Of a stretch of 64,000 nt of DNA, positions 1 to 64,000 are shown in pieces (the first letter of the stretch is position 1; each line of letters begins with the position of its first letter). Origin of the DNA: Streptomyces mirabilis. Its GTDB lineage: Bacteria; Actinomycetota; Actinomycetes; Streptomycetales; Streptomycetaceae. The translations under genes were made by a program, and so were the position numbers. The stretch is taken from the NCBI RefSeq assembly GCF_039503195.1, contig NZ_JBCJKP010000001.1, positions 2,604,001-2,668,000 of the forward strand. The letters run 5' to 3'. The notes beneath the pieces are model-generated. The model did not search any database. It saw only the letters and a program-made list of their open reading frames with translations, and had not been told where the DNA came from.

Positions 1-654
1 GAGCACCTCGGCACCCGCCTCGGGCACTCCCCCGACCCCGTCGACGTCCTCGCCTGGACGGTCGCGGTCGCGCGGTCGGGCCGTGCCGGATGCGCCGTCC
101 CGCTCACCGCGGACCCGCGGGCGTGGGCGCACGGCGTCGGGTTGGGGCGCCGGATGCTGTGGCTGATGCGCCGCGACGGCGAGCGCCCCAAGCTCCCCGG
201 GGGCCGCCGCCCCTACGTCCGCGCCCCGCTCCCGTCGCGCCCCGTCGACGTGCGCTACGACCGCGACGAGGAGGCCCTCCTCCTCGACGAGGGCCGTATC
301 TCGCCGGTGCCGCCGGAGGCCTGGGACTTCGAGGTGGGCGGAGTGCGCGTCCTGGAGCAGTGGTTCGCGGCCAGGACCGAGCCGGCGGAACCACCCGAGC
401 CGGGCACCTTGGAGGCGATCCGGACGGTCGGCTGGCCGCAGGCCTGGACGTCGGAGCTGCTGGAACTCGTCACGGTGCTGACACTGCTCGAGGAACTCCG
501 CCCCCAGCTGGCGGAGTTGACGATCGGTGCGCCGATCACGCGGACCGAGCTGCGCGAGGCGGGTGTCCTGCCGGTTCCGGAGGCGGCGCACCGGCCCGCG
601 TCCGTCCTCGATCATCACGAAGAGGGCCCAGAAGGACAGTTCGCGCTCATCTGA
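1..654 (+). CDS. Type ISP restriction-modification enzyme, C-terminal part (partial, 5' end outside window)
   Basis: The reading frame is open from the first base and ends at a TGA, giving 217 residues with no start in view. The segment around residues 95-125 carries a WDFEVGGVRVLEQW motif. This resembles the W-x-[YF]-x-[VI]GG-x-x-VL-x-x-W signature in the C-terminal target-recognition domain of single-polypeptide (LlaBIII-like, type ISP) methyltransferase-nucleases. The tail VLDHHEEGPEGQFALI is acidic and unstructured. The catalytic methyltransferase motifs would lie outside the window, so activity cannot be judged. The neighbouring TetR gene is convergent and 27 bp away. The family call is from motif memory; a large Streptomyces protein of unknown function is the alternative. 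Confidence 0.65.
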   Translation, partial: EHLGTRLGHSPDPVDVLAWTVAVARSGRAGCAVPLTADPRAWAHGVGLGRRMLWLMRRDGERPKLPGGRRPYVRAPLPSRPVDVRYDRDEEALLLDEGRISPVPPEAWDFEVGGVRVLEQWFAARTEPAEPPEPGTLEAIRTVGWPQAWTSELLELVTVLTLLEELRPQLAELTIGAPITRTELREAGVLPVPEAAHRPASVLDHHEEGPEGQFALI

Positions 655-681
655 CCGCGTAGGTCCGACAGCCCCGTAGAT

Positions 682-1395
682 CTAACCCTTCGGTTCGAAC
701 GCGTCCAGCACCCGTCCCAGCGCCCGCTCGAACACCGCCTCCAGGTCGATCGGGCCCGCGTCCTGCGTGAAGGCGGCCGCCATCCGCGGATACGCGCCGG
801 TCGCGATCCGGCTGCCGAGGTAGGCGATCCGCATCGCCTGCTCCTGTTCCGCGGACCAGGGCAGCGAGCGGGTGCGCTCGGCGGTGGCCAGTTCGTTGCC
901 GACGTAGGTCGTCACCACGCCGTTGAGCATCGCGATCAGCTCCATCTTCGTGCCGTACGACGCGTCCAGCGGGTCGAGGCAGACGAGACAGTGCTCCAGG
1001 TAGCGCAGGGCGTTGGGGCTGAAGCCGTAGACCGGGGACATCAGGCGCGGCAGCCACGGGTGGCGGTGCATGAGGGCACGCGTCTGATGGGCTACCCGGA
1101 GCATGTCGGCGCGCCAGTCGCCCGTCGGCTCCCAGGAGTCGTGCTCACCGCTGATGGCGTCGACCATCAGCTCGTACAGGTCCTCCTTGCGCGGGACGTA
1201 GTTGTACAGCGACATCGTGCCGCAGCCCAGCTCGGTGGCCACATGCCGCATCGAGACCCCTTCGAGCCCGTCCGCGTCCGCGATCCGCACCGCGGCGGCC
1301 GCGATGTCCGCCCGGCTGTGGGCCGCCCGCGGACCACGGCCCGCGCGCTCGGGGCGGGCCCAGATCACTTCGGGTACGGCACTGCGCCCTGTCAT
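682..1395 (-). CDS. TetR/AcrR family transcriptional regulator
   Basis: A 237-residue one-component repressor. The N-terminal HTH (roughly residues 25-75: SRADIAAAAVRIADADGLEG followed by MRHVATELGCGTMSLYNYV) is a clear TetR DNA-binding domain. The C-terminal part resembles the TetR_C_1 ligand domain found beside drug exporters. I chose the ATG at 1395 because GGAGAGG lies about 11 nt upstream; a GTG at 1407 in the same frame would overlap that site. The gene diverges from an ABC exporter. A TAGGAT -10-like hexamer (complement of 1416-1421) lies just upstream of the start, next to a palindrome that also covers the exporter promoter. Autoregulation and control of the exporter are inferred. Confidence 0.9.
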   Translation of the reverse strand: MTGRSAVPEVIWARPERAGRGPRAAHSRADIAAAAVRIADADGLEGVSMRHVATELGCGTMSLYNYVPRKEDLYELMVDAISGEHDSWEPTGDWRADMLRVAHQTRALMHRHPWLPRLMSPVYGFSPNALRYLEHCLVCLDPLDASYGTKMELIAMLNGVVTTYVGNELATAERTRSLPWSAEQEQAMRIAYLGSRIATGAYPRMAAAFTQDAGPIDLEAVFERALGRVLDAFEPKG

Positions 1396-1423
1396 GTCGT
1401 CGATCACCTCTCCACCATCCTAG

Positions 1424-1484
1424 TTACGTACAGCGTACGTAGTGCGCTATGGTCACCTCATGACAACTACGTACGCCGTACTTA
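1424..1484. promoter_or_regulatory. Divergent promoter with two TetR operator-like palindromes
   Basis: Site 1 (1425-1441) reads TACGTAC-N3-GTACGTA, with perfect 7-bp arms. Site 2 (1468-1484) reads TACGTAC-N3-GTACTTA, the same motif with one mismatch. Their centres are 43 bp apart, about four helical turns. A TATGGT -10-like hexamer at 1448-1453 lies seven bases before the ATG at 1460, so the exporter mRNA may be leaderless. Site 1 would cover its -35 region and site 2 its first codons. Repression by the adjacent TetR protein is inferred. Confidence 0.65.
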
Positions 1485-2428
1485 GTGAAGGTCTGGAGAA
1501 GAGCTTCAGGACCAAGGGGGAGGTCGTCCACGCGGTGCGCGGGCTTGATCTCGCGGTGACCGAGGGCACCGTCTGCGGGGTGCTCGGACCGAACGGCGCG
1601 GGCAAGACCACGGCGGTGCGCCTGCTCACCACGCTGCTGCGGCCCGACGCGGGGTCCGCGCGGGTCGCCGGGCACGACCTCGTACGGGAGGCGGCCGCGG
1701 TGCGCGGCGCCATCGGGGTCACCGGGCAGTACGCCTCCGTCGACGGCGACCTCACCGGCCGGGAGAACCTGCGGCTGTTCGCGCGGCTGCACCGGATGCG
1801 GGACACCGCCACACGCGCCGGTGAACTCCTCGAACGCCTCGGGCTCGCCGAGGCCGCCGACCGGCCCGCCTCCACCTACTCGGGCGGTATGCGGCGCCGC
1901 CTCGACCTCGCGGCGAGCCTGATCCGCCGCCCCGAGGTGCTCTTCCTCGACGAACCCACCACCGGGCTCGACCCGGCCAGCCGCAACCAGATCTGGGAGG
2001 CCGTGCGCGCCCTGCGGGACGAGGGCACGACCGTGCTGCTGACCACGCAGTACCTGGAGGAGGCCGACCGGCTCGCCGACGACATCGCACTCGTGGACCA
2101 CGGCCGGGTCGCGCACACCGGATCGCCCGCCGAACTCAAGGCGCTCATCGGCTCGTACGCGGAGGTCGTCGTCGCCCACGCCGACGCGATGCCCGGCGCG
2201 GCGGCCGTCCTCGACCGGCTCACCGGCTCCGAACCGGCGTTCGCCCCGGAGCGGCACGCGGTCGGGGCGGTGACCACCGATCCGACCCTGACCCTGCCCC
2301 GGCTCGTCCGTGAACTCGACGCCGCGGGGGTGCCACTGCTCGACGCGAGCCTGCGTCCGCCGACGCTCGACGACGTCTTCCTGCGCCTCACCGGAGGCCG
2401 CGCCGTCCACAAGGAGCTTGTGACATGA
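1460..2428 (+). CDS. ABC transporter ATP-binding protein, DrrA-type drug exporter
   Basis: A 322-residue cytoplasmic ATPase of the daunorubicin-resistance (DrrA) family. Visible motifs are Walker A GPNGAGKTT (residues 43-51), the ABC signature YSGGMRRRLDLA (near 140), Walker B VLFLDEPTTGLD (near 163) and a switch histidine region LLTTQYLEEAD (H-loop variant with Q). The C-terminal 90 residues match the DrrA extension, ending in a PPTLDDVFLRLTG motif. The ATG at 1460 is preferred over the in-frame GTG at 1442, which would overlap the promoter. The stop overlaps the permease start by ATGA, so the two are translationally coupled. It probably powers efflux of a hydrophobic compound sensed by the divergent TetR repressor; the substrate is unknown. 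Confidence 0.93.
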   Translation: MTTTYAVLSEGLEKSFRTKGEVVHAVRGLDLAVTEGTVCGVLGPNGAGKTTAVRLLTTLLRPDAGSARVAGHDLVREAAAVRGAIGVTGQYASVDGDLTGRENLRLFARLHRMRDTATRAGELLERLGLAEAADRPASTYSGGMRRRLDLAASLIRRPEVLFLDEPTTGLDPASRNQIWEAVRALRDEGTTVLLTTQYLEEADRLADDIALVDHGRVAHTGSPAELKALIGSYAEVVVAHADAMPGAAAVLDRLTGSEPAFAPERHAVGAVTTDPTLTLPRLVRELDAAGVPLLDASLRPPTLDDVFLRLTGGRAVHKELVT

Positions 2429-3207
2429 GCACGTTGGCGTACGACGGGACCGCGATGCTGGGGCGGCACCTGCGGCGGATCCGGCACAATCCCGGGCTGC
2501 TGATCCTCACCCAGTCCATGCCGATCACGATGCTGCTGTTCTTCGGATACGTCTTCGGCAGTGCCCTCGCGACACCCGGACAGGAGTACCGTGCCTTCCT
2601 GCTGCCGGGACTGCTGGTGGCGACCGCCGCCAACGGAATCATGACCGGCATGTTCCAGGCCGCCCAGGACTCGCACCGGGGCGTGATGGACCGCTTCCGC
2701 ACCCTGCCGATGAGCCGGGCCGCCGTGCCGCTCGGACAGGCGCTCGCGGACCTCGTGGTCACCGCCGTGGGCACAGTGCCGCTGATGCTGGTCGGGCTGG
2801 CCGTGGGCTGGCGGATCGAGGGGTCGGCGCTCCGGGCGGTGGCCGGCGTCGGACTCCTGCTGCTCTTCCGGTTCGCGACGACATGGATCGGCATCGTGCT
2901 GGGCCTCGCCTCACAGAGCGAGGAGGCGGCCGGTCAACTGGGCGGCGCGACGTTCATCCTGCCGCTGCTGTCGAACGCGTACATCCCCACCGACAACCTG
3001 CCCGGCTGGCTGCGCACGGTGGCCGAGTGGAATCCGATCAGCGCGGTGACCACAGCACTGCGGGACCTCTTCGGGAACGCTCCGGTGCCGGACGAGGGGG
3101 CCTGGCCGGTGACGCATCCGGTGGCCGGGGCGCTGACCTGGTGCGCCGCCCTTCTCGCGGTGTTCGTGCCGCTCGCCGTGTGCCGGTACGCGACCGGCGA
3201 GCGGTGA
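2425..3207 (+). CDS. ABC-2 type transporter permease, DrrB-type
   Basis: A 260-residue integral membrane protein with about six hydrophobic segments. The first follows HLRRIRHNPGLLILTQSMPI; others include GTVPLMLVGLAVGW and TWCAALLAVFVPLAVCRY. The spacing and the LSNAYIPTDNLPGWLRTVAEWNP motif before the last segment are typical of ABC-2 (DrrB) exporter permeases. Its start overlaps the ATPase stop (ATGA), and the pair forms a two-gene operon downstream of the divergent TetR gene. It would form the membrane channel for the ATPase at 1460-2428. No obvious terminator follows in the 250 bp before the next convergent gene. Confidence 0.92.
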   Translation: MSTLAYDGTAMLGRHLRRIRHNPGLLILTQSMPITMLLFFGYVFGSALATPGQEYRAFLLPGLLVATAANGIMTGMFQAAQDSHRGVMDRFRTLPMSRAAVPLGQALADLVVTAVGTVPLMLVGLAVGWRIEGSALRAVAGVGLLLLFRFATTWIGIVLGLASQSEEAAGQLGGATFILPLLSNAYIPTDNLPGWLRTVAEWNPISAVTTALRDLFGNAPVPDEGAWPVTHPVAGALTWCAALLAVFVPLAVCRYATGER

Positions 3208-3454
3208 GACCCGACGGAGCCTCGGACACCTGCGGTTGACCACGACCCAGGGCCGGGAGGAGGGGAGACGGAGACCGCCGCGCCCCGCCGGGCGGGAAGG
3301 AGGCGCACAAAAAGACGAAGGGGGGTGCACCCGCGCTCCGGGAACACACCGGGGCGGCGCTGCGTGCCGTGGGGACGACGGGCGGCGAGAACGCAGCGCT
3401 TACGCCGGGGCGGTGTGGTCGCCCGAGCGCGGGTTCGAGTACCGCGCGACCGTA

Positions 3455-3724
3455 CTAGTGGCCGCCGAACAGCGAACGACGCAGCCGCTTCAGAGGGGCG
3501 AAGAGCGAGACCCGCCGTACGCGCGCGCCCCTCCCACTGCTGTCGTGCGCGGTGTCACGCGCGGTGAGCTCACGCATCAGCGAGGTCGCCTCGGCCGTCT
3601 CGCGCTGCGGGACGGCAGGGCCGCCCAGCACCGCCAGGTGGCGGTCGAGGCGCGAACTGGTCGCGCTGCTCCCGCAGGTGATCGCAGGGACACGTGCCCT
3701 GCTGCGCACTGTTATCTGTTCCAT
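3455..3724 (-). CDS. Small conserved Streptomyces protein of unknown function
   Basis: An 89-residue basic protein starting MEQITVRSRARVPAI and ending with RVSLFAPLKRLRRSLFGGH. The start at 3724 has a GGGGAGAG ribosome site seven bases upstream; a longer in-frame ORF to 3790 lacks this. It has no membrane segment or signal peptide. The LDRHLAVLGG segment and the basic, amphipathic C-terminus (PLKRLRRSLFGG) resemble small conserved proteins I recall from other streptomycetes. I cannot assign a function. It sits alone, convergent with the exporter operon. A membrane-surface peptide is possible from the C-terminal helix, but that is a guess. Confidence 0.65.
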   Translation of the reverse strand: MEQITVRSRARVPAITCGSSATSSRLDRHLAVLGGPAVPQRETAEATSLMRELTARDTAHDSSGRGARVRRVSLFAPLKRLRRSLFGGH

Positions 3725-3839
3725 GTCTCTCCCCACCCGTACGAGTCCACCCGGCCCGGGCAGGCTAACCCTATCGCTCCCTCGTGGCACTCGTGTATCG
3801 CGGTGGCAGGATTCACCTTCCTCGTAAGGGTGTTGACAG

Positions 3840-4664
3840 TTACTCTCCGAATCCGACCGATTTCAGGGCGAGTTGCGCAACTGGCCTGGTGGAGGGCTGT
3901 ACCGAGCCCCCCTGCGGCTCGACGGTGACAGCCAGTGACGTGGCGTTGGTGTTCAGTCCGTCGGCAATCAAGGGCGTGTCGCCCTCGAAGAGCCCGAGGG
4001 AGCGCGGTTGCACGTTGGGGCGCATGAGCCACAGCTGGTGCACGCGCCCCCCTGACGGAGCGGCAAGTCCGCTCAAGGTCACGACGGCGCGCCGCTCCGA
4101 CGCGGAGGCGACCACTCCGATTCCACGGCCCTGTGCATCCCGGTCGCTCGTCGCCCGGGCGTCGGGGGCCGCCAGAACGTGGGCGATCTCACGTGCCTGG
4201 GCCCGCTCCTGGTCCAACTTGTCCTGAGTCTGTGTCGCCTGCACGGCGAAGAGGGACGCCACGACGAGTGCCGCGGCGGCGGTGGCGGTGGAGAGCGGGG
4301 CGAGCAGGGACCTGAAGCGCGGGGTCCGGTCGCGCGCGGGCCCGTGCGCCGCGCGCCCACGGGGCACGCCGCTCGGCAACGCCTGCGACGGGTGGGCGGG
4401 ATGCGACGGGTCCGGCGCCTCTTGAGGAGTCGTCCGTACGGCGGTCAGGACCCGTTCGCGCAGGGCGGCCGGTGCGGGTGCCGCGGTGGACCAGGCGAGC
4501 CGCACCGCGTCCTCGCCCAGCTCCCGCACCTCGGCCGCGCACCGGGGGCAGCCCCGCAGATGACGCTCGAAGCGGCGCCGTTCGTCGGGTTCCAGCGCGT
4601 CGAGGGCGTAGGGGGCGGCGAGCGAGTGCAGATCGCGGCGCAGCAGACGGTCGAGGACGCTCAT
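3840..4664 (-). CDS. rskA: RskA-type zinc-binding anti-sigma factor (anti-SigK)
   Basis: A 274-residue single-pass membrane anti-sigma factor. The N-terminal domain has the zinc-finger motif H35-x3-C39-x2-C42 (RHLRGCPRC) that binds the sigma factor. A Pro-rich linker leads to one transmembrane helix (about residues 125-147, STATAAAALVVASLFAV). The C-terminal half is the RskA extracytoplasmic domain, with LWLMRPNVQPRSLGLFEG and VTVEPQGGS. The ATG at 4664 has GGGAGG eight bases upstream. A longer same-frame ORF to 4925 is low-complexity and is replaced here by a separate small ORF whose stop overlaps this ATG. It would hold the sigma factor encoded upstream at the membrane and release it by regulated proteolysis, as known for RskA. 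Confidence 0.88.
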   Translation of the reverse strand: MSVLDRLLRRDLHSLAAPYALDALEPDERRRFERHLRGCPRCAAEVRELGEDAVRLAWSTAAPAPAALRERVLTAVRTTPQEAPDPSHPAHPSQALPSGVPRGRAAHGPARDRTPRFRSLLAPLSTATAAAALVVASLFAVQATQTQDKLDQERAQAREIAHVLAAPDARATSDRDAQGRGIGVVASASERRAVVTLSGLAAPSGGRVHQLWLMRPNVQPRSLGLFEGDTPLIADGLNTNATSLAVTVEPQGGSVQPSTRPVAQLALKSVGFGE

Positions 4665-4918
4665 ACGACGCCTCCCTGGGGGTGCGGGGCGCGGCTGGGC
4701 AGTTCCAGGGCGCGGATACGGGGGTGTCGGGATCCGGGGGGAAGGCGCCGCGGGTGGGGAGCACGGCCCTGGCGGGCGAACTCCGGGTCCGGCGCGGCAG
4801 GCCGGCAGATGAACTCTTGATCCGGCGCGGCAGGTTGACGGTCGAACTCTTGAGCCCGCGCGGCAGGTTGACGGACCGGCACCCCGACCCCGTGGCGCGG
4901 TGTCCGACGCGCGCTCAT
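4661..4918 (-). CDS. Candidate 85-residue ORF bridging sigK and rskA, with 11-residue repeats
   Basis: This ORF starts at an ATG that overlaps the sigma-factor stop (ATGA, 4918-4915). It has GGGAGG nine to ten bases upstream and ends in a TGA overlapping the anti-sigma ATG (ATGA, 4664-4661). The product is basic and Pro/Arg-rich, with three repeats of the form [QR]PAAPDxEF plus two or three residues, encoded by a 33-bp tandem repeat. Third-position G+C is only about three-quarters, lower than in the neighbours. That leaves two readings: a real coupled small protein, or a repeat-expanded spacer that stayed open so ribosomes can run from sigK into rskA. I do not recognise the sequence. Confidence 0.45.
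   Translation of the reverse strand: MSARRTPRHGVGVPVRQPAARAQEFDRQPAAPDQEFICRPAAPDPEFARQGRAPHPRRLPPGSRHPRIRALELPSRAPHPQGGVV
4779..4877. repeat. 33-bp tandem repeat, three units
   Basis: Units at 4779-4811, 4812-4844 and 4845-4877 share a core GGCGCGGCAGG or GCGCGGCAGGTTGACGG, and each begins AACTC. The period is exactly 11 codons, so every reading frame stays open. The repeats lie in the unusually long (250 bp) spacer between sigK and rskA. Confidence 0.8.
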
Positions 4919-5457
4919 GCCGCACCTCCCAGGCAGTGGCGCAACCGCGTCAGTCCGTCGCGCATACGTGTCTTGACCGTGCCGAGCGGCAGGGAGAGGC
5001 GTTCGGCGACTTCGCGATAGGTGTAGCCGTCGTAGTAGGCGAGGGTGACGGACTGCCGTTGCAGAGTGGTCAGCCGCTCCAGGCAGCGGCGCACCCACTC
5101 GCGTTCGAGCCCGGCCTCCACCTCCTCGGCGACCTGGTCGAAGGCGGGATGATGGGCGCGCTGCCCCTCGCGCTGCTCGCGTTCGGTGGCCGCGCGGGCG
5201 CTGCGGACCCGGTCGACGGCCCGGCGGTGCGCGAGGGTGAGGATCCAGGACAGGGCGCTGCCCCGGCCGGGGTCGAACCGTGCGGCGGAACGCCAGAGTT
5301 CGAGCAACACCTCCTGAGCCACCTCCTCCGACTGGGCCACGTCCCGCACCACACGGCGTACGAGCCCGAACACGGGCCCGGACACCTGCCCGTACAGCTC
5401 CTCGAATGCCTTCTGGTCGCCTCCGGCCACGAGCACCAGAAGTTCGTCCGCCTCCAC
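4915..5457 (-). CDS. sigK: ECF sigma factor, SigK type
   Basis: A 180-residue group IV sigma factor. Region 2 (about residues 15-80) has FEELYGQVSGPVFGLVRRV and the RFDPGRGSALSWILTLAHRRAVDRVR stretch that contacts the -10. Region 4 (about residues 118-170) contains LTTLQRQSVTLAYYDGYTYREVAERL and GTVKTRMRDGLTRLR, a canonical recognition helix. GTG at 5457 is the start, with a GGGGGGACGA ribosome site. The cognate anti-sigma gene lies downstream. A CCATCC-N15-GCGAAC promoter upstream suggests autoregulation, and a similar promoter precedes the divergent DUF4331 operon. Assignment to SigK rests on the RskA partner, the sequence pattern and the promoter type; other ECF subgroups are less likely. 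Confidence 0.88.
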   Translation of the reverse strand: MEADELLVLVAGGDQKAFEELYGQVSGPVFGLVRRVVRDVAQSEEVAQEVLLELWRSAARFDPGRGSALSWILTLAHRRAVDRVRSARAATEREQREGQRAHHPAFDQVAEEVEAGLEREWVRRCLERLTTLQRQSVTLAYYDGYTYREVAERLSLPLGTVKTRMRDGLTRLRHCLGGAA

Positions 5458-5503
5458 TCGTCCCCCCTCTCCGGCCGCGCGCGGCCTGTCCCTGCACCTA
5501 CAT

Positions 5504-5530
5504 GTTCGCAGCGCGAGCGCCTCCGGATGG
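5504..5530 (-). promoter_or_regulatory. SigK-type promoter of sigK
   Basis: On the minus strand CCATCC (complement of 5525-5530) is separated by 15 bases from GCGAAC (complement of 5504-5509), about 45 bases before the sigK start. CCATCC at -35 and a CGAA-containing -10 are features I recall for mycobacterial SigK promoters. The exact consensus was not checked. Confidence 0.55.
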
Positions 5531-5665
5531 GTTACGGATCACGGCGGTCAAAACGCGGGTCGGTGGCCAAAGAGTGATGAGGGGTCTCTGAGAGCGCCGT
5601 GAAAGAAACCGGCCCGTCGATGAAACGAGCCGCGAAACCCGCCGTAAGAACGATTGGGATTCGAC

Positions 5666-5692
5666 CAATCCACCCCGGCGACCGCTCCGAAT
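5666..5692 (+). promoter_or_regulatory. SigK-type promoter of the DUF4331 operon
   Basis: CAATCC (5666-5671) and CCGAAT (5687-5692) are separated by 15 bases, the same spacing as in the divergent sigK promoter. The ATG of the DUF4331 gene follows 38 bases later. The matched pair supports one regulon facing both ways. Confidence 0.6.
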
Positions 5693-5730
5693 GGCGTGCG
5701 TCAGGCAATTGGGATCTGAGGACGGACGGC

Positions 5731-7254
5731 ATGACACCTATCTCCAGGAGTGGCTTGGGACGCAGGAGTCTCGCGACCCTCGTCTGCGGTGCGCTGGCTG
5801 CCGGGGGGCTCGTAGCCGCCGGCGTAGCCGCGCTGGACCCCGGGGCGGCCTCCGCCTCCAGTCACCGGGAGGCCCCGCTCATCTCGGGCACTCCCCAGTA
5901 CGACAACACCGACCTGTACGCCTTCGTCAGCCCGGACAAGCCGGACACGACGACGGTCATCGCGAACTTCATACCCTTCGAGGAGCCGGCCGGCGGGCCG
6001 AACTTCTACACGTTCGCCGACGACGCCCAGTACGACATCCACATCGACAACAACGGTGACGCGCAGAGCGAGCTGGTGTACCGGTACACCTTCAAGACGC
6101 ACCGCAAGAACGGCGACACGTTCCTCTACAACACGGGCCCGGTCAACAGCCTCGACGACCCGGACCTGAACATCACGCAGACCTACGACATCGACCTGCT
6201 GCGGCTGCACAACCAGAAGCTGGTCTCCAAGACGAAGGTCGCGGACGACATCCCGGTCGCGCCGTCGAACGTCGGCAAGGCCTCGATGCCCGACTACACG
6301 AAGCTCCGCAACCAGGCCGTGTACAAGCTCGCGGGCGACTCGACGACCTTCGCCGGCCAGGCGGACGACCCCTTCTTCGCCGATCTGCGGGTCTTCGACC
6401 TGCTGTACGGCGGCAACCTGTCCGAGGTCGGGCGGGACACGCTCAAGGGCTACAACGTCAACACGCTGGCCCTGCAGGTGCCCAACTACATGATCCAGGA
6501 GTCGTCGAAGCAGCCGATCGTCGGCATCTGGTCCACCGTCCAGCGCAAGGACGCCCGCGGCTACTACACCCAGGTCTCGCGCCTGGGCAGCCCGCTGGTC
6601 AACGAGGTCGTCAACCCGCAGAAGGACAAGGACAAGTTCAACGCGTCCTCACCCTGGGACGACGCGCAGTTCCTGAAGAACGTGACCAACCCGGAGCTGC
6701 CCAAGCTCATCGAGGCGATCTACAAGATCAAGGCGCCCGCAGAGCCGCGCAACGACCTGGTCGACGTGTTCCTGAAGGGCGTGAAGGGCCTCAACCAGCC
6801 GCCCAAGGTCCGCCCGGCGGAGGAGCTGCGGCTCAACACCTCGATCAAGCCCAGCATGCACCCCAAGCGGCTCGGTGTGCTCGACGGCGACAACGCGGGC
6901 TTCCCGAACGGGCGTCGGCTCGCCGACGACGTGATCGATGCCTCGCTGCGGGTCGTCGAGGGTGAACTCCTCGGCCAGAAGACCGGTCTGTCGGACTCGG
7001 TCGACAAGAACGACAAGAGCTTCGAGAAGTCGTTCCCCTACGTGGCCGAGCCCACCTCGGGTTCGCGCGGACCGCTGGCGAAGGGCAACGGAAGCAACGT
7101 CAAGAACCAGCTGGGTGACGCCCTGCAGACGGGCTCCGGCAGCACGAACATCATGCTGATCGCGGGCTCCGCGGCGGCGGGCGTGGCCGGGGTCCTGCTG
7201 ATCGGCGCCGGCGTCATGTGGTGGCGCCGCCGCATGTACAACCGGGCCTACTGA
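5731..7254 (+). CDS. DUF4331 family exported, membrane-anchored protein
   Basis: A 507-residue protein with an N-terminal Sec signal (ATLVCGALAAGGLVAAGVAA, cleavage near GAASA-SSHRE). The DUF4331 domain opens with SSHREAPLISGTPQYDNTDL and continues through DAQYDIHIDNNGDAQSELVYR. A C-terminal transmembrane helix (IMLIAGSAAAGVAGVLLIGAGV) and a basic tail (WWRRRMYNRAY) anchor it to the membrane with the domain outside. The family function is unknown. It heads an operon with a TPR protein and a NicO-type transporter, behind a SigK-like promoter. The ATG at 5731 places the signal peptide correctly; the upstream in-frame extension (from 5599) runs across the promoter and is rejected. Confidence 0.88.
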   Translation: MTPISRSGLGRRSLATLVCGALAAGGLVAAGVAALDPGAASASSHREAPLISGTPQYDNTDLYAFVSPDKPDTTTVIANFIPFEEPAGGPNFYTFADDAQYDIHIDNNGDAQSELVYRYTFKTHRKNGDTFLYNTGPVNSLDDPDLNITQTYDIDLLRLHNQKLVSKTKVADDIPVAPSNVGKASMPDYTKLRNQAVYKLAGDSTTFAGQADDPFFADLRVFDLLYGGNLSEVGRDTLKGYNVNTLALQVPNYMIQESSKQPIVGIWSTVQRKDARGYYTQVSRLGSPLVNEVVNPQKDKDKFNASSPWDDAQFLKNVTNPELPKLIEAIYKIKAPAEPRNDLVDVFLKGVKGLNQPPKVRPAEELRLNTSIKPSMHPKRLGVLDGDNAGFPNGRRLADDVIDASLRVVEGELLGQKTGLSDSVDKNDKSFEKSFPYVAEPTSGSRGPLAKGNGSNVKNQLGDALQTGSGSTNIMLIAGSAAAGVAGVLLIGAGVMWWRRRMYNRAY

Positions 7255-7271
7255 CCGGCCCTGGCGACCCG

Positions 7272-7350
7272 ACCGGGCCCGTTTGACCGGGCCCGGTCCA
7301 CCGACTGGCGCGGCCCGCACCCCACCACCCCCCACACCGCGGGCCGCGCC
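7272..7350. terminator. Two consecutive stem-loops between DUF4331 and TPR genes
   Basis: ACCGGGCCC (7272-7280) pairs with GGGCCCGGT (7289-7297). GGCGCGGCCCGC (7307-7318) pairs perfectly with GCGGGCCGCGCC (7339-7350). No T-run follows, as is common in Streptomyces. They could attenuate transcription into the downstream genes or protect the DUF4331 transcript. Confidence 0.5.
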
Positions 7351-7399
7351 GCCCCACCCCCACGACGACCGTTCACCCCAAGGACTTTGAGGAGAGGGC

Positions 7400-8977
7400 A
7401 TGTCCCCGCGTACGAACGAGAGCGCGCCGGAGGGCGAGCCCGACGAGGTGACGACGGCCGGCCCACAGCCTGCGCACGACGCTTCCGAGCCCGAGCCCGA
7501 GCCCGAAGCCGAGCTGCCGGTGGCCGAGGATCACTTGCCCGAAGCCGAAGCCGAGCCGCCCGTGCTCGAAGACCCCGTGCCCGTGGTGGAGGAACAGCCG
7601 CCCGTGGCCGACGAACGCGTCGCCGCCGTCCGCCGGGTGTCCGCCTCGACACGTCGCTGGAGGGCGGCCCAACTCGGACTCTGCGCGGCCTCGTTGGCTC
7701 TCGCTCTCACCGCCGGGGCCGTGATCGTCGGGGCCCTGCGGGACGGCTCGGGGACCGCGGTCGCCGCCACGACCGGCGCCGTGTCACCGGAGTTGCTGGC
7801 CGGCGGGGACCTCGACGCCAGCATCACCTCGCTGCAGGCCCATCTCCGCACCCAGCCCAAGGACTTCGACAGCTGGGCCACCCTCGGACTCGCGTACGTC
7901 GAACAGGCCCGCACCAAGGGCGACCCCTCCCGCTACCCCCAGGCTCAGCAGGCACTGGACCGCTCCCTGAAGCTGCGTCCCGACAACGAGTCGGCGCTCG
8001 CCGGCCGCGCCGCCCTCGCCGCGGCGCGGCACGACTTCACCGGCGCCCTGACCTACGCGGACAAGGTGCTGAAGGAGAACCCGTACAGCGAGCGTGCCCT
8101 CTCCTCCCGTATCGACGCGCTCGTCGAACTCGGCCGCTACGCCGACGCCTCGAAGGCCGCCGACCTGGCCGACTCGCGCCGACCTGGCGTCCCCGTCTTC
8201 ACCCGGTACGCCTACGTCCACGAGCTGCGCGGCGATGTGAAGACCGCCCGCCGCGTCCTTCAGCAGGCGCTCGACACGGCGACGAGCCGGGGCGACGTCT
8301 CCTACGTGGCGGCGGCGCTCGGCCAACTCGCGTGGAACCAGGGCGACTACGACTCGGCGCTGACGTACTACGCCCGAGCCCTGACCGCCGACGACAGCTA
8401 CCTCCCCGCCCTCGAGGGCCGCGCCCGCACCCAGGCCGCGAAGGGCGACCAGGCGGCGGCGATCAAGGGCATGGAACAGGTCGTGGAGCGCTATCCGCTC
8501 CCCCAACCACTCGTAGAACTGGGCGAGTTGTACGAGGCGCGCGGCCGGGCCGGCGACGCGCAGAAGGCCCGCGACCAGTACGCCCTGGTGACCGCCTGGG
8601 TCTCGCTGGCCCACTCCTACGGTGTCAACGCCGACCTGGACACCGCCCTCGCCGCCGCCGACCACGGCAACCGGGGGGACGCGCTCAAGGCGGCCCGCGC
8701 CGAGTGGGCCCGCCGCCACACCGTGCACACGGCGGACGCCCTCGCCTGGGCGCTGCACGTCAACGGCCGCGACAAGGAAGCTCTGCCGTACGCCCGCCAG
8801 GCCACGGCCACCGGCTACCGCAACGCGTCCTTCCTCTACCACCGCGGCATGATCGAGCGCGCCACCGGTCACGAGAAGGAGGCCCGCGCCTCGTTGAAGT
8901 CGGCCCTCGACCTGAACGCGGGCTTCTCACCCCTGGGTGCCCGAGCGGCTCGCAAGGCCCTGGGGGAGGGCAGGTGA
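7400..8977 (+). CDS. TPR-repeat membrane protein of the SigK operon
   Basis: A 525-residue protein. Residues 1-85 are acidic and Pro/Glu-rich (EPEPEPEAELPVAEDHLPEA). One transmembrane segment follows at about 95-118 (LGLCAASLALALTAGAVIVGAL), and the rest is a chain of tetratricopeptide repeats outside the membrane. Examples are FDSWATLGLAYVEQARTKGD, SALAGRAALAAARHDFTGAL, YVAAALGQLAWNQGDYDSAL and YLPALEGRARTQAAKGDQAA. GAGGAGAGGG upstream of the ATG is a good ribosome site. The stop overlaps the GTG of the NicO-type gene (GTGA). TPR proteins scaffold partners; the likely partners are the two co-encoded membrane proteins, but this is inferred from the operon only. Confidence 0.85.
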   Translation: MSPRTNESAPEGEPDEVTTAGPQPAHDASEPEPEPEAELPVAEDHLPEAEAEPPVLEDPVPVVEEQPPVADERVAAVRRVSASTRRWRAAQLGLCAASLALALTAGAVIVGALRDGSGTAVAATTGAVSPELLAGGDLDASITSLQAHLRTQPKDFDSWATLGLAYVEQARTKGDPSRYPQAQQALDRSLKLRPDNESALAGRAALAAARHDFTGALTYADKVLKENPYSERALSSRIDALVELGRYADASKAADLADSRRPGVPVFTRYAYVHELRGDVKTARRVLQQALDTATSRGDVSYVAAALGQLAWNQGDYDSALTYYARALTADDSYLPALEGRARTQAAKGDQAAAIKGMEQVVERYPLPQPLVELGELYEARGRAGDAQKARDQYALVTAWVSLAHSYGVNADLDTALAAADHGNRGDALKAARAEWARRHTVHTADALAWALHVNGRDKEALPYARQATATGYRNASFLYHRGMIERATGHEKEARASLKSALDLNAGFSPLGARAARKALGEGR

Positions 8978-10770
8978 GGCCCCCTCGAACCCGCGGCCCG
9001 CGGGCGAAGTCCCCGCAGGGGAGGTCGCGTCGGCTGTTCGCCTCCTGCGCGGCCGTCCTCACCGCCGCCTGCGCCCTCGTCCTCGTCCCCACCGGGGCCG
9101 CGAGCGCGCATCCGCTGGGCAACTTCACCGTCAACCGGTACGACGGCCTCGTCGCCGCCCCCGGGCAGCTGCGCGTCGACCACGTCGAGGACCTCGCCGA
9201 GATCCCGGCCACCCAGGCCAAGCCCGACCTCGAGAAGCTCGGTATGACCGACTGGGCGCGGCAGCGCTGCGAGACGGCCGCGAACGGCAGCAAGGTCACC
9301 GTCGACGGACATCCCGCCGCGCTCTCCGTCGCCACGAGCCGGGCGAAGCTGCGCCCCGGACAGGCCGGGCTCAACACCCTGCGTGTGGAGTGCAGGTTGA
9401 CGGCGGCGCTGCCCAAGCAGGACACGGTCTCACTCGGCTTCCACAGCGCCGGTGCCGACCGGGGACCCGGCTGGCGCGAGATCACCGCGCGCGGCGACCG
9501 GATGACGCTCACCGCCTCGGACGTACCGACCAAGTCGGTCTCGCACGAACTGACCGGTTACCCCAAGGCACTGCTCTCCTCCCCCGCCGACACCGCGACC
9601 GCGTCCCTGCGGATTCGCCCCGGCGGCCCCGCGCTCGTCGAGGAGCGGTCGCAGGCCCCCGGCGCCTCCGTACTGCCCCGGGGCGCCGACCGCTGGACCG
9701 AGGCGCTGAACAACCTGGTGGCCCGCCATCACCTCACCGTCGGCTTCGCCGCGCTGGCCCTGCTCATCTCCGTGTTCCTGGGCGCGATGCACGCGCTCGC
9801 GCCCGGTCACGGCAAGACCCTGATGGCCGCGACGGCCGCGGCGCGCGGCGGCAAGGCGGGGCTGCGGGACGTCATGCCGCTGGCCGCCTCCGTCACGGTC
9901 ACCCACACCCTGGGCGTGGTCGCCCTCGGGCTCCTGGTGACGGCCGGTTCGGCCGCGGCGCCCTCCGTGATCGCGTGGCTCGGCATCGCCAGCGGCGTCC
10001 TGGTGACCTTCGCGGGTGCCACGCTCGTACGCCGGGCCTGGCGCAACCGGCCGCGGCGACCCGGACTTGAGCACGCGCACGACCACTCCCACGGACACGC
10101 GCACGACCACGCCCATGACCACCACGCGCACGGCCACGCTGACGAGCACGAGCACGAGCACGAGCGGGGCCACGAGCACGCGGAGGAGCGCGAACGCCCC
10201 CTGGTCCTCGCCCACGCCCCTGCTTCCGCGGCGACGACAGCGGCGGCAGCGGCGGACAGCAAGCCGCACACACGCGGGCACGAGCGCGGACATCCCCACG
10301 ACCACGACCATGCCCATGACCACCACCACGACCACGCGCACCCCCACCCCCACGCGCACGAACCCGCCGTCTCCCCCACCCTCGAACACACCCACGGCGG
10401 CTTCACCCACACCCATGAGGTGGCCCCCACCCTCCGCGGGACGATCCTGCTCGGATTCGCCGGCGGCCTCGTGCCCAGCCCCTCCGCCGTGGTCGTCCTG
10501 GTGGGCGCGGCGGCGCTGGGACAGGCGTGGTTCGGCCTCCTTCTCGTCCTGGCGTACGGCGTCGGTCTCGCCCTGACGCTCACGGCGGCCGGGTTCGCCG
10601 TCGTCAAGCTGGGCGACGGGATGAACCGTGCGCTGGCGAAGCGTCCCCGGTGGGCCGGTGGACCGACCGCGGCCCTGATCCGCAGGACCGCTCCCCTGGG
10701 CTCGGCGTTGATCGTCGTCGCTCTTGGGGCTGGATTGGTGTTCAAGGGGGCGGCATCCGCACTCGGCTGA
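8974..10770 (+). CDS. NicO/RcnA-type nickel/cobalt transporter with a large His-rich loop
   Basis: A 598-residue protein. It starts at a GTG overlapping the TPR stop, with a signal peptide ending near GAASA-HPLGNF. A 220-residue extracytoplasmic region follows. The NicO membrane domain then begins with SVFLGAMHALAPGHGKTLMAATAAARGGKAG; the HAxxPGHGK motif is a metal-binding signature of the family. A cytoplasmic loop (about residues 368-475) is extremely rich in His, Asp and Glu, with blocks such as HDHSHGHAHDHAHDHHAHGH. The last helices include GLVPSPSAVVVLVGAAALGQ. NicO proteins move Ni2+ or Co2+ across the membrane. The long extracytoplasmic N-terminus and SigK-operon position suggest metal or copper-stress handling, which is inference. 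Confidence 0.85.
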   Translation: MRPPRTRGPRAKSPQGRSRRLFASCAAVLTAACALVLVPTGAASAHPLGNFTVNRYDGLVAAPGQLRVDHVEDLAEIPATQAKPDLEKLGMTDWARQRCETAANGSKVTVDGHPAALSVATSRAKLRPGQAGLNTLRVECRLTAALPKQDTVSLGFHSAGADRGPGWREITARGDRMTLTASDVPTKSVSHELTGYPKALLSSPADTATASLRIRPGGPALVEERSQAPGASVLPRGADRWTEALNNLVARHHLTVGFAALALLISVFLGAMHALAPGHGKTLMAATAAARGGKAGLRDVMPLAASVTVTHTLGVVALGLLVTAGSAAAPSVIAWLGIASGVLVTFAGATLVRRAWRNRPRRPGLEHAHDHSHGHAHDHAHDHHAHGHADEHEHEHERGHEHAEERERPLVLAHAPASAATTAAAAADSKPHTRGHERGHPHDHDHAHDHHHDHAHPHPHAHEPAVSPTLEHTHGGFTHTHEVAPTLRGTILLGFAGGLVPSPSAVVVLVGAAALGQAWFGLLLVLAYGVGLALTLTAAGFAVVKLGDGMNRALAKRPRWAGGPTAALIRRTAPLGSALIVVALGAGLVFKGAASALG

Positions 10771-10854
10771 GCTACTTTTGGGGAGAAATCGCGCGAAGAG
10801 ACATCGTGAAGAGACATCACGCGGATGCACAGCGGATACGAATGGGGGACACCC

Positions 10855-12510
10855 GTGTCCGAAGAGCCGGGCAGTGAACGTGTGATCGCGGGCCGCTATC
10901 GTCTCCTCTCCCCCTTGGGCGAGGGCGGTATGGGGACCGTGTGGCGCGCCCGTGACGAGGTGCTGCACCGCGAGGTCGCCGTCAAGGAGGTCCGCGCGCC
11001 CGCCGGGATCCCGGCGCACGACGTGGAGCGGATGTACGCCCGGCTGGAGCGCGAGGCGTGGGCCGCGGCCCGGGTCGCGAACCGCAACGTGGTGACGGTG
11101 TACGACGTGGCGACGCAGGACGGCCGCCCCTGGATCGTCATGGAACTCGTCCGTGGCATCGCCCTGTCCGACCTGCTGGACTCCGAGGGCCCGCAGTCGC
11201 CGCAGCGCGCCGCCGACATCGGCGCCGAGGTGCTCTCCGCCCTGCGGGCCGCGCACGAGGCGGGGGTGCTGCACCGCGATGTGAAGCCGGCCAACGTGCT
11301 GCTGTCGAACGAGGGCCGGGTCGTCCTCACGGACTTCGGTATCGCCACGGTCGAGGGCAGTTCGGCGCTGACGATGACGGGCGAGGTCATCGGTTCGCCC
11401 GAGTTCCTCGCCCCTGAGCGGGCGCTCGGTCGCACGCCCGGGCCCGAGTCCGACCTGTGGTCGCTCGGCGTCCTGTTGTACGCGACGGTCGAGGGCAACT
11501 CGCCCTTCCGTCACAACACCCCGCTGAGCACTCTGCGGGCCATCGTCGACGAGCCGCTGCCCCCGCCGCGCCGCGCGGGGCCGCTCGCGCCCGTGATCGA
11601 GGGTCTGCTGAGGAAGGACCCGGCCGAGCGGCTGAGCGCCGCGCAGGCGGAGAGCGATCTGCGGCTCGTCGCCGCGGGCGGCTTCCCGGCCGCGGGACCG
11701 CCGTCGCCGACGGCCCAGTCGCCGACGATCTCCTCGTTCTCCCAGCCCGCGCAGCAGCCGCCGGGATTCGGACCTCCCATGCAGCCGTCGCGGACCTCTC
11801 CGCAGGGACCGCAGCCGGGTTACACGCCGTATCCGCCGTACACCGACACCCCCACCTCCACCGAGCCCGTACGCAACCGGCGCGCGGCCGCCGCCGTGAT
11901 CGCGGGCGTGATCGTGCTCGCGCTCGCGCTGGGCGGGCTGACGTACGCCTTGATGAACCGTGACAACGGCGGCGGGAGCAGCAACGACAGCAGCGGGAGT
12001 GGCACCAAGAGCGGTTCCAGTGGGGGGAGTTCGCCGTCCGCGAGCAGCAGCAGGGGCAACACGGCCGCACCGGGCGGCGCCACTGCCTCGGCCAGTCCGT
12101 CGAGCAGCGCTTCTGCGAGCTCGCCGCCGGCCCAGTCCGTGCAGGTGACGGTCGCGGGTGCGCACACCGACTACTCCGGTTCCTGCCCGCCGCCCCAGGC
12201 CCAGGCGCCGACCTTCACGGCGACCTTCACGGTGGGCCGGGTACCGGTGGACGTCCAGTACCGCTGGGTGCTGAAGACGGGCGAGGTGTCCGACCCGGGC
12301 TGGAAGACCCTGTCGTTCTCGTCGGACGGTGGCAGGACCAAACAGAAGTCGATCTTCTTGACGACGTACAACGCGAGCGGGATCTTCCAGAACGAGATCA
12401 GCGTGGAGGTGCGCAGTCCCGTCCGGACGACGTCCAACTCGGTGCCGTTCTCGGTGACGTGTGTGACGGAGACCCCGTCGGACGAGGCCTCCGCTTCCAC
12501 GTCTCCGTGA
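10855..12510 (+). CDS. Membrane-anchored Ser/Thr protein kinase
   Basis: A 551-residue Hanks-type kinase. The catalytic domain (residues 12-270) shows the P-loop GEGGMG, catalytic Lys in VAVKEV, HRDVKPANVL, DFGIAT, an activation segment with TMTGEVIGSPEFLAPE, and DLWSLGVLLYATVEG. A Pro/Gln-rich juxtamembrane region leads to one transmembrane helix (about 345-367, AAVIAGVIVLALALGGLTYAL). A Ser/Gly-rich linker and a 130-residue extracellular sensor-like domain follow; it has two Cys (GSCPPP, SVTCVTE), probably a disulfide. It lacks PASTA repeats. GTG at 10855 is favoured by GGGGGA eight bases upstream; an ATG at 10825 is the alternative. The convergent lipase gene ends 8 bp away. The substrate is unknown. 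Confidence 0.9.
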   Translation: MSEEPGSERVIAGRYRLLSPLGEGGMGTVWRARDEVLHREVAVKEVRAPAGIPAHDVERMYARLEREAWAAARVANRNVVTVYDVATQDGRPWIVMELVRGIALSDLLDSEGPQSPQRAADIGAEVLSALRAAHEAGVLHRDVKPANVLLSNEGRVVLTDFGIATVEGSSALTMTGEVIGSPEFLAPERALGRTPGPESDLWSLGVLLYATVEGNSPFRHNTPLSTLRAIVDEPLPPPRRAGPLAPVIEGLLRKDPAERLSAAQAESDLRLVAAGGFPAAGPPSPTAQSPTISSFSQPAQQPPGFGPPMQPSRTSPQGPQPGYTPYPPYTDTPTSTEPVRNRRAAAAVIAGVIVLALALGGLTYALMNRDNGGGSSNDSSGSGTKSGSSGGSSPSASSSRGNTAAPGGATASASPSSSASASSPPAQSVQVTVAGAHTDYSGSCPPPQAQAPTFTATFTVGRVPVDVQYRWVLKTGEVSDPGWKTLSFSSDGGRTKQKSIFLTTYNASGIFQNEISVEVRSPVRTTSNSVPFSVTCVTETPSDEASASTSP

Positions 12511-12517
12511 GGGGCGG

Positions 12518-13324
12518 TCAGGCGGCCGAGGTGAAGACCGGCAGGTAGCCGCCGGAGTGGCCGGCCGCGGTGGGGTGGTACGACTCGGTGATGTCGAGCA
12601 GGTTCAGGCTGTGCAGCCAGGCGCTGCCTGAGCAGAGCTCGTGACCGGTGAAGGTGCTCCTGACGTCGCCGAAGGTGAAGCCGTGGTCGGCGGCGCGCTT
12701 GGCGATGGCGCTGTCCAGGTAGTCGGCGGCGCCGTTGATCGCGGCGCGCTTGGTGTCGGAGAGGCCGAGGCAGGTCGCGCCCAGTTTGTAGAACCTGGGG
12801 TAGCCGAGGACGACCACGTGGGCGGCGGGCGCCTTCGAGCTGATCGCGGAGTAGACGGAGTCGAGTTGGCCGGGGAGCGTGGAGTCGACGTAGGCCTTGG
12901 CGGTGGCGATGCGGGACAGGCAGCCGCTGTCGGACTGGAGCACACACGTCGTCATGACGTCCGCGAAGCCCGCGTCGTTGCCGCCGATGCTGAGGGAGAC
13001 GAGGCCGGTCGAGGAACTGAGCGGGCCCAGCTGGTTCACCAGGACATCACCCGTACGGGCGCCCGAGCAGGCCGTGAAGTCGAACGACGAGGGTGAATGG
13101 GCGGCGGCCCAGAGGTAGGGGTACGCCTTCGTGCTGCGCAAGCAGTCGCCGCTGGAGCTGATGTAGCTTCCCGCGCCGACACCGGACGAGTAGGAGTCGC
13201 CGAGGGCCACATAGCCGGTGGCCGCGACGGTTCCGGACGCCTGCGCCGTCGCGGCCCCGGTGAGGGCGACGCCGACGGCGAGGAGGAGTGAGGTCACGTA
13301 TGCCGTAATTCGGGAACGTCTCAT
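12518..13324 (-). CDS. Secreted SGNH-family lipase/esterase
   Basis: A 268-residue secreted GDSL/SGNH hydrolase. The signal peptide (ITAYVTSLLLAVGVALTGAATAQA) is followed by block I GDSYSSGVGAGSY with the catalytic Ser. The oxyanion Gly is in block II (TACSGARTGDVL), block III is GGNDAGF, and the block V Asp/His is in ITESYHPTAAGH. Six cysteines in the mature part match the three disulfides of the well-known Streptomyces SGNH lipases. GGGAGG precedes the ATG at 13324. It hydrolyses ester bonds of lipids outside the cell. The upstream 300 bp contain no gene and one strong hairpin. Confidence 0.93.
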   Translation of the reverse strand: MRRSRITAYVTSLLLAVGVALTGAATAQASGTVAATGYVALGDSYSSGVGAGSYISSSGDCLRSTKAYPYLWAAAHSPSSFDFTACSGARTGDVLVNQLGPLSSSTGLVSLSIGGNDAGFADVMTTCVLQSDSGCLSRIATAKAYVDSTLPGQLDSVYSAISSKAPAAHVVVLGYPRFYKLGATCLGLSDTKRAAINGAADYLDSAIAKRAADHGFTFGDVRSTFTGHELCSGSAWLHSLNLLDITESYHPTAAGHSGGYLPVFTSAA

Positions 13325-13724
13325 GGAACCTCCCTTTAGCAGGATCTCTGCCACAACTGTCGTAGCAGCTACGCGTGTTGACAGGAAGTGTCCATGCCAA
13401 GACTTTTCGGACCCCGCGGCCCCTCACGCACCGCGATGACGGTCCGTCAACTCCGTGGAACCCACGCTTGGATAGCCGCTCCGCAACTGTGCGCCGATAT
13501 TGGATGGCTCCGAAGATCGCCCCGCGGCGCCTCAACTCGCCCGCCCCACACCGCGGTTCCCCGGAGGCGGCCGACACCTCCGGGGAACACGTGGTGGACC
13601 CTCGCGCCGCATGTTTGAAGTCGACCAAGAAGGCCCCATGAGCGCCTACCGCATCTTGACGGCCCCCAGCCCGCTGCGCGACATTGAAGCCCGGCATCCG
13701 GCGCTTCAGGGGGCAAAGTCGCCC
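13325..13724. other. Intergenic region between lipase and membrane-protein genes
   Basis: It holds the lipase promoter on the minus strand and, at 13556-13588, a perfect 12-bp stem (GTTCCCCGGAGG with CCTCCGGGGAAC, 9-base loop). The frame of the following membrane protein is open from 13500, and an ATG at 13638 with weak AAGG could extend that protein by 29 residues. No other gene is supported. Confidence 0.5.
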
Positions 13725-14153
13725 ATGCAGACCATAGGCATCAAGTCACCTTCATCAGACAGTGACAAGCGGCCGGGACAGGATCCGGGGAGGGACCTGG
13801 TCCCGCTGCTCGCGGGCATGGCGGTGGCCGTCGCGGGGGTCGGCGCGGTACTCGCGCTCGCCGACGTGGACTCTTCCCTGCGCGGCCCGTTCACGCTCTT
13901 CTTCCTGCTCGCCGCACCAGGAGCCGCCATCGGGGCCGCGCTGCGCGGGCTGGATCCGTTCGCCCGCACGGTGGTGTCCGTCGCGGGAGCGATCGCCGTC
14001 GACCTCCTTGTCGCCCAGGGCATGCTGGCGGTGCACCGGTGGTCGGTCCATGGCGGGATCGTGGCCGTGACGGCGATCAGCTCTCTCGTTCTCTTCCTGG
14101 CGGCGACAAGACGACTGCGCAAGCGGATGGGGAAAATCCGTTCGAGTCGTTAG
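13725..14153 (+). CDS. Small integral membrane protein of unknown function
   Basis: A 142-residue protein with a hydrophilic N-terminus and four hydrophobic segments (VPLLAGMAVAVAGVGAVLAL, FTLFFLLAAPGAAIGAAL, VVSVAGAIAVDLLVAQGML, GGIVAVTAISSLVLFLAAT). It ends in a basic tail, RRLRKRMGKIRSSR. ATG at 13725 has AGGGGG ten bases upstream; an earlier ATG at 13638 is possible. It lies upstream of the polysaccharide cluster on the same strand but is separated from it by 412 bp. I do not recognise a family; similar small four-helix proteins accompany exopolysaccharide genes in streptomycetes. Confidence 0.6.
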   Translation: MQTIGIKSPSSDSDKRPGQDPGRDLVPLLAGMAVAVAGVGAVLALADVDSSLRGPFTLFFLLAAPGAAIGAALRGLDPFARTVVSVAGAIAVDLLVAQGMLAVHRWSVHGGIVAVTAISSLVLFLAATRRLRKRMGKIRSSR

Positions 14154-14370
14154 GTAACGGCCAAACCAACAAAAACGTGAGGCGTCGTTCCAGGCCTTGC
14201 CATATGGGCGCAATCGTCAATACCGTCATACATCTCACCCGCATCGGACCATCACGCACATGCGATCTAGGGGAGGGCTCAAGATCGCGAAGAGGGTCCG
14301 GCGCGGGGCGCGGTAGGGGGGTGCCGTGCTCGGTGACCACACTTGTGCCGAGTCGTGCCGCGCGACCGGT

Positions 14371-14426
14371 TTCCGCATCCGGAATTCCGTCCTCGGGCTT
14401 CCGCCTTCGGACTTCCGCCTTCGGAA
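14371..14426. repeat. 14-bp tandem repeat, four units
   Basis: Units start at 14371, 14385, 14399 and 14413, each beginning TTCCG and following the pattern TTCCGCCTTCGGA plus one base. The last two are identical except for the final base. Each unit is itself partly palindromic (TTCCG...CGGAA). Confidence 0.75.
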
Positions 14427-14518
14427 TCGGCCAGCTTTGCCAGCTCACCCGGCATGCACGGAGATCCATTTCGTCATGCCGTAAGTGAGAACCCCCCTTT
14501 CGAACCGGACTAAAAGCC

Positions 14519-14542
14519 GGACCGCCCAGGGGCGGGCGGTCC
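14519..14542 (+). promoter_or_regulatory. Stem-loop in the 5' leader of the glycosyltransferase operon
   Basis: GGACCGCCC (14519-14527) pairs with GGGCGGTCC (14534-14542) around a 6-base loop, 23 bases before the ATG. It is close enough to the AGAGGGA ribosome site to influence translation, or it could act as an attenuator. Confidence 0.45.
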
Positions 14543-14565
14543 ACCGGACGAGAGGGACCAGACTC

Positions 14566-15384
14566 ATGAGCTCAGTCCTGCGCCCAGCCGTATCGGGCGA
14601 AGATCCGTTAATGGCCGGCAAGTACCGGCCGATCTCCTCGCACCTGGCCATAGCGCCACCGGTGAGTGTCGTGATTCCCGCCATGAATGAGGCGGAGAAT
14701 CTCCCGTACGTCTTCAAGACCCTTCCCGCCTGGATACACGAAGTGGTTCTTGTCGACGGCAATTCCACCGACAACACCGTCGAGGTGGCCCGTGAACTGT
14801 GGCCCGACGTCAAGGTCGTCGAGCAGCAGGGAAAGGGCAAGGGCGACGCCCTGATCACCGGATTCGAGGCGTGCACCGGCGACATCATCGTGATGGTCGA
14901 CGCGGACGGCTCGGCCGACGGCCACGAGATCGTGTCGTATGTGTCCGCGCTGGTGTCCGGGGCGGACTTCGCCAAGGGGTCGCGGTTCGCCAACGGCGGC
15001 GGCACCTCCGACATGACACCGATCCGCAAGCTGGGCAACCGAGTGCTGTGCGCGGCCGTCAACGCCAAGTTCGGCGCCCGCTACACCGATCTCTGCTACG
15101 GCTACAACGCGTTCTGGCGGCACTGCCTGGACCAGATCGAACTCGACTGCACCGGCTTCGAGGTCGAGACCCTGATGAACATCCGGGTCGTCAAGGCCGG
15201 GCTCAAGGTGCAGGAGATACCCAGCCACGAGTACCTCCGCATCCACGGCACGAGCAATCTGCGAGCCGTGCGGGACGGGTTCCGGGTGCTCAAGGTGATC
15301 ATGGGTGAGCGTTCCAACCGGCGTGCTCTGCGCCGTCGGCCGCACGCCGCCCAGCTCGACTCGGGCCAGGGAGAGGTGTCTTGA
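14566..15384 (+). CDS. Glycosyltransferase family 2 (dolichol-phosphate-mannose-synthase-like)
   Basis: A 272-residue cytoplasmic GT-A fold enzyme. The nucleotide-binding start is VSVVIPAMNEAENLPYVFKT, followed by VVLVDGNSTDNTVEVA. The metal-binding acidic motif is MVDADGSADGHEIV. The KGSRFANGGG and GYNAFWRHCL segments are typical of polyprenol-phosphate-sugar synthases, which move a sugar from a nucleotide donor onto a lipid carrier. No transmembrane helix is apparent. AGAGGGA lies upstream of the ATG. Its TGA overlaps the TTG start of the next glycosyltransferase, so the cluster is translationally coupled from here on. The sugar donor is unknown. Confidence 0.9.
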   Translation: MSSVLRPAVSGEDPLMAGKYRPISSHLAIAPPVSVVIPAMNEAENLPYVFKTLPAWIHEVVLVDGNSTDNTVEVARELWPDVKVVEQQGKGKGDALITGFEACTGDIIVMVDADGSADGHEIVSYVSALVSGADFAKGSRFANGGGTSDMTPIRKLGNRVLCAAVNAKFGARYTDLCYGYNAFWRHCLDQIELDCTGFEVETLMNIRVVKAGLKVQEIPSHEYLRIHGTSNLRAVRDGFRVLKVIMGERSNRRALRRRPHAAQLDSGQGEVS

Positions 15385-16396
15385 GCAGTCCCGACATCTC
15401 TGTGGTGATCTGCGTCTACACCGAGGACCGGTGGGGGACATCCTCGCGGCGGTCTCCTCGGTGCGGGCGCAGTCGCTGCCCGCCCTGGAGACGCTCCTCG
15501 TCGTGGACCACAACGCCACCCTGCTCGACCGGCTGAGCAGGGAGTACAAGGAGACCGACGCGGTACGGGTGCTCGCCAACGCGGGCCCGCGCGGCCTGTC
15601 CGCGGGTCGCAACACCGGGATCGCCGTCGCGCACGGCGAGATCATCGCGTTCCTCGACGACGACGCCGTGGCCGAGCGCGACTGGCTGCGCCACTTCGCC
15701 TCGGGATACGCCGACCCACGGGTCATGGCCGTCGGCGGCCGTACGATGCCGATCTGGGCGTCGGGTCGCCGGCCCGCCTGGTTCCCCGAGGAGTTCGACT
15801 GGGTGGTGGGCTGTACGTACAAGGGGCTGCCGCCGGGCCGGGTCCAGGTCCGCAACGTCCTGGGCGGAAACGCTTCTTTCCGTCGTACGGCGTTCGACGC
15901 GGCGGGCGGCTTCGCTACCGGCATCGGCCGCGACGGCGACAAGCGTCCGCTGGGCTGCGAGGAGACGGAGCTGTGCATCCGCCTCAGCCGCGCCCGTCCG
16001 GACGCGATCCTGCTGATCGACGACCGCGCGGTCATCCACCACCGGGTACCGGAACCACGCGAGCACTTCGCGTACTTCCGCACCCGCGCCTACGCCGAGG
16101 GCCTCTCCAAGGCCCTGGTCGCCCGGAGCGTCGGCGCCGACAAGGGCCTCGAGTCGGAGCGCCGCTACGCGACCCGCGTGCTGCCCGCCGGGGTGGCCCG
16201 CGGGCTGCGCGACGCCCTGCTCGCCCGCCCGGGCGGCGCGGGGCGCGCGGGCGCCATCGTGGCCGGTGTCCTGACGGCGGCCGGCGGGTACGTACTCGGC
16301 AGCGTCCGGGCCCGCAGGGGCGACGCCACGTTCACCGTGGCCGAGATCGAGAACGGGATCGAGAGCGGTCCGGGACCCGAGGGGGAGGCGGCATGA
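15381..16396 (+). pseudogene. Glycosyltransferase family 2 with an apparent single-base frameshift
   Basis: The TTG start at 15381 (GGGAGAGG upstream) gives SSPDISVVICVYTEDRWG, a normal GT2 N-terminus. The frame then breaks in the GGGGG run at 15433-15437. The rest, from DILAAVSSVRAQSLPALETL, is in another frame and complete to 16396, with FLDDDAVAERDW (metal site) and GGNASFRRTAFDAAGGF. One extra G in that run restores one continuous protein of about 338 residues, DRWGDILAAV. Possible explanations are a sequencing or assembly error in the homopolymer, a real mutation, or slippage. If only the downstream frame is used, translation might start at GTG 15431 and would lack the first strand. Its stop overlaps the next ATG. 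Confidence 0.75.
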
Positions 16397-16572
16397 GCAC
16401 CAAACCCACGCGGGGCACGGGGCGGTGCCGGGGGCTGCGCGAACGCCCTTCGTCCGGCACCACCGGGCGGACACGCCTCGAACCGGCCGCCACCGCACGC
16501 GGACGCCGCGTGCCGGACACCGCCGCGGTCGCGGCGGCGGGCCGGGTGCACGAGGGAGGTGCGGGCCGGTGA
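16393..16572 (+). CDS. Candidate 59-residue ORF coupled within the glycosyltransferase operon
   Basis: The ATG overlaps the preceding stop (ATGA), GGGGGAGG lies 6-7 bases upstream, and the TGA overlaps the GTG of the deacetylase gene (GTGA). Third-position G+C is about 85 percent, in line with real genes here. The product is Arg-rich and low in hydrophobic residues (begins MSTKPTRGTGRCRGLRERP), with no recognisable domain. It may be a genuine small protein, or a spacer that keeps ribosomes moving to the deacetylase start. Confidence 0.45.
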   Translation: MSTKPTRGTGRCRGLRERPSSGTTGRTRLEPAATARGRRVPDTAAVAAAGRVHEGGAGR

Positions 16573-17369
16573 AGGACGCTCCCGTACCGATCCTCATGTA
16601 CCACTCCATCGCCGCCGCGCCCAATGACGCGACGCGTGAGCTGTCCGTGGGGCCCGAGGCGTTCGCCGAGCAGATGGCACTGCTCGGGGACCAGGGGTTC
16701 ACCCCGGTCGACACGGCGGCGCTGGCGGCGCGTTGGCGGTCGGGCGGACCGCTGCCGGAGCGACCCGTGCTGATCACCTTCGACGACGGTTACGAGGGCG
16801 TGCACCGGCACGGGCTGCCCGTGCTGGCCAAGCACGGCTTCGCCGCCACGCTGTTCGTCTCCACGGGGTGGATCAAGGGCGCCCACGACACCGGAGGCGG
16901 CCTCGACGCCATGCTGAGCTGGGCTCAGGTGGGCGAACTCGCCGCCGAGCAGGTCGAGATCGGCGGGCACAGCCACACCCACCCGCAGCTGGACCAGCTC
17001 TCCGACGACGCGCTGCGGTTCGAGGTGCGGCGCTGCAAGGAGATCATCGCCGACGAGCTGGGCAGCCGCCCGGCCTCGTTCGCGTACCCCTACGGCTACT
17101 CCAGCCGCCGGGTGCGGCAGGTGGTGCGGGAGACGGGCTTCGCCCAGTCGCTCGCCGTCGGCAACGGCCTGGCGCGCCGTCGCCAGGGGCCGTACGCCCT
17201 GCAACGCGTGACCGTGCGCCGCGGCACCGGTATCGAGGAGTTCGAGCGGCTCGTCGAGGGCCGCGCGATCGCCCGCAATTTCGTCCGGGACCGCGCCCTC
17301 ACCAAGGGGTACGCCATGGTCCGAAGAGCACGACAGGTCCGGCGGAAGGCCATCCGTTCCCGTGTCTGA
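16569..17369 (+). CDS. Polysaccharide deacetylase (NodB/CE4 family)
   Basis: A 266-residue enzyme. Visible CE4 motifs are MYHSIA near the start, TFDDGYEG (catalytic Asp and metal Asp), HSHTHPQL (zinc-binding His pair) and FAYPYGYSSR. No signal peptide is seen, so it may act on a lipid-linked intermediate at the inner membrane face or be exported by another route. GTG at 16569 follows from the GTGA overlap; longer frames upstream are Arg-rich and not conserved-looking. It would remove N-acetyl groups from an amino-sugar polymer built by the neighbouring glycosyltransferases. Its stop overlaps the start of the 1287-residue membrane protein. Confidence 0.9.
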   Translation: MKDAPVPILMYHSIAAAPNDATRELSVGPEAFAEQMALLGDQGFTPVDTAALAARWRSGGPLPERPVLITFDDGYEGVHRHGLPVLAKHGFAATLFVSTGWIKGAHDTGGGLDAMLSWAQVGELAAEQVEIGGHSHTHPQLDQLSDDALRFEVRRCKEIIADELGSRPASFAYPYGYSSRRVRQVVRETGFAQSLAVGNGLARRRQGPYALQRVTVRRGTGIEEFERLVEGRAIARNFVRDRALTKGYAMVRRARQVRRKAIRSRV

Positions 17370-20300
17370 CACGACGACCACAGCCCAGGCTTCATCGCCC
17401 ACCGCCGAGGCGCCCGAGCAGCGGCCCGGGCGCCGCCTCCGCCTGCCCGGCCGGGGCCGCAAGGACGGCGGCGGAGGCAACCAGCTCTTCCGCAACGCCT
17501 ACGCCCTGATGCTCAACACCGGGATCTCCGCGGTGCTCGGGCTCGGCTACTGGCTGGTCGCCGCCCGCTACTACTCCGACGCCGCGGTCGGCCAGGGCTC
17601 CGCCGCGATCGCCGCGATGAAGCTCCTCGCGGGTCTGACCGCGGTGACTCTGACCGGCGCCCTGGCCCGCTTCATCCCCGTCGCGGGCCGCGCCACCGGC
17701 CGCCTCATCTTCCGTACGTACGCGGGAAGTTCGGTGGTCGTGGCGCTGGCCGCCGTGGTCTTCCTGCTGACGCTGAACGCATGGGGACCCTCGTACCGCT
17801 TCCTGCACGGCCCGCTCAACGGCCTCGGCTTCATCCTGGCCGTCGTCGCCTGGTCGGTGCTGACCCTGCAGGACGGCGTGCTGACCGGACTGCGCAGCGC
17901 GCTCTGGGTACCGGTGGGCAACACCGTGTTCTCCGCGGTGAAGCTGGCACTGCTGGTCGGACTCGCCGCCGCGATCCCGACGACGGGCGTCTTCGTCTCC
18001 TGGGTCGCCGCGATCGCCCTGTCGGTGGTACCGCTCGGTCTGCTCGTCTTCCGGCGGCTGGTCCCCCGGCACATCAAGGCGACCGAGGAGCGCGCGAAAC
18101 CGCCCACGCTCAAGGAGGTCGGACACTTCCTCGCCGGCGACTACACCGGCTCGCTCTTCTCGCTCGCCGTGGTCTATCTCGTCCCGGTGATCGTCGCCTC
18201 GCAGGTCAGTTCCTCCGACAACGCGTACTTCTACATCACCACGACGATCGGCGGCACGGTCAACCTGCTCGCCATCAACATGGGCGCCTCGCTGACCGTC
18301 GAGGGCTCGCACGACCCCGCGCGGCTCGCCGCGAACACCCGGGCCGCGATCAAGCGGATGGCCCTGATCATGCTGCCGGTGTGCGGACTGCTGTTCGTCG
18401 GCGCGCCGTTCATCCTGCACGTCTTCGGCGACGGCTACGCGCACGCGGCGACCCCGCTGCTGCGCTGGTTCGCGGTCGGCGCGCTGCTGCGGGTCGTCAT
18501 GGAGACGTACTTCGCGGTCCTGCGCGCCCAGAGCCGCACCTCCGGACTCGCCTATCTGCAGGGCCTGCTGTGCGTCCTGGTCCTCGGCCTGACGGTGATC
18601 CTGCTGCCCCGGATGGGCCTGACCGGGGCGGGTGTCGCGGAGATCTCCAGCCTCGCGGTGATCGTGTCGATCGCCGCGCCCAAGCTGTTCAAGATCGTAC
18701 GGACCGCGCCGCCGACCGAACTCCCGGCGGGCGCGGCGCCGGACGGGGACCTCGCCGACCTGGGCGCGCGCGACGTGGCCGCTGCCACGCCGCGCGAGGC
18801 GAAGCGTGGGCCCGCCTGGGCCCTCGACTCCGACACCCTCGCCCTCGGCGTGCACGTCGACTTCGACCACCAGGAGCGCCGCCCGGACGTCCGCCCGGGC
18901 CCCGGCACCCCACCCACGGGCACACCCAAGGCACGCCCGGACCACCGCCCGACCTGGGCGCTCAAGCCGCAACTTCCCGCAGTGGGTCTGCCGGTGGAGG
19001 CACGGGCACCGGGCTCGGAGGCTTCCCTGGGCCCGGCGGAGGCCCCGGAAGTCGACGCTCCCTTCGAGACGGACGGTTCGGACGGCGCCCCGACAGGGGC
19101 GCGGGGCGGGACATCAAGCGGCTCCGCCGCGGGGGCGCGACCAGCCACCACCGACCCGCAGCCGGCGGACGACACAACCCCACCCCCACCAACCCTCCGC
19201 GACCGCCTACGACACCCTTCCAAACCCGGCGTGCTCCTCGGCTTCCTGCTGATCTCCGCACTACTCCTCTACTGGGTCCCGGCACTGGGCCTCGACGACG
19301 CCTCCCTCGACAAGATGGGCGGCCTCGGCCTCATCTCCGTCCTGCCGCTGCCCACCCTGATCGGCGCGGCCCTCCTGATCACGGTCTTCGCCTCGCTGCT
19401 CTGGATGAACCGCGAGCACAGGGGTTTGCTGCTCATCACCCTGCTCGCCACCGTGATCTCCCTGCACGCGCTCCCCGCGGTCATCGAGACCGAGCCACGG
19501 TTCGCCACCGCCTGGCAGCACCTCGGCTTCATCGACTACATCGACCGCACCGGATCCGCGGTACCCGACCTGGACGCCCGCTGGAGCTGGCCGGGCTTCT
19601 TCGCGGGGGCCACGTTCGTCGCCAAGGCCTGCGGTGTCAGCGACCTCACCGAGGTGATCCGCTGGTGGCCGCTGACCATGCAGCTGCTCTACCTGGCCCC
19701 GATGTTCCTGCTCGTGCGTTCGATGCGGGCGGGCTGGCGCGCCCAGTGGACCGGCATCTGGATCTTCGTGCTGAGCGGCTGGGTGGGCCAGGACTACTTC
19801 TCCCCACAGGGCTTCACCTATCTCCTCTACCTCGTCTTCGTGGCGATCCTCCTGGTGTGGTTCCGGGCGCCGCGTGTGCTGTGGGCGAAGGTGCGCCCGG
19901 GCGAGGCGGAGGTCGAGCCGACCGACCGGCGCCAGCGGGCCGTGCTCCTCATGGTGCTGATCGGCCTGTTCGCGGCGAGCGTCCCGGCACACCAGCTCAC
20001 CCCGTTCGTGATGCTCGGGGTGCTCGCGGTCCTCGTCCTCGTGGGCCGCTGCGAACTGCGCGGGCTGCCGATCCTGTTCGCCGTGCTGGTCTCCGTCTGG
20101 ATCGGCTTCATGGCCGAGCCGTACTGGTCGGGGCACTTCAACGACCTGTTCGGCGGGGTCGGCGGCGTCGGCAGCAACGTGTCGACGTCCGTCTCCGGCC
20201 GTATCCAGGGCGGCAGTTCGACGCACAAACTCGTCCTCTACGCGCGCGTGCTGCTCGCCGGCGGTGTGATGGCCTTCGCCTGCTGGGGCTGGTGGCGGCG

Positions 20301-21225
20301 GCGCGACCACAAGTACCGCGAGCGGTCGCTGATCGTCCTGACCTTCGTCCCGTTCCTCGGCTTCGGCATGCAGTCGTACGGCGGCGAGATGGCCCTGCGG
20401 GTCTTCATGTTCGCCCTGCCGGGGGCGGCGCTGCTGGCCGGGCTCGCCCTCTTCCCGCGCACCGGCGTCACCGCGAAGGAACGGGAGAAGGACCGGGTGA
20501 GCCTCGCCCCGCTGGCCGCGCTCATGGCGGGTCTGCTGCTCATGGGCGGCTTCCTGGTGGCCCGCTGGGGCAACGAGTCCTTCGAGCGGATCCGGCCGGG
20601 CGAGGTCACGGCCATGAACTACGTGTACGCGCACGACAAGCCGACCGTGCGGCTGCTGTGGCTGAGCAACGACACGGTCAACAACGTGACACCCGCGATG
20701 CCGTGGGGCACCCGGGACATGGAGAAGGTGCAGTACGTGCCGACGCTGGCGCCGAGCGATCCGGTGCTGGTGTCCGGGCTGGTCAAGTCGCTCAAGGACG
20801 CCGGCCCGAACTCGTACCTGATGATCAACCGCAGCCAGGTGGTCTACCTCCAGATGGACGTGGGCTACTCGGCGACCTGGGAGTCACGGCTCGTCCGCAA
20901 CCTCGACGACCGGCAGGACCTGAAGAAGGTCCTCGTCAACGACGACGTGACGATGTACGCGCTGCGCCAACAACCCGCGGGCAAGGTGCCCGAGCCCGCC
21001 CCGGGGCCGATCGGCCCCCTGGTCACCTGGACATCGTGGTCGGTCGTCGGCGCGCTGGCGGCGGTGGCGCTCGTCATCATGCTGGCGGTGCGGGAGGTCG
21101 TACGGGTCGCGGTGCGGCCGAGTGTGCGGCAGTTGCGGTGGCTGCAGAGCAGCTTCTGGTTCTCGCTGCCGCTGCTGGCGGTGCTGCTGGCCTCGCTCGT
21201 ACAGCGGTTCCTGACCATGAAGTAG
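17362..21225 (+). CDS. Fusion of a Wzx/MATE-like flippase and a polytopic membrane glycosyltransferase-like domain
   Basis: A 1287-residue protein. Residues 35-450 form a polysaccharide-flippase-like domain with 12-14 helices, starting NQLFRNAYALMLNTGISAVLG and including TTIGGTVNLLAINMGASLTV. Residues 460-610 are a hydrophilic Pro/Ala-rich linker. Residues 620-1287 have at least 12 helices, the motifs FFAGATFVAKACGV and GWVGQDYFSPQGFTYLLYL, and an extracytoplasmic segment near VQYVPTLAPSDPVLVSGLV, resembling large actinobacterial membrane glycosyltransferase-type proteins. GTG at 17362 overlaps the deacetylase stop. Flipping and then assembling a polysaccharide outside the membrane is the natural reading; the enzyme activity of the second half is inferred. 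Confidence 0.85.
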   Translation: MSDTTTTAQASSPTAEAPEQRPGRRLRLPGRGRKDGGGGNQLFRNAYALMLNTGISAVLGLGYWLVAARYYSDAAVGQGSAAIAAMKLLAGLTAVTLTGALARFIPVAGRATGRLIFRTYAGSSVVVALAAVVFLLTLNAWGPSYRFLHGPLNGLGFILAVVAWSVLTLQDGVLTGLRSALWVPVGNTVFSAVKLALLVGLAAAIPTTGVFVSWVAAIALSVVPLGLLVFRRLVPRHIKATEERAKPPTLKEVGHFLAGDYTGSLFSLAVVYLVPVIVASQVSSSDNAYFYITTTIGGTVNLLAINMGASLTVEGSHDPARLAANTRAAIKRMALIMLPVCGLLFVGAPFILHVFGDGYAHAATPLLRWFAVGALLRVVMETYFAVLRAQSRTSGLAYLQGLLCVLVLGLTVILLPRMGLTGAGVAEISSLAVIVSIAAPKLFKIVRTAPPTELPAGAAPDGDLADLGARDVAAATPREAKRGPAWALDSDTLALGVHVDFDHQERRPDVRPGPGTPPTGTPKARPDHRPTWALKPQLPAVGLPVEARAPGSEASLGPAEAPEVDAPFETDGSDGAPTGARGGTSSGSAAGARPATTDPQPADDTTPPPPTLRDRLRHPSKPGVLLGFLLISALLLYWVPALGLDDASLDKMGGLGLISVLPLPTLIGAALLITVFASLLWMNREHRGLLLITLLATVISLHALPAVIETEPRFATAWQHLGFIDYIDRTGSAVPDLDARWSWPGFFAGATFVAKACGVSDLTEVIRWWPLTMQLLYLAPMFLLVRSMRAGWRAQWTGIWIFVLSGWVGQDYFSPQGFTYLLYLVFVAILLVWFRAPRVLWAKVRPGEAEVEPTDRRQRAVLLMVLIGLFAASVPAHQLTPFVMLGVLAVLVLVGRCELRGLPILFAVLVSVWIGFMAEPYWSGHFNDLFGGVGGVGSNVSTSVSGRIQGGSSTHKLVLYARVLLAGGVMAFACWGWWRRRDHKYRERSLIVLTFVPFLGFGMQSYGGEMALRVFMFALPGAALLAGLALFPRTGVTAKEREKDRVSLAPLAALMAGLLLMGGFLVARWGNESFERIRPGEVTAMNYVYAHDKPTVRLLWLSNDTVNNVTPAMPWGTRDMEKVQYVPTLAPSDPVLVSGLVKSLKDAGPNSYLMINRSQVVYLQMDVGYSATWESRLVRNLDDRQDLKKVLVNDDVTMYALRQQPAGKVPEPAPGPIGPLVTWTSWSVVGALAAVALVIMLAVREVVRVAVRPSVRQLRWLQSSFWFSLPLLAVLLASLVQRFLTMK

Positions 21226-21246
21226 CACGAGGTCCAGCCAGGCGGA

Positions 21247-21291
21247 GTGGCTCACCCGGACCCGGGATCGCGGGTTCAGCGGGTGAGCCAC
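21247..21291. terminator. Hairpin between convergent flippase and glycosidase genes
   Basis: GTGGCTCACCCG (21247-21258) pairs perfectly with CGGGTGAGCCAC (21280-21291). The right arm includes the last codons of the minus-strand glycosidase, so it probably terminates the plus-strand operon. Confidence 0.6.
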
Positions 21292-22697
21292 TTCACTTCG
21301 TAGGCCACCATGTCGAACCGCTTGCCGTCCACCTGCGCGTTGATGGACCGGTTCAGGGTGTTCACGACCAGGACGGCCTTGTCGGTGGCGAGGACGCGGA
21401 CGTTGGGCACGTCGTCGGGGGCCACGGACACCGTCGCGTATGTGGAGCCGGGGGCGAACGCCCGGCTGAAGCGGGAGACGAGGTCGAGCATGGGCAGAGC
21501 CGCGCCGCCGCCGGCACGGTCGGTCGGCGTCCACAGGCAGCCCGCGCAGTCGGTTCCCTTCTCCTTCTCCGGGTTCCAGTAGAAGCCGGACGTGGCGCCG
21601 CCGCGGGCCATCGCGATCAGGCCGGCGGCCTGGACGGCGACGCGGCGGGCCTCGGACCAGCCCGTGCGCTCGTCGTTGCCGTCGGCGGGCTCGACGTAGT
21701 ACTCGGCCCACCACAGAGGCAGTCCGTGGGTCTGCTCGCGCGCCCACCGGCTGACGGCGGTGAACTTGTCGGTGGCCGCGAACTCGTTCGGGAGCAGGTC
21801 GTCGTCCTTGGTGTAGCTGGAGCCGTCGACGACGACGAAGTCGGCGCCCGCCTTGTTCTTGTTCCAGTAGTCGAAGGCGTCGAGGACCCGCTGGTCCATG
21901 GCGCCCCAGGTGCCCTTCAGGGTCGTCGACGCGTTCTCCGTCTGGCGCGGGTCGACGCTGTCCATGACGAGGTAGGGGCCGCCGACCTGGATGTCCTTAT
22001 TGACCTTCTTCAGCGCCTTGTAGACGAGGTTGTAGAGCTCGGTGTAGCCCTCGTAGTCCCAGCGGGCCTTGCCGTCGTTCCAGAAGCCCTTGAACTCGTT
22101 CCAGACGATGAAGTGACGGACGTCCGGATAGCGCTTGGCGACGGTCGCGGCGAGCGCGGCGAAGTCCGCGTAGTGGGCGCGGTCCGGGGCGGTCTCCAGG
22201 GCGGCCTGGCTCCAGTTCGTGTTGTCCGCGCCGGCCTTGCCGCCCTTCATCCAGTCCGGGGAGCAGCACAGGGTGACGACCGGGGTCCCGCCGGACTTCC
22301 GCATGAAGTCGACACGGCGGTCCATCTCGGAGAAGTCGTAGCGCCCTTTGGAGGGTTCGGGGTTGCCCGCCCCCCAGCCCATGATGTGCTGGATCTGCGG
22401 CAGCGACTGCTTCTGCAGCAGCCCCTCGACGCGCCGGGTGGCCGTGTCACTGCCCTGGTCGGCGCTGTACTGGGTGTGGGTGAAACCCCAGCCCACCTCG
22501 GGTTGCGGCGTTTCGGGCGGGGTGACGGGGGTGCCGTGCACCTTGTCCCCGTCGCGGGTGGTGCCCGCGGTGCTCGCGCCGCCTCCGGGCAGGGTGTTGA
22601 GCAAGGTCACCACCAGGGCCAGCGCGGCCACTCCCACGCCGAGCAGCGCGGTGAGCCGCCACCGCCGTGCCCCCGAATTCCACCCATGACGTCCCAT
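21276..22697 (-). CDS. GH39-like glycoside hydrolase, membrane-anchored or secreted
   Basis: A 473-residue protein with a hydrophobic N-terminal segment (LTALLGVGVAALALVVTLLNTL) acting as signal or anchor. The barrel has GWGFTHTQYSAD near its start and HFIVWNEFKGFWND with the acid/base Glu of the GH-A clan. The candidate nucleophile is LPLWWAEYYVEP, near residue 350. GH39 members include beta-xylosidases and alpha-iduronidases; in bacterial polysaccharide loci related proteins (PslG-like) trim or degrade the polymer. Convergent with the biosynthetic operon, it probably acts on that polysaccharide. The ATG at 22697 is the best start, although its ribosome site is weak. Confidence 0.85.
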   Translation of the reverse strand: MGRHGWNSGARRWRLTALLGVGVAALALVVTLLNTLPGGGASTAGTTRDGDKVHGTPVTPPETPQPEVGWGFTHTQYSADQGSDTATRRVEGLLQKQSLPQIQHIMGWGAGNPEPSKGRYDFSEMDRRVDFMRKSGGTPVVTLCCSPDWMKGGKAGADNTNWSQAALETAPDRAHYADFAALAATVAKRYPDVRHFIVWNEFKGFWNDGKARWDYEGYTELYNLVYKALKKVNKDIQVGGPYLVMDSVDPRQTENASTTLKGTWGAMDQRVLDAFDYWNKNKAGADFVVVDGSSYTKDDDLLPNEFAATDKFTAVSRWAREQTHGLPLWWAEYYVEPADGNDERTGWSEARRVAVQAAGLIAMARGGATSGFYWNPEKEKGTDCAGCLWTPTDRAGGGAALPMLDLVSRFSRAFAPGSTYATVSVAPDDVPNVRVLATDKAVLVVNTLNRSINAQVDGKRFDMVAYEVKWLTR

Positions 22698-22855
22698 CAA
22701 GGGCAACAGTAACGGCGGGGATCGGCCGTGGGACAGGTCTTGTAAGACCACAGCCGTGTAACAGGACGGAGGGGATACGGGAAGACACAGCCGACACACA
22801 GGACGCACCGCGGAAACCGGGTGCACGGGGCGCCCGCGTGACGGATCATGGCGGC

Positions 22856-23950
22856 ATGTCTGCCAACCCACACGACGCACTGCCGATCCGGCTCAACGTC
22901 GACGACAGCGACTCGCCGTCGGACGTCGTCGACGCGCTGTTCCTCGGCCGCTTCGCGACGGGCGAGCAGCCGCACTCGCACGCGGCGAACATCGACCGCG
23001 TACGGTCCGGGGCGACGCTCCTCCCACCGGGCGCCCGCGTGCTGCGCTCGGCCCGCGACGACGACCGCAGCGCCACGCTCGCCGAGGGCGACGGCTGGAC
23101 CCTGCTGGTGTCCCGTTGGAACCGCGGCGCCGACGTCACGGTCACCGCGACCAGCACCGAACTGGCCGCCAAGATCCTCGACCAGGCGACGGACGGCGCG
23201 GCGGACGAACCCGAACCCCAGCCGGAGAACGTGACGATGGGGTTCTGGTACGTCTCCCCGCGCCGCGGCCCGCACCGCACCACCCGGCAGATCTCCGCGG
23301 GTACGTGGGAGGAGGTGCGGTCGAACTACACCGGACCGGTGGCGGACGCCATGGACGGGCTGATGAAGACGACGCCCGAGGACATCGCGGGCCGGCTGTT
23401 GCTGCTGCACGGGCCGCCCGGCACGGGCAAGACCTCCGCCCTGCGCACCCTGGCCCGTTCCTGGCGCGACTGGTGCCAGGTGGACTGCGTCCTCGACCCG
23501 GAGCGCCTCTTCTCCGACGTCGGCTATCTGATGGACATCGCGATCGGCGAGGAGGACGGCACGGGCAAGGGCCGCTGGCGGCTGCTCCTGCTGGAGGACT
23601 GCGACGAGCTGATCCGCGGCGAGGCCAAGCACACCGCGGGCCAGGCGCTCTCGCGGCTGCTCAACCTCACCGACGGCCTCCTCGGCCAGGGCCGCAACGT
23701 GCTCGTGGGCGTCACGACCAACGAGGACCTCGAGCGGCTCCACCCCGCCGTGGTCCGTCCCGGCCGCTGTCTCGCCCGGATCGAGGTCGGCGCGCTGACC
23801 CGCTCGGAGGCGGTGAGCTGGCTGGGCACGGAGGAGGGCGTCGGCCGCGACGGCGCGACCCTGGCCGAGCTGTACGCGCTGCGCCGGGGCACGACGCCGA
23901 CGTCGGTGCCGGACCAGCGGGAGGGCGCGGACGCGGGGCTGTATCTGTAG
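22856..23950 (+). CDS. AAA-family ATPase with an N-terminal DUF5925-like domain
   Basis: A 364-residue cytoplasmic protein. Residues 1-150 form a conserved Streptomyces domain (DALFLGRFATGEQPHSHAAN, FWYVSPRRGPHRTTRQIS). The AAA module follows with Walker A GPPGTGKTSALRTLARS (near residue 180), Walker B LLLLEDCDELI (near 228), sensor 1 VGVTTNEDLERLHPAVVRPGR, and the Arg finger in that segment. A single AAA module of this kind usually forms a hexameric remodelling machine; the substrate is unknown. The ATG at 22856 has only a weak ribosome site, and an in-frame GTG at 22838 is possible. It diverges from the glycosidase gene. DUF5925 is named from memory. Confidence 0.85.
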   Translation: MSANPHDALPIRLNVDDSDSPSDVVDALFLGRFATGEQPHSHAANIDRVRSGATLLPPGARVLRSARDDDRSATLAEGDGWTLLVSRWNRGADVTVTATSTELAAKILDQATDGAADEPEPQPENVTMGFWYVSPRRGPHRTTRQISAGTWEEVRSNYTGPVADAMDGLMKTTPEDIAGRLLLLHGPPGTGKTSALRTLARSWRDWCQVDCVLDPERLFSDVGYLMDIAIGEEDGTGKGRWRLLLLEDCDELIRGEAKHTAGQALSRLLNLTDGLLGQGRNVLVGVTTNEDLERLHPAVVRPGRCLARIEVGALTRSEAVSWLGTEEGVGRDGATLAELYALRRGTTPTSVPDQREGADAGLYL

Positions 23951-23957
23951 CTGCCCG

Positions 23958-23973
23958 GCACCGCGTGCGGTGC
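23958..23973 (+). terminator. Short stem-loop after the AAA ATPase gene
   Basis: GCACCGC (23958-23964) pairs with GCGGTGC (23967-23973) and is followed by TTTG. The stem is short with a 2-base loop, so termination is only plausible. Confidence 0.35.
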
Positions 23974-23985
23974 TTTGATGGTCGT

Positions 23986-24750
23986 ATGACCCTGTTCGTC
24001 GGCACGTCGGGGTGGCAGTACAAGGACTGGCGCGGCGTCCTGTACCCGGACGGGGTGCCGATGCGGCTGTGGCTGGAGGAGTACGCGGCACGGTTCGCCA
24101 CGGTCGAGATCAACAACGCGTTCTACCGGCTGCCGTCGCGGGAGACCTTCGAGAGCTGGCGGGAGCGCACCCCGCCCGACTTCGTCGTCGCCCTCAAGGC
24201 GAGCCGCTATCTGACACACATCAAACGGCTGCGCGACCCGGCGGAGCCGGTCGACCGACTACTGGGCCACGCCGCCGGGCTCGGCGACCGACTGGGCCCG
24301 GTCCTGCTCCAGCTCCCGCCCACGCTGCACGCCGACCCCGCCCTTCTCGACGAGTGCCTGCGCCGCTTCCCCACCGGCGTCCGGGTCGCGGTCGAACCGC
24401 GCCACGACTCCTGGTGGACACCGGAGGTGCGCAAGGTGCTCGAGTCACGGGGCGCCGCCCTCTGCTGGGCCGATGTGCTGGCCCGCCCCGTGACACCCCT
24501 GTGGCGGACCACCGACTGGGGCTACGTCCGCTTCCACGAGGGCCGCGCCCAGCCGTGGCCGCGCTACGGCCGGCAGTCCCTGACGACCTGGGTACGGCGC
24601 CTCACGGACGCCTGGTCCGACGACCACGACGTGTACGCGTACTTCAACAACGACCCGAACGCGGCGGCGGTCCACGACTCGGTGACCTTCGCCCACGCGG
24701 CAAGAACAACGGGCCTGACGGTGACCCGCACGCCGGACGACATGGACTAG
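23986..24750 (+). CDS. DUF72 domain protein (YecE-like)
   Basis: A 254-residue TIM-barrel-like protein of the DUF72/YecE family. It begins LFVGTSGWQYKDWRGVLYP and contains EYAARFATVEINNAFYRLPS, FVVALKASRYLTHIKRL, LGPVLLQLPP, VEPRHDSWW, YVRFHEG and VYAYFNND, which together define the family. No enzymatic role has been established for it. The predicted start at 23986 lacks a clear ribosome site; CTTTGAT lies about 10 bases before the ATG and may be a -10 of a leaderless mRNA. The gene ends in CTAG, shared with the stop of the convergent GntR gene. Confidence 0.9.
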   Translation: MTLFVGTSGWQYKDWRGVLYPDGVPMRLWLEEYAARFATVEINNAFYRLPSRETFESWRERTPPDFVVALKASRYLTHIKRLRDPAEPVDRLLGHAAGLGDRLGPVLLQLPPTLHADPALLDECLRRFPTGVRVAVEPRHDSWWTPEVRKVLESRGAALCWADVLARPVTPLWRTTDWGYVRFHEGRAQPWPRYGRQSLTTWVRRLTDAWSDDHDVYAYFNNDPNAAAVHDSVTFAHAARTTGLTVTRTPDDMD

Positions 24751-25115
24751 TCCCCGTAGGCGGCCCGCAGGGCATCCCGTACGGCGTCCAGCGCGGCGGA
24801 CTCGGAGAGGCCGAGGCGGTGCACACGCTCGGCGTACGCCTGCGCGGCCGACGCCGCTTCGCGCTCCGCCGCCGAGCCCGCGGCGGCGACGAACGTCCCG
24901 TTGCGGCCGCGCGTCTCGATCACCCCGTCCGACTCCAGCGCCCGGTAGGCCTTGGCGACCGTGTTGGCGGCGAGGCCGAGCTCCTCGGCCAGCCCCCGCA
25001 CGGTGGGCAGCTTGTAGCCGACCGGCAGCGCGCCGGACCGCGCCTGCTCGGAGATCTGGGCACGCACCTGTTCGTAGGGCGCGGCCCCCTCATCGATGTG
25101 GATCTTCAACGTCAC
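24747..25115 (-). CDS. GntR family regulator, short YtrA type
   Basis: A 122-residue repressor. It is essentially the GntR winged helix alone (residues 5-75: IHIDEGAAPYEQVRAQISEQ, YKLPTVRGLAEELGLAANTV, AKAYRALESDGVIETRGRNG) plus a short helical dimerisation tail, as in the YtrA subgroup. The GTG at 25115 is chosen because the frame upstream would cross the promoter. It diverges from an acetyltransferase gene by 71 bp containing a CCGTACGG palindrome. YtrA regulators usually sit beside ABC transporter genes; none is adjacent, so the target may be itself or the divergent gene. Its stop codon overlaps that of the convergent DUF72 gene. Confidence 0.9.
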   Translation of the reverse strand: MTLKIHIDEGAAPYEQVRAQISEQARSGALPVGYKLPTVRGLAEELGLAANTVAKAYRALESDGVIETRGRNGTFVAAAGSAAEREAASAAQAYAERVHRLGLSESAALDAVRDALRAAYGD

Positions 25116-25124
25116 GCAGTGATT

Positions 25125-25138
25125 GTCCCGTACGGAAC
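25125..25138. promoter_or_regulatory. Operator-like palindrome upstream of the GntR gene
   Basis: GTCCCGTACGGAAC is a 14-bp inverted repeat (12 of 14 positions symmetric, core CCGTACGG) ten bases before the GntR start. It lies within the divergent region with the acetyltransferase gene. Autoregulation is inferred. Confidence 0.4.
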
Positions 25139-25186
25139 GGAAAATGAGAGGCACTCGAACGCACCTCGCGCGTAGCGTTCGACTCC

Positions 25187-26116
25187 ATGACTGTGATCAT
25201 CAGCGACGTCCGCCCGGACGACCGACGGCACACCGAGGGCTTCGCGCGCGTCCGCAACCGCGCCCTCCCCTTCGTGCTGTACACCCCCGACTCCCTCGCG
25301 TACGACGTCACGCACGCGCACCCCGACGCCCACTACCGCCCGCTGCTCGCGGAGCAGGACGGCGAACCGATCGGCACGGCCCAGGTCGGCATCGCGCACG
25401 ACAGCGCGCAGCCGAATCAGGGCTACCTCAACGTGTACGTCGACCCCGGCCGCGCGCGCCGGGGCGCGGGTTCGCTCCTGGTGCGCGCCGCCGAGGAGCA
25501 CCTGGCGGCCCTGGGCGCGACCAAGCTCTTCGCCTGGGTCCTGGACGAGCCGGGCAACCGCGCGTTCGCCGAGAAGCACGGCTACCACGCGAGCCGCTCC
25601 GCCCACTTCCTCCGTCTCGACCTGGCGGGCGGCACCCTGCCGCCGCTCCAGAGCCCGCCGCCGGGCGTCGAACTGCGCAAGGGCTCGGACTTCGCCGACG
25701 ACCCGCGCTCCCTGTTCGCCCTGGACGCGGAGACCATGGCGGACGAACCCGGCGACATCCCCCATGAGTTCACGGACTATCAGGCCTGGCTCCAGGAGAC
25801 CTGGCACCACCCCCTGTTCAGTGCCGAGCTGACCACGGTCGCGCTCGTCGACGGCCGCCCGGCGGCGTTCAGCGCGGCCCGCACGGACGGCGGCGCCCGC
25901 TATGGCACCGTGATGACGGGCACCGCCGCCGCGTTCCGCGGTCGCGGCCTCGCCAAGCTCGCCAAGAACGACTCGCTGCACCGTGCCCGCGCCGCCGGGT
26001 ACACGGAGGCGTTCACGGGCAACGACGCCGGCAACGAACCGATGATCGCGATCAACAAGTGGTTCGGCTACGAGATCTGCGGAACGGAGGTGCGGTATGT
26101 CCGCGAACTCGCCTGA
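25187..26116 (+). CDS. GNAT acetyltransferase with two GNAT domains
   Basis: A 309-residue protein built of two tandem GNAT folds, like mycothiol synthase. In the first domain the acetyl-CoA loop is VDPGRARRGAGSLLVRAAEE (about residues 85-105). The second has TAAAFRGRGLAKLAKNDSLH (near 245), then NDAGNEPMIAINKWFGYE. A TAGCGT hexamer at 25173-25178 lies eight bases before the ATG with no ribosome site between, suggesting a leaderless transcript. The stop is overlapped by the start of the DUF402 gene by 20 bp. The substrate is unknown; small-molecule N-acetylation or drug inactivation are typical roles. Confidence 0.9.
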   Translation: MTVIISDVRPDDRRHTEGFARVRNRALPFVLYTPDSLAYDVTHAHPDAHYRPLLAEQDGEPIGTAQVGIAHDSAQPNQGYLNVYVDPGRARRGAGSLLVRAAEEHLAALGATKLFAWVLDEPGNRAFAEKHGYHASRSAHFLRLDLAGGTLPPLQSPPPGVELRKGSDFADDPRSLFALDAETMADEPGDIPHEFTDYQAWLQETWHHPLFSAELTTVALVDGRPAAFSAARTDGGARYGTVMTGTAAAFRGRGLAKLAKNDSLHRARAAGYTEAFTGNDAGNEPMIAINKWFGYEICGTEVRYVRELA

Positions 26117-26597
26117 CACACCTCGCACCGTGGAGGTCGTCCTGGTCAAGTCCGGTCGCACGAAGATCCGTTACCCCGCCGAACTGCTCGCCGACGACGG
26201 TATCCGCGTCACCGTGCGGGCGCCGTGGGCGGGCGAGGGCGTCCGCGACTTCGGCTTCGTACGGTTCGAGCCGGGCGATGTCTTCACCGAGTACTACTGG
26301 CGGGACCGCTGGTACGCGGTCAAGGAGGTCCGGGACGCCGAGGGCGTACGGAAAGGCTGGTACTGCGACATCACCCGCCCGGCCACCCTCTCCGGCGGCG
26401 AACTGGTCGTCGAGGACCTCGATCTGGACCTGTGGCGCTCCGCGGACGGCACGGACGTACTGCGCCTGGACGAGGACGAGTTCGCGGCGAGCGGCCTCGC
26501 GACGACCGATCCGCGGGCCGCGACCGCCGCGCAGAACGCCCTCGACACACTCGAACTCCTGGCCCGCGAGGGCGACTTCGAGGCGCTGATCGGCTAG
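26097..26597 (+). CDS. DUF402 domain protein
   Basis: A 166-residue cytoplasmic protein. The DUF402 core is visible as FEPGDVFTEYYWRDRWYAVKEVRDAEGVRKGWYCDIT, followed by LDLDLWRSADG and VLRLDEDEF. The family includes nucleoside-diphosphate/triphosphate phosphatases (Ntdp) and ribosome-associated Rng/G domains; actinobacterial members are mostly uncharacterised. The ATG lies inside the 3' end of the acetyltransferase gene, and GGAGGTGCGGT precedes it. The two are therefore translationally coupled and probably functionally linked. The methyltransferase gene downstream is convergent. Confidence 0.88.
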   Translation: MSANSPDTPRTVEVVLVKSGRTKIRYPAELLADDGIRVTVRAPWAGEGVRDFGFVRFEPGDVFTEYYWRDRWYAVKEVRDAEGVRKGWYCDITRPATLSGGELVVEDLDLDLWRSADGTDVLRLDEDEFAASGLATTDPRAATAAQNALDTLELLAREGDFEALIG

Positions 26598-26642
26598 GGC
26601 CGGTACCCGGCGGATGCTCGGCGGCCGTCGCGTACCCGGTGG

Positions 26643-27239
26643 TCAGACGTGGGCCACCACCGCGTATCGCTCGTCCGCCACCTCGCGCCCCCACAGCCGC
26701 GCGTCGTCGGACAGCCGCTCCACCCGGAGGTCCGAGGTCAGGGGTTCCAGCAGGGTGGCCAGCCGGTCCGCGGGTATGCCGGCGGGGCTCAGTGTCCCCC
26801 ACACCCCCTCGACCAGGACGAGCCGCCCTCCGGGGCGCAGCAGCCCGCGCCAGTGCCGCAGGACGCGCCCGGGGTCGGGCAGCGCCCACAGGACGTGCCG
26901 CACGAGCACGACGTCGAACCGCTGCTCGCCGACGGGCGGTGCCGTCGCGTCACCGAGCAGGAACACCGCGTCGCGTCCGGCGAGCTTGGCGCGGGCCAGG
27001 TCGACCATGCGCGGCGCGCGGTCGATCCCGGTGACGTGGTGGCCCCGCTCGGCCGTGAGGAGCGCCAGGCTGCCGGTACCGCAGCCGAGGTCGAGCACGT
27101 CGGACGGGGTCTCGGGCAGCCAGGCCCGCAGCCGCTCCGCCCACGCCTCCCGCACGACGGCGTCGCGCAGCCCGTGGTCCGGCTCGTCGTCGAAGGTGTC
27201 GGCCTCGGCGTCCCAGTCCACCCGGTCCGCGTCGGCCAT
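26643..27239 (-). CDS. Class I SAM-dependent methyltransferase
   Basis: A 198-residue enzyme. Motif I VLDLGCGTGSLALLTAERG (SAM-binding), motif II VTGIDRAPRMVDLARAKL, and the post-motifs FDVVLVRHVLWALPDPGRVL and LLRPGGRLVLVEG mark a Methyltransf_11-type protein. The ATG at 27239 is preceded by GGAGG. A longer frame reaching 27446 includes an alternative ATG at 27341, but no ribosome site supports it. The substrate cannot be predicted. It diverges from a small conserved ORF. Confidence 0.9.
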   Translation of the reverse strand: MADADRVDWDAEADTFDDEPDHGLRDAVVREAWAERLRAWLPETPSDVLDLGCGTGSLALLTAERGHHVTGIDRAPRMVDLARAKLAGRDAVFLLGDATAPPVGEQRFDVVLVRHVLWALPDPGRVLRHWRGLLRPGGRLVLVEGVWGTLSPAGIPADRLATLLEPLTSDLRVERLSDDARLWGREVADERYAVVAHV

Positions 27240-27478
27240 CGCCTCCGCACCCCCGCCCGCGCCGCCGAGCTCCGGCCCCACCTCGCTCGGACAAGGTTTG
27301 ACACCGCTCTGACCTGGATTCATTTCGTTGTAACCCGTCATGTGCCCCAGGGTGACACCCACCACTGACAGTCGAATCGTGACAGCCGCCACAGACAGAT
27401 CCCGACTGATGAGCAACTCTCCCGGAAAGGGTCTACCTCCGTACAACCGCGGACCCCGGTAGGCACAAGGAGGCAGCC

Positions 27479-27613
27479 ATGCGCCGTGTGACCGTGCAGA
27501 AGCCCCTGAGGAAGTCGGAGTCCCGCCGAGTGCGGGACGAGGCCGACGAGCGCCCGGCCGAGCGCCCGGAGGTCCGCAAGGACATCCACCGCACGTGGTG
27601 GCCGGACGGGTGA
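27479..27613 (+). CDS. 44-residue conserved small protein
   Basis: ATG at 27479 follows an excellent AAGGAGG ribosome site. The frame encodes MRRVTVQKPLRKSES, then a charged Arg/Glu region and the tail EVRKDIHRTWWPDG. It is rich in Arg, Glu and Asp, has no hydrophobic segment and ends in a paired Trp motif. I recall similar short proteins with a terminal TWWPDG in other streptomycetes, but no function. The high-quality ribosome site and G/C-rich third positions argue that it is translated. It diverges from the methyltransferase and is convergent with a GNAT gene. Confidence 0.65.
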   Translation: MRRVTVQKPLRKSESRRVRDEADERPAERPEVRKDIHRTWWPDG

Positions 27614-27626
27614 GCGGCCCGGGCCG

Positions 27627-27664
27627 CGCGCCCCGGCACTGAGACCGCGCCCCGACACTGAGAC
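27627..27664. repeat. 19-bp direct tandem repeat
   Basis: CGCGCCCCGGCACTGAGAC (27627-27645) is followed directly by a copy differing at one base (27646-27664), in the short spacer between convergent genes. Confidence 0.7.
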
Positions 27665-27684
27665 ACGCCCCCGCACGGAAACCG

Positions 27685-28146
27685 TCAGTCGAGCCGCTTG
27701 CGGTAGTGGATCCGGTCGTACCGGCCGTCCACCCGGCGCTCCACGACCTCGTACCCGTACTTCGGGTAGATCTTCTTGTTCTCCCACATCATCGCGTTCG
27801 TGTAGAGCCTGACCTCGGACAGCCCGAGCGCACGCGCGTGTGCGTCCACGAACGCCAGCAGCCGTCGCCCGACACCCTCGCCGTGGGCGTCGGGGTGGAC
27901 CGCGATGCTGTCGAGGAAGAGATGATCCATGCGCGCCTCGATCACCACGAGGCCCCGCACGGGCTCCCCCGTGACGAACACCCGCCCCGCAGCCACGTTC
28001 GCCGCGTGGTCCGCCTCCATGGGCTTCGGCACCACTCCGATGCGCTCGATGTAGTGGTGGTACGCGGCGTCGGTCACCGCTTTCACGGCAGCCACGTCGG
28101 CGGCGACGGCCGGGCGGATCTCCGGTTCGTTCGGGGCATCTGTCAT
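27685..28146 (-). CDS. GNAT family N-acetyltransferase
   Basis: A 153-residue single-domain GNAT enzyme. RPAVAADVAAVKAVTDAAY forms the first strand and helix. The acetyl-CoA loop is VHPDAHGEGVGRRLLAFVD (Q/RxxGxG/A form), and LYTNAMMWENKKIYPKYGY is the usual C-terminal strand motif. The start at 28146 is supported by domain completeness. It stands alone, between a convergent 44-residue gene and a divergent chitin monooxygenase gene. The substrate is unknown. Confidence 0.9.
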   Translation of the reverse strand: MTDAPNEPEIRPAVAADVAAVKAVTDAAYHHYIERIGVVPKPMEADHAANVAAGRVFVTGEPVRGLVVIEARMDHLFLDSIAVHPDAHGEGVGRRLLAFVDAHARALGLSEVRLYTNAMMWENKKIYPKYGYEVVERRVDGRYDRIHYRKRLD

Positions 28147-28315
28147 GGCCAGAACGGTAGCTACCTGAGCGCAGGCTCAGCACTCCCTTAAGCCGACCAT
28201 AAGGATCTCCCTCACCCACCTCCCACAGGCGATTTCGCGGTTTCTTCGGGCTAGCTTGCTGATCACCCCCACGGGTCCGCCGTAGACCTGAAGGTCCGCT
28301 TCAAGGAGTTCCCCC

Positions 28316-29374
28316 ATGCCTGCTCGCCGCAAGGCCGCCGCCGTCGCGGTCGCCGTCGGTGTCGCACCGGTCGCCCTGACCGCGCTCGCCGCGGCGCCCG
28401 CCGTCGCGCACGGCACGATGGGCGACCCGGTCAGCCGGGTCTTCCAGTGCTATGCGGAGAATCCCGAGAGCCCGAAGTCCGGCGCCTGCAAGGCGGCCGT
28501 CGCGGCCGGCGGCACCCAGGCGCTGTACGACTGGAACGGCGTCCGGATCGGCGACGCGAACGGCGGACACCAGCGGCTCATCCCCGACGGGAAGCTGTGC
28601 AGCGCGGGCAACGACGAGTTCAAGGGCCTGGACCTGGCCCGCACCGACTGGCCGACGACGAGCGTGAGCAGCGGCGCGTACACGTTCAAGTACCGGGTGA
28701 CGGCGCCGCACAAGGGCACCTTCGACGTCTACATCACCAAGGCGGGCTACGACCCGTCCAAGCCGTTGACCTGGGCCGACCTGGACCTGGCTCACCCGGT
28801 CGCCACGAAGACCGACCCGGCCGCGACGAACGGCTACTACACCTTCTCCGGCGCCCTGCCGCAGCGCTCGGGCAGGCAGCTCCTGTACGCGGTCTGGCAG
28901 CGTTCGGACAGTCCGGAGGCGTTCTACTCCTGCTCGGACGTCACCTTCGGGGGCGGGGGTTCCGGCAACGCCGGTGCCGGTGGCGGCGGTACGGGCAGCA
29001 GCGGTACGGGCACGGGCGGTACCGGAAGCGGTACCACCCCCGCGGCGACCACCCCGGCACCCACCGCCTCCGCGCCCTCCGAGCAGCAGATAGCCGACGG
29101 TGCCGACAAGTCGACGGTGCGGCACGACCACCACGACGGCGCGGCCACTCCGGCGGCCGACACGCACGCCTCCGACGCCGCTCCCGGCGGCTCCGCCGGC
29201 CGGTCCGAGGCCGCGGGTGTCTCGGAGCGGCACCTCGCCGAGACCGGCGGTGACTCCGCCAGCCCCTATCTCGCGATCGGCGGGGCGAGCGCGCTGGCGC
29301 TGGGCGCGGCGGCGCTGTTCTCCTCGGTCCGCCGCCGCGCGACGAGCGACGGCCGACGCGGTCGCGGTCGCTAG
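28316..29374 (+). CDS. AA10 lytic polysaccharide monooxygenase with LAETG cell-wall sorting signal
   Basis: A 352-residue secreted copper enzyme. The signal peptide ends at AAPAVA, leaving His32 as the mature N-terminus (HGTMGDPVSRVFQCY), the first ligand of the copper histidine brace. The second brace His is in ANGGHQRLIPDG. The catalytic domain runs to about residue 215 (SDVTFGG). A Gly/Ser/Thr-rich spacer follows, then LAETG, a hydrophobic helix (YLAIGGASALALGAAALF) and a basic tail. LAxTG is the class E sortase motif, so the enzyme should be wall-anchored rather than released. AA10 enzymes oxidatively cleave chitin or cellulose. AAGGAG precedes the ATG, and a strong bidirectional terminator follows. 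Confidence 0.92.
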   Translation: MPARRKAAAVAVAVGVAPVALTALAAAPAVAHGTMGDPVSRVFQCYAENPESPKSGACKAAVAAGGTQALYDWNGVRIGDANGGHQRLIPDGKLCSAGNDEFKGLDLARTDWPTTSVSSGAYTFKYRVTAPHKGTFDVYITKAGYDPSKPLTWADLDLAHPVATKTDPAATNGYYTFSGALPQRSGRQLLYAVWQRSDSPEAFYSCSDVTFGGGGSGNAGAGGGGTGSSGTGTGGTGSGTTPAATTPAPTASAPSEQQIADGADKSTVRHDHHDGAATPAADTHASDAAPGGSAGRSEAAGVSERHLAETGGDSASPYLAIGGASALALGAAALFSSVRRRATSDGRRGRGR

Positions 29375-29389
29375 TTCCCGGTGCACTCC

Positions 29390-29424
29390 GGGGCCTGTCC
29401 GGCGGCTCAGGTCGGACAGGCCCC
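29390..29424. terminator. Bidirectional hairpin terminator between AA10 and lipase genes
   Basis: GGGGCCTGTCCG (29390-29401) pairs perfectly over 12 bp with CGGACAGGCCCC (29413-29424), in the 61-bp space between convergent stops. Confidence 0.8.
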
Positions 29425-29435
29425 GGCCGGGGCGG

Positions 29436-30293
29436 TCAGCTGAACACGGAGGCGCAGTTCGTGGGGGTGGCGTGTGCCGGGTCGAGGGCGTTGGCCGCCT
29501 CGTGGAAGGCGATCCGGTCGAGGAGGCCGATCGCGGCGTGCTCGGAGAGGTCGACCGGGCACAGGTCCTGCAGCAGCACGTTGTGGACGTCGGATCCGGT
29601 GAGGAACTGTGAGCGGTACGGTGTGACCACCTCGTCGTACTTGGTGGCGATCACCGTGTAGTGCACGCCCGGGACGGTGTCGCCGCCGGCGTTGAGCTTG
29701 GTCAGGAAGGCGGAGCCGACGATCTGGTCGGCGAGCGCGGGTGTGGCCGCGGACAGCAGGTCCTCGGCGCCCGGGAAGTACGGCAGCAGGTTGGTCAGGC
29801 CGTCCAGAGTGGTGCCGTGGTTGTCGGGCGCGATGCCGACGAAGGTGTTCACCTTGGCGGCTCCGCCGAGGAACTTGAGGTAGTAGCGGGGCATCAGGCC
29901 ACCCTGCGAGTGGCCGACGAGGTCGGCCTTGGCGGCGCCGGTCGCGGCGAGCACCTTGTCGACGAATACCTGAAGCTGTTCGGCCGACTTGTCGATGGGG
30001 CCGAGGGCGTTGAAGAGGGGGACGCCGGGCAGTTGCCCGTAGTCGAGGGAGAAGACGCAGTACCCGCGGTCCACCAGGTAGGGCGCGAAGGCCAGCCAGT
30101 TGTCGGTCGAGTTGGCGAAGGTGCCGTGGACGAGGACGACGGGGCGGGGATGGGTGGCGGAGGGCTTGCAGGAGTAGTCGTTCCAGCCGCTGCTCGGCGC
30201 GGCGGCGTGGGCGGTGGCGGCGGGGACCACGGCGACCACCGCGGTCAGCAGCAGCGCGGTGAGGGGTCTGAGCAGGCGCTTCCAGGGCAGCAT
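29436..30293 (-). CDS. Secreted triacylglycerol lipase (alpha/beta hydrolase, lipase class 2)
   Basis: A 285-residue secreted enzyme. The signal peptide is LTALLLTAVVAVVPAATAHA. The fold is marked by PVVLVHGTFANSTDNW (oxyanion HG), the nucleophile elbow GHSQGG, the acid loop after YTVIATKYDEVVTP, and the catalytic His in LDRIAFHEAANAL or LSEHAAIGL. Cysteines in NDYSCK and DRGYCVF probably pair. It matches the EstA/LipA-like lipases of Actinobacteria. AAGGAG precedes the ATG. Upstream (30340-30418) there is a CRP-like palindrome and two TTAC-N6-GTAA type sites, so catabolite and lipid-responsive control are plausible. Confidence 0.9.
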   Translation of the reverse strand: MLPWKRLLRPLTALLLTAVVAVVPAATAHAAAPSSGWNDYSCKPSATHPRPVVLVHGTFANSTDNWLAFAPYLVDRGYCVFSLDYGQLPGVPLFNALGPIDKSAEQLQVFVDKVLAATGAAKADLVGHSQGGLMPRYYLKFLGGAAKVNTFVGIAPDNHGTTLDGLTNLLPYFPGAEDLLSAATPALADQIVGSAFLTKLNAGGDTVPGVHYTVIATKYDEVVTPYRSQFLTGSDVHNVLLQDLCPVDLSEHAAIGLLDRIAFHEAANALDPAHATPTNCASVFS

Positions 30294-30339
30294 CGGGTGA
30301 TCTCCTTGCGGCTCAAGGGAGTTGCGACGACGTACGCCC

Positions 30340-30418
30340 TGTGATCCGGATCACGAGGATGCTGTTCACTCGTCAAGTTACGGGCGAGTAGCCCACGTGT
30401 GAAGTTACGCGTCAGTAA
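30340..30418. promoter_or_regulatory. CRP-like palindrome and two TTAC-N6-GTAA sites upstream of the lipase
   Basis: GTGATCCGGATCAC (30341-30354) is a perfect palindrome resembling CRP sites (TGTGA-N6-TCACG including 30340). TTAC-N6-GTAA occurs exactly at 30405-30418 and with one mismatch at 30378-30391, 27 bp apart. Such inverted repeats are typical TetR-family operators. The regulators are not identified. Confidence 0.45.
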
Positions 30419-30476
30419 AAAACTTCCGGCGAAAAACAGCGGCGGTCTCGGCCACCGGCCAACGCCTGACGAACCA

Positions 30477-30920
30477 TCACCAGGCGGGCCTGATGGGACC
30501 ATAGGGCGCGATTCGCGCCAAGCGGTCACGCAACACGCCCACTTCACCCTCACCGAGCACCTCGACCCACGCCCGCACGGCATCGGCGGCCGCCTCCTCC
30601 GCCGCTCGGGTGCAGGCCCAGCCGCGTTCGGTCAGCACGACGAGCCGGGCGCGCGCGTCGCCGGGGTACGGGCGCCGCTCGGCGTATCCCTTGCGCACGA
30701 GCTCGTCGACGAGCTGACTGGCGGCCTGTTTGGTCACCCCCAGGTGGGTCGCGAGGTCGGTGACCGTCGCACCGTCCGGGGCGAGCCGGGTGAACGCGAA
30801 GCCGTACGCGGGCCGCACCTCGAAGCCACGGGCTTCTACGCCGTCGTTGATGCGTCGCGTCAGGTCGCCCGCGACGGTGAGCAGGGCGGCGGTCAGGGCC
30901 ATGGCCTCGGAGTTCTCCAC
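30477..30920 (-). CDS. MarR family transcriptional regulator
   Basis: A 147-residue winged-helix regulator. The recognition region reads GATVTDLATHLGVTKQAASQ followed by LVDELVRKGYAERRPYPGDARARLVVLT, where DxR in the wing is the MarR signature. The GTG at 30920 lies at the end of a promoter-like sequence (TTGACC, 17 bases, TCAATG, then five bases to GTG), so its mRNA may be leaderless; an internal ATG six codons later is the alternative. It diverges from a cupin gene, and the shared region has two TCAAG-N3-CTTGA operators. The ligand is unknown; auto- and cross-regulation are inferred. Confidence 0.92.
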   Translation of the reverse strand: MENSEAMALTAALLTVAGDLTRRINDGVEARGFEVRPAYGFAFTRLAPDGATVTDLATHLGVTKQAASQLVDELVRKGYAERRPYPGDARARLVVLTERGWACTRAAEEAAADAVRAWVEVLGEGEVGVLRDRLARIAPYGPIRPAW

Positions 30921-30947
30921 GCACGCATTGAAACACCCTTGACGGAT

Positions 30948-30993
30948 TGGTCAAGCAGCTTGACCATGAGGTCATATAGTCAAGCTACTTGAC
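30948..30993. promoter_or_regulatory. Two MarR operator-like palindromes in the MarR/cupin divergent promoter
   Basis: TGGTCAAG-N3-CTTGACCA (30948-30966) is a perfect palindrome. GTCAAG-N3-CTTGAC (30979-30993) repeats its core 29 bp away. A TATAGT -10-like hexamer for the cupin gene lies between them at 30975-30980. The first site overlaps the TTGACC -35-like element of the marR promoter. Confidence 0.7.
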
Positions 30994-31013
30994 CACTTGC
31001 CCAGGAGGCAGCC

Positions 31014-31388
31014 ATGCCCGTCATCCACCCGTCCGATGCCGTCGTCCACGAGATGCACGGCGCCCGCTTCGTCTCGTACGCCCGTCCGGGCGCCGGCAGC
31101 AAGGAACTGTGCGCCTGGCGGGGCGAGATCCCCGCCGGCACCAAGGCGCCCCTGCACACCGTCAGCCGCGAGGAGATCCTCCACATCCTCGAGGGCGAGC
31201 TGGTGATCACGCTCGACGGGCGCACCGAGCGGGTCACCGCGGGCGACACGCTGATCATCAATCCCGGGGCGACCTTCGGCGTCGAGAACCCGACCGACCG
31301 GACCGTGATCACCTGGGTCACCACGCCCATCGGCCTGACGGCGGAACTGTCCGACGGCACCCGCATCACCCCGCCGTGGGCCAACTGA
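31014..31388 (+). CDS. Cupin domain protein
   Basis: A 124-residue single beta-barrel (cupin_2). The first cupin motif is partly degenerate: APLHTVSREEILHILEGELVITLDG has H and E ligands but lacks the usual G-x5-HxH start. The second, DTLIINPGATFGVENPTD, lacks the usual His, so metal binding may be incomplete. AGGAGG lies seven bases upstream of the ATG. It diverges from a marR gene with shared operators and is probably its target. The role may be binding or converting a small aromatic or toxic compound; this is inferred from the MarR context only. Confidence 0.88.
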   Translation: MPVIHPSDAVVHEMHGARFVSYARPGAGSKELCAWRGEIPAGTKAPLHTVSREEILHILEGELVITLDGRTERVTAGDTLIINPGATFGVENPTDRTVITWVTTPIGLTAELSDGTRITPPWAN

Positions 31389-31405
31389 CACACACCTGAG
31401 GAGAG

Positions 31406-32380
31406 TTACGCCGCCAGCGTGCCCGGCATCACCGCATGCGGGCCGAACTTCGCTCGCGCGCGGTCCGCGACCTCCTCGATGCGTCGGACCTTCTCGTCCA
31501 CAGGGTCGAAGGTCAGCTGGTGGGAGGCCTGTTCGGCGGGGGTGAGGCCCTCGGCGCGGAGGCCGATCGCGCGGACCCGGGCGCGCTGGAGGCCGAGCGT
31601 CTCGTACAGGGCGTACGCGGTGGCGGTGAGCGCCGAGGAGTGGGCGGTCGGCTCCTTGAGGGTGCGGCTGCGGGTGGTCGAGGAGCGGTCGGCGTAGCGG
31701 ACGGTGAGGGTCAGGGTGCGGCAGACCTTCTCCAGGGCGCGCAGCCGGGTGCCCAGTTCCTCGGTGCCGGAGAGCAGCGCGCGGCGGTGCAGGGACGGGT
31801 CCAGCTCGTCGCGGGGGAAGGGGCGGTCGGTGGCGAGAGAGCGCGAGGTGGTGTTCGGGACGACCCGGCCGCGGTCGACGCCGGACGCCTTCTCGTGCAG
31901 TTCGCGGCCGGTCCGGGCACTGGTCAGACGCTGGAGCGTGGACAGGGGCGCGGCGGCGACCTTGCCGATGGTGTCGAGGCCGTACTCGCACAGGGTGCGG
32001 GCGGTGGCGCCGCCGACCCCGGGCAGCGCGCCGACGGGCCGCTCGGCGAGGAACTCCGCGACGGCGTCCGGCTCCCCGGGCACCACCCGGGTCACTCCGG
32101 GCACGGCCTCCCGCAATGCCATCCGCGCGAGCATCGGCCCGGGTCCGGCGCCGATCGCGCAGTCGATCCCGTACCGGGCGAGTGCCCGCACCCGGATCAG
32201 CGAGGCGAACTCCACGGCGGTCCGCCCGAAGTACCGTTCGGCGCCCCGCAGATCGACCAGCACGCGGTCGGGCGGCAGCGCCTCGATGACGGGGGTGAAC
32301 TCCTCCAACAGTCCGAGGAGCCCCGGCAGGGCGGCCTCGTACATCGGAGGCAGCTGGAAACGTACACAGAGGATGGTCAT
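31406..32380 (-). CDS. ImuB-like Y-family DNA polymerase homologue, probably catalytically inactive
   Basis: A 324-residue Y-family protein. Recognisable elements are LVDLRGAERYFG, ALARYGIDCAIGAGPGPMLARMAL (fingers/palm), the HhH segment VGALPGVGGATARTLCEYGLDTIGKV, and the little-finger domain (SRSLATDRPF through LTLTVRYAD). The N-terminus reads MTILCVRFQLPP where active enzymes have a metal-binding DxDxFFA motif. The later acidic pair is D-R (PPDRVLVDL) rather than D-E. Only one of the three catalytic carboxylates therefore remains, as in mycobacterial ImuB. Its ATG overlaps the dnaE2 stop (ATGA). It is likely an adaptor for the DnaE2 mutagenic polymerase; the long C-terminal clamp-binding tail of ImuB is absent. 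Confidence 0.85.
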   Translation of the reverse strand: MTILCVRFQLPPMYEAALPGLLGLLEEFTPVIEALPPDRVLVDLRGAERYFGRTAVEFASLIRVRALARYGIDCAIGAGPGPMLARMALREAVPGVTRVVPGEPDAVAEFLAERPVGALPGVGGATARTLCEYGLDTIGKVAAAPLSTLQRLTSARTGRELHEKASGVDRGRVVPNTTSRSLATDRPFPRDELDPSLHRRALLSGTEELGTRLRALEKVCRTLTLTVRYADRSSTTRSRTLKEPTAHSSALTATAYALYETLGLQRARVRAIGLRAEGLTPAEQASHQLTFDPVDEKVRRIEEVADRARAKFGPHAVMPGTLAA

Positions 32381-35300
32381 CCCGCACTCCCCGGACTCTG
32401 GTGCCACAACTTCTTTCCTCCCGCGGGCCCTTCGCCCGCGGGACGCAGATCGGCCCAGGGGTGCATCTCGTACCCCGTGGGCATCCGGATCTTCCGGCTC
32501 TCCTTCGTGCCCTCCCCCTCCGGCAGGGGCTCCGGTACGGGCTCCGCCAGCCGCGCCGCCACCACGTCGAGGCCGCCGTCGGCGCGCAGCTCGACCAGTT
32601 CGGCGAGGTTCCAGGCCGCCGCACCCACCACGCTGAGGCTGCGCGGGCCCCGGCGCTGCACCACTCCGCGCACCAGCAGCAGCCAGGAGTGGAAGACGGT
32701 GTGGGCGCAGGCGTCGTGCGAGTCGTCGAAGAAGGCGAGGTCGACCAGGCCGGTGCCGTCGTCCAGGGTGGTGAAGATGACGCGTTTGCCGGAGCGGATC
32801 GGCGGGGTCTGGGTGGCCGCCTTGGCGCCCGCGACCAGGACCGTCTCTCCGTGCCGCGCCTCCCGCAGCCGACGTGCCGTCACCACGCCCAGCTCCCCCA
32901 GGAACTCCCGGTGGTCGTCCATCAGATTGCGTGAGGCGTCCATCGACAACACGCCCAGTTCGGCGCTGAGCCGCTCCGCCGAGGAGAGGTCGGGCAGCCC
33001 GGCGGAGGCGGTCTTCCGCCCGCCCGAAAGCGGGAGTTGGCCGCCGCCCGCACCCCTGGATCCCCGGTGCAGTTCGGTCAGGTGCAGTTGCAGGTCACGC
33101 CGGTTGGCGCCGAACGCGTCCAGCGCGCCGACCTGCGCGAGCCGCTGTGCGAGCGGCCTGCTCGGCCGGGCCCGCTCCCAGAAGTCGAGCAGGGAGGCGT
33201 ACGGCTGTCCGTCCGCGATCCGCGCCGCCTCGGCCTCGCTGATGCCGTGCACGTCGGAGAGAGCGAGGCGGACACCCCAGCGGCCGACGGAGTCATCCGA
33301 TTCAGACACCAGTTCGATACGGTGGGCGACCGCCGACCGGTTCACGTCCAACGACAGGATCGGCACCCCCCGCCGCCGCGCGTCCGCCAGCAACAGTCGC
33401 TTCGGATACATCCCGGGGTCGTGCGTGAGCAACCCGGCGTAGAAGGCGGCCGGGTGATGGGCCTTCAGCCACGCCGACTGGTACGTCGGGACGGCGAAGG
33501 CGACCGCGTGCGCCTTGCAGAAGCCGTACGACCCGAAGGCCTCGACGATCTCCCAGGTCCGCGCGATGGTCTCGGCGTCGTACCCCTTGGCCGCCGCGTT
33601 CTGTGCGAACCAGAACCGGATCCGCCCCTGCGACTCGGGGTCGGACAGCCCGCGCCGCACCCGGTCCGCCTCGTCGCGTCCGCAGCCGGTCATGATGTCG
33701 ACGATGTCGATGATCTGCTCGTGGAAGACCACGACGCCGTACGTCTCCTTCAGTGGTCCCTCCAGGTCCGGGTGCGGATAGCGGATCAGCGCCCGCCCGT
33801 GCCGCGCCTCGATGAACGGCCGCACCATGTCGGCGGCGACCGGTCCCGGCCGGAAGAGCGAGATGTCGACGACGAGGTCGTGGAAGGTCGCGGGCTGCAG
33901 CCGTCCGACCAGGTCGCGCTGTCCGGGCGACTCGATCTGGAAGCAGCCCAGCGTCTCGGCGGACTGGATGAGCCGATAGGTCGCCGGGTCGCCCGGCGCC
34001 ACCGCGTCGATGTCCGGCCGGTCCCCCGTGGCCCGCTGCACCTCGGCCACCGCGTGCGCCATCGCGGACTGCATCCGCACACCCAGCACATCGAGCTTGA
34101 GCAGCCCGAGGTCCTCGACGTCCTCCTTGTCGAACTGCGACATGGGGAAACCCTCGCCGCTGGTCGGCACGACCGGCGTACGGGCGAGCAGGGAGGCGTC
34201 GGAGAGGAGTACCCCGCACGGGTGCATGGCGATGCCGCGCGGGAGGGCGTCGAGGGACTCGACCAGCTCCCACAGCCGCCCGTACTTCTCCCCCTTCCGC
34301 TGAACCTCCCGCGCCAGCTCCCGCAGTTCGGGCAGCTCGTCCATCGCCGCACGGGCGTCGCGGGCGCGGATGTGCGGGAAGGACTTGGCGATCCGGTCGA
34401 TGTCGGCCGGGTCCATGGAGAGGGCGGCACCCACATCGCGGACGGCGTGTCGGACCCGGTAGGTCTCGGGCATCGAGACGGTCGCGACCCGCTCGGCGCC
34501 GAACCGGTCGATGATCGCGCGGTAGACCTCCAGCCGGCGCGCGGACTCCACGTCGATGTCGATGTCGGGCAGCACCGAGCGGCGCTTGGACAGGAAGCGC
34601 TCCATCAGCAGCCCGTGCTCGACCGGGTCGGCGTGCGCGATGCCGAGGAGGTGGTTGACGAGGGAGCCCGCGCCGGAACCGCGCGCGGCGACCCGGATGC
34701 CCATCTTCCGTACGTCGTCCACGACCTGGGCGACCGTCAGGAAATACGAGGCGAAGTCGTGGTGGGCGATGATGTCCAGCTCGCGGTGCATCCGTTCCCA
34801 GTAGGCCCGCTTGCTGTCATAGCCGCGCAGCACCATGCCCGCCGCCGCCCGGGAGGCCAGGACGCGCTGGGCGGTGCGCCGGCCCGCACCGACGAGATGC
34901 GGCTCGGGGAAGTGGACGGTGCCGATACCGAGGTCGTCCTCGGGATCGACGAGACACTCGGCGGCGGTGGCCTGGGTCTGTTCGAGCAGACGGTGCGCCG
35001 TGTCACGGCGGTAGCCCGCGGCCTCGACGATCCGTTCGGCGGCGCCCAGCATGGCGGCCTCGCCCTTGAGCCAGGCCTCGCCGGAGTCCAGCTCGCGCCG
35101 GGGGTCGACGGGGACGAGGCGGCGGGCGGCGTCCAGGACGTCGGCGACCGGACCGAGGCCCGGGTCGGCGTACCGGACCGCGTTGCTGAGCACCGGGCGC
35201 ACCCGCTGTTCGGCGGCGAAGCCGACGGTGCGGGCGGCGAGCCGCAGGGACCCGGGGCCGGTGCCCTCGCGGCCGTGCCAGACGGCTTCGAGGCGCAGGG

Positions 35301-35961
35301 CGTCGCCGTAGATCTCCCGCCAGGGCGCGAGCAGCTTCGCGGCGCGGTCGGGGCGCCCCGCGGCGAGTGCGCGGCCGACGTCGGAGGCGGGGCCGAGCAG
35401 TACGGTCAGTCCTTCGGCGTGGTTGTCCGGCCGGAGCAGCAGGGGCTGCCGCCCCGGGCCGCTGTCGGGACCGCCGCCCGCGTGCGCCGCCGTGACGACT
35501 CTGCAGAGGTCGGCCCAGCCGGCCGCGCCGTCCCGGGCGAGGAAGGTCACCCGGGGAGTCGACTCGTCGATGAAGGCACCGCCACGGACCGGGGCGCGGC
35601 GTCGCTCCCCTCGTACGGGCTCCCCGGCTCCTCGTACGAGTTCCCCGGCCGCTCGGGCGGAAGCCGAGCCCGTCGGCGCGGAGGCCCCGGCCGTCCGGGC
35701 GAAGGACCCCGCCGTTCGGGCGGACGCCCTCGCCTCTCGGGCGGGAGCCTCGACCGCGAGCTCCGTCCCGAACAGCGGACGGACACCCGCCCTCGCGCAG
35801 GCCTTGGCGAACCGGACCGTGCCCGCGAGGCTGTCCCGGTCGGTGAGCGCGAGGGCGTCCATGCCCCGCTCCGAGGCACGCTCGGCCAGCCGCTCCGGGT
35901 GCGAGGCCCCGTACCGCAGGGAGAACCCGGAGGCGGTGTGCAGATGCGTGAATCCCGGCAC
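32377..35961 (-). CDS. dnaE2: Error-prone DNA polymerase III alpha subunit DnaE2
   Basis: A 1194-residue C-family polymerase. The PHP domain opens GFTHLHTASGFSLRYGASHPERL. The palm has YFLTVAQVVDDVRKMGIRVAARGSGAGSLVNHLLGI and SVLPDIDIDVESARR, holding the catalytic Asp residues. KAHAVAFAVPTYQSAWLKAHHP and a C-terminal OB fold (VLVAGAKAATQTPPIRSGKRVIF) complete the DnaE2/ImuC architecture. It lacks the tau-binding tail of replicative DnaE1. GTG at 35961 is chosen because GGGAGG lies six bases upstream and conserved sequence begins there; an ATG at 36027 is possible. It performs translesion synthesis in the SOS response. LexA-like boxes lie upstream. A seven-residue repeat expansion interrupts the PHP domain. 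Confidence 0.93.
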   Translation of the reverse strand: MPGFTHLHTASGFSLRYGASHPERLAERASERGMDALALTDRDSLAGTVRFAKACARAGVRPLFGTELAVEAPAREARASARTAGSFARTAGASAPTGSASARAAGELVRGAGEPVRGERRRAPVRGGAFIDESTPRVTFLARDGAAGWADLCRVVTAAHAGGGPDSGPGRQPLLLRPDNHAEGLTVLLGPASDVGRALAAGRPDRAAKLLAPWREIYGDALRLEAVWHGREGTGPGSLRLAARTVGFAAEQRVRPVLSNAVRYADPGLGPVADVLDAARRLVPVDPRRELDSGEAWLKGEAAMLGAAERIVEAAGYRRDTAHRLLEQTQATAAECLVDPEDDLGIGTVHFPEPHLVGAGRRTAQRVLASRAAAGMVLRGYDSKRAYWERMHRELDIIAHHDFASYFLTVAQVVDDVRKMGIRVAARGSGAGSLVNHLLGIAHADPVEHGLLMERFLSKRRSVLPDIDIDVESARRLEVYRAIIDRFGAERVATVSMPETYRVRHAVRDVGAALSMDPADIDRIAKSFPHIRARDARAAMDELPELRELAREVQRKGEKYGRLWELVESLDALPRGIAMHPCGVLLSDASLLARTPVVPTSGEGFPMSQFDKEDVEDLGLLKLDVLGVRMQSAMAHAVAEVQRATGDRPDIDAVAPGDPATYRLIQSAETLGCFQIESPGQRDLVGRLQPATFHDLVVDISLFRPGPVAADMVRPFIEARHGRALIRYPHPDLEGPLKETYGVVVFHEQIIDIVDIMTGCGRDEADRVRRGLSDPESQGRIRFWFAQNAAAKGYDAETIARTWEIVEAFGSYGFCKAHAVAFAVPTYQSAWLKAHHPAAFYAGLLTHDPGMYPKRLLLADARRRGVPILSLDVNRSAVAHRIELVSESDDSVGRWGVRLALSDVHGISEAEAARIADGQPYASLLDFWERARPSRPLAQRLAQVGALDAFGANRRDLQLHLTELHRGSRGAGGGQLPLSGGRKTASAGLPDLSSAERLSAELGVLSMDASRNLMDDHREFLGELGVVTARRLREARHGETVLVAGAKAATQTPPIRSGKRVIFTTLDDGTGLVDLAFFDDSHDACAHTVFHSWLLLVRGVVQRRGPRSLSVVGAAAWNLAELVELRADGGLDVVAARLAEPVPEPLPEGEGTKESRKIRMPTGYEMHPWADLRPAGEGPAGGKKLWHQSPGSAG
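35593..35739. repeat. 21-bp degenerate tandem repeat (seven units) inside dnaE2
   Basis: Exactly 147 bp encode seven heptads such as RTAGSFA, RTAGASA, RAAGELV and RGAGEPV, starting about residue 75 of DnaE2. They form a low-complexity Ala/Arg insertion between PHP-domain strands. Confidence 0.75.
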
Positions 35962-36019
35962 ACGCACCTCCCGTACCCGTCCGTATCCGTTCGTGTCCGA
36001 GGGCCCTCTCCACAGGCTC

Positions 36020-36080
36020 TCGAACATTCGTTCCCAATGACCTCACCCCCACCATAGACCAATTTCCGAACAAGTGTGCG
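36020..36080 (-). promoter_or_regulatory. Two LexA (SOS)-box-like sites upstream of dnaE2
   Basis: TCGAAC-N4-GTTCCC (36020-36035) has a perfect left half. CGAAC-N4-GTGCG (36067-36080) matches the actinobacterial SOS box CGAAC-N4-GTTCG at all but one position. A TATGGT -10-like hexamer lies between them on the minus strand (near 36048-36053). LexA control of the dnaE2/imuB-like operon is expected for the family. Confidence 0.7.
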
Positions 36081-36152
36081 ACATCCGTTCGAGCCCGTCC
36101 CACCTGCGCAAACACCGGTCCACCCGGCCCTGAGCAGGCAGGACGGAGCGCG

Positions 36153-37235
36153 TCAGCCGATCTGGGCGCCGAAGGCCGACAGCGCCTCGGTGACCGGCTG
36201 GAAGAAGGTCTCGCCGCCCGAGGTGCAGTCGCCGCTGCCGCCCGAGGTGAGGCCGATGGCCGTGGAGCCCGAGAAGAGCGAGCCGCCGCTGTCACCGGGC
36301 TCGGCGCAGACGTCGGTCTGGATGAGTCCGTCGACGATGTCGCCGTTGCCGTAGTTCACGGTGGCGTCCAGGCCGGTGACCGTGCCGCTGTGCACCTGGG
36401 TCGTCGAACCGCTGCGCGTCACCGACTGCCCGACGGTCGCCGCACCCGCCTGGGTGATGGGCTGCGCGGAGCCGTTGTAGAGATCGACCTCGCTCGGGTG
36501 GTCGACCGTCGAGGTGTACTTGACCAGACCGAAGTCGTTGCCGGGGAAGCTGGACTGCTCGTTCGTGCCGATCTCCTTGCCGCTGGAGTCCGACCAGGTG
36601 GAGATCGCCCGGGTGCAGTGCCCGGCGGTGATGAAGTACGGCAGGCCCCCCTTGACCACGTTGAAGCCCAGCGAGCAGCGCCCGCCGGAGCCGGTGATCG
36701 CGTCGCCGCCCGCGATGAAGGTCTTGAACTCCCCCTTCGTGCGCTGGAGTTCGGCCTTGGCGCCGAGACCGTCGACGACCTTGGTCAGCCGGGCGAGGGT
36801 CACGCCCCCGACCGTGCGGTCGGCGGTGACGACGACCTTGTTGGTCCCCGGGTCGGTCGCCCAGGACGTGCCGGGGATGGTCGCGTCCTTCTTGAGGGTG
36901 GTACGGGCGCTCGTCAGCTCGGCGAGGGAGTTCTCGACGATTCTGGCCCGGGCGCCGGCCGCCTCGACGACACGCGCCGCGGCCCGGTCGAGCACGTTGA
37001 CGACGAGGTGCCCTGCCTTCGCGTCGTAATACGTTCCCGCCGCGTCGGGACCCAGGTCCTTGCCGAGCGTCGAGGCGAGTTTTCCGGCCGCCGTGATCGA
37101 GAGCGGCCGGGGAGCCGCGCTCTTCTGCGTCTCGCTCGCGTTCGCAGTCTGGAAGGTGACTCCCGCGGCGATCAGAGCGGCGACACTCGCGCCTGCCACT
37201 GCTGCGCGACGCCCGGATATACGTCGGTGCTTCAC
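36153..37235 (-). CDS. Secreted streptogrisin/alpha-lytic-type serine protease (S1), zymogen
   Basis: A 360-residue preproprotease. The signal region is [26 protein letters not shown] 150-residue pro-region ending near [13 protein letters not shown] folds and then releases the protease. The mature domain begins around [14 protein letters not shown] and carries His in FITAGHC, Asp in [10 protein letters not shown] and Ser in [12 protein letters not shown]. Cysteines flank as in streptogrisins. GTG at 37235 has AGGAGG nine bases upstream. It digests proteins outside the cell, probably during aerial growth. A paralogue lies 1.4 kb further on; the two share the C-terminal FFQPVTEAL motif. Confidence 0.92.
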
Positions 37236-37481
37236 TTCGCGTCCTCCTGTGGGGGGCGGCCCGGGAGGTCGTGGGGACCTCCGGGGCCGGAAGGCGTACG
37301 GAACCAAAAGGCGTACGGGCGCCCACTATTCCGAGACCCACAGGTGGCTCACAAGGTCGACTTCAGGACGCGCGTACAGCAACGGGTGTACGCCCCCGGC
37401 ACCTTGACCCTGCGTGATCGCACCCTGTGCGTTCGCAGTGCAAACACCGCGTGCGAGTGACGCATGTGCAGCCCATGAGGT

Positions 37482-38423
37482 CTAGTCCTGTCTGGTTTTC
37501 GACCCTTCAGGATCCGATCCCACCGGGGGCGCGAAGGAGGACGGTTGCTCCTGCACCGATTGCTCCACCGATTCCCGCACCGATTGCTCCACCGGTTGCT
37601 GCACCGATCCCCGCACCGGCTGCGTGGTCGACGGCCGCGCCTGCTCGGGTGCCGGGGCGGCCGGCTGCTGCGCCCGTTCCAGGAACCGCAGCAGTTCCAC
37701 CGGGAAGGGGAGCACGAGGGTGGAGTTCTTCTCTGCGGCGACCGCCACCACGGTCTGCAGCAGCCGCAGTTGGAGCGCGGCGGGCTGTTCGGACATCACC
37801 CCGGCGGCCTCCGCCAGCTTCTTGGACGCCTGGAGCTCGGCGTCCGCGTTGATGACCCGTGCGCGCCGTTCACGGTCGGCCTCGGCCTGCCGGGCCATCG
37901 ACCGTTTCATCGTCTCCGGCAGCGACACGTCCTTGATCTCGACCCGGTCGATCTGCACACCCCAGCCCATGGCCGGACTGTCGATCATCAGCTCCAGGCC
38001 CTGGTTGAGCTTCTCCCGGTTGGAGAGCAGATCGTCCAGGTCGCTCTTGCCGATGATCGAACGCAGCGAGGTCTGCGCCATCTGCGAGACCGCGAACTGG
38101 TAGTCCTCGACCTGGATGACCGCGTCGGCCGCGTCGACCACCTTGAAGTAGACGACCGCGTCGACCCGGACCGTGACGTTGTCCCGCGTGATGCCCTCCT
38201 GCGCGGGGACGGGCATCGTCACGATCTGCATGTTGACCTTGCGCAGCTTGTCGACGAAGGGCACCACCATGGTGAACCCGGGCCCGCGCACGTCCGAGCG
38301 CAACCGGCCCAGGCGCAACACCACACCACGTTCGTACTGTTTGACGACACGGGCCCCGGCCATCGCGTAGACGACCCCCACGGATACGACGGAGACTCCC
38401 GCCGCGACCAGTTCCTCGACCAT
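37482..38423 (-). CDS. Slipin/stomatin family SPFH protein
   Basis: A 313-residue membrane-associated protein. A short N-terminal hydrophobic hairpin (GVSVVSVGVVYAMAGARVV) precedes the SPFH domain (QYERGVVLRLGRLRSDVRGP through VEIKDVSLPETMKRSMARQ). A coiled-coil region follows (EADRERRARVINADAELQAS). The conserved VVPFVDKLRKVNMQ and LDDLLSNREKLNQ motifs are slipin hallmarks. The C-terminal 50 residues are Gln/Pro/Val repeats (QPVEQSVRESVEQSVQEQ) from a 12-bp DNA repeat. Slipins form large ring assemblies that organise membrane microdomains. No NfeD-type protease gene is adjacent, which is unusual for this family. ATG at 38423 follows a GTG one codon earlier. Confidence 0.9.
   Translation of the reverse strand: MVEELVAAGVSVVSVGVVYAMAGARVVKQYERGVVLRLGRLRSDVRGPGFTMVVPFVDKLRKVNMQIVTMPVPAQEGITRDNVTVRVDAVVYFKVVDAADAVIQVEDYQFAVSQMAQTSLRSIIGKSDLDDLLSNREKLNQGLELMIDSPAMGWGVQIDRVEIKDVSLPETMKRSMARQAEADRERRARVINADAELQASKKLAEAAGVMSEQPAALQLRLLQTVVAVAAEKNSTLVLPFPVELLRFLERAQQPAAPAPEQARPSTTQPVRGSVQQPVEQSVRESVEQSVQEQPSSFAPPVGSDPEGSKTRQD
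37554..37613. repeat. 12-bp tandem repeat in the slipin C-terminus
   Basis: Five units of CACCGATTGCTC or close variants (CACCGATTCCCG, CACCGGTTGCTG) run from 37554 to 37613. They encode alternating QSV/ESV four-residue repeats. Confidence 0.8.
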
Positions 38424-38521
38424 CACGGCCCCCCAGGGTCCGAAGTGGGCGCATCGGGCAAGTACCGCATCAGGCGCGTACCCGGCGTGTACTTCGACGG
38501 TAACTCCGTCACCCGAGCAAG

Positions 38522-38560
38522 GGCGAGCCCCCGCACGGCAGTTGCGTGCGGGGGCTCGCC
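38522..38560. terminator. Perfect 16-bp hairpin terminator downstream of the second protease
   Basis: GGCGAGCCCCCGCACG (38522-38537) pairs perfectly with its complement at 38545-38560 around a 7-base loop. It lies 50 bp after the protease stop and upstream of the slipin gene on the same strand. Confidence 0.8.
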
Positions 38561-38609
38561 TGCTGCTGGCTGCAGATCCGGTCGTGCGGGTGTTACGGGG
38601 GGCCGTCGG

Positions 38610-39509
38610 TCAGCCGACGCTCACGCCGTAGTAGCTCAGCGCCTCGGTGACCGGCTGGAAGAAGGTCGTACCGCCGGACGTGCAGTCACCACTGCCGCCG
38701 GAGGTCAGACCGTAGGCGACGGAACCCGCGTAGAGCGGACCGCCGCTGTCGCCGCCCTCGGCGCAGACCGTGGTCTGGATCATCTGGTAGACCACGTCGC
38801 CGCTGCCGTAGTTGACCGTGGCGTTCAGCGCGGTGACCCGGCCGCTGTGCGTGCCGGTGGTCGAGCCGCGACGGTAGACGGTCGTGCCCACGCTGGGCGT
38901 GGCGGCGCTGCTGATGGTCTGGCTGCCGACCGCGCTCGGGTGGGCGATCGAGGTGTTGGTGTAGCGCACCAGCGCGAAGTCGTTGGTCGGGAAGCTGTAG
39001 CTGACGTTCGTGCCCAGCGTGGTGGTGTGACCCGAGTTGGAGTACCAGGTGGAGGCGACCTGACCGCAGTGGCCGGCGGTCAGGAAGTAGTAGGTGCTCC
39101 CGCTGTGCACGTTGAAGCCGAGCGAGCAGCGGTAGGAACCGCCGTAGATGGCGTCGCCGCCGGTGATCAGCTTCTTGAACTTGCCCGGGGTGTGCTTGAT
39201 CGTGATGGCCGCGGCGTTGCCGCCCGCGTCCTTCTTGATCTTCGCGATCTCGGCCTTGGAGACCGTGCTGTCGACGGTGACGACGACGCGGTTCGTCTTG
39301 GCATCGACCGCCCAGGCGGTTCCCGCGATGTCGGACTTGAGTACCGACTTGTTCACCGTGCTCAGCTGGGTGGCGCTGAACGTCTGGGCGTCGGATGCGT
39401 TCGCGGTGGGGACGGAGAACGCTGCGGCGGCCAGGAGTCCGGTGGTCACGGCGATCAGCCGGGTCCGTCTCGCTATACCGCTGCGGGGGGTGGTGCGCTT
39501 GATCCTCAC
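38610..39509 (-). CDS. Secreted streptogrisin-type serine protease (S1)
   Basis: A 299-residue preproprotease. The signal region is [24 protein letters not shown]. The pro-region is shorter (about 80 residues, ending near [12 protein letters not shown]) than in the paralogue at 36153-37235. The mature enzyme begins [19 protein letters not shown], closely resembling streptogrisin B. The catalytic residues are His in FLTAGHC, Asp in [10 protein letters not shown] and Ser in [15 protein letters not shown] at 39509 has GGGAGG ten bases upstream. It stands alone and is followed by a strong terminator. Confidence 0.93.
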
Positions 39510-39821
39510 TTGTCGTTCCTCCCGAGGGAAGTAGGGGGCCCGCGTGGGGTCGGGGCCCGTGAGGCGCAGCCGGGAGCCGCCCGACCGGATTCCGGACAAG
39601 CCGTGCCCCTGACAAGCGCTGTGGGGGAGTATTCGGCCGCACGACCGACGGGCGCAAGGGCGCCTTTCGGCCGTGCAGCGTTCAACTGACGTTCCACCAG
39701 CGGCAGTTGATCTTCCCAGACTCAGGTGTGCGGATTGCGTGTCGATCGTCGGGGCACTCGAGGCGTCTGGAGAGCTTGGAGGAGTGAGCGGAGGGCGTGG
39801 AGGGCGTGGCGAAGTGAATCG
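39510..39821. other. Intergenic region upstream of the protease
   Basis: No gene is supported. It must contain the protease promoter and the end of the organosulfur operon. A degenerate GAGGGCGTGGAGGGCGTGG stretch (39788-39818) is the only repeat noticed. Open frames here are Arg/Trp-rich products of those repeats. Confidence 0.5.
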
Positions 39822-40664
39822 TCAGAGCAGCGTGCGCTCCCCCGCCGGAACGGCCACGCCCAGGGTGTTCCCGGGCGGCGGGAAGGGGCAGATGAAGTGG
39901 TCGGCGAACGCGCACGGCGGAAGCACGGCCCGGTTGAAGTCCACCGTCGTACGCCCCTCGGCGTCGGGCGCGGCGGGGCGCAGGAACCGGAAGCGGTAAC
40001 TGCTGTCCCCGCTGGTGGTGTCGGCGAACACGGCCCACAGCGAGCCGTCACTCTCCACCGACACCTGGAGCGTGAGGTCCTCGCCGTCCAGGGTGAAGGC
40101 GAGGATGCCGCCGAGCCCCAGACCGCGGGCGACTCCGTCCGCGTTCTCCACATGTACGGTCCGGCTCTCGCCGTACGGCGTGAAGTGCCCCGGCACCGAC
40201 CAGCGAGGGTCGTACGGCGTCGCCTCGACGCCCTTGAAGGCCGCGCGCGCCTCGGAGGCGGGGTCGAAGTCGCGTACGCCCCAGATCCCTTCGCGCACCA
40301 GGACGACGAACCGGCGCTCGTCGAGCCCGACCCGGGCGTCGGCCGCCGACCCGGGGTCGGCGTCGAGCCGGACCTCGCCGGTGAAGGGCTTTCCGTCCAG
40401 GCTCAGCCCGTCCTCGGGGGCGGCCGTCAGCAGGACCCCGTCCTCCTGGTCGGTCCACAGCCCGGGGATGTCCGGAAGTCGCCCGTCCGGATAGTCCTCC
40501 AGCCAGTGCGTGCCGGTGAGTGCCAACGGGCCGTAGGAGCCGGACACCGTCTCGACGCGGCGCTCGTGCCACCGTTCCCAGTCCTCGGATGCGTCGTCGA
40601 ACACGTCTGCGGATGTCCCGTCAGATACGTCTGCGGATGCGTCTGCGGATGCGTCTTTCGTCAT
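39822..40664 (-). CDS. DUF1684 domain protein, last gene of the organosulfur operon
   Basis: A 280-residue cytoplasmic protein of the DUF1684 family. It contains HERRVETVSGSYGPLALTGTHWL, SLDGKPFTGEVRLDAD, GIWGVRDFDP, TPYDPRWSVPGHFTPY and the characteristic C-terminal TVDFNRAVLPPCAFADHFICPFPPPGN. The conserved FNRAxxPPCAF segment, with Cys and metal-ligand-like residues, suggests an active site, but no activity is known to me. The first 25 residues are DASAD repeats from a 12-bp microsatellite. The ATG lies 4 bp after the stop of the flavin monooxygenase gene, so the genes are coupled and a shared pathway is very likely. Confidence 0.88.
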   Translation of the reverse strand: MTKDASADASADVSDGTSADVFDDASEDWERWHERRVETVSGSYGPLALTGTHWLEDYPDGRLPDIPGLWTDQEDGVLLTAAPEDGLSLDGKPFTGEVRLDADPGSAADARVGLDERRFVVLVREGIWGVRDFDPASEARAAFKGVEATPYDPRWSVPGHFTPYGESRTVHVENADGVARGLGLGGILAFTLDGEDLTLQVSVESDGSLWAVFADTTSGDSSYRFRFLRPAAPDAEGRTTVDFNRAVLPPCAFADHFICPFPPPGNTLGVAVPAGERTLL

Positions 40665-40668
40665 GTGA

Positions 40669-41967
40669 TCAACCCTTCCATACGGGTTCCGGCAACCCGA
40701 GGTGTGAGCGCAGCGTCGTGCCTGTGTATTCCGTGCGGAAGGCGCCCCGCTCCTGGAGCAGCGGGACCACCCGGTCCACGAACTCGTCCAGTCCGCCCGG
40801 GGTCAGATGGGGGACGAGGATGAAGCCGTCGGCGGCGCCGGCCGTCACGAACTCGTCGAGTTCGGCGGCGACCGTCTCCGGCGTGCCGACGAAGGACTGC
40901 CGCCCGGACGCCTCGATCACGGTCTGCCGGATGGACAGCCCCTTCGCACGCGACAGGGCCCGCCACCTCTCCGCCACCGCGAGGGGGTCGGCGACGCGCA
41001 CCCGCCCCCGCGCGAGGGCCGGCGCCGGCTCCGGGTCGATGTCGGGCAGGGGCCCGTCGGGGTCGTACGAGGAGAGGTCGACACCCCAGATCCGCTCCAG
41101 CGCGAGGAGCGCGTTCTGCGGGGAGACCTGCCGGTGGCGGATCTCGGCGGCCCGCTCCCGCGCGTCCGCCGCGGTGTCACCGAGCACGACGGTGACACCG
41201 GGCATGATCTTCAGGTCCTCGGGCGACCGCCCGTACGTCGCCAGCCGCCCCTTCACATCGGCGTAGAACTCCCGGCCGGCGTCCAGGGTCCCGCGCCGGG
41301 TGAAGACCACGTCCGCCGTGGCCGCGGCGAACTCCCGGCCCTCGTCCGAGTCCCCGGCCTGGATGACGACGGGCTGCCCCTGCGGTGAGCGCGGCAGCCC
41401 GAACTCCCCCGCGATGTCGAAGTGCCGCCCCTGATGGGCGAAGGGGCGCGCCACGCCTTCCGGCGTCCAGGAGTCCCACAGATCTCGTGCGGTGGCGACG
41501 AACTCGGCGGCGCGCGCATACCGGTCCGCGCGGTCGAGGAAGCCGCCGCGGCGGAAGTTCTCCCCGGTGAAGGCGTCGGAGGAGGTGACCACGTTCCAGG
41601 CGGCCCGGCCCCCGCTGAGGTGGTCCAGCGTGGCCAGTCTGCGGGCGAGTTCGTAGGGCTCGTTGAAGGTCGCGTCGACCGTGGCGGCGAGCCCGAGCCG
41701 CTCGGTGACGGCGGCGAGTGCGTTGAGCACGGTGATCGACTCCGGTCGGCCCACGACGTCCAGGTCGTGGATGCGCCCCTTGTACTCGCGCGGCCGCAAT
41801 CCCTCGGCGAGGAAGAAGAAGTCGAACAGGCCGCGTTCGGCGGTGCGCGCGAGGTGTTCGAAGGAGGCGAAGTCGATCTGGGACTTGGAGCGCGGGTCGG
41901 TCCAGACGGTGGTGCTGTTGACGCCCGGGAAGTGCGCCGCCAGATGCATGCGCGTACGTACGGTCAT
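40669..41967 (-). CDS. FMN-dependent monooxygenase, NtaA/SnaA/DszA family (LLM class)
   Basis: A 432-residue bacterial luciferase-like monooxygenase. The group signature is present: HLAAHFPGVNSTTVW, FFLAEGLRPREYKGRIHDLDVVGRPES, VDATFNEPYELARRLATLDHLSGGRAAWNVVTS, and the flavin-binding QGQPVVIQAGDSDEGREFAA. These two-component enzymes use FMNH2 from a separate reductase and O2 to oxidise C-N or C-S bonds (nitrilotriacetate, dibenzothiophene sulfone, S-alkyl-cysteines). Its ATG overlaps the stop of the second LLM gene (ATGA). Within this operon a C-S cleaving role on an imported organosulfur compound is the best inference. Confidence 0.92.
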   Translation of the reverse strand: MTVRTRMHLAAHFPGVNSTTVWTDPRSKSQIDFASFEHLARTAERGLFDFFFLAEGLRPREYKGRIHDLDVVGRPESITVLNALAAVTERLGLAATVDATFNEPYELARRLATLDHLSGGRAAWNVVTSSDAFTGENFRRGGFLDRADRYARAAEFVATARDLWDSWTPEGVARPFAHQGRHFDIAGEFGLPRSPQGQPVVIQAGDSDEGREFAAATADVVFTRRGTLDAGREFYADVKGRLATYGRSPEDLKIMPGVTVVLGDTAADARERAAEIRHRQVSPQNALLALERIWGVDLSSYDPDGPLPDIDPEPAPALARGRVRVADPLAVAERWRALSRAKGLSIRQTVIEASGRQSFVGTPETVAAELDEFVTAGAADGFILVPHLTPGGLDEFVDRVVPLLQERGAFRTEYTGTTLRSHLGLPEPVWKG

Positions 41968-43043
41968 GACGCTCCCCCTGTCACGGCGTACTGGTTGGCG
42001 GGCCGGGCCAGCCCCAGGTGCTCCCTGAGCGTGCTGCCCGGATAGAAGGTGCGGAACAGACCGCGGTGCTGGAGCAGCGCCACCGTTCCGTTCACGAGCC
42101 GCTCCAGGTCACGGTGCGGCTCGACCGGGGTGAGGTGGAAGCCGTCGACGGCCTCGGACGCGTGCCAGGCGGCGATCAGTTCGGCCAGGTCGACCGGGCC
42201 GCCCCGGTACAGCGGCCCCTGCGCGGTCTGCCGGGGACCGCCACCCCCGTGGCCCGGCTCGGCCGCGCGTTCCCCGTCGCCGAGGTCGACGACGAGTGAG
42301 CCGAGGACCCGCAGGGTGTCGGCGTCGCGGCCGAACTTGGCTGCCGCGTCCCGGAGTTCGGCCCGTACGGCCCGGGCGTGCGCGGGTCCCACGACCCGGA
42401 CGAGCGCCACGTCGGCATGCCGGGCGGCGACCCGCCGGGCGGGCCCCTCGGTGGCGTCGACGACCCGGACGGGGTGGCCCTGCGGGGGCCGCGGCACGAT
42501 CGAGGGGCCCTTCACGAAGAAGGTGGCGCCCTGGAAGTCGACGTGGTGCAGCTTGTCCCGGTCGACGAACCGGCCGGTGGCCTCGTCGCGTATCTCGGCG
42601 TCGTCCTCCCAGCTGTCCCAGAGCCGGGCGGCCACCTCGGCGATCTCGCCGGCCTCCCGCCACAGCGCGTCGGCGGGTGCCGCGTGCCGGCGGCCGAAGA
42701 GTCGGGCCTCGCCCTCGGTCGTCGACACGTCGAGCTGCCAGCCGGCCCGGCCGCGGCTGACCCAGTCGAGGGTCGCCACCGCCGCCTGGACGTGGAAGGG
42801 CTCGGTGTGGGTGGTGGTCACGGTCGGCACCAGACCGATCCGGCGGGTGGCGGGCGCGACACGGGAGAGCACGGCGAGCGCGTCGGGCCCGGGGCGCGCG
42901 AAGGTGTCGCCGAGCGTCACGAAGTCGAGCCCGCCACGCTCCGCGAGCTGCGCCGGCCCGACGTACGAGGCGGCGTCGAAGGCCGCCTGTTGATCGAGGG
43001 CGGCGGCCAGGTGCAGCAGCCCCCGGCCGTGCGGTGCGGTCAT
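41964..43043 (-). CDS. Second LLM-class flavin-dependent monooxygenase
   Basis: A 359-residue luciferase-like flavin monooxygenase from a different subgroup than its neighbour. GLLHLAAALDQQAAFDAASY, AERGGLDFVTLGDTFARPGPDAL, ATLDWVSRGRAGWQLDVSTTEGEARLFG and HPVRVVDATEGPARRVAARH mark the barrel. It carries an insertion of about 60 residues (GERAAEPGHGGGGPRQ region) before the last helix. AAAGG precedes the ATG, 51 bp after the ABC ATPase stop. Paired LLM enzymes of this kind occur in operons for sulfur scavenging, where one acts on the imported substrate and the other on its product. The order of action is not deducible. Confidence 0.9.
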   Translation of the reverse strand: MTAPHGRGLLHLAAALDQQAAFDAASYVGPAQLAERGGLDFVTLGDTFARPGPDALAVLSRVAPATRRIGLVPTVTTTHTEPFHVQAAVATLDWVSRGRAGWQLDVSTTEGEARLFGRRHAAPADALWREAGEIAEVAARLWDSWEDDAEIRDEATGRFVDRDKLHHVDFQGATFFVKGPSIVPRPPQGHPVRVVDATEGPARRVAARHADVALVRVVGPAHARAVRAELRDAAAKFGRDADTLRVLGSLVVDLGDGERAAEPGHGGGGPRQTAQGPLYRGGPVDLAELIAAWHASEAVDGFHLTPVEPHRDLERLVNGTVALLQHRGLFRTFYPGSTLREHLGLARPANQYAVTGGAS

Positions 43044-43094
43044 ATCGGGTGAAACCTTTCTCCGGTCATCCGATCAGAGCTCCCTGGTGAGGGA

Positions 43095-43856
43095 TCAAAG
43101 AACCTTGGACAGGAACGACCGCGTCCGTTCGTGCCGCGGCCGGTCGAGTACGTCACCGGGGGCGCCCTGTTCGACGATCCGCCCGTCGTCCATGAAGACG
43201 ACGGTGTCGGCGACCTCCCGGGCGAACCCGATCTCGTGCGTGACGACGATCATCGTGGTGCCTTGGTGGGCCAGGTCCTTGATGACGTCGAGGACTTCGC
43301 CGACCAGCTCGGGGTCGAGCGCCGAGGTCGGCTCGTCGAAGAGCAGCAGCTTCGGTCCCAGGGCGAGCGCGCGGGCGATGGCGACGCGTTGCTGCTGGCC
43401 GCCGGAGAGCTGCTTCGGGTAGGAGTCGGCCTTGTCGGCGAGCCCCACCCGGTCGAGCAGCGCCCGCGCCGCCTCGACGGCGTCCTTGCGCGGACGCTTC
43501 AGCGCGGAGACCGGGGCCTCGACGAGGTTGTCCAGCACGGTGAGGTGCGGGAAGAGGTTGAAGTTCTGGAAGACGAACCCGATGCGGGTGCGCTGCCTCA
43601 GGATCTCGCGCTCGCGCAACTCGTACAGCTTGTCGCCGGAGCGCCGGTAGCCGACCAGCGAGCCGTCGACGCTGATGCGGCCCCGGTCCACCTTCTCCAG
43701 GTGGTTGATGGTGCGCAGCAGCGTGGACTTGCCGGAGCCGGACGGGCCGAGGATCACGGTGACCTCGCCGGTGCGCACCGCGAGGTCGATGCCCTTGAGC
43801 ACCTCCAGTGGGCCGAAGCTCTTGTGGACGGACCTGATGTCGACCATGAAGGTCAT
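43095..43856 (-). CDS. Amino-acid-type ABC transporter ATP-binding protein (GlnQ/TcyN-like)
   Basis: A 253-residue ATPase of the polar-amino-acid importer family. Motifs include Walker A GPSGSGKSTLLRTINHLE, the Q-loop FVFQNFNLFPHLTVLDN, signature QLSGGQQQRVAIARALAL, Walker B LLLFDEPTSALDPELV, the H-loop IVVTHEIGFAREVADTVVFM, and DGRIVEQGAPGDVL. AAGGGA lies upstream of the ATG at 43856; a second ATG three codons on is possible. It lies between the FAD protein and the monooxygenases. With the permease (45654-46511) and the divergent solute-binding lipoprotein it makes a complete importer. Confidence 0.93.
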   Translation of the reverse strand: MTFMVDIRSVHKSFGPLEVLKGIDLAVRTGEVTVILGPSGSGKSTLLRTINHLEKVDRGRISVDGSLVGYRRSGDKLYELREREILRQRTRIGFVFQNFNLFPHLTVLDNLVEAPVSALKRPRKDAVEAARALLDRVGLADKADSYPKQLSGGQQQRVAIARALALGPKLLLFDEPTSALDPELVGEVLDVIKDLAHQGTTMIVVTHEIGFAREVADTVVFMDDGRIVEQGAPGDVLDRPRHERTRSFLSKVL

Positions 43857-43902
43857 CGCGTGAATCCCTTGTACTGGCAGTGGAGTTGACGGTCGGGATG
43901 GG

Positions 43903-45657
43903 TTACGCGACGGCCCGGCACGCAAGGTCGCGCAGGAACACCAGCGCGGCTCGCGCGGTGGCGTCGTTCTGCCGGAACGCCGGCCCGCCGGTGCGCGGCC
44001 GGGTGAAGGCGCCGGGGGTACGTACGTCGGTGTAGGGCCCGAGTGCGAAGCGCCGCGGATGCGGCCGGCCGCCCCGGTCGAGGATCCGCCCGTCGGAGCG
44101 GTCCACCCGCAGCAGCCCCTCCGGGGTCTCGACGGCCCCGTCGTCGTGCAGTTCACGCAGCAGCGGGTCGAGGGCCCGCCCGACGGTGGGCTCGGGCAGC
44201 CGCGCCTCGACGAGCGCCCGCGCCTCGATCGTCTCGCCCGGCACGGTCGCGCTCGACGCCCGGAACACCCCGTCCTCGGCGACCACGGCCACGTCCGCGC
44301 CCACGAACCGCACGACGCCGGCCCGGGAGAGCGCGAGCATCTGCCGCAGCCGGGGTCCGGGCGGCCCGGAGGCGAGGTGGCTGAAGAAGCCGTGCCACCA
44401 GGGTCCGACGTCTCCGAGCCGGATCAACTGCCCGTAGACGGAGAGGAGTCCGAGAAAGACGGCCAGGTCAGGGCTGTTTCCGGGATCATGGCGGCGACGC
44501 AGATCTCCCTCGACGTACGCCCGGAGCCCGTCCTGGAACTCCTCGTGCGACGCGTACCGCGCCCCGTCCAGCGGACGGTCGAGCGCCGCGAGGTCGAGCC
44601 GGTCGGCGGGGTCGGGCACGGCGGATGTCACGAGCGCCTCGCGCTCCGCCGCCTCCCCTGCCGCGTACTTCTCCTCGAAGTCGGTCCAGGCGATCGCCGT
44701 CCGTTCGGGGTGGACGGTGAACAGCCGGTGGTAGTGCGCGAACCCCAGCTCCTTCTGGATCGACGGCCACACGTCCCGCCGGAAGTCGAAGCCCTCCGGC
44801 CGCGCCAGCAGCGCGTCGACCTCGGCGGGCCCGAAGAACCGTGGCAGCGGCGGCCGTTCACCGGTCCAGTCGTAACCGATCTTCGAGTGGTACGGCACTC
44901 CGCGCCGCGATCCGACGTACAGCACCGGTTCCCGCCCCGACGGAAGGTAGGTGTCACCGTCGTACCGCCCGCCCCGCCCCTCCGTGAGCAGCACCATCAG
45001 GTCGACGAAGGCGAGCCCGAAGCCGCGCACGAGGACGGGTTCGCCGGGCGCGAGCGAGGACAGGTCGCTGTCGGCGGTGAAGTCGGGCGGCAGATGGACC
45101 AGGTCGTGGGCATGGGCGTACGTCGCCAACTCGCCCTGCTCCTCGTCGAGTTCGGCGTCGAGGTGGCCGATCGTGAGAACGACGAGGTCGGCGAGGAGGG
45201 GACGCGGACGGCCCTCCAGCCACACCTGCTGGCGCCCCTCGCGCGGGCCGCTGACACGCAGGGCCCTGCACGGGTGATGGTGGACGGTGACGTCCGGCGG
45301 CAGGGCGGCCACGGCCTGCTCGTGCACCCAGCTCAGGTATGCCCCTTGCAGCTGCCGGTCGGCGAAGGTACGGCCGTCGATGGCCGCCCATTCGTGCAGC
45401 GTGGGACCGGGGCGCACGGGCCCGTCCATGACCACCGTCTCATCGGTGAACATGGTGACGTCCTCGGCGTGCGAGTTCATCCACAGCAGCGGCGACTGCG
45501 CCTCGCGCCAGATGCGTCCGGCGCCCGGCGGATAGGGGTCGACGAGATGGATGTCGAGTCCCGAACCGGCGTACAGCTCGGGCGCGTTGGCGGCGATGCG
45601 TTCGATGAGACCGGTCCCCCGCGGCCCGGCCCCGACGATCACGAGAGAGGGCTTCAC
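43903..45657 (-). CDS. FAD/NAD(P)-binding protein of the NAD_binding_9 family
   Basis: A 584-residue flavoprotein-like enzyme. The N-terminal dinucleotide motif is VIVGAGPRGTGLIERIAANA, followed by DIHLVDPYPPGAGRIWR and WMNSHAEDVTMFTDE. A second nucleotide-binding segment is LVVLTIGHLDAELDEEQ, with VLVRGFGLAFVDLMVLLTEG further on. This family (FAD-NAD(P)-binding, HI0933/lysine-hydroxylase-like) includes N- and S-oxidising enzymes. The GTG at 45657 overlaps the permease stop (GTGA), so the gene is placed inside the importer operon. It may oxidise the imported compound itself; it has no flavin-reductase domain, so it is unlikely to be the FMNH2 source for the LLM enzymes. Confidence 0.85.
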   Translation of the reverse strand: MKPSLVIVGAGPRGTGLIERIAANAPELYAGSGLDIHLVDPYPPGAGRIWREAQSPLLWMNSHAEDVTMFTDETVVMDGPVRPGPTLHEWAAIDGRTFADRQLQGAYLSWVHEQAVAALPPDVTVHHHPCRALRVSGPREGRQQVWLEGRPRPLLADLVVLTIGHLDAELDEEQGELATYAHAHDLVHLPPDFTADSDLSSLAPGEPVLVRGFGLAFVDLMVLLTEGRGGRYDGDTYLPSGREPVLYVGSRRGVPYHSKIGYDWTGERPPLPRFFGPAEVDALLARPEGFDFRRDVWPSIQKELGFAHYHRLFTVHPERTAIAWTDFEEKYAAGEAAEREALVTSAVPDPADRLDLAALDRPLDGARYASHEEFQDGLRAYVEGDLRRRHDPGNSPDLAVFLGLLSVYGQLIRLGDVGPWWHGFFSHLASGPPGPRLRQMLALSRAGVVRFVGADVAVVAEDGVFRASSATVPGETIEARALVEARLPEPTVGRALDPLLRELHDDGAVETPEGLLRVDRSDGRILDRGGRPHPRRFALGPYTDVRTPGAFTRPRTGGPAFRQNDATARAALVFLRDLACRAVA

Positions 45658-46511
45658 CGGGTGCGCTCCGAGCCGCGCGCGTAGTGCTTCTCGACGTAGT
45701 ACTGGCCGAGGCCGAGGACGGAGGTGACGACGGTGTACCAGATGGTGGCGACCATCAGCAGCGGGATGACCTGGTAGGTGCGGTGGTAGACCAGCTGCAC
45801 CGAGAAGAGCAGGTCCTGCACGGCGATGACGCTGATGATCGAGGTGCCCTTGAGGGTGCCGATCAGCATGTTCCCGGCGGGCGGCACGAGGGAGCGCATC
45901 GCCTGCGGCAGCACGATCCGCCACCAGCGGCGCCACCGGCTCAGACCGAGCGCCTGCGCGGCCTCGATCTGCCCGCGGTCGACGGAGAGGATGCCACCGC
46001 GCACCACCTCGGCGGCGTACGCGGCCTCGTGCAGGGTGAGCCCGATGATCGCGACCGCGATCGGGGTGAACAGATTGACCGTCTTCACGCCGAGGAGCTC
46101 GGGATACAGCGCCCCGATGTTGAACCACAGCAGCAACTGCACCAGGATCGGAATCGACCGGAACAGCCACACATATCCCCAACTGACGCTGCGCAGCACG
46201 GGATTGGCGGACAACCGGGCCGCCGCGAGCAGCGTCCCCAGCGCGAAGCCGAGCACCATCACCACAGCGGTCAGCCACAGGGTGAGCCACAGGCCGCGCA
46301 GCACGGAGTCCGAGGTGAAGTAGTCACCGACCACCCCCCACTGGAACGCCTTGTTGCGGACCACGGAGGTGACGGCGAGCCCGAGCAGGACGAGTACGGC
46401 GACGGCTGCCGTCCACTGGCCCAGTCGGCGCTGCGGAACGATCCGCAGGGAGTCGGCCTGCTCCGGTATGTCCGGTGCGGCGGATGTTTTGGCGAGGGTG
46501 TCGGAAGACAT
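45654..46511 (-). CDS. Amino-acid-type ABC transporter permease (HisM/TcyL-like)
   Basis: A 285-residue permease. A 45-residue cytoplasmic N-terminus (ending RIVPQRRLGQW) precedes five or six helices. The first (TAAVAVLVLLGLAVTSVVR) is an extra one before the family domain. The HisMQ core shows SDSVLRGLWLTLWLTAVVMV, YVWLFRSIPILVQLLLWF, LTLHEAAYAAEVVRGGILSV and the EAA loop EAAQALGLSRWRRWWRIVLPQ. It is the first gene of the minus-strand operon. The ATG at 46511 has GGAG about ten bases upstream. It diverges from the binding-protein gene across 433 bp of regulatory DNA. Confidence 0.92.
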   Translation of the reverse strand: MSSDTLAKTSAAPDIPEQADSLRIVPQRRLGQWTAAVAVLVLLGLAVTSVVRNKAFQWGVVGDYFTSDSVLRGLWLTLWLTAVVMVLGFALGTLLAAARLSANPVLRSVSWGYVWLFRSIPILVQLLLWFNIGALYPELLGVKTVNLFTPIAVAIIGLTLHEAAYAAEVVRGGILSVDRGQIEAAQALGLSRWRRWWRIVLPQAMRSLVPPAGNMLIGTLKGTSIISVIAVQDLLFSVQLVYHRTYQVIPLLMVATIWYTVVTSVLGLGQYYVEKHYARGSERTR

Positions 46512-46710
46512 GCGAAGACTCCGTGACGTAGTCGAACACGGGTGGATGCCTTCACACGAAGCGCCTCGCGGCGCAGTACGGCCGAGCCCCTCAGCAGGGC
46601 CGTCCACCGAGAGTACGGGCCCGTTTCCCCCGCTGTCAAGGCTGTCCATACTGTGAGCCGTACGTCTCAAGTCGGTTGACGCACAACCGGATGCCTGTTC
46701 CACTTGCCCC

Positions 46711-46782
46711 ATGCATCCACAGCAGTGGCTGGTCAAGCGCTCCCACATCGACTTCGGTCGAGTGTGGTCCTCTTCCTGTTGA
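46711..46782 (+). CDS. 23-residue leader peptide, probable cysteine-responsive attenuator
   Basis: The ORF MHPQQWLVKRSHIDFGRV continues WSSSC and stops directly after a TGT Cys codon. The KRxHIDFxRVxSxxC pattern matches short leader peptides that I recall being annotated upstream of sulfur-metabolism genes in streptomycetes ([RK]RHVDLxRVxSxxC). It lies 163 bp before the binding-protein ATG and is too short to be an enzyme. Ribosome stalling at the terminal Cys codon when Cys-tRNA is scarce would be the natural switch. A ribosome site is not obvious. Confidence 0.7.
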   Translation: MHPQQWLVKRSHIDFGRVWSSSC

Positions 46783-46808
46783 GCTGACCCACTGCGCGCC
46801 CCGATCGC

Positions 46809-46824
46809 TTGATCCCCTGATCAA
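46809..46824. promoter_or_regulatory. Inverted repeat between leader peptide and binding-protein gene
   Basis: TTGATC (46809-46814) pairs with GATCAA (46819-46824) around 4 bases. It could be part of an attenuator structure or a protein-binding site. Confidence 0.35.
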
Positions 46825-46944
46825 TCCGATCGCCCGATCCCTTGGTCGACCGGGCGCCCTTCGCGTTCTCCCTCCCTCTCGCCTTCACACGCGCACCCCT
46901 CCCCTCGGGTTCTGCTCACTCTTGCTCTCAGGAGACCGCACACC

Positions 46945-47898
46945 ATGCGTACGTCCACGCGTACCCGTTATCGGCATTTTGCGCCTTTTGCCCTCATCAC
47001 CTCGACGGCCCTGCTCCTCACGGCATGCGGCTCCGGCTCGGACGACACGACCGGCGCCGCGGCGAATGCGGCGGCCAAGGCCGACAAGATCCCCACCACG
47101 GACGTCGTCTCGGCCGTCCCGAAGGACGAGGCCGCCGCCAAGCTGCTCCCGTCCGGCGTCACCAGCCTCACCGTGGCGGTCGCCGTCGGCGGTACGCCAC
47201 CCGGAACGACGTACCTGGACGACGGCAAGACGCTGACGGGCCAGGACGTCGACTTCGCGGACGCCGTGGCCAAGGTGCTCGGTATCGAACTCAAGACGGA
47301 ACAGGCCGGTTTCGAGGCGATCCTGCCGGCCCTGGACAGCGGCAAGTACGACTTCGGGGCCAGCAACTTCGGTGTCACCGACGAGCGGCGCAAGACGATC
47401 GACTTCGTCACCTACATCAACGACGGCCAGGGCTTCGCCACGCGCTCCGACAGCAAGTTGGCCAAGATCACCGACCTCGATCAGCTGTGCGGCCTGAACG
47501 TCGCGACCGGAGCGGGCACCACTTTCGAGGCGACGCTGGAGGAGAACAAGAAGGTCTGCACCGACGCCGGCAAGAAGGCGTACAAGGTGCAGACCTACAG
47601 CGAGCAGGGCGCGATCTGGTCGTCACTCCAACAGGGCCGCAGCGACCTCGTGATGAGCACCATCAACGGCCTGCGCTACGCCGTCGCCCACCAACAGGGC
47701 GTCAAGTTCCTCAACGAGTACCACCGCCTCGACGTCGGCTTCGCCTTCAAGAAGGACACGAAGCTGGCACCGGCCTTCCAGGCGGCGGTGAACAAGCTGA
47801 TCGCGGACGGCACGTACGACAGGATCCTCAAGAAGTGGGGGACGACGGGTTCCGCGATAGGGAAGTCGCAGATCTCGCCGCCGGAACTGAAGAACTAG
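46945..47898 (+). CDS. Solute-binding lipoprotein of an amino-acid-type ABC importer
   Basis: A 317-residue periplasmic-binding-protein type 3 lipoprotein. The lipobox LLTAC (Cys near residue 28) ends the signal peptide and anchors it to the membrane. The PBP domain shows LTVAVAVGGTPPGTTYLDDG, LTGQDVDFADAVAKVLGIEL, GFEAILPALDSGKYDFGASN, DERRKTIDFVTYINDG, and closes with FQAAVNKLIADGTYDRILKKWG. TDERR and the Asp in the GQDVDFADA region are positions that contact amino-acid ligands in this family. CAGGAG precedes the ATG. The gene diverges from the permease operon and lies behind a Cys-ending leader peptide. A terminator follows. The ligand is probably a cysteine derivative, by inference. Confidence 0.92.
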   Translation: MRTSTRTRYRHFAPFALITSTALLLTACGSGSDDTTGAAANAAAKADKIPTTDVVSAVPKDEAAAKLLPSGVTSLTVAVAVGGTPPGTTYLDDGKTLTGQDVDFADAVAKVLGIELKTEQAGFEAILPALDSGKYDFGASNFGVTDERRKTIDFVTYINDGQGFATRSDSKLAKITDLDQLCGLNVATGAGTTFEATLEENKKVCTDAGKKAYKVQTYSEQGAIWSSLQQGRSDLVMSTINGLRYAVAHQQGVKFLNEYHRLDVGFAFKKDTKLAPAFQAAVNKLIADGTYDRILKKWGTTGSAIGKSQISPPELKN

Positions 47899-47908
47899 GC
47901 ACGCCTGC

Positions 47909-47932
47909 CCCCGCGCCCGAAAGGGCGCGGGG
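47909..47932 (+). terminator. GNRA-loop terminator after the binding-protein gene
   Basis: CCCCGCGCCC (47909-47918) pairs perfectly with GGGCGCGGGG (47923-47932) around GAAA, ten bases after the stop and before the convergent DUF5685 gene. Confidence 0.75.
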
Positions 47933-48012
47933 CGGAGACAGCAGCCCCCCGAATGAGCAGGCCCGAACCGCTGCGGCCGCGTGATCGCCCACGCCGCCGT
48001 ATACGAGGTTCG

Positions 48013-49248
48013 TCACAGTCCGCAGTCGCAGCACGAGCAGCATTCACAGCACTCGCAGATCTCACAGGCTTCGCAGCAGCTGCAGTCACAGTCGCAGTTG
48101 CCGAGGCAGCCCTCGCGCCTCCTTCGCGACCACGGCCCCTCGAACTCGTCGGCACAGCACACCTTGCAGGTGCAGCACAGCCCGATCGCGGCCGCGCACC
48201 CCGCCCAGAAGCCTCGCCTGCCGGGCCCGGACGGCGGGAAGGAGGGAGCACCGCCGAAGGGGTTGCCGCCACCGGCGTAGGGATTCTGCCCGTCGTTCGG
48301 GCTCTGCGGGCTCTGCGGGTTGTACGGCCCACCGTGCTGCGGCGGCCCGAAAGCCCCCCGCGGACCGTCCTCGTGGTCCTGGTGCCCGCATCCCGAGGTC
48401 CCGAACGCGCGGTCCACCGATCGCCCCAGCTCGTGCGCGAGCAGCAGATGCGCCAGCTTGCCGTCCGTGAACTCCACCTCGCGCAGCGCGAGCCGTATTC
48501 CGTGCAGAGCGTCATCGGCGAGCCGGCGCGCCTCCACGAGCGGGGTGCCGGTGGCCGTGAGCGGGTTCCAGGCTCCCGACGCGGCGTCAGTTTCCCGGTC
48601 CTCCACGGCGTCCAGCAGATGCGCGAGCCGCCCGAAGAGCCGGCCGGCCTCGGCGAGCGGCTCGGCGTTGCCCGGCCGCCCGGCCAGGACGGCCGTGTGC
48701 GCGAACGCGGCGGCGGTCGCGGTCTCGGTGGGCTCGGTGACGGTCAAAAGCGGCGTCCCGGGACCGGCGAGCGCCTCGATGCCGACCTGCCGGTCGACGG
48801 CGTCGACGAGCACGGCGGTGTCGAAGCCCACGTCGGATCCGGTACGGGCCCCGGCGCGCCCCCAGCTCGCGGCGACCCGGCGGGCGGCGAGCGCCACCGG
48901 CCTGCGCGCCAGCAGCCCGTCCTTGTCCGCCACGTGGTCGCGCACCTTGGCCGAGGCCAGCACCAGCGAGACGGCGGCTGCGAGGCGGGCTCCCTCACCC
49001 TGTGCGACGGATGCCGTCCGCATCCCGCGCAACGGGCACGGCCCCGCCGTACGCCGCCACGCGGTGGTGCGCTCGACCTGAGCCTCCGTCAAAACCGATA
49101 TCAGCAGCCCGTCGTAATTGGTGACAACCCGAGCGAACTGTCCGTGGTCTCCGCGCAACGCGAGACAGAGTCCGCACAGATGCGCCATCCACTGCGTTTT
49201 GAGCCCCTCGCCGAGGCGGTGGCTGCAGGGCCTCACTATTCCGAACAC
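48013..49248 (-). CDS. DUF5685 family protein with a 21-cysteine C-terminal tail
   Basis: A 411-residue protein. The N-terminal DUF5685 region (MFGIVRPCSHRLGEGLKTQW, MAHLCGLCLALRGDHGQFAR) has paired Cys in CGLC and a mostly helical body (LLARRPVALAARRVAAS and others). After a Gly/Pro/Asn linker the last 66 residues hold 21 Cys in CCTCKVCC, NCDCDCSCC and ECCECCSCCDCG clusters. Such density implies metal (zinc, copper or iron-sulfur) binding or disulfide storage. GTG at 49248 has GGGGGAG upstream. The function is unknown; the family is actinobacterial and close to cell-division gene sflA here, from which it diverges. Confidence 0.88.
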   Translation of the reverse strand: MFGIVRPCSHRLGEGLKTQWMAHLCGLCLALRGDHGQFARVVTNYDGLLISVLTEAQVERTTAWRRTAGPCPLRGMRTASVAQGEGARLAAAVSLVLASAKVRDHVADKDGLLARRPVALAARRVAASWGRAGARTGSDVGFDTAVLVDAVDRQVGIEALAGPGTPLLTVTEPTETATAAAFAHTAVLAGRPGNAEPLAEAGRLFGRLAHLLDAVEDRETDAASGAWNPLTATGTPLVEARRLADDALHGIRLALREVEFTDGKLAHLLLAHELGRSVDRAFGTSGCGHQDHEDGPRGAFGPPQHGGPYNPQSPQSPNDGQNPYAGGGNPFGGAPSFPPSGPGRRGFWAGCAAAIGLCCTCKVCCADEFEGPWSRRRREGCLGNCDCDCSCCEACEICECCECCSCCDCGL

Positions 49249-49538
49249 GACACTCCCCCGTGCCTCGTTTGACGTTGAGCTGCGGCATCGTATCGACCCC
49301 TTCGTTCACCCGTACGCCCCGACCGTCACCCGAACGCCGTCGAGAATCATATTTCACTCACAGTCAGCAGCCGTACACCGCAAGACCCTTGGGGCACGCG
49401 GGCTCTCGACGAATTCGCTGTGCACCAGTACCGTCACGAAACCCCCGCGCGGCGTCTATCCACTTGGCGCGACATCCGCATCATGGACGACCATGGGGAT
49501 GCGGAAAGCAAGAAAGACCGCTGTGAGAGGAGGCGTCC

Positions 49539-49979
49539 ATGGGATCGGTGCGCAAGGCGAGTGCCTGGCTTGGCCTCGTCGACGACAACGATGACGAGCG
49601 TTACTACGACGACGACAACTACGCCGAAGGACAGGACTCCGGCGATGCCTGGGTCACGGATCCACGCGTGAAGGTCGCGTCCGAGACGGCGGAAGAGACA
49701 GGCCGCCGGATCGGCACGGTCACCCCGGACAGTTTCCGGGACGCACGCGGCATCGGCGAACTCTTCCGGGAGGGCGTCCCGGTCATCATCAACCTCACGG
49801 CCATGGAGCCCGCCGACGCCAAGCGCGTGGTGGACTTCGCGGCCGGTCTGACCTTCGGCCTGCACGGCACCATCGAGCGGGTCGCCACCCGGGTCTTCCT
49901 GCTGACCCCTGCCAACACCGAGATCGTCAGCGGCGAGGCCCCGGGACGCCAGACGGACGGCTTCTTCAACCAGAGCTGA
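49539..49979 (+). CDS. sflA: SepF-like protein (SflA)
   Basis: A 146-residue cytoplasmic protein of the SepF/DUF552 family. The N-terminus [13 protein letters not shown] is an amphipathic membrane-binding helix. An acidic linker ([17 protein letters not shown]) follows, and the SepF core ([59 protein letters not shown]) mediates dimerisation and FtsZ binding. AGAGGAGG precedes the ATG. Streptomyces has one SepF in the division cluster plus SepF-like SflA and SflB that affect sporulation septation. This stand-alone copy, with dnaE2 about 14 kb away, fits sflA as I recall its location. The 290-bp divergent spacer holds only promoters. Confidence 0.85.
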
Positions 49980-50018
49980 GGCAGGGCCGCTCACCGGCCC
50001 TGCTCTCCGGTGCTCGAC

Positions 50019-51209
50019 TCACCGAAAGGCGTCGAGTCCGGTGAGCGCCTTGCCCAGCACGAGTTGATGCATCTCGACGGTGCCCTCGTAGGTGAGCACC
50101 GATTCGAGGTTGGTCGCGTGCCGCATCACGGGGTACTCGAGCGAGATCCCGTTGGCACCGAGGATGGTACGGGCGGTCCGGCAGATCTCGATCGCCTCCC
50201 GTACGTTGTTGAGCTTGCCGAAGCTGACCTGCTCGGGACGGAGCCGTCCCGCGTCCATGCGCCGCCCCAGGTGGTGGGCGAGCAGAATCCCCTTGTGCAG
50301 TTCCACCGCCATGTCCGCCAGCTTGGCCTGGGTGAGCTGGAAGCCGCCGATGGGCCGCCCGAACTGCTCGCGCGTCTTCGCGTACTCGACGGCGGCCTCG
50401 AAACTGGCCCGCGCGGCGCCCATCGAGCCCCACACGATCCCGTACCGCGCGTGCGACAGACAGCTGAGCGGGCCCTTGAGCCCGGTCACGTCCGGCAGTA
50501 CGGCGTCGGCGGGCAGCCGTACGTCGTCGAGTACGAGCTCGCTGGTCACGCTCGCCCGCAGGGACCACTTGTGCTTGATCTCGGGAGCGGAGAACCCGGG
50601 GGCGTCGGTGGGCACGACGAACCCCCGAATCCCGTCCTCACTCTGCGCCCAGACGACCGCGACCCCGGCCACGGACCCGTTCGTGATCCACATCTTGCGC
50701 CCGTTGAGCACCCAGTCGCCGCCGTCGCGCTTGGCGTACGTCCGCATGGCGCCCGGGTCGGACCCGTGGTCGGGCTCGGTCAGCCCGAAGCACCCGATGA
50801 CCTCACCGGCGGCCATGCCCGGCAGCCACCGCTGCTTCTGCTCCTCGCTCCCGAACCGATGAATGGCGTACATGGCGAGGGAGCCCTGCACGGAGACGAG
50901 GGACCGGATGCCCGAGTCGGCGGCCTCCAGCTCCAGACAGGCGAGCCCGTACTGCACGGCGGTCGCGCCCGCGCATCCGTACCCCTCCAACGACATCCCG
51001 AGGGCCCCGATCCCGCCCAGTTCGCGCGCCAGCTCCCGGATCCCGGGCAGCTCGCCCTTCTCGTACCACTCGGCGACGTACGGCAGCACGCGGTCCGCGG
51101 CCCAGGTCCGTACGGTGTCCCGGATCGCCAGGTCCTCCGGGTCCAGGAGGTCGTCGAGGCCGAGGGGGTCGGTGGGGTCGAAGGGCGGGAGCTTCGGGGA
51201 CGCGGACAT
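50019..51209 (-). CDS. Acyl-CoA dehydrogenase, glutaryl-CoA dehydrogenase type
   Basis: A 396-residue FAD enzyme. Flavin and substrate motifs include GCFGLTEPDHGSDPGAM, WVLNGRKMWITNGSVAGVAV, IRGFVVPTDAPGFSAPEIKH, YGIVWGSMGAARASFEAAVEY, REQFGRPIGGFQLTQAKLAD and the terminal ILGANGISLEYPVMRHATNL, where the active-site Glu lies in VLTYEGTVEMH. The LTEPDHGSDP form is typical of glutaryl-CoA dehydrogenase, which converts glutaryl-CoA to crotonyl-CoA in lysine and tryptophan breakdown. GGAGG precedes the ATG at 51209. A perfect palindrome overlaps its presumed promoter. The name gcdH is plausible but not certain. Confidence 0.9.
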   Translation of the reverse strand: MSASPKLPPFDPTDPLGLDDLLDPEDLAIRDTVRTWAADRVLPYVAEWYEKGELPGIRELARELGGIGALGMSLEGYGCAGATAVQYGLACLELEAADSGIRSLVSVQGSLAMYAIHRFGSEEQKQRWLPGMAAGEVIGCFGLTEPDHGSDPGAMRTYAKRDGGDWVLNGRKMWITNGSVAGVAVVWAQSEDGIRGFVVPTDAPGFSAPEIKHKWSLRASVTSELVLDDVRLPADAVLPDVTGLKGPLSCLSHARYGIVWGSMGAARASFEAAVEYAKTREQFGRPIGGFQLTQAKLADMAVELHKGILLAHHLGRRMDAGRLRPEQVSFGKLNNVREAIEICRTARTILGANGISLEYPVMRHATNLESVLTYEGTVEMHQLVLGKALTGLDAFR

Positions 51210-51232
51210 GGGGGCAGCCTCCGGCACGCTAA

Positions 51233-51249
51233 AACTAGCACCGCTAGTT
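51233..51249. promoter_or_regulatory. Operator-like palindrome upstream of the acyl-CoA dehydrogenase gene
   Basis: AACTAGC-N3-GCTAGTT has perfect 7-bp arms, 24 bases before the ATG, and overlaps a TAGTTT -10-like hexamer on the minus strand. It fits a TetR or MarR operator; the regulator is not in the window next to it. Confidence 0.5.
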
Positions 51250-51300
51250 ACGGTCTCGCCCCGACGGTACGACCCAGCGTCCCGCACGTCCAGTACCTCC

Positions 51301-51483
51301 CCCACCCACGCACCACCGGTTTCCAGCACGCTGACATGTGCGGGTCCCCCGCGGGGGTGAATCGCCATCGGCGGCACCGCGTGGGCCGCTCTCCGAGCGG
51401 ACCGGCAGGCGCCGACGACGGGCCACCCCCACGGGAGACCGTCACGTGTCGACATGGTGGAAACGGGTGGTGCGTGAGTGGGA
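51301..51483. repeat. About 183-bp imperfect palindrome between MFS and acyl-CoA dehydrogenase genes
   Basis: The arm from 51301 (CCCACCCACGCACCACC, then GGTTTCCA) recurs in inverted orientation ending at 51483, with roughly 80 percent identity over 59 bp. A small hairpin CCGCTC-N3-GAGCGG lies near the centre (51387-51401). Translated outward, both arms give related short peptides (GDRHVSTWWKRVVREW and GDPHMSACWKPVVRGW). Confidence 0.65.
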
Positions 51484-51492
51484 GAGCCTCGG

Positions 51493-53100
51493 CTACGCCG
51501 AGACGCGGGACTCCGCAACCCCTCGAGGCGCCGGAATCTCCGCCGAGCCCGCCGCGGGCACCCCACACTCCATGACCCGAGGCAACCGCAACGCCATCCC
51601 CGCCCCCACCAACAACAATCCCGCACTGACGAGCAACGTCACATGCAGCCCGTGCACGAAGGAGTCCCGAGCCGCATGACGCAGGGCCGCCCCCCGCACC
51701 CCGCCGAGCCGCGCAGCGACGTCGTACGCCTCTCCCAGCGAGTGTCCCGCCGCAGCGGAGTCCCCCGGCGAGACCCCCGGTACGGACGACAGTCCGGGCG
51801 TGTACGCCGCGTTCATCACACTCCCCAGAAGCGCGATCCCGATCCCCGCCCCCAGCTGGTACGAGGTCTCACCGATCGCCGCCGCCCCACCCGCCTGCGC
51901 CGGCGGCGCCTCGCTCAGCATCGACTCGTACGCCCCGAAGAGCGTCGTCTCCAGCCCGAACCCGAGCAGCACGAATCCGAACAGCAGTAGCCCGGTGTTG
52001 TCGTTCCCGCCCATCGCGGTGAGCGTGACCACGGCCACCGCCGTGAGACAGAACCCGAAACAGACCATCGCGCGTGGCCCGAACCGCCGCAGCAGCCGCG
52101 CCCCCGCGAGCCCCGCGGCCATCGCCGCGAAGGTGAGCGGCAGCAGTCGCAGCCCGGTCTGCAGGGGCGAGAGCCCGAGGACCAGTTGCAGGTACTGCGC
52201 GGCGATCAGCTCGAGCCCGACCAGCGCGAGCATGGCGAGGACGATGCAGCACACGGACGTACTGAACGCGGGCCGCGAGAACATCCGCAGGTCCACCAGC
52301 GGATGCGCACGCCGTCGCTGGCGCCGTACGAAGGCGAACATCAGCGCGCCGCCCACGAGCAGCGGCGCCAGCGTGAACGGACCGAGCGGCCCTTCACCGG
52401 CGCCGAGCCGCTTGACTCCGAGCACGAGCCCGAAGAGTCCGGCGGCGGCCATCAGGGCCCCCACCACGTCCCAGGGACCGTCGCGGTCGCCGTAGGACTC
52501 GGGCAGCAGCAGCCGTCCGATCGGCAGGCTGATCAGCATCAGCGGGATGTTGACGAGGAAGACCGATCCCCACCAGAAGTGTTCGAGGAGGAACCCGCCG
52601 AGCAGCGGCCCGACCGCCGCGCCCACCGCGGCGACCGCGCTCCAGATGCCGATCGCGAGCGCCCGCTCCCGCCGGTCGGGAAAAACCTGGCGCAGGATCG
52701 ACAGGGTCGCGGGCATGATCATCGCGCCGCCGACGCCGAGCAGGGCGCGCGCGCCGATGAGGACCTGGGCGTTGTCGGCTAGCGCCGCGATCCCGGAGGC
52801 GACGCCGAAGAGTCCGTATCCGAGGAGGAGTACACGTCTGCGACCCACCCGGTCACCCAGCGTGCCGAAGAGGATCAGCAGCGCGGCGCAGACGAGCGGA
52901 TAGACGTCGACGATCCAGAGCAGTTCTATCGCGCCGGGCTTGAGGTCCGCGGTGACGGCGGGCACCGCGACGTGCAGCACGGTGGCATCGAGGGCCACGA
53001 GGAGCAGGCTGACGCACAGCACCACGAGGACGACCCAGCGGTTGGCACCGGCCCCGGCCTCCCGACGGCGACGCGCGGCGGCCGTGGTCGTCCCGGACAT
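51493..53100 (-). CDS. MFS multidrug transporter, DHA2 (14-helix, QacA-like) family
   Basis: A 535-residue exporter with 14 predicted helices. The first helix, VVLVVLCVSLLLVALDATVL, holds motif D1 (LDxTxxxVAxP: LDATVLHVAVP). Motif A between helices 2 and 3 is GTLGDRVGRRRVLLLG. Motif C appears as GAAVGPLLGGFLLEHFWW, followed by VFLVNIPL. The family exports cationic or lipophilic drugs by proton antiport. GGGAGG precedes the ATG at 53100. The substrate is unknown. It is followed by the palindromic repeat and diverges from a mannosyltransferase gene. Confidence 0.93.
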   Translation of the reverse strand: MSGTTTAAARRRREAGAGANRWVVLVVLCVSLLLVALDATVLHVAVPAVTADLKPGAIELLWIVDVYPLVCAALLILFGTLGDRVGRRRVLLLGYGLFGVASGIAALADNAQVLIGARALLGVGGAMIMPATLSILRQVFPDRRERALAIGIWSAVAAVGAAVGPLLGGFLLEHFWWGSVFLVNIPLMLISLPIGRLLLPESYGDRDGPWDVVGALMAAAGLFGLVLGVKRLGAGEGPLGPFTLAPLLVGGALMFAFVRRQRRRAHPLVDLRMFSRPAFSTSVCCIVLAMLALVGLELIAAQYLQLVLGLSPLQTGLRLLPLTFAAMAAGLAGARLLRRFGPRAMVCFGFCLTAVAVVTLTAMGGNDNTGLLLFGFVLLGFGLETTLFGAYESMLSEAPPAQAGGAAAIGETSYQLGAGIGIALLGSVMNAAYTPGLSSVPGVSPGDSAAAGHSLGEAYDVAARLGGVRGAALRHAARDSFVHGLHVTLLVSAGLLLVGAGMALRLPRVMECGVPAAGSAEIPAPRGVAESRVSA

Positions 53101-53346
53101 GTACGTACCTCCCAGATGTTCCCTCGCGTTCGGCGATCCGCTGGGTGGGGACTCCCTGCGGCTGCGGTCCAGGAGGAGCGGGGTTCCGGACGCACGCATC
53201 AAAGGCGAGTGAGCGGCCAGAGTACGCGAGTTCCTGTCGCATACACGTGGCGGACCTCTCACGTTCTCCTTGCCGAGCATGTGGCGTACGCCACGCTCCC
53301 CCTGGTGCACCACGCCCCGGACGACCGCCCGGTTCCGCCCGCCGTC

Positions 53347-53352
53347 GATAAT
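53347..53352 (+). promoter_or_regulatory. -10 element of a probable leaderless transcript
   Basis: GATAAT lies seven bases before the GTG at 53360. This places the transcription start at or within a base of the GTG, and no ribosome site is present. Confidence 0.5.
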
Positions 53353-53359
53353 CGAGCCC

Positions 53360-54529
53360 GTGACCGATCTTGAGACGCCCCTCGCGACGCCGCCCGGCGC
53401 GAGCGCGCCACGCCGGGCCGCGCCCGCCCTCCTCGGGTACGCCGCGGTACGGGCCCTGGGCGTCCTCACGCTCGCGCTGTGGAGCGCGGCGAACGGCAAG
53501 AGCGCCCACACACTGCTGACGGCCCGCTGGGACTCGCTCTGGTACACCCGCGTCGCCGATCTCGGCTACGGCTACGAGGTGCGGCTGCCCAACGGTGACG
53601 TGCACTCGAACCTCGCGTTCTTCCCGCTGCTGCCCTGGCTGGAGCGGCTCGTCTCGGCGCTCACCCCTCTGTCGTACGCGGATGCCGGGCTGCTGGTCAG
53701 CACGCTGGCCTCGCTCGCCGCGGCCTGGGGGATCTTCGCCGTCGCGGACCACGTGTACGGCCCCCGTGTGGGCGTCTGCGCGGTGCTGGTCTGGGCGGTG
53801 CTGCCGGTCGGTGTCGTGCAGTCGATGGCGTACAGCGAGTCCCTGTTCACGGCGCTCGCCGCCTGGTCGCTCTACGCGGTGCTGACCGGCCGCTGGGTGA
53901 CGGCCGGCCTGCTCGCCGCCTTCGCCGGCCTGACCCGCCCGGTGGGAGCCGCGGTGGTCGCGGCCCTGTGGGTGGCCGCCATCGCCTCGTTCGTGCGGGA
54001 TCGGAGCGCGCACCCCGCGCACGGCGCGCCGGTGCTCCGACGCGCCCTCGGCATGCTCCTCGCGCCGCTCGGCGCCGCCGGGTACGTGCTCTGGGTCGGC
54101 CACCGCACGGGGAAGGGGCCGCTCGGCTATCTCGACGTCCAGGCGGGCTGGCGCAACGGATTCGACGGCGGGTACGCGTTCGCCCGCTTCGTGGGCGACA
54201 AGTTCACGTCATTTCCGTCGGCTCTGGCCGGCGTCGGACTGATCGTCGGAGTCGCACTGGTCGTCTGGCTGTACGTGACGTGTGTACGACAGGGCCAGCC
54301 GTTGGCGCTGCTGGTGTACGCGGGGATCGTCATCGCGCTCGCCCTGTGCGCGTCGAGTTACTTCGGCTCGAAACCGCGCCTCCTGTTGCCCGCTTTCCCC
54401 CTCGTGCTCCCCCTCGCGCTGGCCCTGGCCCGACTACGTACGTCCAGGTCAGCGCTGATTCTCGGTGGCGTGGCGTTGGCCTGCGCGCTCTACGGAGGGT
54501 TCTGGCTGAACGGCTCCGGTCCGCCGTGA
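53360..54529 (+). CDS. PIG-V-like membrane mannosyltransferase
   Basis: A 389-residue polytopic membrane protein with about nine helices. The catalytic-type motif TARWDSLWYTRVADLGYGYE (W-D-S-xx-Y) in the first extracytoplasmic loop and LAFFPLLPWLERLVSAL match the PIG-V/GPI-mannosyltransferase-II family, whose bacterial members use polyprenyl-phosphate mannose. SMAYSESLFTALAAWSLYAV and AGLTRPVGAAVVAALWVAA are conserved helices of the same family. GTG at 53360 follows a GATAAT -10 by seven bases, consistent with a leaderless mRNA. It probably glycosylates a lipid or protein at the outer membrane face. It diverges from the MFS gene. Confidence 0.85.
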   Translation: MTDLETPLATPPGASAPRRAAPALLGYAAVRALGVLTLALWSAANGKSAHTLLTARWDSLWYTRVADLGYGYEVRLPNGDVHSNLAFFPLLPWLERLVSALTPLSYADAGLLVSTLASLAAAWGIFAVADHVYGPRVGVCAVLVWAVLPVGVVQSMAYSESLFTALAAWSLYAVLTGRWVTAGLLAAFAGLTRPVGAAVVAALWVAAIASFVRDRSAHPAHGAPVLRRALGMLLAPLGAAGYVLWVGHRTGKGPLGYLDVQAGWRNGFDGGYAFARFVGDKFTSFPSALAGVGLIVGVALVVWLYVTCVRQGQPLALLVYAGIVIALALCASSYFGSKPRLLLPAFPLVLPLALALARLRTSRSALILGGVALACALYGGFWLNGSGPP

Positions 54530-54622
54530 TCCACTCGTTGACGCTCGGTGAGCGGCCGGAGAATTCCACCCCAGGATTCGGTGAACGAATTCAAAAGTGA
54601 CATAAAACAGAAGCCCGAGCCG

Positions 54623-54677
54623 ATCATTGGAATTGAAGGATCGGGGTGCCGATGATTAGAGAATCATTGGAATTAAA
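54623..54677. repeat. 15-bp direct repeats in an AT-rich spacer
   Basis: ATCATTGGAATTGAA (54623-54637) and ATCATTGGAATTAAA (54663-54677) are 40 bp apart in a spacer that is much less G+C-rich than its surroundings. They may be binding sites for a regulator of the PAP2 gene. Confidence 0.55.
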
Positions 54678-54768
54678 CATCGCCCTGAGAGGAATCCCAC
54701 ATCACATCGTCATCACAAAGCGAGTGATTCGGCCTGGAACGCAGCTCACTCGCTGTAACGTCGATTGA

Positions 54769-55809
54769 GTGCGTACCGAACGAAACCTCACCCGTCTGGA
54801 CCGGGTCTTCGCCCGGTTGGACCGTGAGCCGGAACGGCCGGCGAACATCGATGTGCCGAAGATGAGCAGGCACAGGGTTGTGCTCTTCGGAGCCACCCTG
54901 GCCTTCTACGTGGCCATCGTGTGGGCCGTTGCGATCACATCGTGGCTGGTCCGGTTCGACTGGCAGGTCATGTTCTTCCGGCCCTATCAGCAGTGGCCGG
55001 AGATCCACGCGTTCCTCGACTACTACGTGGTGCTGGGCCAGCGCGGCCCCACCGCCGTGATGGTCGCCGCGTGGCTGGGCTGGCGCTCCTGGCGGCAGCA
55101 CACCCTGCGCCCGATGCTCACGCTGGGCGCCTCGCTGCTGCTGCTCAACATCACGGTCGGCGCCGCGAAGCTCGGCATGGGCCGCCTCGGCCCGCACTAC
55201 GCCATCACGATCGGCTCGAACGAGATGGGTCTGGGCGGCGATATATTCCCTTCGGGCCACACCGCGAACGCCGTCGTGACCTGGGGAATCCTGGCCTATC
55301 TGGCCTCCACCCCGCGGGCGAGGCGCTGGCTGTCGGCGCTGTCCGCCGTGACCTCGCTCGGCGTCGGCCTCACCACCGTCTACCTCGGTACGCACTGGCT
55401 GAGCGATGTGCTGCTGGGCTGGGCCGCCGGTCTGCTGATCCTGCTGGCGCTGCCGTGGTGCGAGCCGCTGATCGCCCGCGCCGAGACCGGTCTGTTCACC
55501 CTGCGCGACGCCTGGCGCGCCCGCCGCGGCCGTGCGGTGCCCGCCCCGGCCGAGGCTCCGGTCGGCTCCCCGGTCGGTGTGCCCGTGCTGGTCAAGCAGT
55601 CGGTCCCGGTGGACGAGGAGGCTCCGGCGCGCGGGGCGCTGCCCACCGCCCGCCCGCCCCGGGCGCCGGTGTACCTGGCGCCCGGACCCCACACGACCCG
55701 CTCGGAGCGCACCCCGGTCACCCCGGTCGGCAGCCGCCGTCCACCGCACTCGGACCGCGTGGCGCGCACCACCACGGCGTCGTCCGCCCGGCCGCTGACA
55801 GGCGGCTGA
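54769..55809 (+). CDS. PAP2-family lipid phosphatase
   Basis: A 346-residue membrane protein with six helices. The tripartite PAP2 phosphatase motif is present: KLGMGRLGPH (motif 1), PSGHTAN (motif 2) and YLGTHWLSDVLLGW (motif 3, catalytic His). The C-terminal 110 residues are a Pro/Ala-rich cytoplasmic tail (APAEAPVGSPVGVPVLVK), unusual in length for the family. GTG at 54769 lies eight bases after TAACGT, suggesting a leaderless transcript. It dephosphorylates undecaprenyl pyrophosphate or phosphatidic acid. It follows the mannosyltransferase by 239 bp with its own promoter region. Confidence 0.9.
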   Translation: MRTERNLTRLDRVFARLDREPERPANIDVPKMSRHRVVLFGATLAFYVAIVWAVAITSWLVRFDWQVMFFRPYQQWPEIHAFLDYYVVLGQRGPTAVMVAAWLGWRSWRQHTLRPMLTLGASLLLLNITVGAAKLGMGRLGPHYAITIGSNEMGLGGDIFPSGHTANAVVTWGILAYLASTPRARRWLSALSAVTSLGVGLTTVYLGTHWLSDVLLGWAAGLLILLALPWCEPLIARAETGLFTLRDAWRARRGRAVPAPAEAPVGSPVGVPVLVKQSVPVDEEAPARGALPTARPPRAPVYLAPGPHTTRSERTPVTPVGSRRPPHSDRVARTTTASSARPLTGG

Positions 55810-55868
55810 GGCACAACGGACCGATCATGGAGAACAGCGGGGCCGGTACGCACAACCTCCCCGCACGG

Positions 55869-55902
55869 CGAAGGCCCCTGGCTCGTGAGCCGGGGGCCTT
55901 CG
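55869..55902. terminator. Bidirectional terminator between PAP2 and I78 genes
   Basis: CGAAGGCCCC-TGGCTC pairs with GAGCC-GGGGGCCTTCG (one mismatch) around a 2-base loop at 55885-55886, between two convergent genes. Confidence 0.7.
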
Positions 55903-55970
55903 CGCATCCCGTGGAGTCTTCGGCCTCACGGCCTGCCTGGATCGGCGTCCGTGGATCGGCCTCCGTGGCC

Positions 55971-56186
55971 TCAGCCCTTCCAGCAGCGGGTCACCAGACC
56001 GTCGGTGACCTCGAAGTTCAGCCGCCCCGTGCGGTACTCCATGGTGATGATCGCGCCGGGCGGCAGCGAGCGCACCGTGGACCAGCCGTGCTCCCGAGCG
56101 CGGTGCTCGGCGCTCCTCGCCTCCAGGCCGACATAGGCCTGCGGACTGTCCTGGGGCTCTGCGGGCGGGGTGGGAATGGGTGCCAT
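55971..56186 (-). CDS. I78 family peptidase inhibitor
   Basis: A 71-residue protein. REHGWSTVRSLPPGAIITME followed by YRTGRLNFEVTDGLVTRCW matches the inhibitor I78 family (VRxxxPGxxxTxDYRxxRLNxxxDxxG). These small proteins inhibit serine proteases such as subtilisin and chymotrypsin. No signal peptide is present, so it may protect the cytoplasm from leaked proteases; the window encodes two streptogrisin-type proteases. The ATG at 56186 lies eight bases after a TAACGT -10-like hexamer (complement of 56194-56199), consistent with a leaderless mRNA. A longer frame to 56240 is less likely. Confidence 0.8.
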   Translation of the reverse strand: MAPIPTPPAEPQDSPQAYVGLEARSAEHRAREHGWSTVRSLPPGAIITMEYRTGRLNFEVTDGLVTRCWKG

Positions 56187-56600
56187 GACCGCCACGTTAG
56201 GCGGCCGACCGCGGCGGGGGAAGTCCAGGCCGGACACCATGCGTCACCTGTGCTCCTCCGGTCACACTTCTGTCACAGGGTCACGACACGCGTTTCGGCC
56301 GAACTCCGTCACACGTACGAGGGGTTCCGTACGTGTCCCGCACGCCTTCGAACGTAATTCGGGACTACCTTGACGCCGTCCTGAATAACCCGATGGAAAG
56401 TGCGGAGTCCCCCGGCGAGATCCCGCGGGGGAGGCCTTTCCATTCCGATTCCGGGGCATGTCGCAGAAGCTGACACCACATAGGAAATGCACGGTTCCAG
56501 CACAGAACCCCCGCACACCCTCTGTCGGAGCGCGGAGCGATGCGAGCACCACGGCGTGAGCTTCAGGCAGGCTCACGGCGCGACGGCGAAGGGGCGAGCA
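56187..56600. other. 414-bp divergent region upstream of ctaD
   Basis: No gene is supported. It contains ACACGTACG (56311-56319) and CGTACGTGT (56328-56336), a perfect inverted repeat with an 8-base gap, and a TTGACG -35-like element at 56370-56375. The in-frame extension of ctaD to 56487 lacks conserved sequence. Confidence 0.5.
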
Positions 56601-58295
56601 ATGGGCACGGAGACCGCGCACGCGACGGCGCGACCCGTATACAGGAGGCGGCGACCGGGGCGGCTCGCCGTGGACTGGCTCACCACGACGGACCACAAGA
56701 AGATCGGCCACCTCTACCTGATCACGTCTTTCGCCTTCTTCCTCATCGGCGGTCTGATGGCGTTGGTGATGCGCGCCGAACTCGCCCGGCCCGGTCTGCA
56801 GATCGTGGACAACAACCAGTTCAACCAGTTGTTCACCCTGCACGGCACGATCATGCTGCTGCTGTTCGCCACCCCGACCTTCGCCGGGTTCGCCAACGAG
56901 ATCATGCCGCTGCAGATCGGCTCCCCGGACGTCGCCTTCCCCCGCCTGAACATGCTGTCGTACTGGTTCTTCCTCTTCGGCGGCCTGATCGTCCTCAGCT
57001 CGCTCATGGTGCCCGACGGGCCCGCCTCCTTCGGCTGGTTCGCCTATGCCCCGCTCAACAGCCTGGAGCGCTCGCCGAACATCGGCGCCGACATGTGGAT
57101 CATGGGCCTGGCGCTGACGGGCTTCGGCACGATCCTCGGCGCGGTGAACTTCATCACGACCATCGTCGGGATGCGGGCCCCCGGCATGACGATGTTCCGG
57201 CTGCCGATCTTCACCTGGAACATCCTCTTCACCTCGATCCTCGTCCTCTTCGCGTTCCCGGTGCTCGCGGCGGCGCTGCTGGTCCTGGAGGCGGACCGGC
57301 GCTTCGGTTCGGTGGTGTTCGAGGCGGCCAACGGCGGCGCGCTGCTGTGGCAGCACCTGTTCTGGTTCTTCGGGCATCCCGAGGTCTACATCATCGCGTT
57401 GCCGTTCTTCGGGATCATCACGGAGATCCTGCCGGTCTTCAGCAGGAAACCGGTCTTCGGTTATCTGACGCTGGTCGCCGCGACGATGGCCATCACCGGT
57501 CTGTCGATCGTGGTGTGGGCGCACCACATGTTCGCGACGGGCGCGGTGCTGCTGCCGTTCTTCTCCTTCATGTCGTTCATGATCGCGGTGCCCACGGGGG
57601 TGAAGTTCTTCAACTGGAGCGGGACGATGATCAAGGGCTCGCTCTCCTTCGAGACGCCCATGCTGTGGGCCATCGGTTTCCTGGTGTCGTTCCTGTTCGG
57701 CGGTCTGACCGGAGTGATCCTGGCCTCGCCGCCGATGGACTTCGAGGTCACCGACTCGTACTTCGTGGTCGCGCACTTCCACTACGTCGTTTTCGGCACC
57801 GTCGTCTTCGCGACTTTCGGCGGCTTCTACTTCTGGTGGCCCAAGTTCACCGGCAAGATGCTCGACGAACGGCTCGGCAAGATCCATTTCTGGACGCTCT
57901 TCGTCGGCTTCCACACGACGTTCCTGGTGCAGCACTGGCTGGGTGCCGAGGGCATGCCGCGCCGGTACGCGGACTATCTGGCCGCCGACGGCTTCACGGC
58001 GCTCAACACCGTCTCGACGATCGGCGCGTTCCTGCTGGGCATGTCGACGCTGCCGTTCCTCTACAACGTCTGGAAGACGTCCCGGTACGGCACGAAGGTC
58101 GAGGTGGACGACCCCTGGGGCTTCGGCCGCTCCCTGGAGTGGGCGACCTCGTGTCCGCCGCCCCGGCACAACTTCGTCACGCTGCCCCGGATCCGCTCCG
58201 AGAGCCCCGCGTTCGACCTGCACCATCCCCAGTACGGGGCGGTCCCCCAGGAGAGCGCTCCAGCGCCCGGGACAGCCGGTCCCGCGCCGTCCTGA
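56601..58295 (+). CDS. ctaD: Cytochrome c oxidase subunit I (orphan ctaD paralogue)
   Basis: A 564-residue heme-copper oxidase subunit I with 12 helices. The low-spin heme His is in [15 protein letters not shown]. The CuB His and cross-linked Tyr are in [15 protein letters not shown], the CuB His pair is in VWAHHMF, and the heme ligands are in [11 protein letters not shown]. The N-terminus contains [17 protein letters not shown]- and D-channel residues appear present ([19 protein letters not shown]). No ctaC, ctaE or qcr genes are nearby, so this is a stand-alone copy that may replace the main subunit in certain conditions. AAGGGG precedes the ATG at 56601. The 3' end overlaps the convergent WYL gene by 119 bp. 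Confidence 0.93.
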
Positions 58296-59214
58296 TCGCG
58301 TCGGTGAGGTCGACCGGCTCCAGGACCTCGAACTCGAAGCCCATCAGCATCACGTGAATCACCATCACGTCGAGGCCGGCGGCGCCGGTGCGCAGGACGC
58401 AGCTGTCCTCCCCGGAGGCTTCCAGCGTTCCCGCCGAGGGGGAGATCCGCTCGGCCGCCTCTGCCAGGGGCACGAAGAGCCGGACGACCGCCCGCGAGGC
58501 GTACGCGCGCGTGGAGACCCCTTGGGAGACGTACGCCGCCAGGTCCTCGGCCGGTGGCGTACGGGGGGTGAAGCGGGGTCCGTGCGGAGGCGTGGGGGTG
58601 ATGCGGTCGGCCCGGAACGTGCGCCAGTCGTCGCGGTCGACGTCCCAGGCGACCAGGTACCAGCGGCGTTCGGTGCACACCAGGCGGTGCGGTTCGACGT
58701 TCCGGCGGGTCGGGGAGCCGCCGTGGTCGCGGTACTCGAAGCGCAGCCGCTCACCGTCGCGGCAGGCGTTGGCGAGTTCCGTGAGCACGCCCGGGTCCAC
58801 GGCGGAGGGCTGGGGGCCGCGCAGCATCGGCACGGTGAAGGCGTTGAGGGCGCTCACACGGCGGCGCAGTCGGCTCGGCAGCACCTGTTCGAGCTTGGCG
58901 AGAGCGCGTACGGAGGTCTCGCCGATCCCCTCGATGCCCTGCCCGGCGGCCGTGCGCAGCCCGACCGCGACGGCCACCGCCTCGTCGTCGTCCAGCAGCA
59001 GCGGCGGCAGCTCGGCTCCCGCGCCGAGCTGGTAGCCGCCCCCCGTGCCCGGGCTGGCGTTGACGGGATAGCCCAGCTCGCGCAGCCGGTCCACATCGCG
59101 GCGGATCGTGCGGGACGTGACGCCCAGACGGTCCGCCAGATCGGCCCCGGACCATTCGCGGTGGGCCTGCAGCAGTGAGAGCAACCGCAGCAGCCGTGCC
59201 GATGTCTCCAACAT
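58177..59214 (-). CDS. WYL-domain transcriptional regulator (YafY/DeoR-like)
   Basis: A 345-residue regulator. The HTH (residues 1-55: [40 protein letters not shown]) is followed by [19 protein letters not shown] and the WYL domain. The WYL domain has [39 protein letters not shown] and DRI; WYL domains sense nucleic acids or metabolites. A C-terminal WCX-like extension ([20 protein letters not shown]) completes it. ATG at 59214 is the best start though the ribosome site is weak. The last 39 codons overlap ctaD antisense and are Arg/Gly-rich, so the original stop may have been earlier. Confidence 0.9.
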
Positions 59215-59281
59215 GCCGTCGAGTCTGCCAGTCCTTGCGGACAACCAGGGTCCGCAAGGTGCTCCCGGGCGCCTGGCACGG

Positions 59282-60111
59282 TCAGGCGGCCGCGGTGACC
59301 GTCACGGACAGATCGTTGTCCCGCGTGTAGGAGGGCCCGGCCTCCACCGGGCCGTGCAGGGTCTTCACCGGCACCCTGGGGTGGATGAGGAAGGGGCGCT
59401 TGTCGGCGATGGCGTCGAGCAGTCGCGCGATCCGTACCCGGGGTCCGCCCTCCCCCGCCGGGCGCAGCCACAGGTCCCAGACGCCGGGCCGCAGGGCGCC
59501 GTATGCCACCGTGAAGCCGAACTCCGCCTGTTCCACGGCCACGTCCGCGCGGATCGGCGGACCGGCCGCGTCCCGGTGGCAGACCTCGGCGTACGCGTCC
59601 GGCGCGAGGGGAATGCCGTACACCCGGCCTCGTACGCCCAGTCCCCGCTCCCCCGGTACAGCTCGACGGCCTCCGCGTGCGGGGCCCGCAGCCAGCTGCG
59701 CACGGAGAGGTGGCCGTGCCGGGTCGCGTACGGGATGCGGACGGCGACATGGCCGAGGGAGCCGCTGGGGACCCGGGCGACGAGCGAGCGCAGGTCGTTG
59801 ACGCCCGGGGCCAGCCGTCGCGGCTCGCCTCCCGCGACCTGGGCGTAGGCGTCCCAGCGGCCCTCGGGCAGGGCGACGCCGCTGGGCAGCGCGGCGCGCA
59901 GCTGGCCGTCCCCCGTGGGGGTCAGCGGCAGGCTGACCTCCTCGTGGCCCTCGCGGCGGCGCAGCACCAGGAGCGCGGCGCCCGGCTCGCCGGTCTCGGT
60001 GACGTCGAAGGTCAGTCCGCCCGCGGAGTCGGCGATGCAGTCGGCGCACGGGGGCACGGCGGCGTCCGGGTCGGCGCGGTGCCGAGCGGTCCTCGGGACC
60101 GGCGTCATCAT
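59282..60111 (-). pseudogene. Uncharacterised protein with an apparent single-base frameshift
   Basis: Starting at MMTPVPRTARHRA (60111, AAAGGG upstream), the frame runs through PYATRHGHLSVRSWLRAPH to SGDWAYEAG. It is then out of phase at the GGG run (complement of 59623-59625). The remainder, VYGIPLAPDAYAEVCHRDAA to YTRDNDLSVTVTAAA, continues in another frame. One extra G joins them as EAGVYGIPLAP, giving about 276 residues. The N- and C-terminal parts share a Y-[AT]-R-x2-x-LSV motif, suggesting an internal duplication with beta-rich domains. A CADC near the N-terminus could bind metal. I cannot name the family. It follows the binding-protein gene of the ABC locus on the same strand. Confidence 0.7.
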
Positions 60112-60245
60112 GCGAGCGCCCTTTCGTGCGGGGCGGCACCGCCGGGTCCTCCGTCGGATCCGGCTCCTGTCGGGATAGACCCCGGGCCCGGGTGAATGGT
60201 TGCTTCTCATGTGCACATCAGGGCGCGCAGGACAGCCGAGGCACG

Positions 60246-61550
60246 TCAGGGCTCGTACGACAGTTGCGGCACCTCGAAGCAGTCGCTGTTCATGTCGCCC
60301 TGGGAGACCCAGCCCCTGCCGTCCTCCCAGCGGGCCACCGAGACGCAGGTCCGGCGGGTCTTCGGAGGCGCGGGCAGGCGCTCGGAGGAGACGGGGATCA
60401 GCAGGCCGTCGGCGGTGTACGGGGCGCCGCGGTTCATGAAGCGGTCGACACACGCGCGTGTGACGCCCGTTTTCGCGCAGGACTTCGCGGCGTCCGTGAA
60501 CCACATCGCGGCCGCCCAGCCCTCCAGCTGCCACTGGGAGTGCGTCGGCAGGCCCTTGGTGGCGTCCCGGAACGCGCGGACGGCGGCGTCGGAGGTGTCC
60601 TCGTAGTTCCTGCTGGATCCGGTCGCCCACAGGGCGTTGCGGCAGCGCGGGGCGTCCTTGTAGTCCTCGGGGACGGTGGAGGTCCAGTTCTGCACGTTGG
60701 TGACCTTGGCGATGACCTCGGCGCCGACGTCGTCCATCGCCTTGCACAGCTGGGCGTTGCCGTGCGTGTCGAGGGCGTCGAAGACGAGGTCGGCGCCCTG
60801 GTCCTTCAGATCGGCCGCGGCGGCGCGGAAGTTGGGCAGCGCGAAGTCGACCTGTTCGGTGACCACCTGGTAGCCCTCGGCCTTCAGACCCCGGGTGACG
60901 AGCCGGGCGTACGCGGCCGACGCGGACTGGTTGTAGGAGATCACGGCGGCCGTACGGGCGCCCTGGACGCGCTTGAAGTAGCGGTAGACCTCCGTGCCGC
61001 CGTACAGCTTCCCGCCCCAGCCAGGTGTTCCCTCGCGGGGCGCGAGGCTGCCGTAGACCCCGTAGAGGTGCGGATAGGTGTCGTAGGCCGCGCCGATGGG
61101 CTGTCCGCCGATGTCGGGTACTCCGGCGGCGGACACGCGGGAGGCGCCCGCGTAGTCGAGGGCGGTGGTGGCGACGAGGGCGACGACCTTGTCCTCGTCG
61201 ATGAGCCGGTGCACGCACGCGTTGTCGCCCACGCCGCTGCCGCCGTCGTCGCAGGTGCGCACCTCGACCGGGCGGCCGCCGATGCCCCCGCGCGCGTTGA
61301 GGCGGTCGAAGTAGGCCTTGGCCCCGTCGCGGGGGCCGGTGAAGGCGGAGCCACCGACGGGGCTGGTGGCGCTGGTGACGATGCCGACGCGCAGCGGGGC
61401 GGTGTTCTGCGGGGCGGGCGTGGTCCGGTGCTCGAAGTCGCTCTCGGGCAGGCGGCTGCCGCAGGCCGCCGTGCCCAGGACGAGCGCCGCGCCCAGCAGG
61501 AACGGCAGGCCGGCGGCGAGGACTCCTTCGCGAACTCCCCCGGGGCGCAC
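60246..61550 (-). CDS. Branched-chain-amino-acid-type ABC transporter substrate-binding lipoprotein
   Basis: A 434-residue type 1 periplasmic binding protein. The signal peptide ends in lipobox GTAAC (VLAAGLPFLLGAALVLGTAAC). The domain shows LRVGIVTSATSPVGGSAFTGP, KAYFDRLNARGGIGGRPVEV, TCDDGGSGVGDNACVHRLID, VVALVATTALDYAGAS and YRYFKRVQGARTAAVISYNQ. The ligand may not be an amino acid; related proteins bind amides, urea or aromatics. The GTG start at 61550 lies 7 bp after the stop of the small lipoprotein gene, so these are one operon. The permease is on the opposite strand at 62725-64000. Confidence 0.88.
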   Translation of the reverse strand: MRPGGVREGVLAAGLPFLLGAALVLGTAACGSRLPESDFEHRTTPAPQNTAPLRVGIVTSATSPVGGSAFTGPRDGAKAYFDRLNARGGIGGRPVEVRTCDDGGSGVGDNACVHRLIDEDKVVALVATTALDYAGASRVSAAGVPDIGGQPIGAAYDTYPHLYGVYGSLAPREGTPGWGGKLYGGTEVYRYFKRVQGARTAAVISYNQSASAAYARLVTRGLKAEGYQVVTEQVDFALPNFRAAAADLKDQGADLVFDALDTHGNAQLCKAMDDVGAEVIAKVTNVQNWTSTVPEDYKDAPRCRNALWATGSSRNYEDTSDAAVRAFRDATKGLPTHSQWQLEGWAAAMWFTDAAKSCAKTGVTRACVDRFMNRGAPYTADGLLIPVSSERLPAPPKTRRTCVSVARWEDGRGWVSQGDMNSDCFEVPQLSYEP

Positions 61551-61556
61551 GGCGGG

Positions 61557-62099
61557 TCAGCAGCCGGTCGGGGTCGCGGATCCGTCGCCGCTCAGCGCGA
61601 CCAGGGCGCAGAGGGTGTTGTCGGAGACCTTCCAGGTGCCGTTCTCGTAGACGGCCGTCCCGGAGGCGTTCGGCAGGGCGGTCGCGCCCTTCAGGGTCAG
61701 CGCGTACGTCACCTCGGCCACGGCGGGCGCGGTGAACACGACCTTCTGGACCTGGGCCGCGACCTGCTGACCACGCTTGTCGCCGCTGAAGCCCTGGACG
61801 ACCGCGGTCATCCTGTCGCCGTTCTCCAGGTAGTTCAGTTTGTCCTTGACGGGCACGGACGGGGAGAAGAACTTCTCCCAGTTCCGCCTGACCTGGTTCT
61901 CGGCCGCCGCCGGGTCGTCCGGGCCGGTCGGGCTGGCCGACGCGCTGCTGGGCCGCTCCAAGGTGGGGGTGGGCGGAGGGGTGGAACTCCCGCCGCCGCT
62001 GCTGTCGCCGCACGCCGTGAGGGCCCCGGCGAGGACGAGCGCGACGAGCGCCGCCACCCCCCGGCCGTTGTCCCGCCTGAGGTCGCTCCCGAGAACCAT
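61557..62099 (-). CDS. Small lipoprotein, MTB12-like
   Basis: A 180-residue lipoprotein. The lipobox LTAC (VAALVALVLAGALTAC) is followed by a Ser/Pro/Thr spacer and a compact domain. This domain has NQVRRNWEKFFSPSVPVKDK, LNYLENGDRMTAVVQGFS, AAQVQKVVFTAPAVAEVTYA and WKVSDNTLCALVALSGDG, resembling the mycobacterial low-molecular-weight antigen MTB12 fold. Two Cys (LCAL and final GC) may form a disulfide. It precedes the binding-protein gene with a 6-bp gap, so it may act with the transporter, for example in binding or cell-wall placement. The function is unknown. Confidence 0.82.
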   Translation of the reverse strand: MVLGSDLRRDNGRGVAALVALVLAGALTACGDSSGGGSSTPPPTPTLERPSSASASPTGPDDPAAAENQVRRNWEKFFSPSVPVKDKLNYLENGDRMTAVVQGFSGDKRGQQVAAQVQKVVFTAPAVAEVTYALTLKGATALPNASGTAVYENGTWKVSDNTLCALVALSGDGSATPTGC

Positions 62100-62175
62100 G
62101 CTGGCTCACCACCGGGTGTCGGTCCGGGCCGACCGCGCCCGGAGCTTTCAGGGTCAGCTTCCAGAAGGCATAGTG

Positions 62176-62195
62176 CAAGTCCATTGGCGGACTTG
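62176..62195. promoter_or_regulatory. Operator-like inverted repeat in the divergent promoter of the ABC locus
   Basis: CAAGTCC-N6-GGACTTG (62176-62195) has perfect 7-bp arms. It lies between the divergent lipoprotein and membrane-protein genes, next to a CATAGT -10-like hexamer at 62169-62174. Confidence 0.45.
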
Positions 62196-62230
62196 GAAGA
62201 CAGACAGACACACGACGTCCGGGAGCCAGG

Positions 62231-62725
62231 ATGCGGACATCTCGACTGCGGACCGTGCACCCCGTCCTGTGGGCCGGCTGCGCCGCCCTCGCCGCCGGGG
62301 CGGTGTTGTGCGTCATCGGCTGGTACGGCGTCTCGGGCGAGCGGTACGCGGAACGGCAGTTGCCCTTCCTGGCGTCGTGCACGGTTCCCGGGGCCGCGTT
62401 GATCGTCGCGGGCGCGGTGCTGCTCACGCACGGCAGGAGCGCCCTGGCGGCGGCGCGTGTCGAGGAGTTGTACGGGCTGCTGGTGGCGGCCGAGCCCACC
62501 GACGCGGAGCGGTCCGAACAGGCCGCCGTGGCGCCGCTCGCCGTCAGCGGGGAGCTGCTGATGGTCCCCGGGGGCACGCTGTGGCACCGCGCGGACTGCC
62601 CGCTGGTCGCGGGGAAGCCCTCCGCCGTGCCGGTGGACTCGCGGGTGCTGGCGAGCGGGGAGTTGGGCCCGTGCCCGATCTGTGAGCCGCCCGCGGCCGA
62701 GCGGTCGCCCGCGCTGGAGCGGTGA
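62231..62725 (+). CDS. Two-helix membrane protein with a conserved cytoplasmic domain
   Basis: A 164-residue protein. Two transmembrane helices (VLWAGCAALAAGAVLCVIGW and CTVPGAALIVAGAVLLTHG) are followed by a 90-residue cytoplasmic domain containing MVPGGTLWHRADCPLVAGKP, then LGPCPICEPP. H-x3-C and C-x2-C in this segment (HRADC and CPIC) could bind zinc. GGGAG precedes the ATG, and the stop overlaps the permease ATG (TGATG). It is therefore coupled to the Liv-type permease and probably assists it. I do not recognise the family. Confidence 0.75.
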   Translation: MRTSRLRTVHPVLWAGCAALAAGAVLCVIGWYGVSGERYAERQLPFLASCTVPGAALIVAGAVLLTHGRSALAAARVEELYGLLVAAEPTDAERSEQAAVAPLAVSGELLMVPGGTLWHRADCPLVAGKPSAVPVDSRVLASGELGPCPICEPPAAERSPALER

Positions 62726-64000
62726 TGAGCGGTTCCCTGACGTACGACCTCACGCTGGCCGGGCTCTCGGTCGGCGGCGCGGCGGCGCTCACCGGGATCG
62801 GGTTGGTCGTCACCCACCGGGCGACCGGGGTGCTGAACTTCGCGCACGGCGCGATCGCGATGGTGTGCGCCTATCTGCTGCGGCAGTTCACGGTGGTGTG
62901 GGGCTGGCCGCTCGCGCTCGGTGCCGCGGTGACGCTGCTGTTGGTGGCCCCCGCGATCGGCGTGGCGCTGGAACGGTTCGTCTTCCGCCCCCTGTCCGTC
63001 CTCGGCGGCGACCCGGCGCAGACGCTGGTCGCGTCTCTCGGCGTCTTCGTGCTGCTGGTCGGCGGGGCCGCGTTGGTGTGGGGCACCGGGGCGCGCGCGG
63101 ACGCGCCGACGCTGGTTTCGGCGGACCCGTGGGGACAGTTGGCGGTCGCCGTCGCACTGGCGGTCGGAGTGGGGGGCGTGACGCGCTGGACGCGCTTCGG
63201 CACGGAGCTGCGGGCCGTGGTCGACGACCGCTCGCTCGCCGTGCTCGGCGGCATCGACGCGGACCGGGTGGCCGCCGCGGGCTGGGCGTTCGGCTCCTTC
63301 ACGGCGGGCCTGACGGGCGTGCTCCTGGCGCCGTACGTACGACTCGATCCGTACGGCATGCCGTTGCTCGTCATGGAGGTGATGGCGGTGGCCGTCGCCG
63401 CCCGGATGCGCAGCCTGCCGGTGGCCGTCGTGGTGGCGCTGGGTCTAGGGGTCGCGCAGAGTCAGCTGACGCGGCTGCATCCGGCGGGCTGGGCGCAGCC
63501 ACTGCTCCAGGCTGTGGGCGCGAACCTGTTCGTGGTGGCCCTGTTGGTCGCGGCGCTCGTCCTGCCGGGGATCGGCGACCGGGACGCCCTGCCACGCACG
63601 GCGACGGCCCGGGTGGCGACGCCCCCGGGCGCGTGGATCGTCGCGGTCGTGCTGTTCCTGCTGCCGCTCGGCCTCGCGGGCTCGGACCTGCACACGTCGG
63701 TGCAGGTGCCCGCGCTGGGTGTGGTGCTCCTGTCCCTGGTCGTGGTGACCGGCCGCGGCGGTCAGATCTCCCTCGGGCAGGCGGCGTACGCGGGTCTGGG
63801 CGCCCTCTTCACCGCGCTGCTGGCCGCCGGCCGCTTCCCCGGCCTGCCCCGTCTGCCCGAACTGGCCGCGCTGGCGGTGGCGGTGGTGCTGGTCGCCCCG
63901 CTCGGCGTCCTGACCGGCTGGCCGGCGATCGGCCGCCACGGCCTGGCGCTGGCCCTGGCGACGTTCGCCGTGGGGGTGGGCGTCAGCCGTTTCGTCTTCG
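62725..64000 (+). CDS. Branched-chain-amino-acid-type ABC permease, LivH-LivM fusion (3' end outside window)
   Basis: At least 425 residues, open to the window end. The first 285 residues form a LivH-like permease (GLVVTHRATGVLNFAHGAIAM, then EVMAVAVAARM and GIGDRDALPR). From about residue 300 a LivM-like domain begins (TGRGGQISLGQAAYAGLGAL, with conserved GQISLGQAAY). This fused arrangement of two permeases in one chain occurs in actinobacteria. The ATG overlaps the upstream stop. The matching binding protein is encoded divergently; ATPase genes would lie beyond the edge. Confidence 0.88.
   Translation, partial: MSGSLTYDLTLAGLSVGGAAALTGIGLVVTHRATGVLNFAHGAIAMVCAYLLRQFTVVWGWPLALGAAVTLLLVAPAIGVALERFVFRPLSVLGGDPAQTLVASLGVFVLLVGGAALVWGTGARADAPTLVSADPWGQLAVAVALAVGVGGVTRWTRFGTELRAVVDDRSLAVLGGIDADRVAAAGWAFGSFTAGLTGVLLAPYVRLDPYGMPLLVMEVMAVAVAARMRSLPVAVVVALGLGVAQSQLTRLHPAGWAQPLLQAVGANLFVVALLVAALVLPGIGDRDALPRTATARVATPPGAWIVAVVLFLLPLGLAGSDLHTSVQVPALGVVLLSLVVVTGRGGQISLGQAAYAGLGALFTALLAAGRFPGLPRLPELAALAVAVVLVAPLGVLTGWPAIGRHGLALALATFAVGVGVSRFVF

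Follow-up and report, generated by a model that had tools for sequence, protein, structure and literature searches.

A cysteine-leader-associated locus in Streptomyces mirabilis as a candidate new variant among organosulfur-acquisition operons

Within the window, the 64,000-nucleotide stretch of Streptomyces mirabilis DNA that was analysed, six closely spaced genes on the minus strand diverge from a single binding-protein gene on the plus strand. In coordinate order, the minus-strand genes encode a DUF1684 protein of 280 amino acids (39822-40664, PF07920), a large FMN-dependent luciferase-like monooxygenase (LLM) of the NtaA/YtnJ type (LLM1, 40669-41967), its small partner (LLM2, 41964-43043), the ATPase of an ABC transporter of the polar amino acid type (43095-43868, PF00005), a NAD_binding_9 flavoprotein (43903-45657), and an ABC transporter permease of the HEQRo type (45654-46511, PF00528, TIGR01726 over the cut-off). 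The plus-strand gene codes for an SBP_bac_3 binding lipoprotein (46945-47898, PF00497). All seven genes were found where the original prediction had placed them, and the coordinates bear out its statement that four of the five minus-strand junctions overlap or are below 50 bp (a gap of 4, an overlap of 4, gaps of 51 and 34, and an overlap of 4 bp). Profile annotation of the seven genes revealed neither an FMN reductase nor a desulfinase, and N-acetyltransferase and deacetylase genes were not among them.

The binding-protein gene had been described as preceded by a Cys-ending leader peptide, and the corresponding ORF was located at 46711-46782 (+), reading MHPQQWLVKRSHIDFGRVWSSSC up to the stop codon. 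Against NF042936, the NCBIfam entry for Ms4527A, a Cys leader of mycobacteria, it reached 20.7 bits (E 2e-4), short of the cut-off of 45. Of the 80 loci fetched, 79 carried the leader, with a nearly invariant sequence, comprising all 47 loci having the binding protein and 32 of the 33 without a binding-protein match; the single miss, L034, is a contig of 3.2 kb. A recount of the pattern-caught loci gave a length of 23 codons in 76 of 77 cases and 22 codons in one, with Cys as the final residue in all 77. At the level of sequence comparison, this conservation across loci excludes an ORF that arose by chance. The 72 nt of the leader vary little, third codon positions included, which together with its retention in the 32 loci without a binding-protein match suggests that the conservation may partly serve something else.

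In the host genome, five ORFs, this leader included, matched NF042936 with E < 0.05, none of them over the curated cut-off. The other four precede a nitrite/sulfite-reductase-family gene, a 2OG-Fe(II) oxygenase gene, SfnG (602.8 bits, over its cut-off) and an ssu-type ABC gene. Weaker matches lie ahead of a small gene and cysteine synthase (E 0.17; the synthase over its cut-off) and ahead of a second LLM2-LLM1 pair (E 0.87). Among loci of two other families, L139 and L172 carry a Cys-ending leader directly 5' of an operon with an LLM pair; a leader of this pattern occurred in 5 of the 16 LLM-pair loci scanned, three of the five being of the window's own locus type. In its sequence features, namely the terminal Cys codon(s) and the conservation before sulfur genes, the ORF resembles a Cys-leader attenuator.

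Only the binding-protein gene has a clear leader in front of it; the enzyme operon is divergent from this gene. Bases 46741-46767, inside the leader ORF, can form a hairpin, and the single-sequence fold of 46690-46944 gave a z of -3.44; no hairpin terminator was detected after the leader. Between the leader and the binding-protein gene, a rut-like tract at 46829-46906 (+) is the best C-rich/G-poor window of the gap, and only 0.17% of the 78-nt windows in the 64 kb are equally skewed. The C:G ratio before the binding-protein gene had a median of 2.6 in 47 loci. Because a hairpin terminator was not detected, attenuation would probably be Rho-dependent or translational. Canestrari in 2020 is said to have described Cys-leader attenuators of the Ms4527A type from mycobacteria. 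Leaders of this type have in common with the Streptomyces leader a short Cys-ending ORF before sulfur genes, even though the model match stays below its cut-off; they differ by a run of Cys instead of one or two terminal Cys codons, and in Streptomyces the locus is split and divergent, the leader preceding its binding-protein gene. A study of mycobacterial cys operons likewise notes no hairpin terminator (PMC1262725).

The best NCBIfam model for the ATPase was TcyN, with 322.4 bits at a cut-off of 406. Fuller operons in L075 and L084 contain a single ATPase with two each of the binding proteins and permeases; the copy in the window is without the second permease and the second binding protein. 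An Arg presumed to contact the ligand carboxylate in SBP_bac_3 proteins was kept in 63/63 compared binding proteins. The position of the Asp presumed, from the HisJ and GlnBP structures, to contact the α-ammonium group held no acidic residue in 63/63, being occupied by Ser-Thr in 52/52 proteins of the first type and by Gly/Ala-Pro in 11/11 of the second. The earlier proposal of a ligand resembling a free alkylated cysteine is not supported, as both binding-protein types are devoid of the Asp expected for such an α-ammonium group. Retention of the Arg and absence of the Asp suggest that the imported cargo may be N-blocked and mercapturate-like.

These residues would suit mercapturate salvage, in which an N-acyl S-substituted cysteine would be imported, converted to a sulfoxide by the flavoprotein or attacked directly by the LLMs, and cleaved at the C-S bond to N-acetylcysteine, from which a housekeeping amidohydrolase would release cysteine. 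An N-acetyltransferase would be dispensable since the substrate arrives acylated. Against this, the Asp role is presumed from HisJ/GlnBP and other ligand-binding modes are possible, and a deacylase is absent among the operon genes; we regard this route as rather unlikely.

The flavoprotein had been presented as lacking a defined role, but homology and pocket residues identify it as an FzmM-family FAD/NADPH monooxygenase with an altered substrate pocket. It is a full-length homologue of the L-aspartate N-hydroxylase FzmM (8CP2, 39% identity), with the FAD and NADP(H) domains and the helical substrate domain complete as in FzmM/CreE. It differs from these nitrosuccinate synthases in its organosulfur neighbours, in its placement in a clade apart from the FzmM types (support 100/100) and in a replaced Arg/Asn cluster. 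According to PMC10404684, the entry chamber of FzmM contains Arg266, Arg409, Arg412, Asn413 and Arg416; in close relatives of the window's flavoprotein, these correspond to Lys, a gap or Leu, Tyr, Gly and Ile/Val. The five-residue cluster for the aspartate side chain was retained in 15 of 42 aligned rows and lost in the clade of the window's flavoprotein. The host's second copy, L118, retains it. Equivalents of Arg13 (17/19) and Arg577 (19/19) were kept in window-type rows, which, together with the missing side-chain carboxylate cluster, fits a mercapturate substrate; GNAT acetyltransferase genes adjoining the flavoprotein in L161 and L116 would rather suit a free amine. A second route, salvage of free S-alkyl-cysteines, would have α-N-oxidation by the FzmM-like enzyme replace the N-acetylation of Bacillus. 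It draws on the oxidation of an amino-acid α-amine by FzmM, as given in PMC10404684, and on the polar-amino-acid-type importer, which in the full operon has two each of the binding proteins and permeases beside one ATPase, and is unlikely in view of the missing Asp in both binding-protein types.

With LLM1 and LLM2 as queries, an LLM gene was found within 8 kb of the flavoprotein gene in 13 of 19 window-type loci, about half of which are the same Streptomyces locus; with three further LLM queries taken from two of these loci, the count rose to 15 of 19. The FzmM type gave 1/15 and other types 0/8 with either query set. Importer genes were near the flavoprotein gene in 11/19 window-type, 0/15 FzmM-type and 0/8 other loci. 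No query found an LLM gene near the remaining four window-type flavoproteins, among them that of L175, at a contig end. Sulfur-related neighbours comprised an SsuA-type gene (over cut-off) together with an SsuD-like LLM (below cut-off) in L114, an SfnB-like gene (below cut-off) in L129 and a rhodanese-domain protein in L139. The SsuD-like LLM genes that adjoin window-type flavoproteins in L114, L115 and L160, the SsuA-type gene of L114 and the binding proteins without the α-ammonium Asp are consistent with a nitrogen-free sulfonate, sulfone or thioether carboxylate, on which the flavoprotein would act as S-oxygenase or in a Baeyer-Villiger-like manner and the LLM pair as desulfonating enzyme. 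Amino acids, however, are the usual cargo of this importer family, and LLM1 is of the NtaA/YtnJ rather than the SsuD type, making such a cargo somewhat unlikely.

LLM1 reached 408.2 bits against TIGR03860 (cut-off 279.7), and its closest solved structure was YtnJ (1yw1, E 3e-81). YtnJ acts on N-acetylated S-(2-succino)cysteine, which again suits mercapturate salvage. LLM2 scored 236.7 bits with the same model, under the cut-off, and matched 7e36_A with E 1e-36; a segment of ~60 residues is missing from LLM2 and LLM2-type rows in the alignment. The two had been assigned to different LLM subgroups; instead, both are nearest to the NtaA/YtnJ group and constitute a conserved pair, in which LLM1 is the large member and LLM2 the small one. 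A comparable relation is seen in 7e36, a two-chain LLM with an NtaA-type chain B of 421 aa and a smaller chain A of 324 aa. LLM1 matched chain B with 264.6 and chain A with 92.4 bits, LLM2 chain A with 129.5 and chain B with 85.8 bits, though the top match of LLM2 was still YtnJ (164.7 bits). In a comparison of gene neighbourhoods, LLM2 was ≤6 kb from LLM1 in 70 of the 87 stronger LLM1 matches, on the same strand in all 70 and upstream in 63 of them; the DUF1684 gene was ≤10 kb from LLM1 in at least 13 of the 87. The median identity to the window's LLM2 was 58.8% in 24 loci without intact LLM1 versus 81.7% in 37 loci with it, the respective values for the flavoprotein being 82.8% and 84.7% (p 0.08). 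Among seven independent pairs, LLM2 diverged upon LLM1 loss in 6.5 on average and in none the opposite way (median p 0.016). From their adjacency and from the divergence of LLM2 where LLM1 is lost, LLM1 and LLM2 probably form one heterodimer. NtaA and EDTA monooxygenases share this LLM family, and the binding protein matched opine-binding proteins among others, as would suit nitrogen catabolism by C-N cleavage of an amino-polycarboxylate or opine-like cargo through an NtaA-like pair; the Cys leader with its sulfur-gene company and the sulfur neighbours of relatives render this very unlikely.

The DUF1684 protein matched PF07920 with 135.5 bits (gathering score 25), and Cys251 and Cys259 (Cx7C) were invariant in 18/18 DUF1684 sequences. 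The components did not behave as the one indivisible system originally envisaged. The whole gene set was kept in only 14 of 61 loci with both flanks, its components being lost one by one: DUF1684 was intact in only 41 of the 61 loci, and LLM1 and the binding protein changed state at least 12 and at least 15 times, respectively, on the flavoprotein tree. Through these changes, the flavoprotein stays constrained.

The parallel drawn earlier to the ytm/ytn locus of Bacillus was strengthened by YtnJ as nearest relative of LLM1, by TcyN as best, below-cut-off ATPase model and by the fuller importers of L075 and L084. The ytmI-ytnM operon of Bacillus subtilis (tcyJKLMN/cmoOIJ/snd) serves S-(2-succino)cysteine use and includes an N-acetyltransferase and a deacetylase. 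Common to both are a YtnJ-type LLM with a second LLM, in Streptomyces a shortened YtnJ-type protein, and a TcyJKLMN-type importer, with importer models below the NCBIfam cut-offs and doubled binding proteins and permeases only in the fuller operons. Where Bacillus has the N-acetyltransferase, the YtnI redoxin, RibR and the deacetylase, the Streptomyces locus has the FzmM-family flavoprotein and DUF1684, and a Cys leader takes the place of YtmI/CymR control.

From these data, we infer the direction of regulation, the ligand, the catalytic steps and the role of DUF1684 as follows. At low levels of charged Cys-tRNA, ribosomes would stall at the end of the leader, on its final codon(s), and thereby relieve attenuation and allow synthesis of the binding lipoprotein. 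A small sulfur-containing carboxylate would be taken up by the ABC importer and oxygenated by the FzmM-family flavoprotein, at either its sulfur or a nitrogen, using NADPH and O2. LLM1/LLM2, acting as a single FMNH2-dependent enzyme, would cut the C-S bond and pass the sulfur to the cysteine pool, with DUF1684 as a putative accessory thiol/redox protein. This full scheme of cysteine-controlled organosulfur acquisition by import, oxygenation and C-S cleavage appears fairly probable. Its sulfur part is well supported by the sequence comparisons: the predicted organosulfur import and oxidation with a Cys leader gained support from leader conservation, from the sulfur-gene company of the leader and from the sulfur neighbours of relatives. 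The best reading is that the locus is a new variant among organosulfur-acquisition operons.

Two orphan families, the window type of NAD_binding_9 proteins and DUF1684, are thereby given a testable place: the former can be delimited within the aspartate N-hydroxylase family as a clade whose pocket differs and whose context is sulfur-related, and DUF1684 can be linked, in part of its range, to the LLM pair as a partner. In the literature searched, most subscription journals excepted, DUF1684 was named in one paper and FzmM was not found together with sulfonate; sulfur or amine oxygenation of a cysteine derivative would, if true, be a chemistry not found there. Actinomycetes shed mercapturates from mycothiol detoxification. 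It is conceivable, if distinctly doubtful, that an FzmM-type clade was recruited from nitrogen-oxide biosynthesis to sulfur scavenging and, with a heterodimeric YtnJ-type LLM and amine-rejecting binding proteins, salvages such mercapturates (N-acetyl-S-alkyl-cysteines). If true, the proposed scheme would reveal a way for actinomycetes in soil to regain sulfur, be it from organic matter or from the waste of detoxification.

Gene calls, together with domain and NCBIfam matches, confirmed the gene list, strands and tight junctions of the original prediction, and the Cys-ending leader ORF that it placed ahead of the binding-protein gene is present at 46711-46782. The flavoprotein from this locus of the 11.1-Mb host genome is 98% identical to its homologue from S. 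diastatochromogenes and 96% identical to that from S. olivochromogenes. Using flavoprotein similarity, 80 relative loci were collected, all from Streptomyces except one "Actinobacteria bacterium"; as the flavoprotein served as query, its loss is invisible in this set. Most fetched loci are flanked by a DUF5685 gene on one side and a streptogrisin-like protease on the other, and 14 of the 61 loci with both flanks retained the complete seven-gene set of the window, two of them (L075 and L084) with an extra second permease and second binding protein. The DUF5685 protein adjoining the sulfur locus in the window (48013-49248) has a very Cys-rich C-terminal tail. In three loci lacking the importer (L011, L015 and L026), the space from DUF5685 to the leader is occupied by genes judged by eye as conservon-like (sensor ATPase, small GTPase and neighbours).

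The leader was found in all 47 fetched loci with a binding protein and in 32 of 33 without a binding-protein match. A recount of the 77 loci caught by the pattern gave 23 codons in 76 and 22 codons in one, with a terminal Cys in every case. Across 49 distinct versions of the 72-nt leader, mean variability was 2.0, 3.7, and 7.9% at codon positions 1, 2, and 3, respectively, i.e., third positions also vary little. A single-sequence fold of the 255-nt leader region placed a hairpin within the coding part (z = −3.44), and a search of this region detected no intrinsic terminator. Downstream of the leader lies a C-rich, G-poor tract, the best 78-nt window of the gap being equalled in skew by 0.17% of all windows (median C:G of 2.6 ahead of the binding-protein gene in 47 loci). 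Such a tract would be compatible with attenuation through Rho, a mechanism proposed for the cys operons of mycobacteria (PMC1262725). In the 32 loci (among L011-L087) in which the binding-protein gene is gone, broken or unmatched, the leader is nearly unchanged and, in most of them, lies upstream of the flavoprotein gene by a few hundred bp; overlap with a divergent promoter may account for this conservation.

Opposite the leader, a frame of the type MWER..HCCGCM.. has 52 codons in 55 of the 78 loci containing it, 53 of these 55 ending with Cys, and might represent a second leader serving the enzyme operon. Alternatively, it might simply reflect conservation of the underlying block of DNA. Its variability is about equal across codon positions, it differs in length or lacks a stop in 23 of the 78 loci, and in the window (from 46748 downwards, minus strand) it is broken and runs into the permease.

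At E values up to 10, the mycobacterial Cys-leader model NF042936 matched ten places in the host genome, and no match exceeded the curated cut-off. The five matches at E < 0.05 comprise this leader and ORFs ahead of genes for a nitrite/sulfite-reductase-family protein, a 2OG-Fe(II) oxygenase, SfnG and an ssu-type ABC protein. Weaker matches precede a small gene plus cysteine synthase (E = 0.17) and a second LLM2-LLM1 pair (E = 0.87). One of the remaining three (E = 0.5 to 6) lies on the other strand of the same 8.69-Mb neighbourhood, and the other two have no clear sulfur gene. At approximately 8.70 Mb, the genome encodes another amino-acid-type importer, together with a binding protein, a Cys leader and an LLM2-LLM1 pair (L158:5342-11968); its listed genes contain no flavoprotein or DUF1684 match. 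Cys-ending leaders also precede operons including the LLM pair in two other families (L139 and L172). Among 16 scanned LLM-pair loci, five have a leader of the same pattern, three of them being of the window's own locus type; most other scanned loci lack it.

The nature of the cargo was addressed with an alignment of 63 binding proteins, AncQR and GlnPQ, with partial copies excluded. The Arg that contacts the ligand carboxylate is retained in 63/63 proteins. The Asp that we take, after HisJ and GlnBP, to hold the α-ammonium group is replaced by Ser-Thr in 52/52 first-type and by Gly/Ala-Pro in 11/11 second-type proteins. The retained Arg and replaced Asp argue, without proof, for a carboxylate lacking a free α-amine, and the Asp missing from all 63 likewise speaks against plain S-alkyl-cysteine, the kind of substrate originally proposed. 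The candidate cargoes are cysteine thioethers with a blocked nitrogen, organosulfur acids without nitrogen, and free S-alkyl-cysteines. Organosulfur acquisition under cysteine attenuation is the best-supported reading of the locus and a reasonably probable one.

A sample of 296 genomes from across the class contained LLM1-like proteins in 108 genomes (E 1e-60), LLM2-like proteins in 111 (E 1e-30), DUF1684 in 114 (E 0.001), and members of the FzmM family, both types taken together, in 40 (E 1e-40). For 70 of the 87 stronger LLM1 matches, an LLM2 match lay within 6 kb, always on the same strand and upstream in 63; a DUF1684 gene lay within 10 kb in 13 of the 87, a count based on a subset of the listed DUF1684 genes. 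In the two-chain entry 7e36, LLM1 matches one chain and LLM2 the other, the best match of LLM2 still being YtnJ, and a segment of about 60 residues in LLM1 types is missing from aligned LLM2-type proteins. Mapped onto the flavoprotein tree, LLM1 requires at least 12 changes of state within Streptomyces. Median LLM2 identity to that of the window was 58.8% in 24 loci without intact LLM1 versus 81.7% in 37 loci with it; flavoprotein identity was nearly equal (82.8% versus 84.7%, p = 0.08). When a shift was scored wherever the ratio of LLM2 identity to flavoprotein identity fell below 0.9 (a cut-off of our choice), seven phylogenetically independent pairs shifted in the same direction in 6.5 cases on average and in the opposite direction in none (median p = 0.016). 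Median dN/dS of LLM2 was 0.47 in 21 pairs of loci lacking LLM1 versus 0.27 in 19 pairs of loci with it, and that of the flavoprotein 0.25 versus 0.20; with loci in common, these pairs are not independent. Based on the identity shift and the higher LLM2 dN/dS in LLM1-less loci, LLM2 seems to depend on LLM1. In L164, a reading frame resembling a transposase fragment by eye (12036-12437) lies between LLM1 and DUF1684.

In DUF1684, Cys251 and Cys259 are invariant in 18/18 aligned relatives. The Haloferax member HVO_1043 has the same Cx7C motif and has been grouped with thiol-relay genes (PMC9426492). The predicted model (pLDDT 90.8) matches haloarchaeal DUF1684 structures, one of which was solved with mercury.

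The host genome contains a second FzmM-family gene (L118, G000:C1:3475381-3477186), whose product shares 75% identity with the FzmM structure 8CP2, has the entire Arg/Asn cluster of the aspartate side-chain pocket, and is, judged by its sequence, probably a real aspartate N-hydroxylase. GNAT acetyltransferase genes adjoin the window-type flavoproteins in two loci (L161:12689-13240 and L116:10335-11060). In the pair L017/L018, in which LLM1 and importer are gone, flavoprotein dN/dS was 0.15; thus, the flavoprotein is predicted to keep a function even in their absence. The re-tooled FzmM-type clade within sulfur clusters is the part that a specialist would not have expected.
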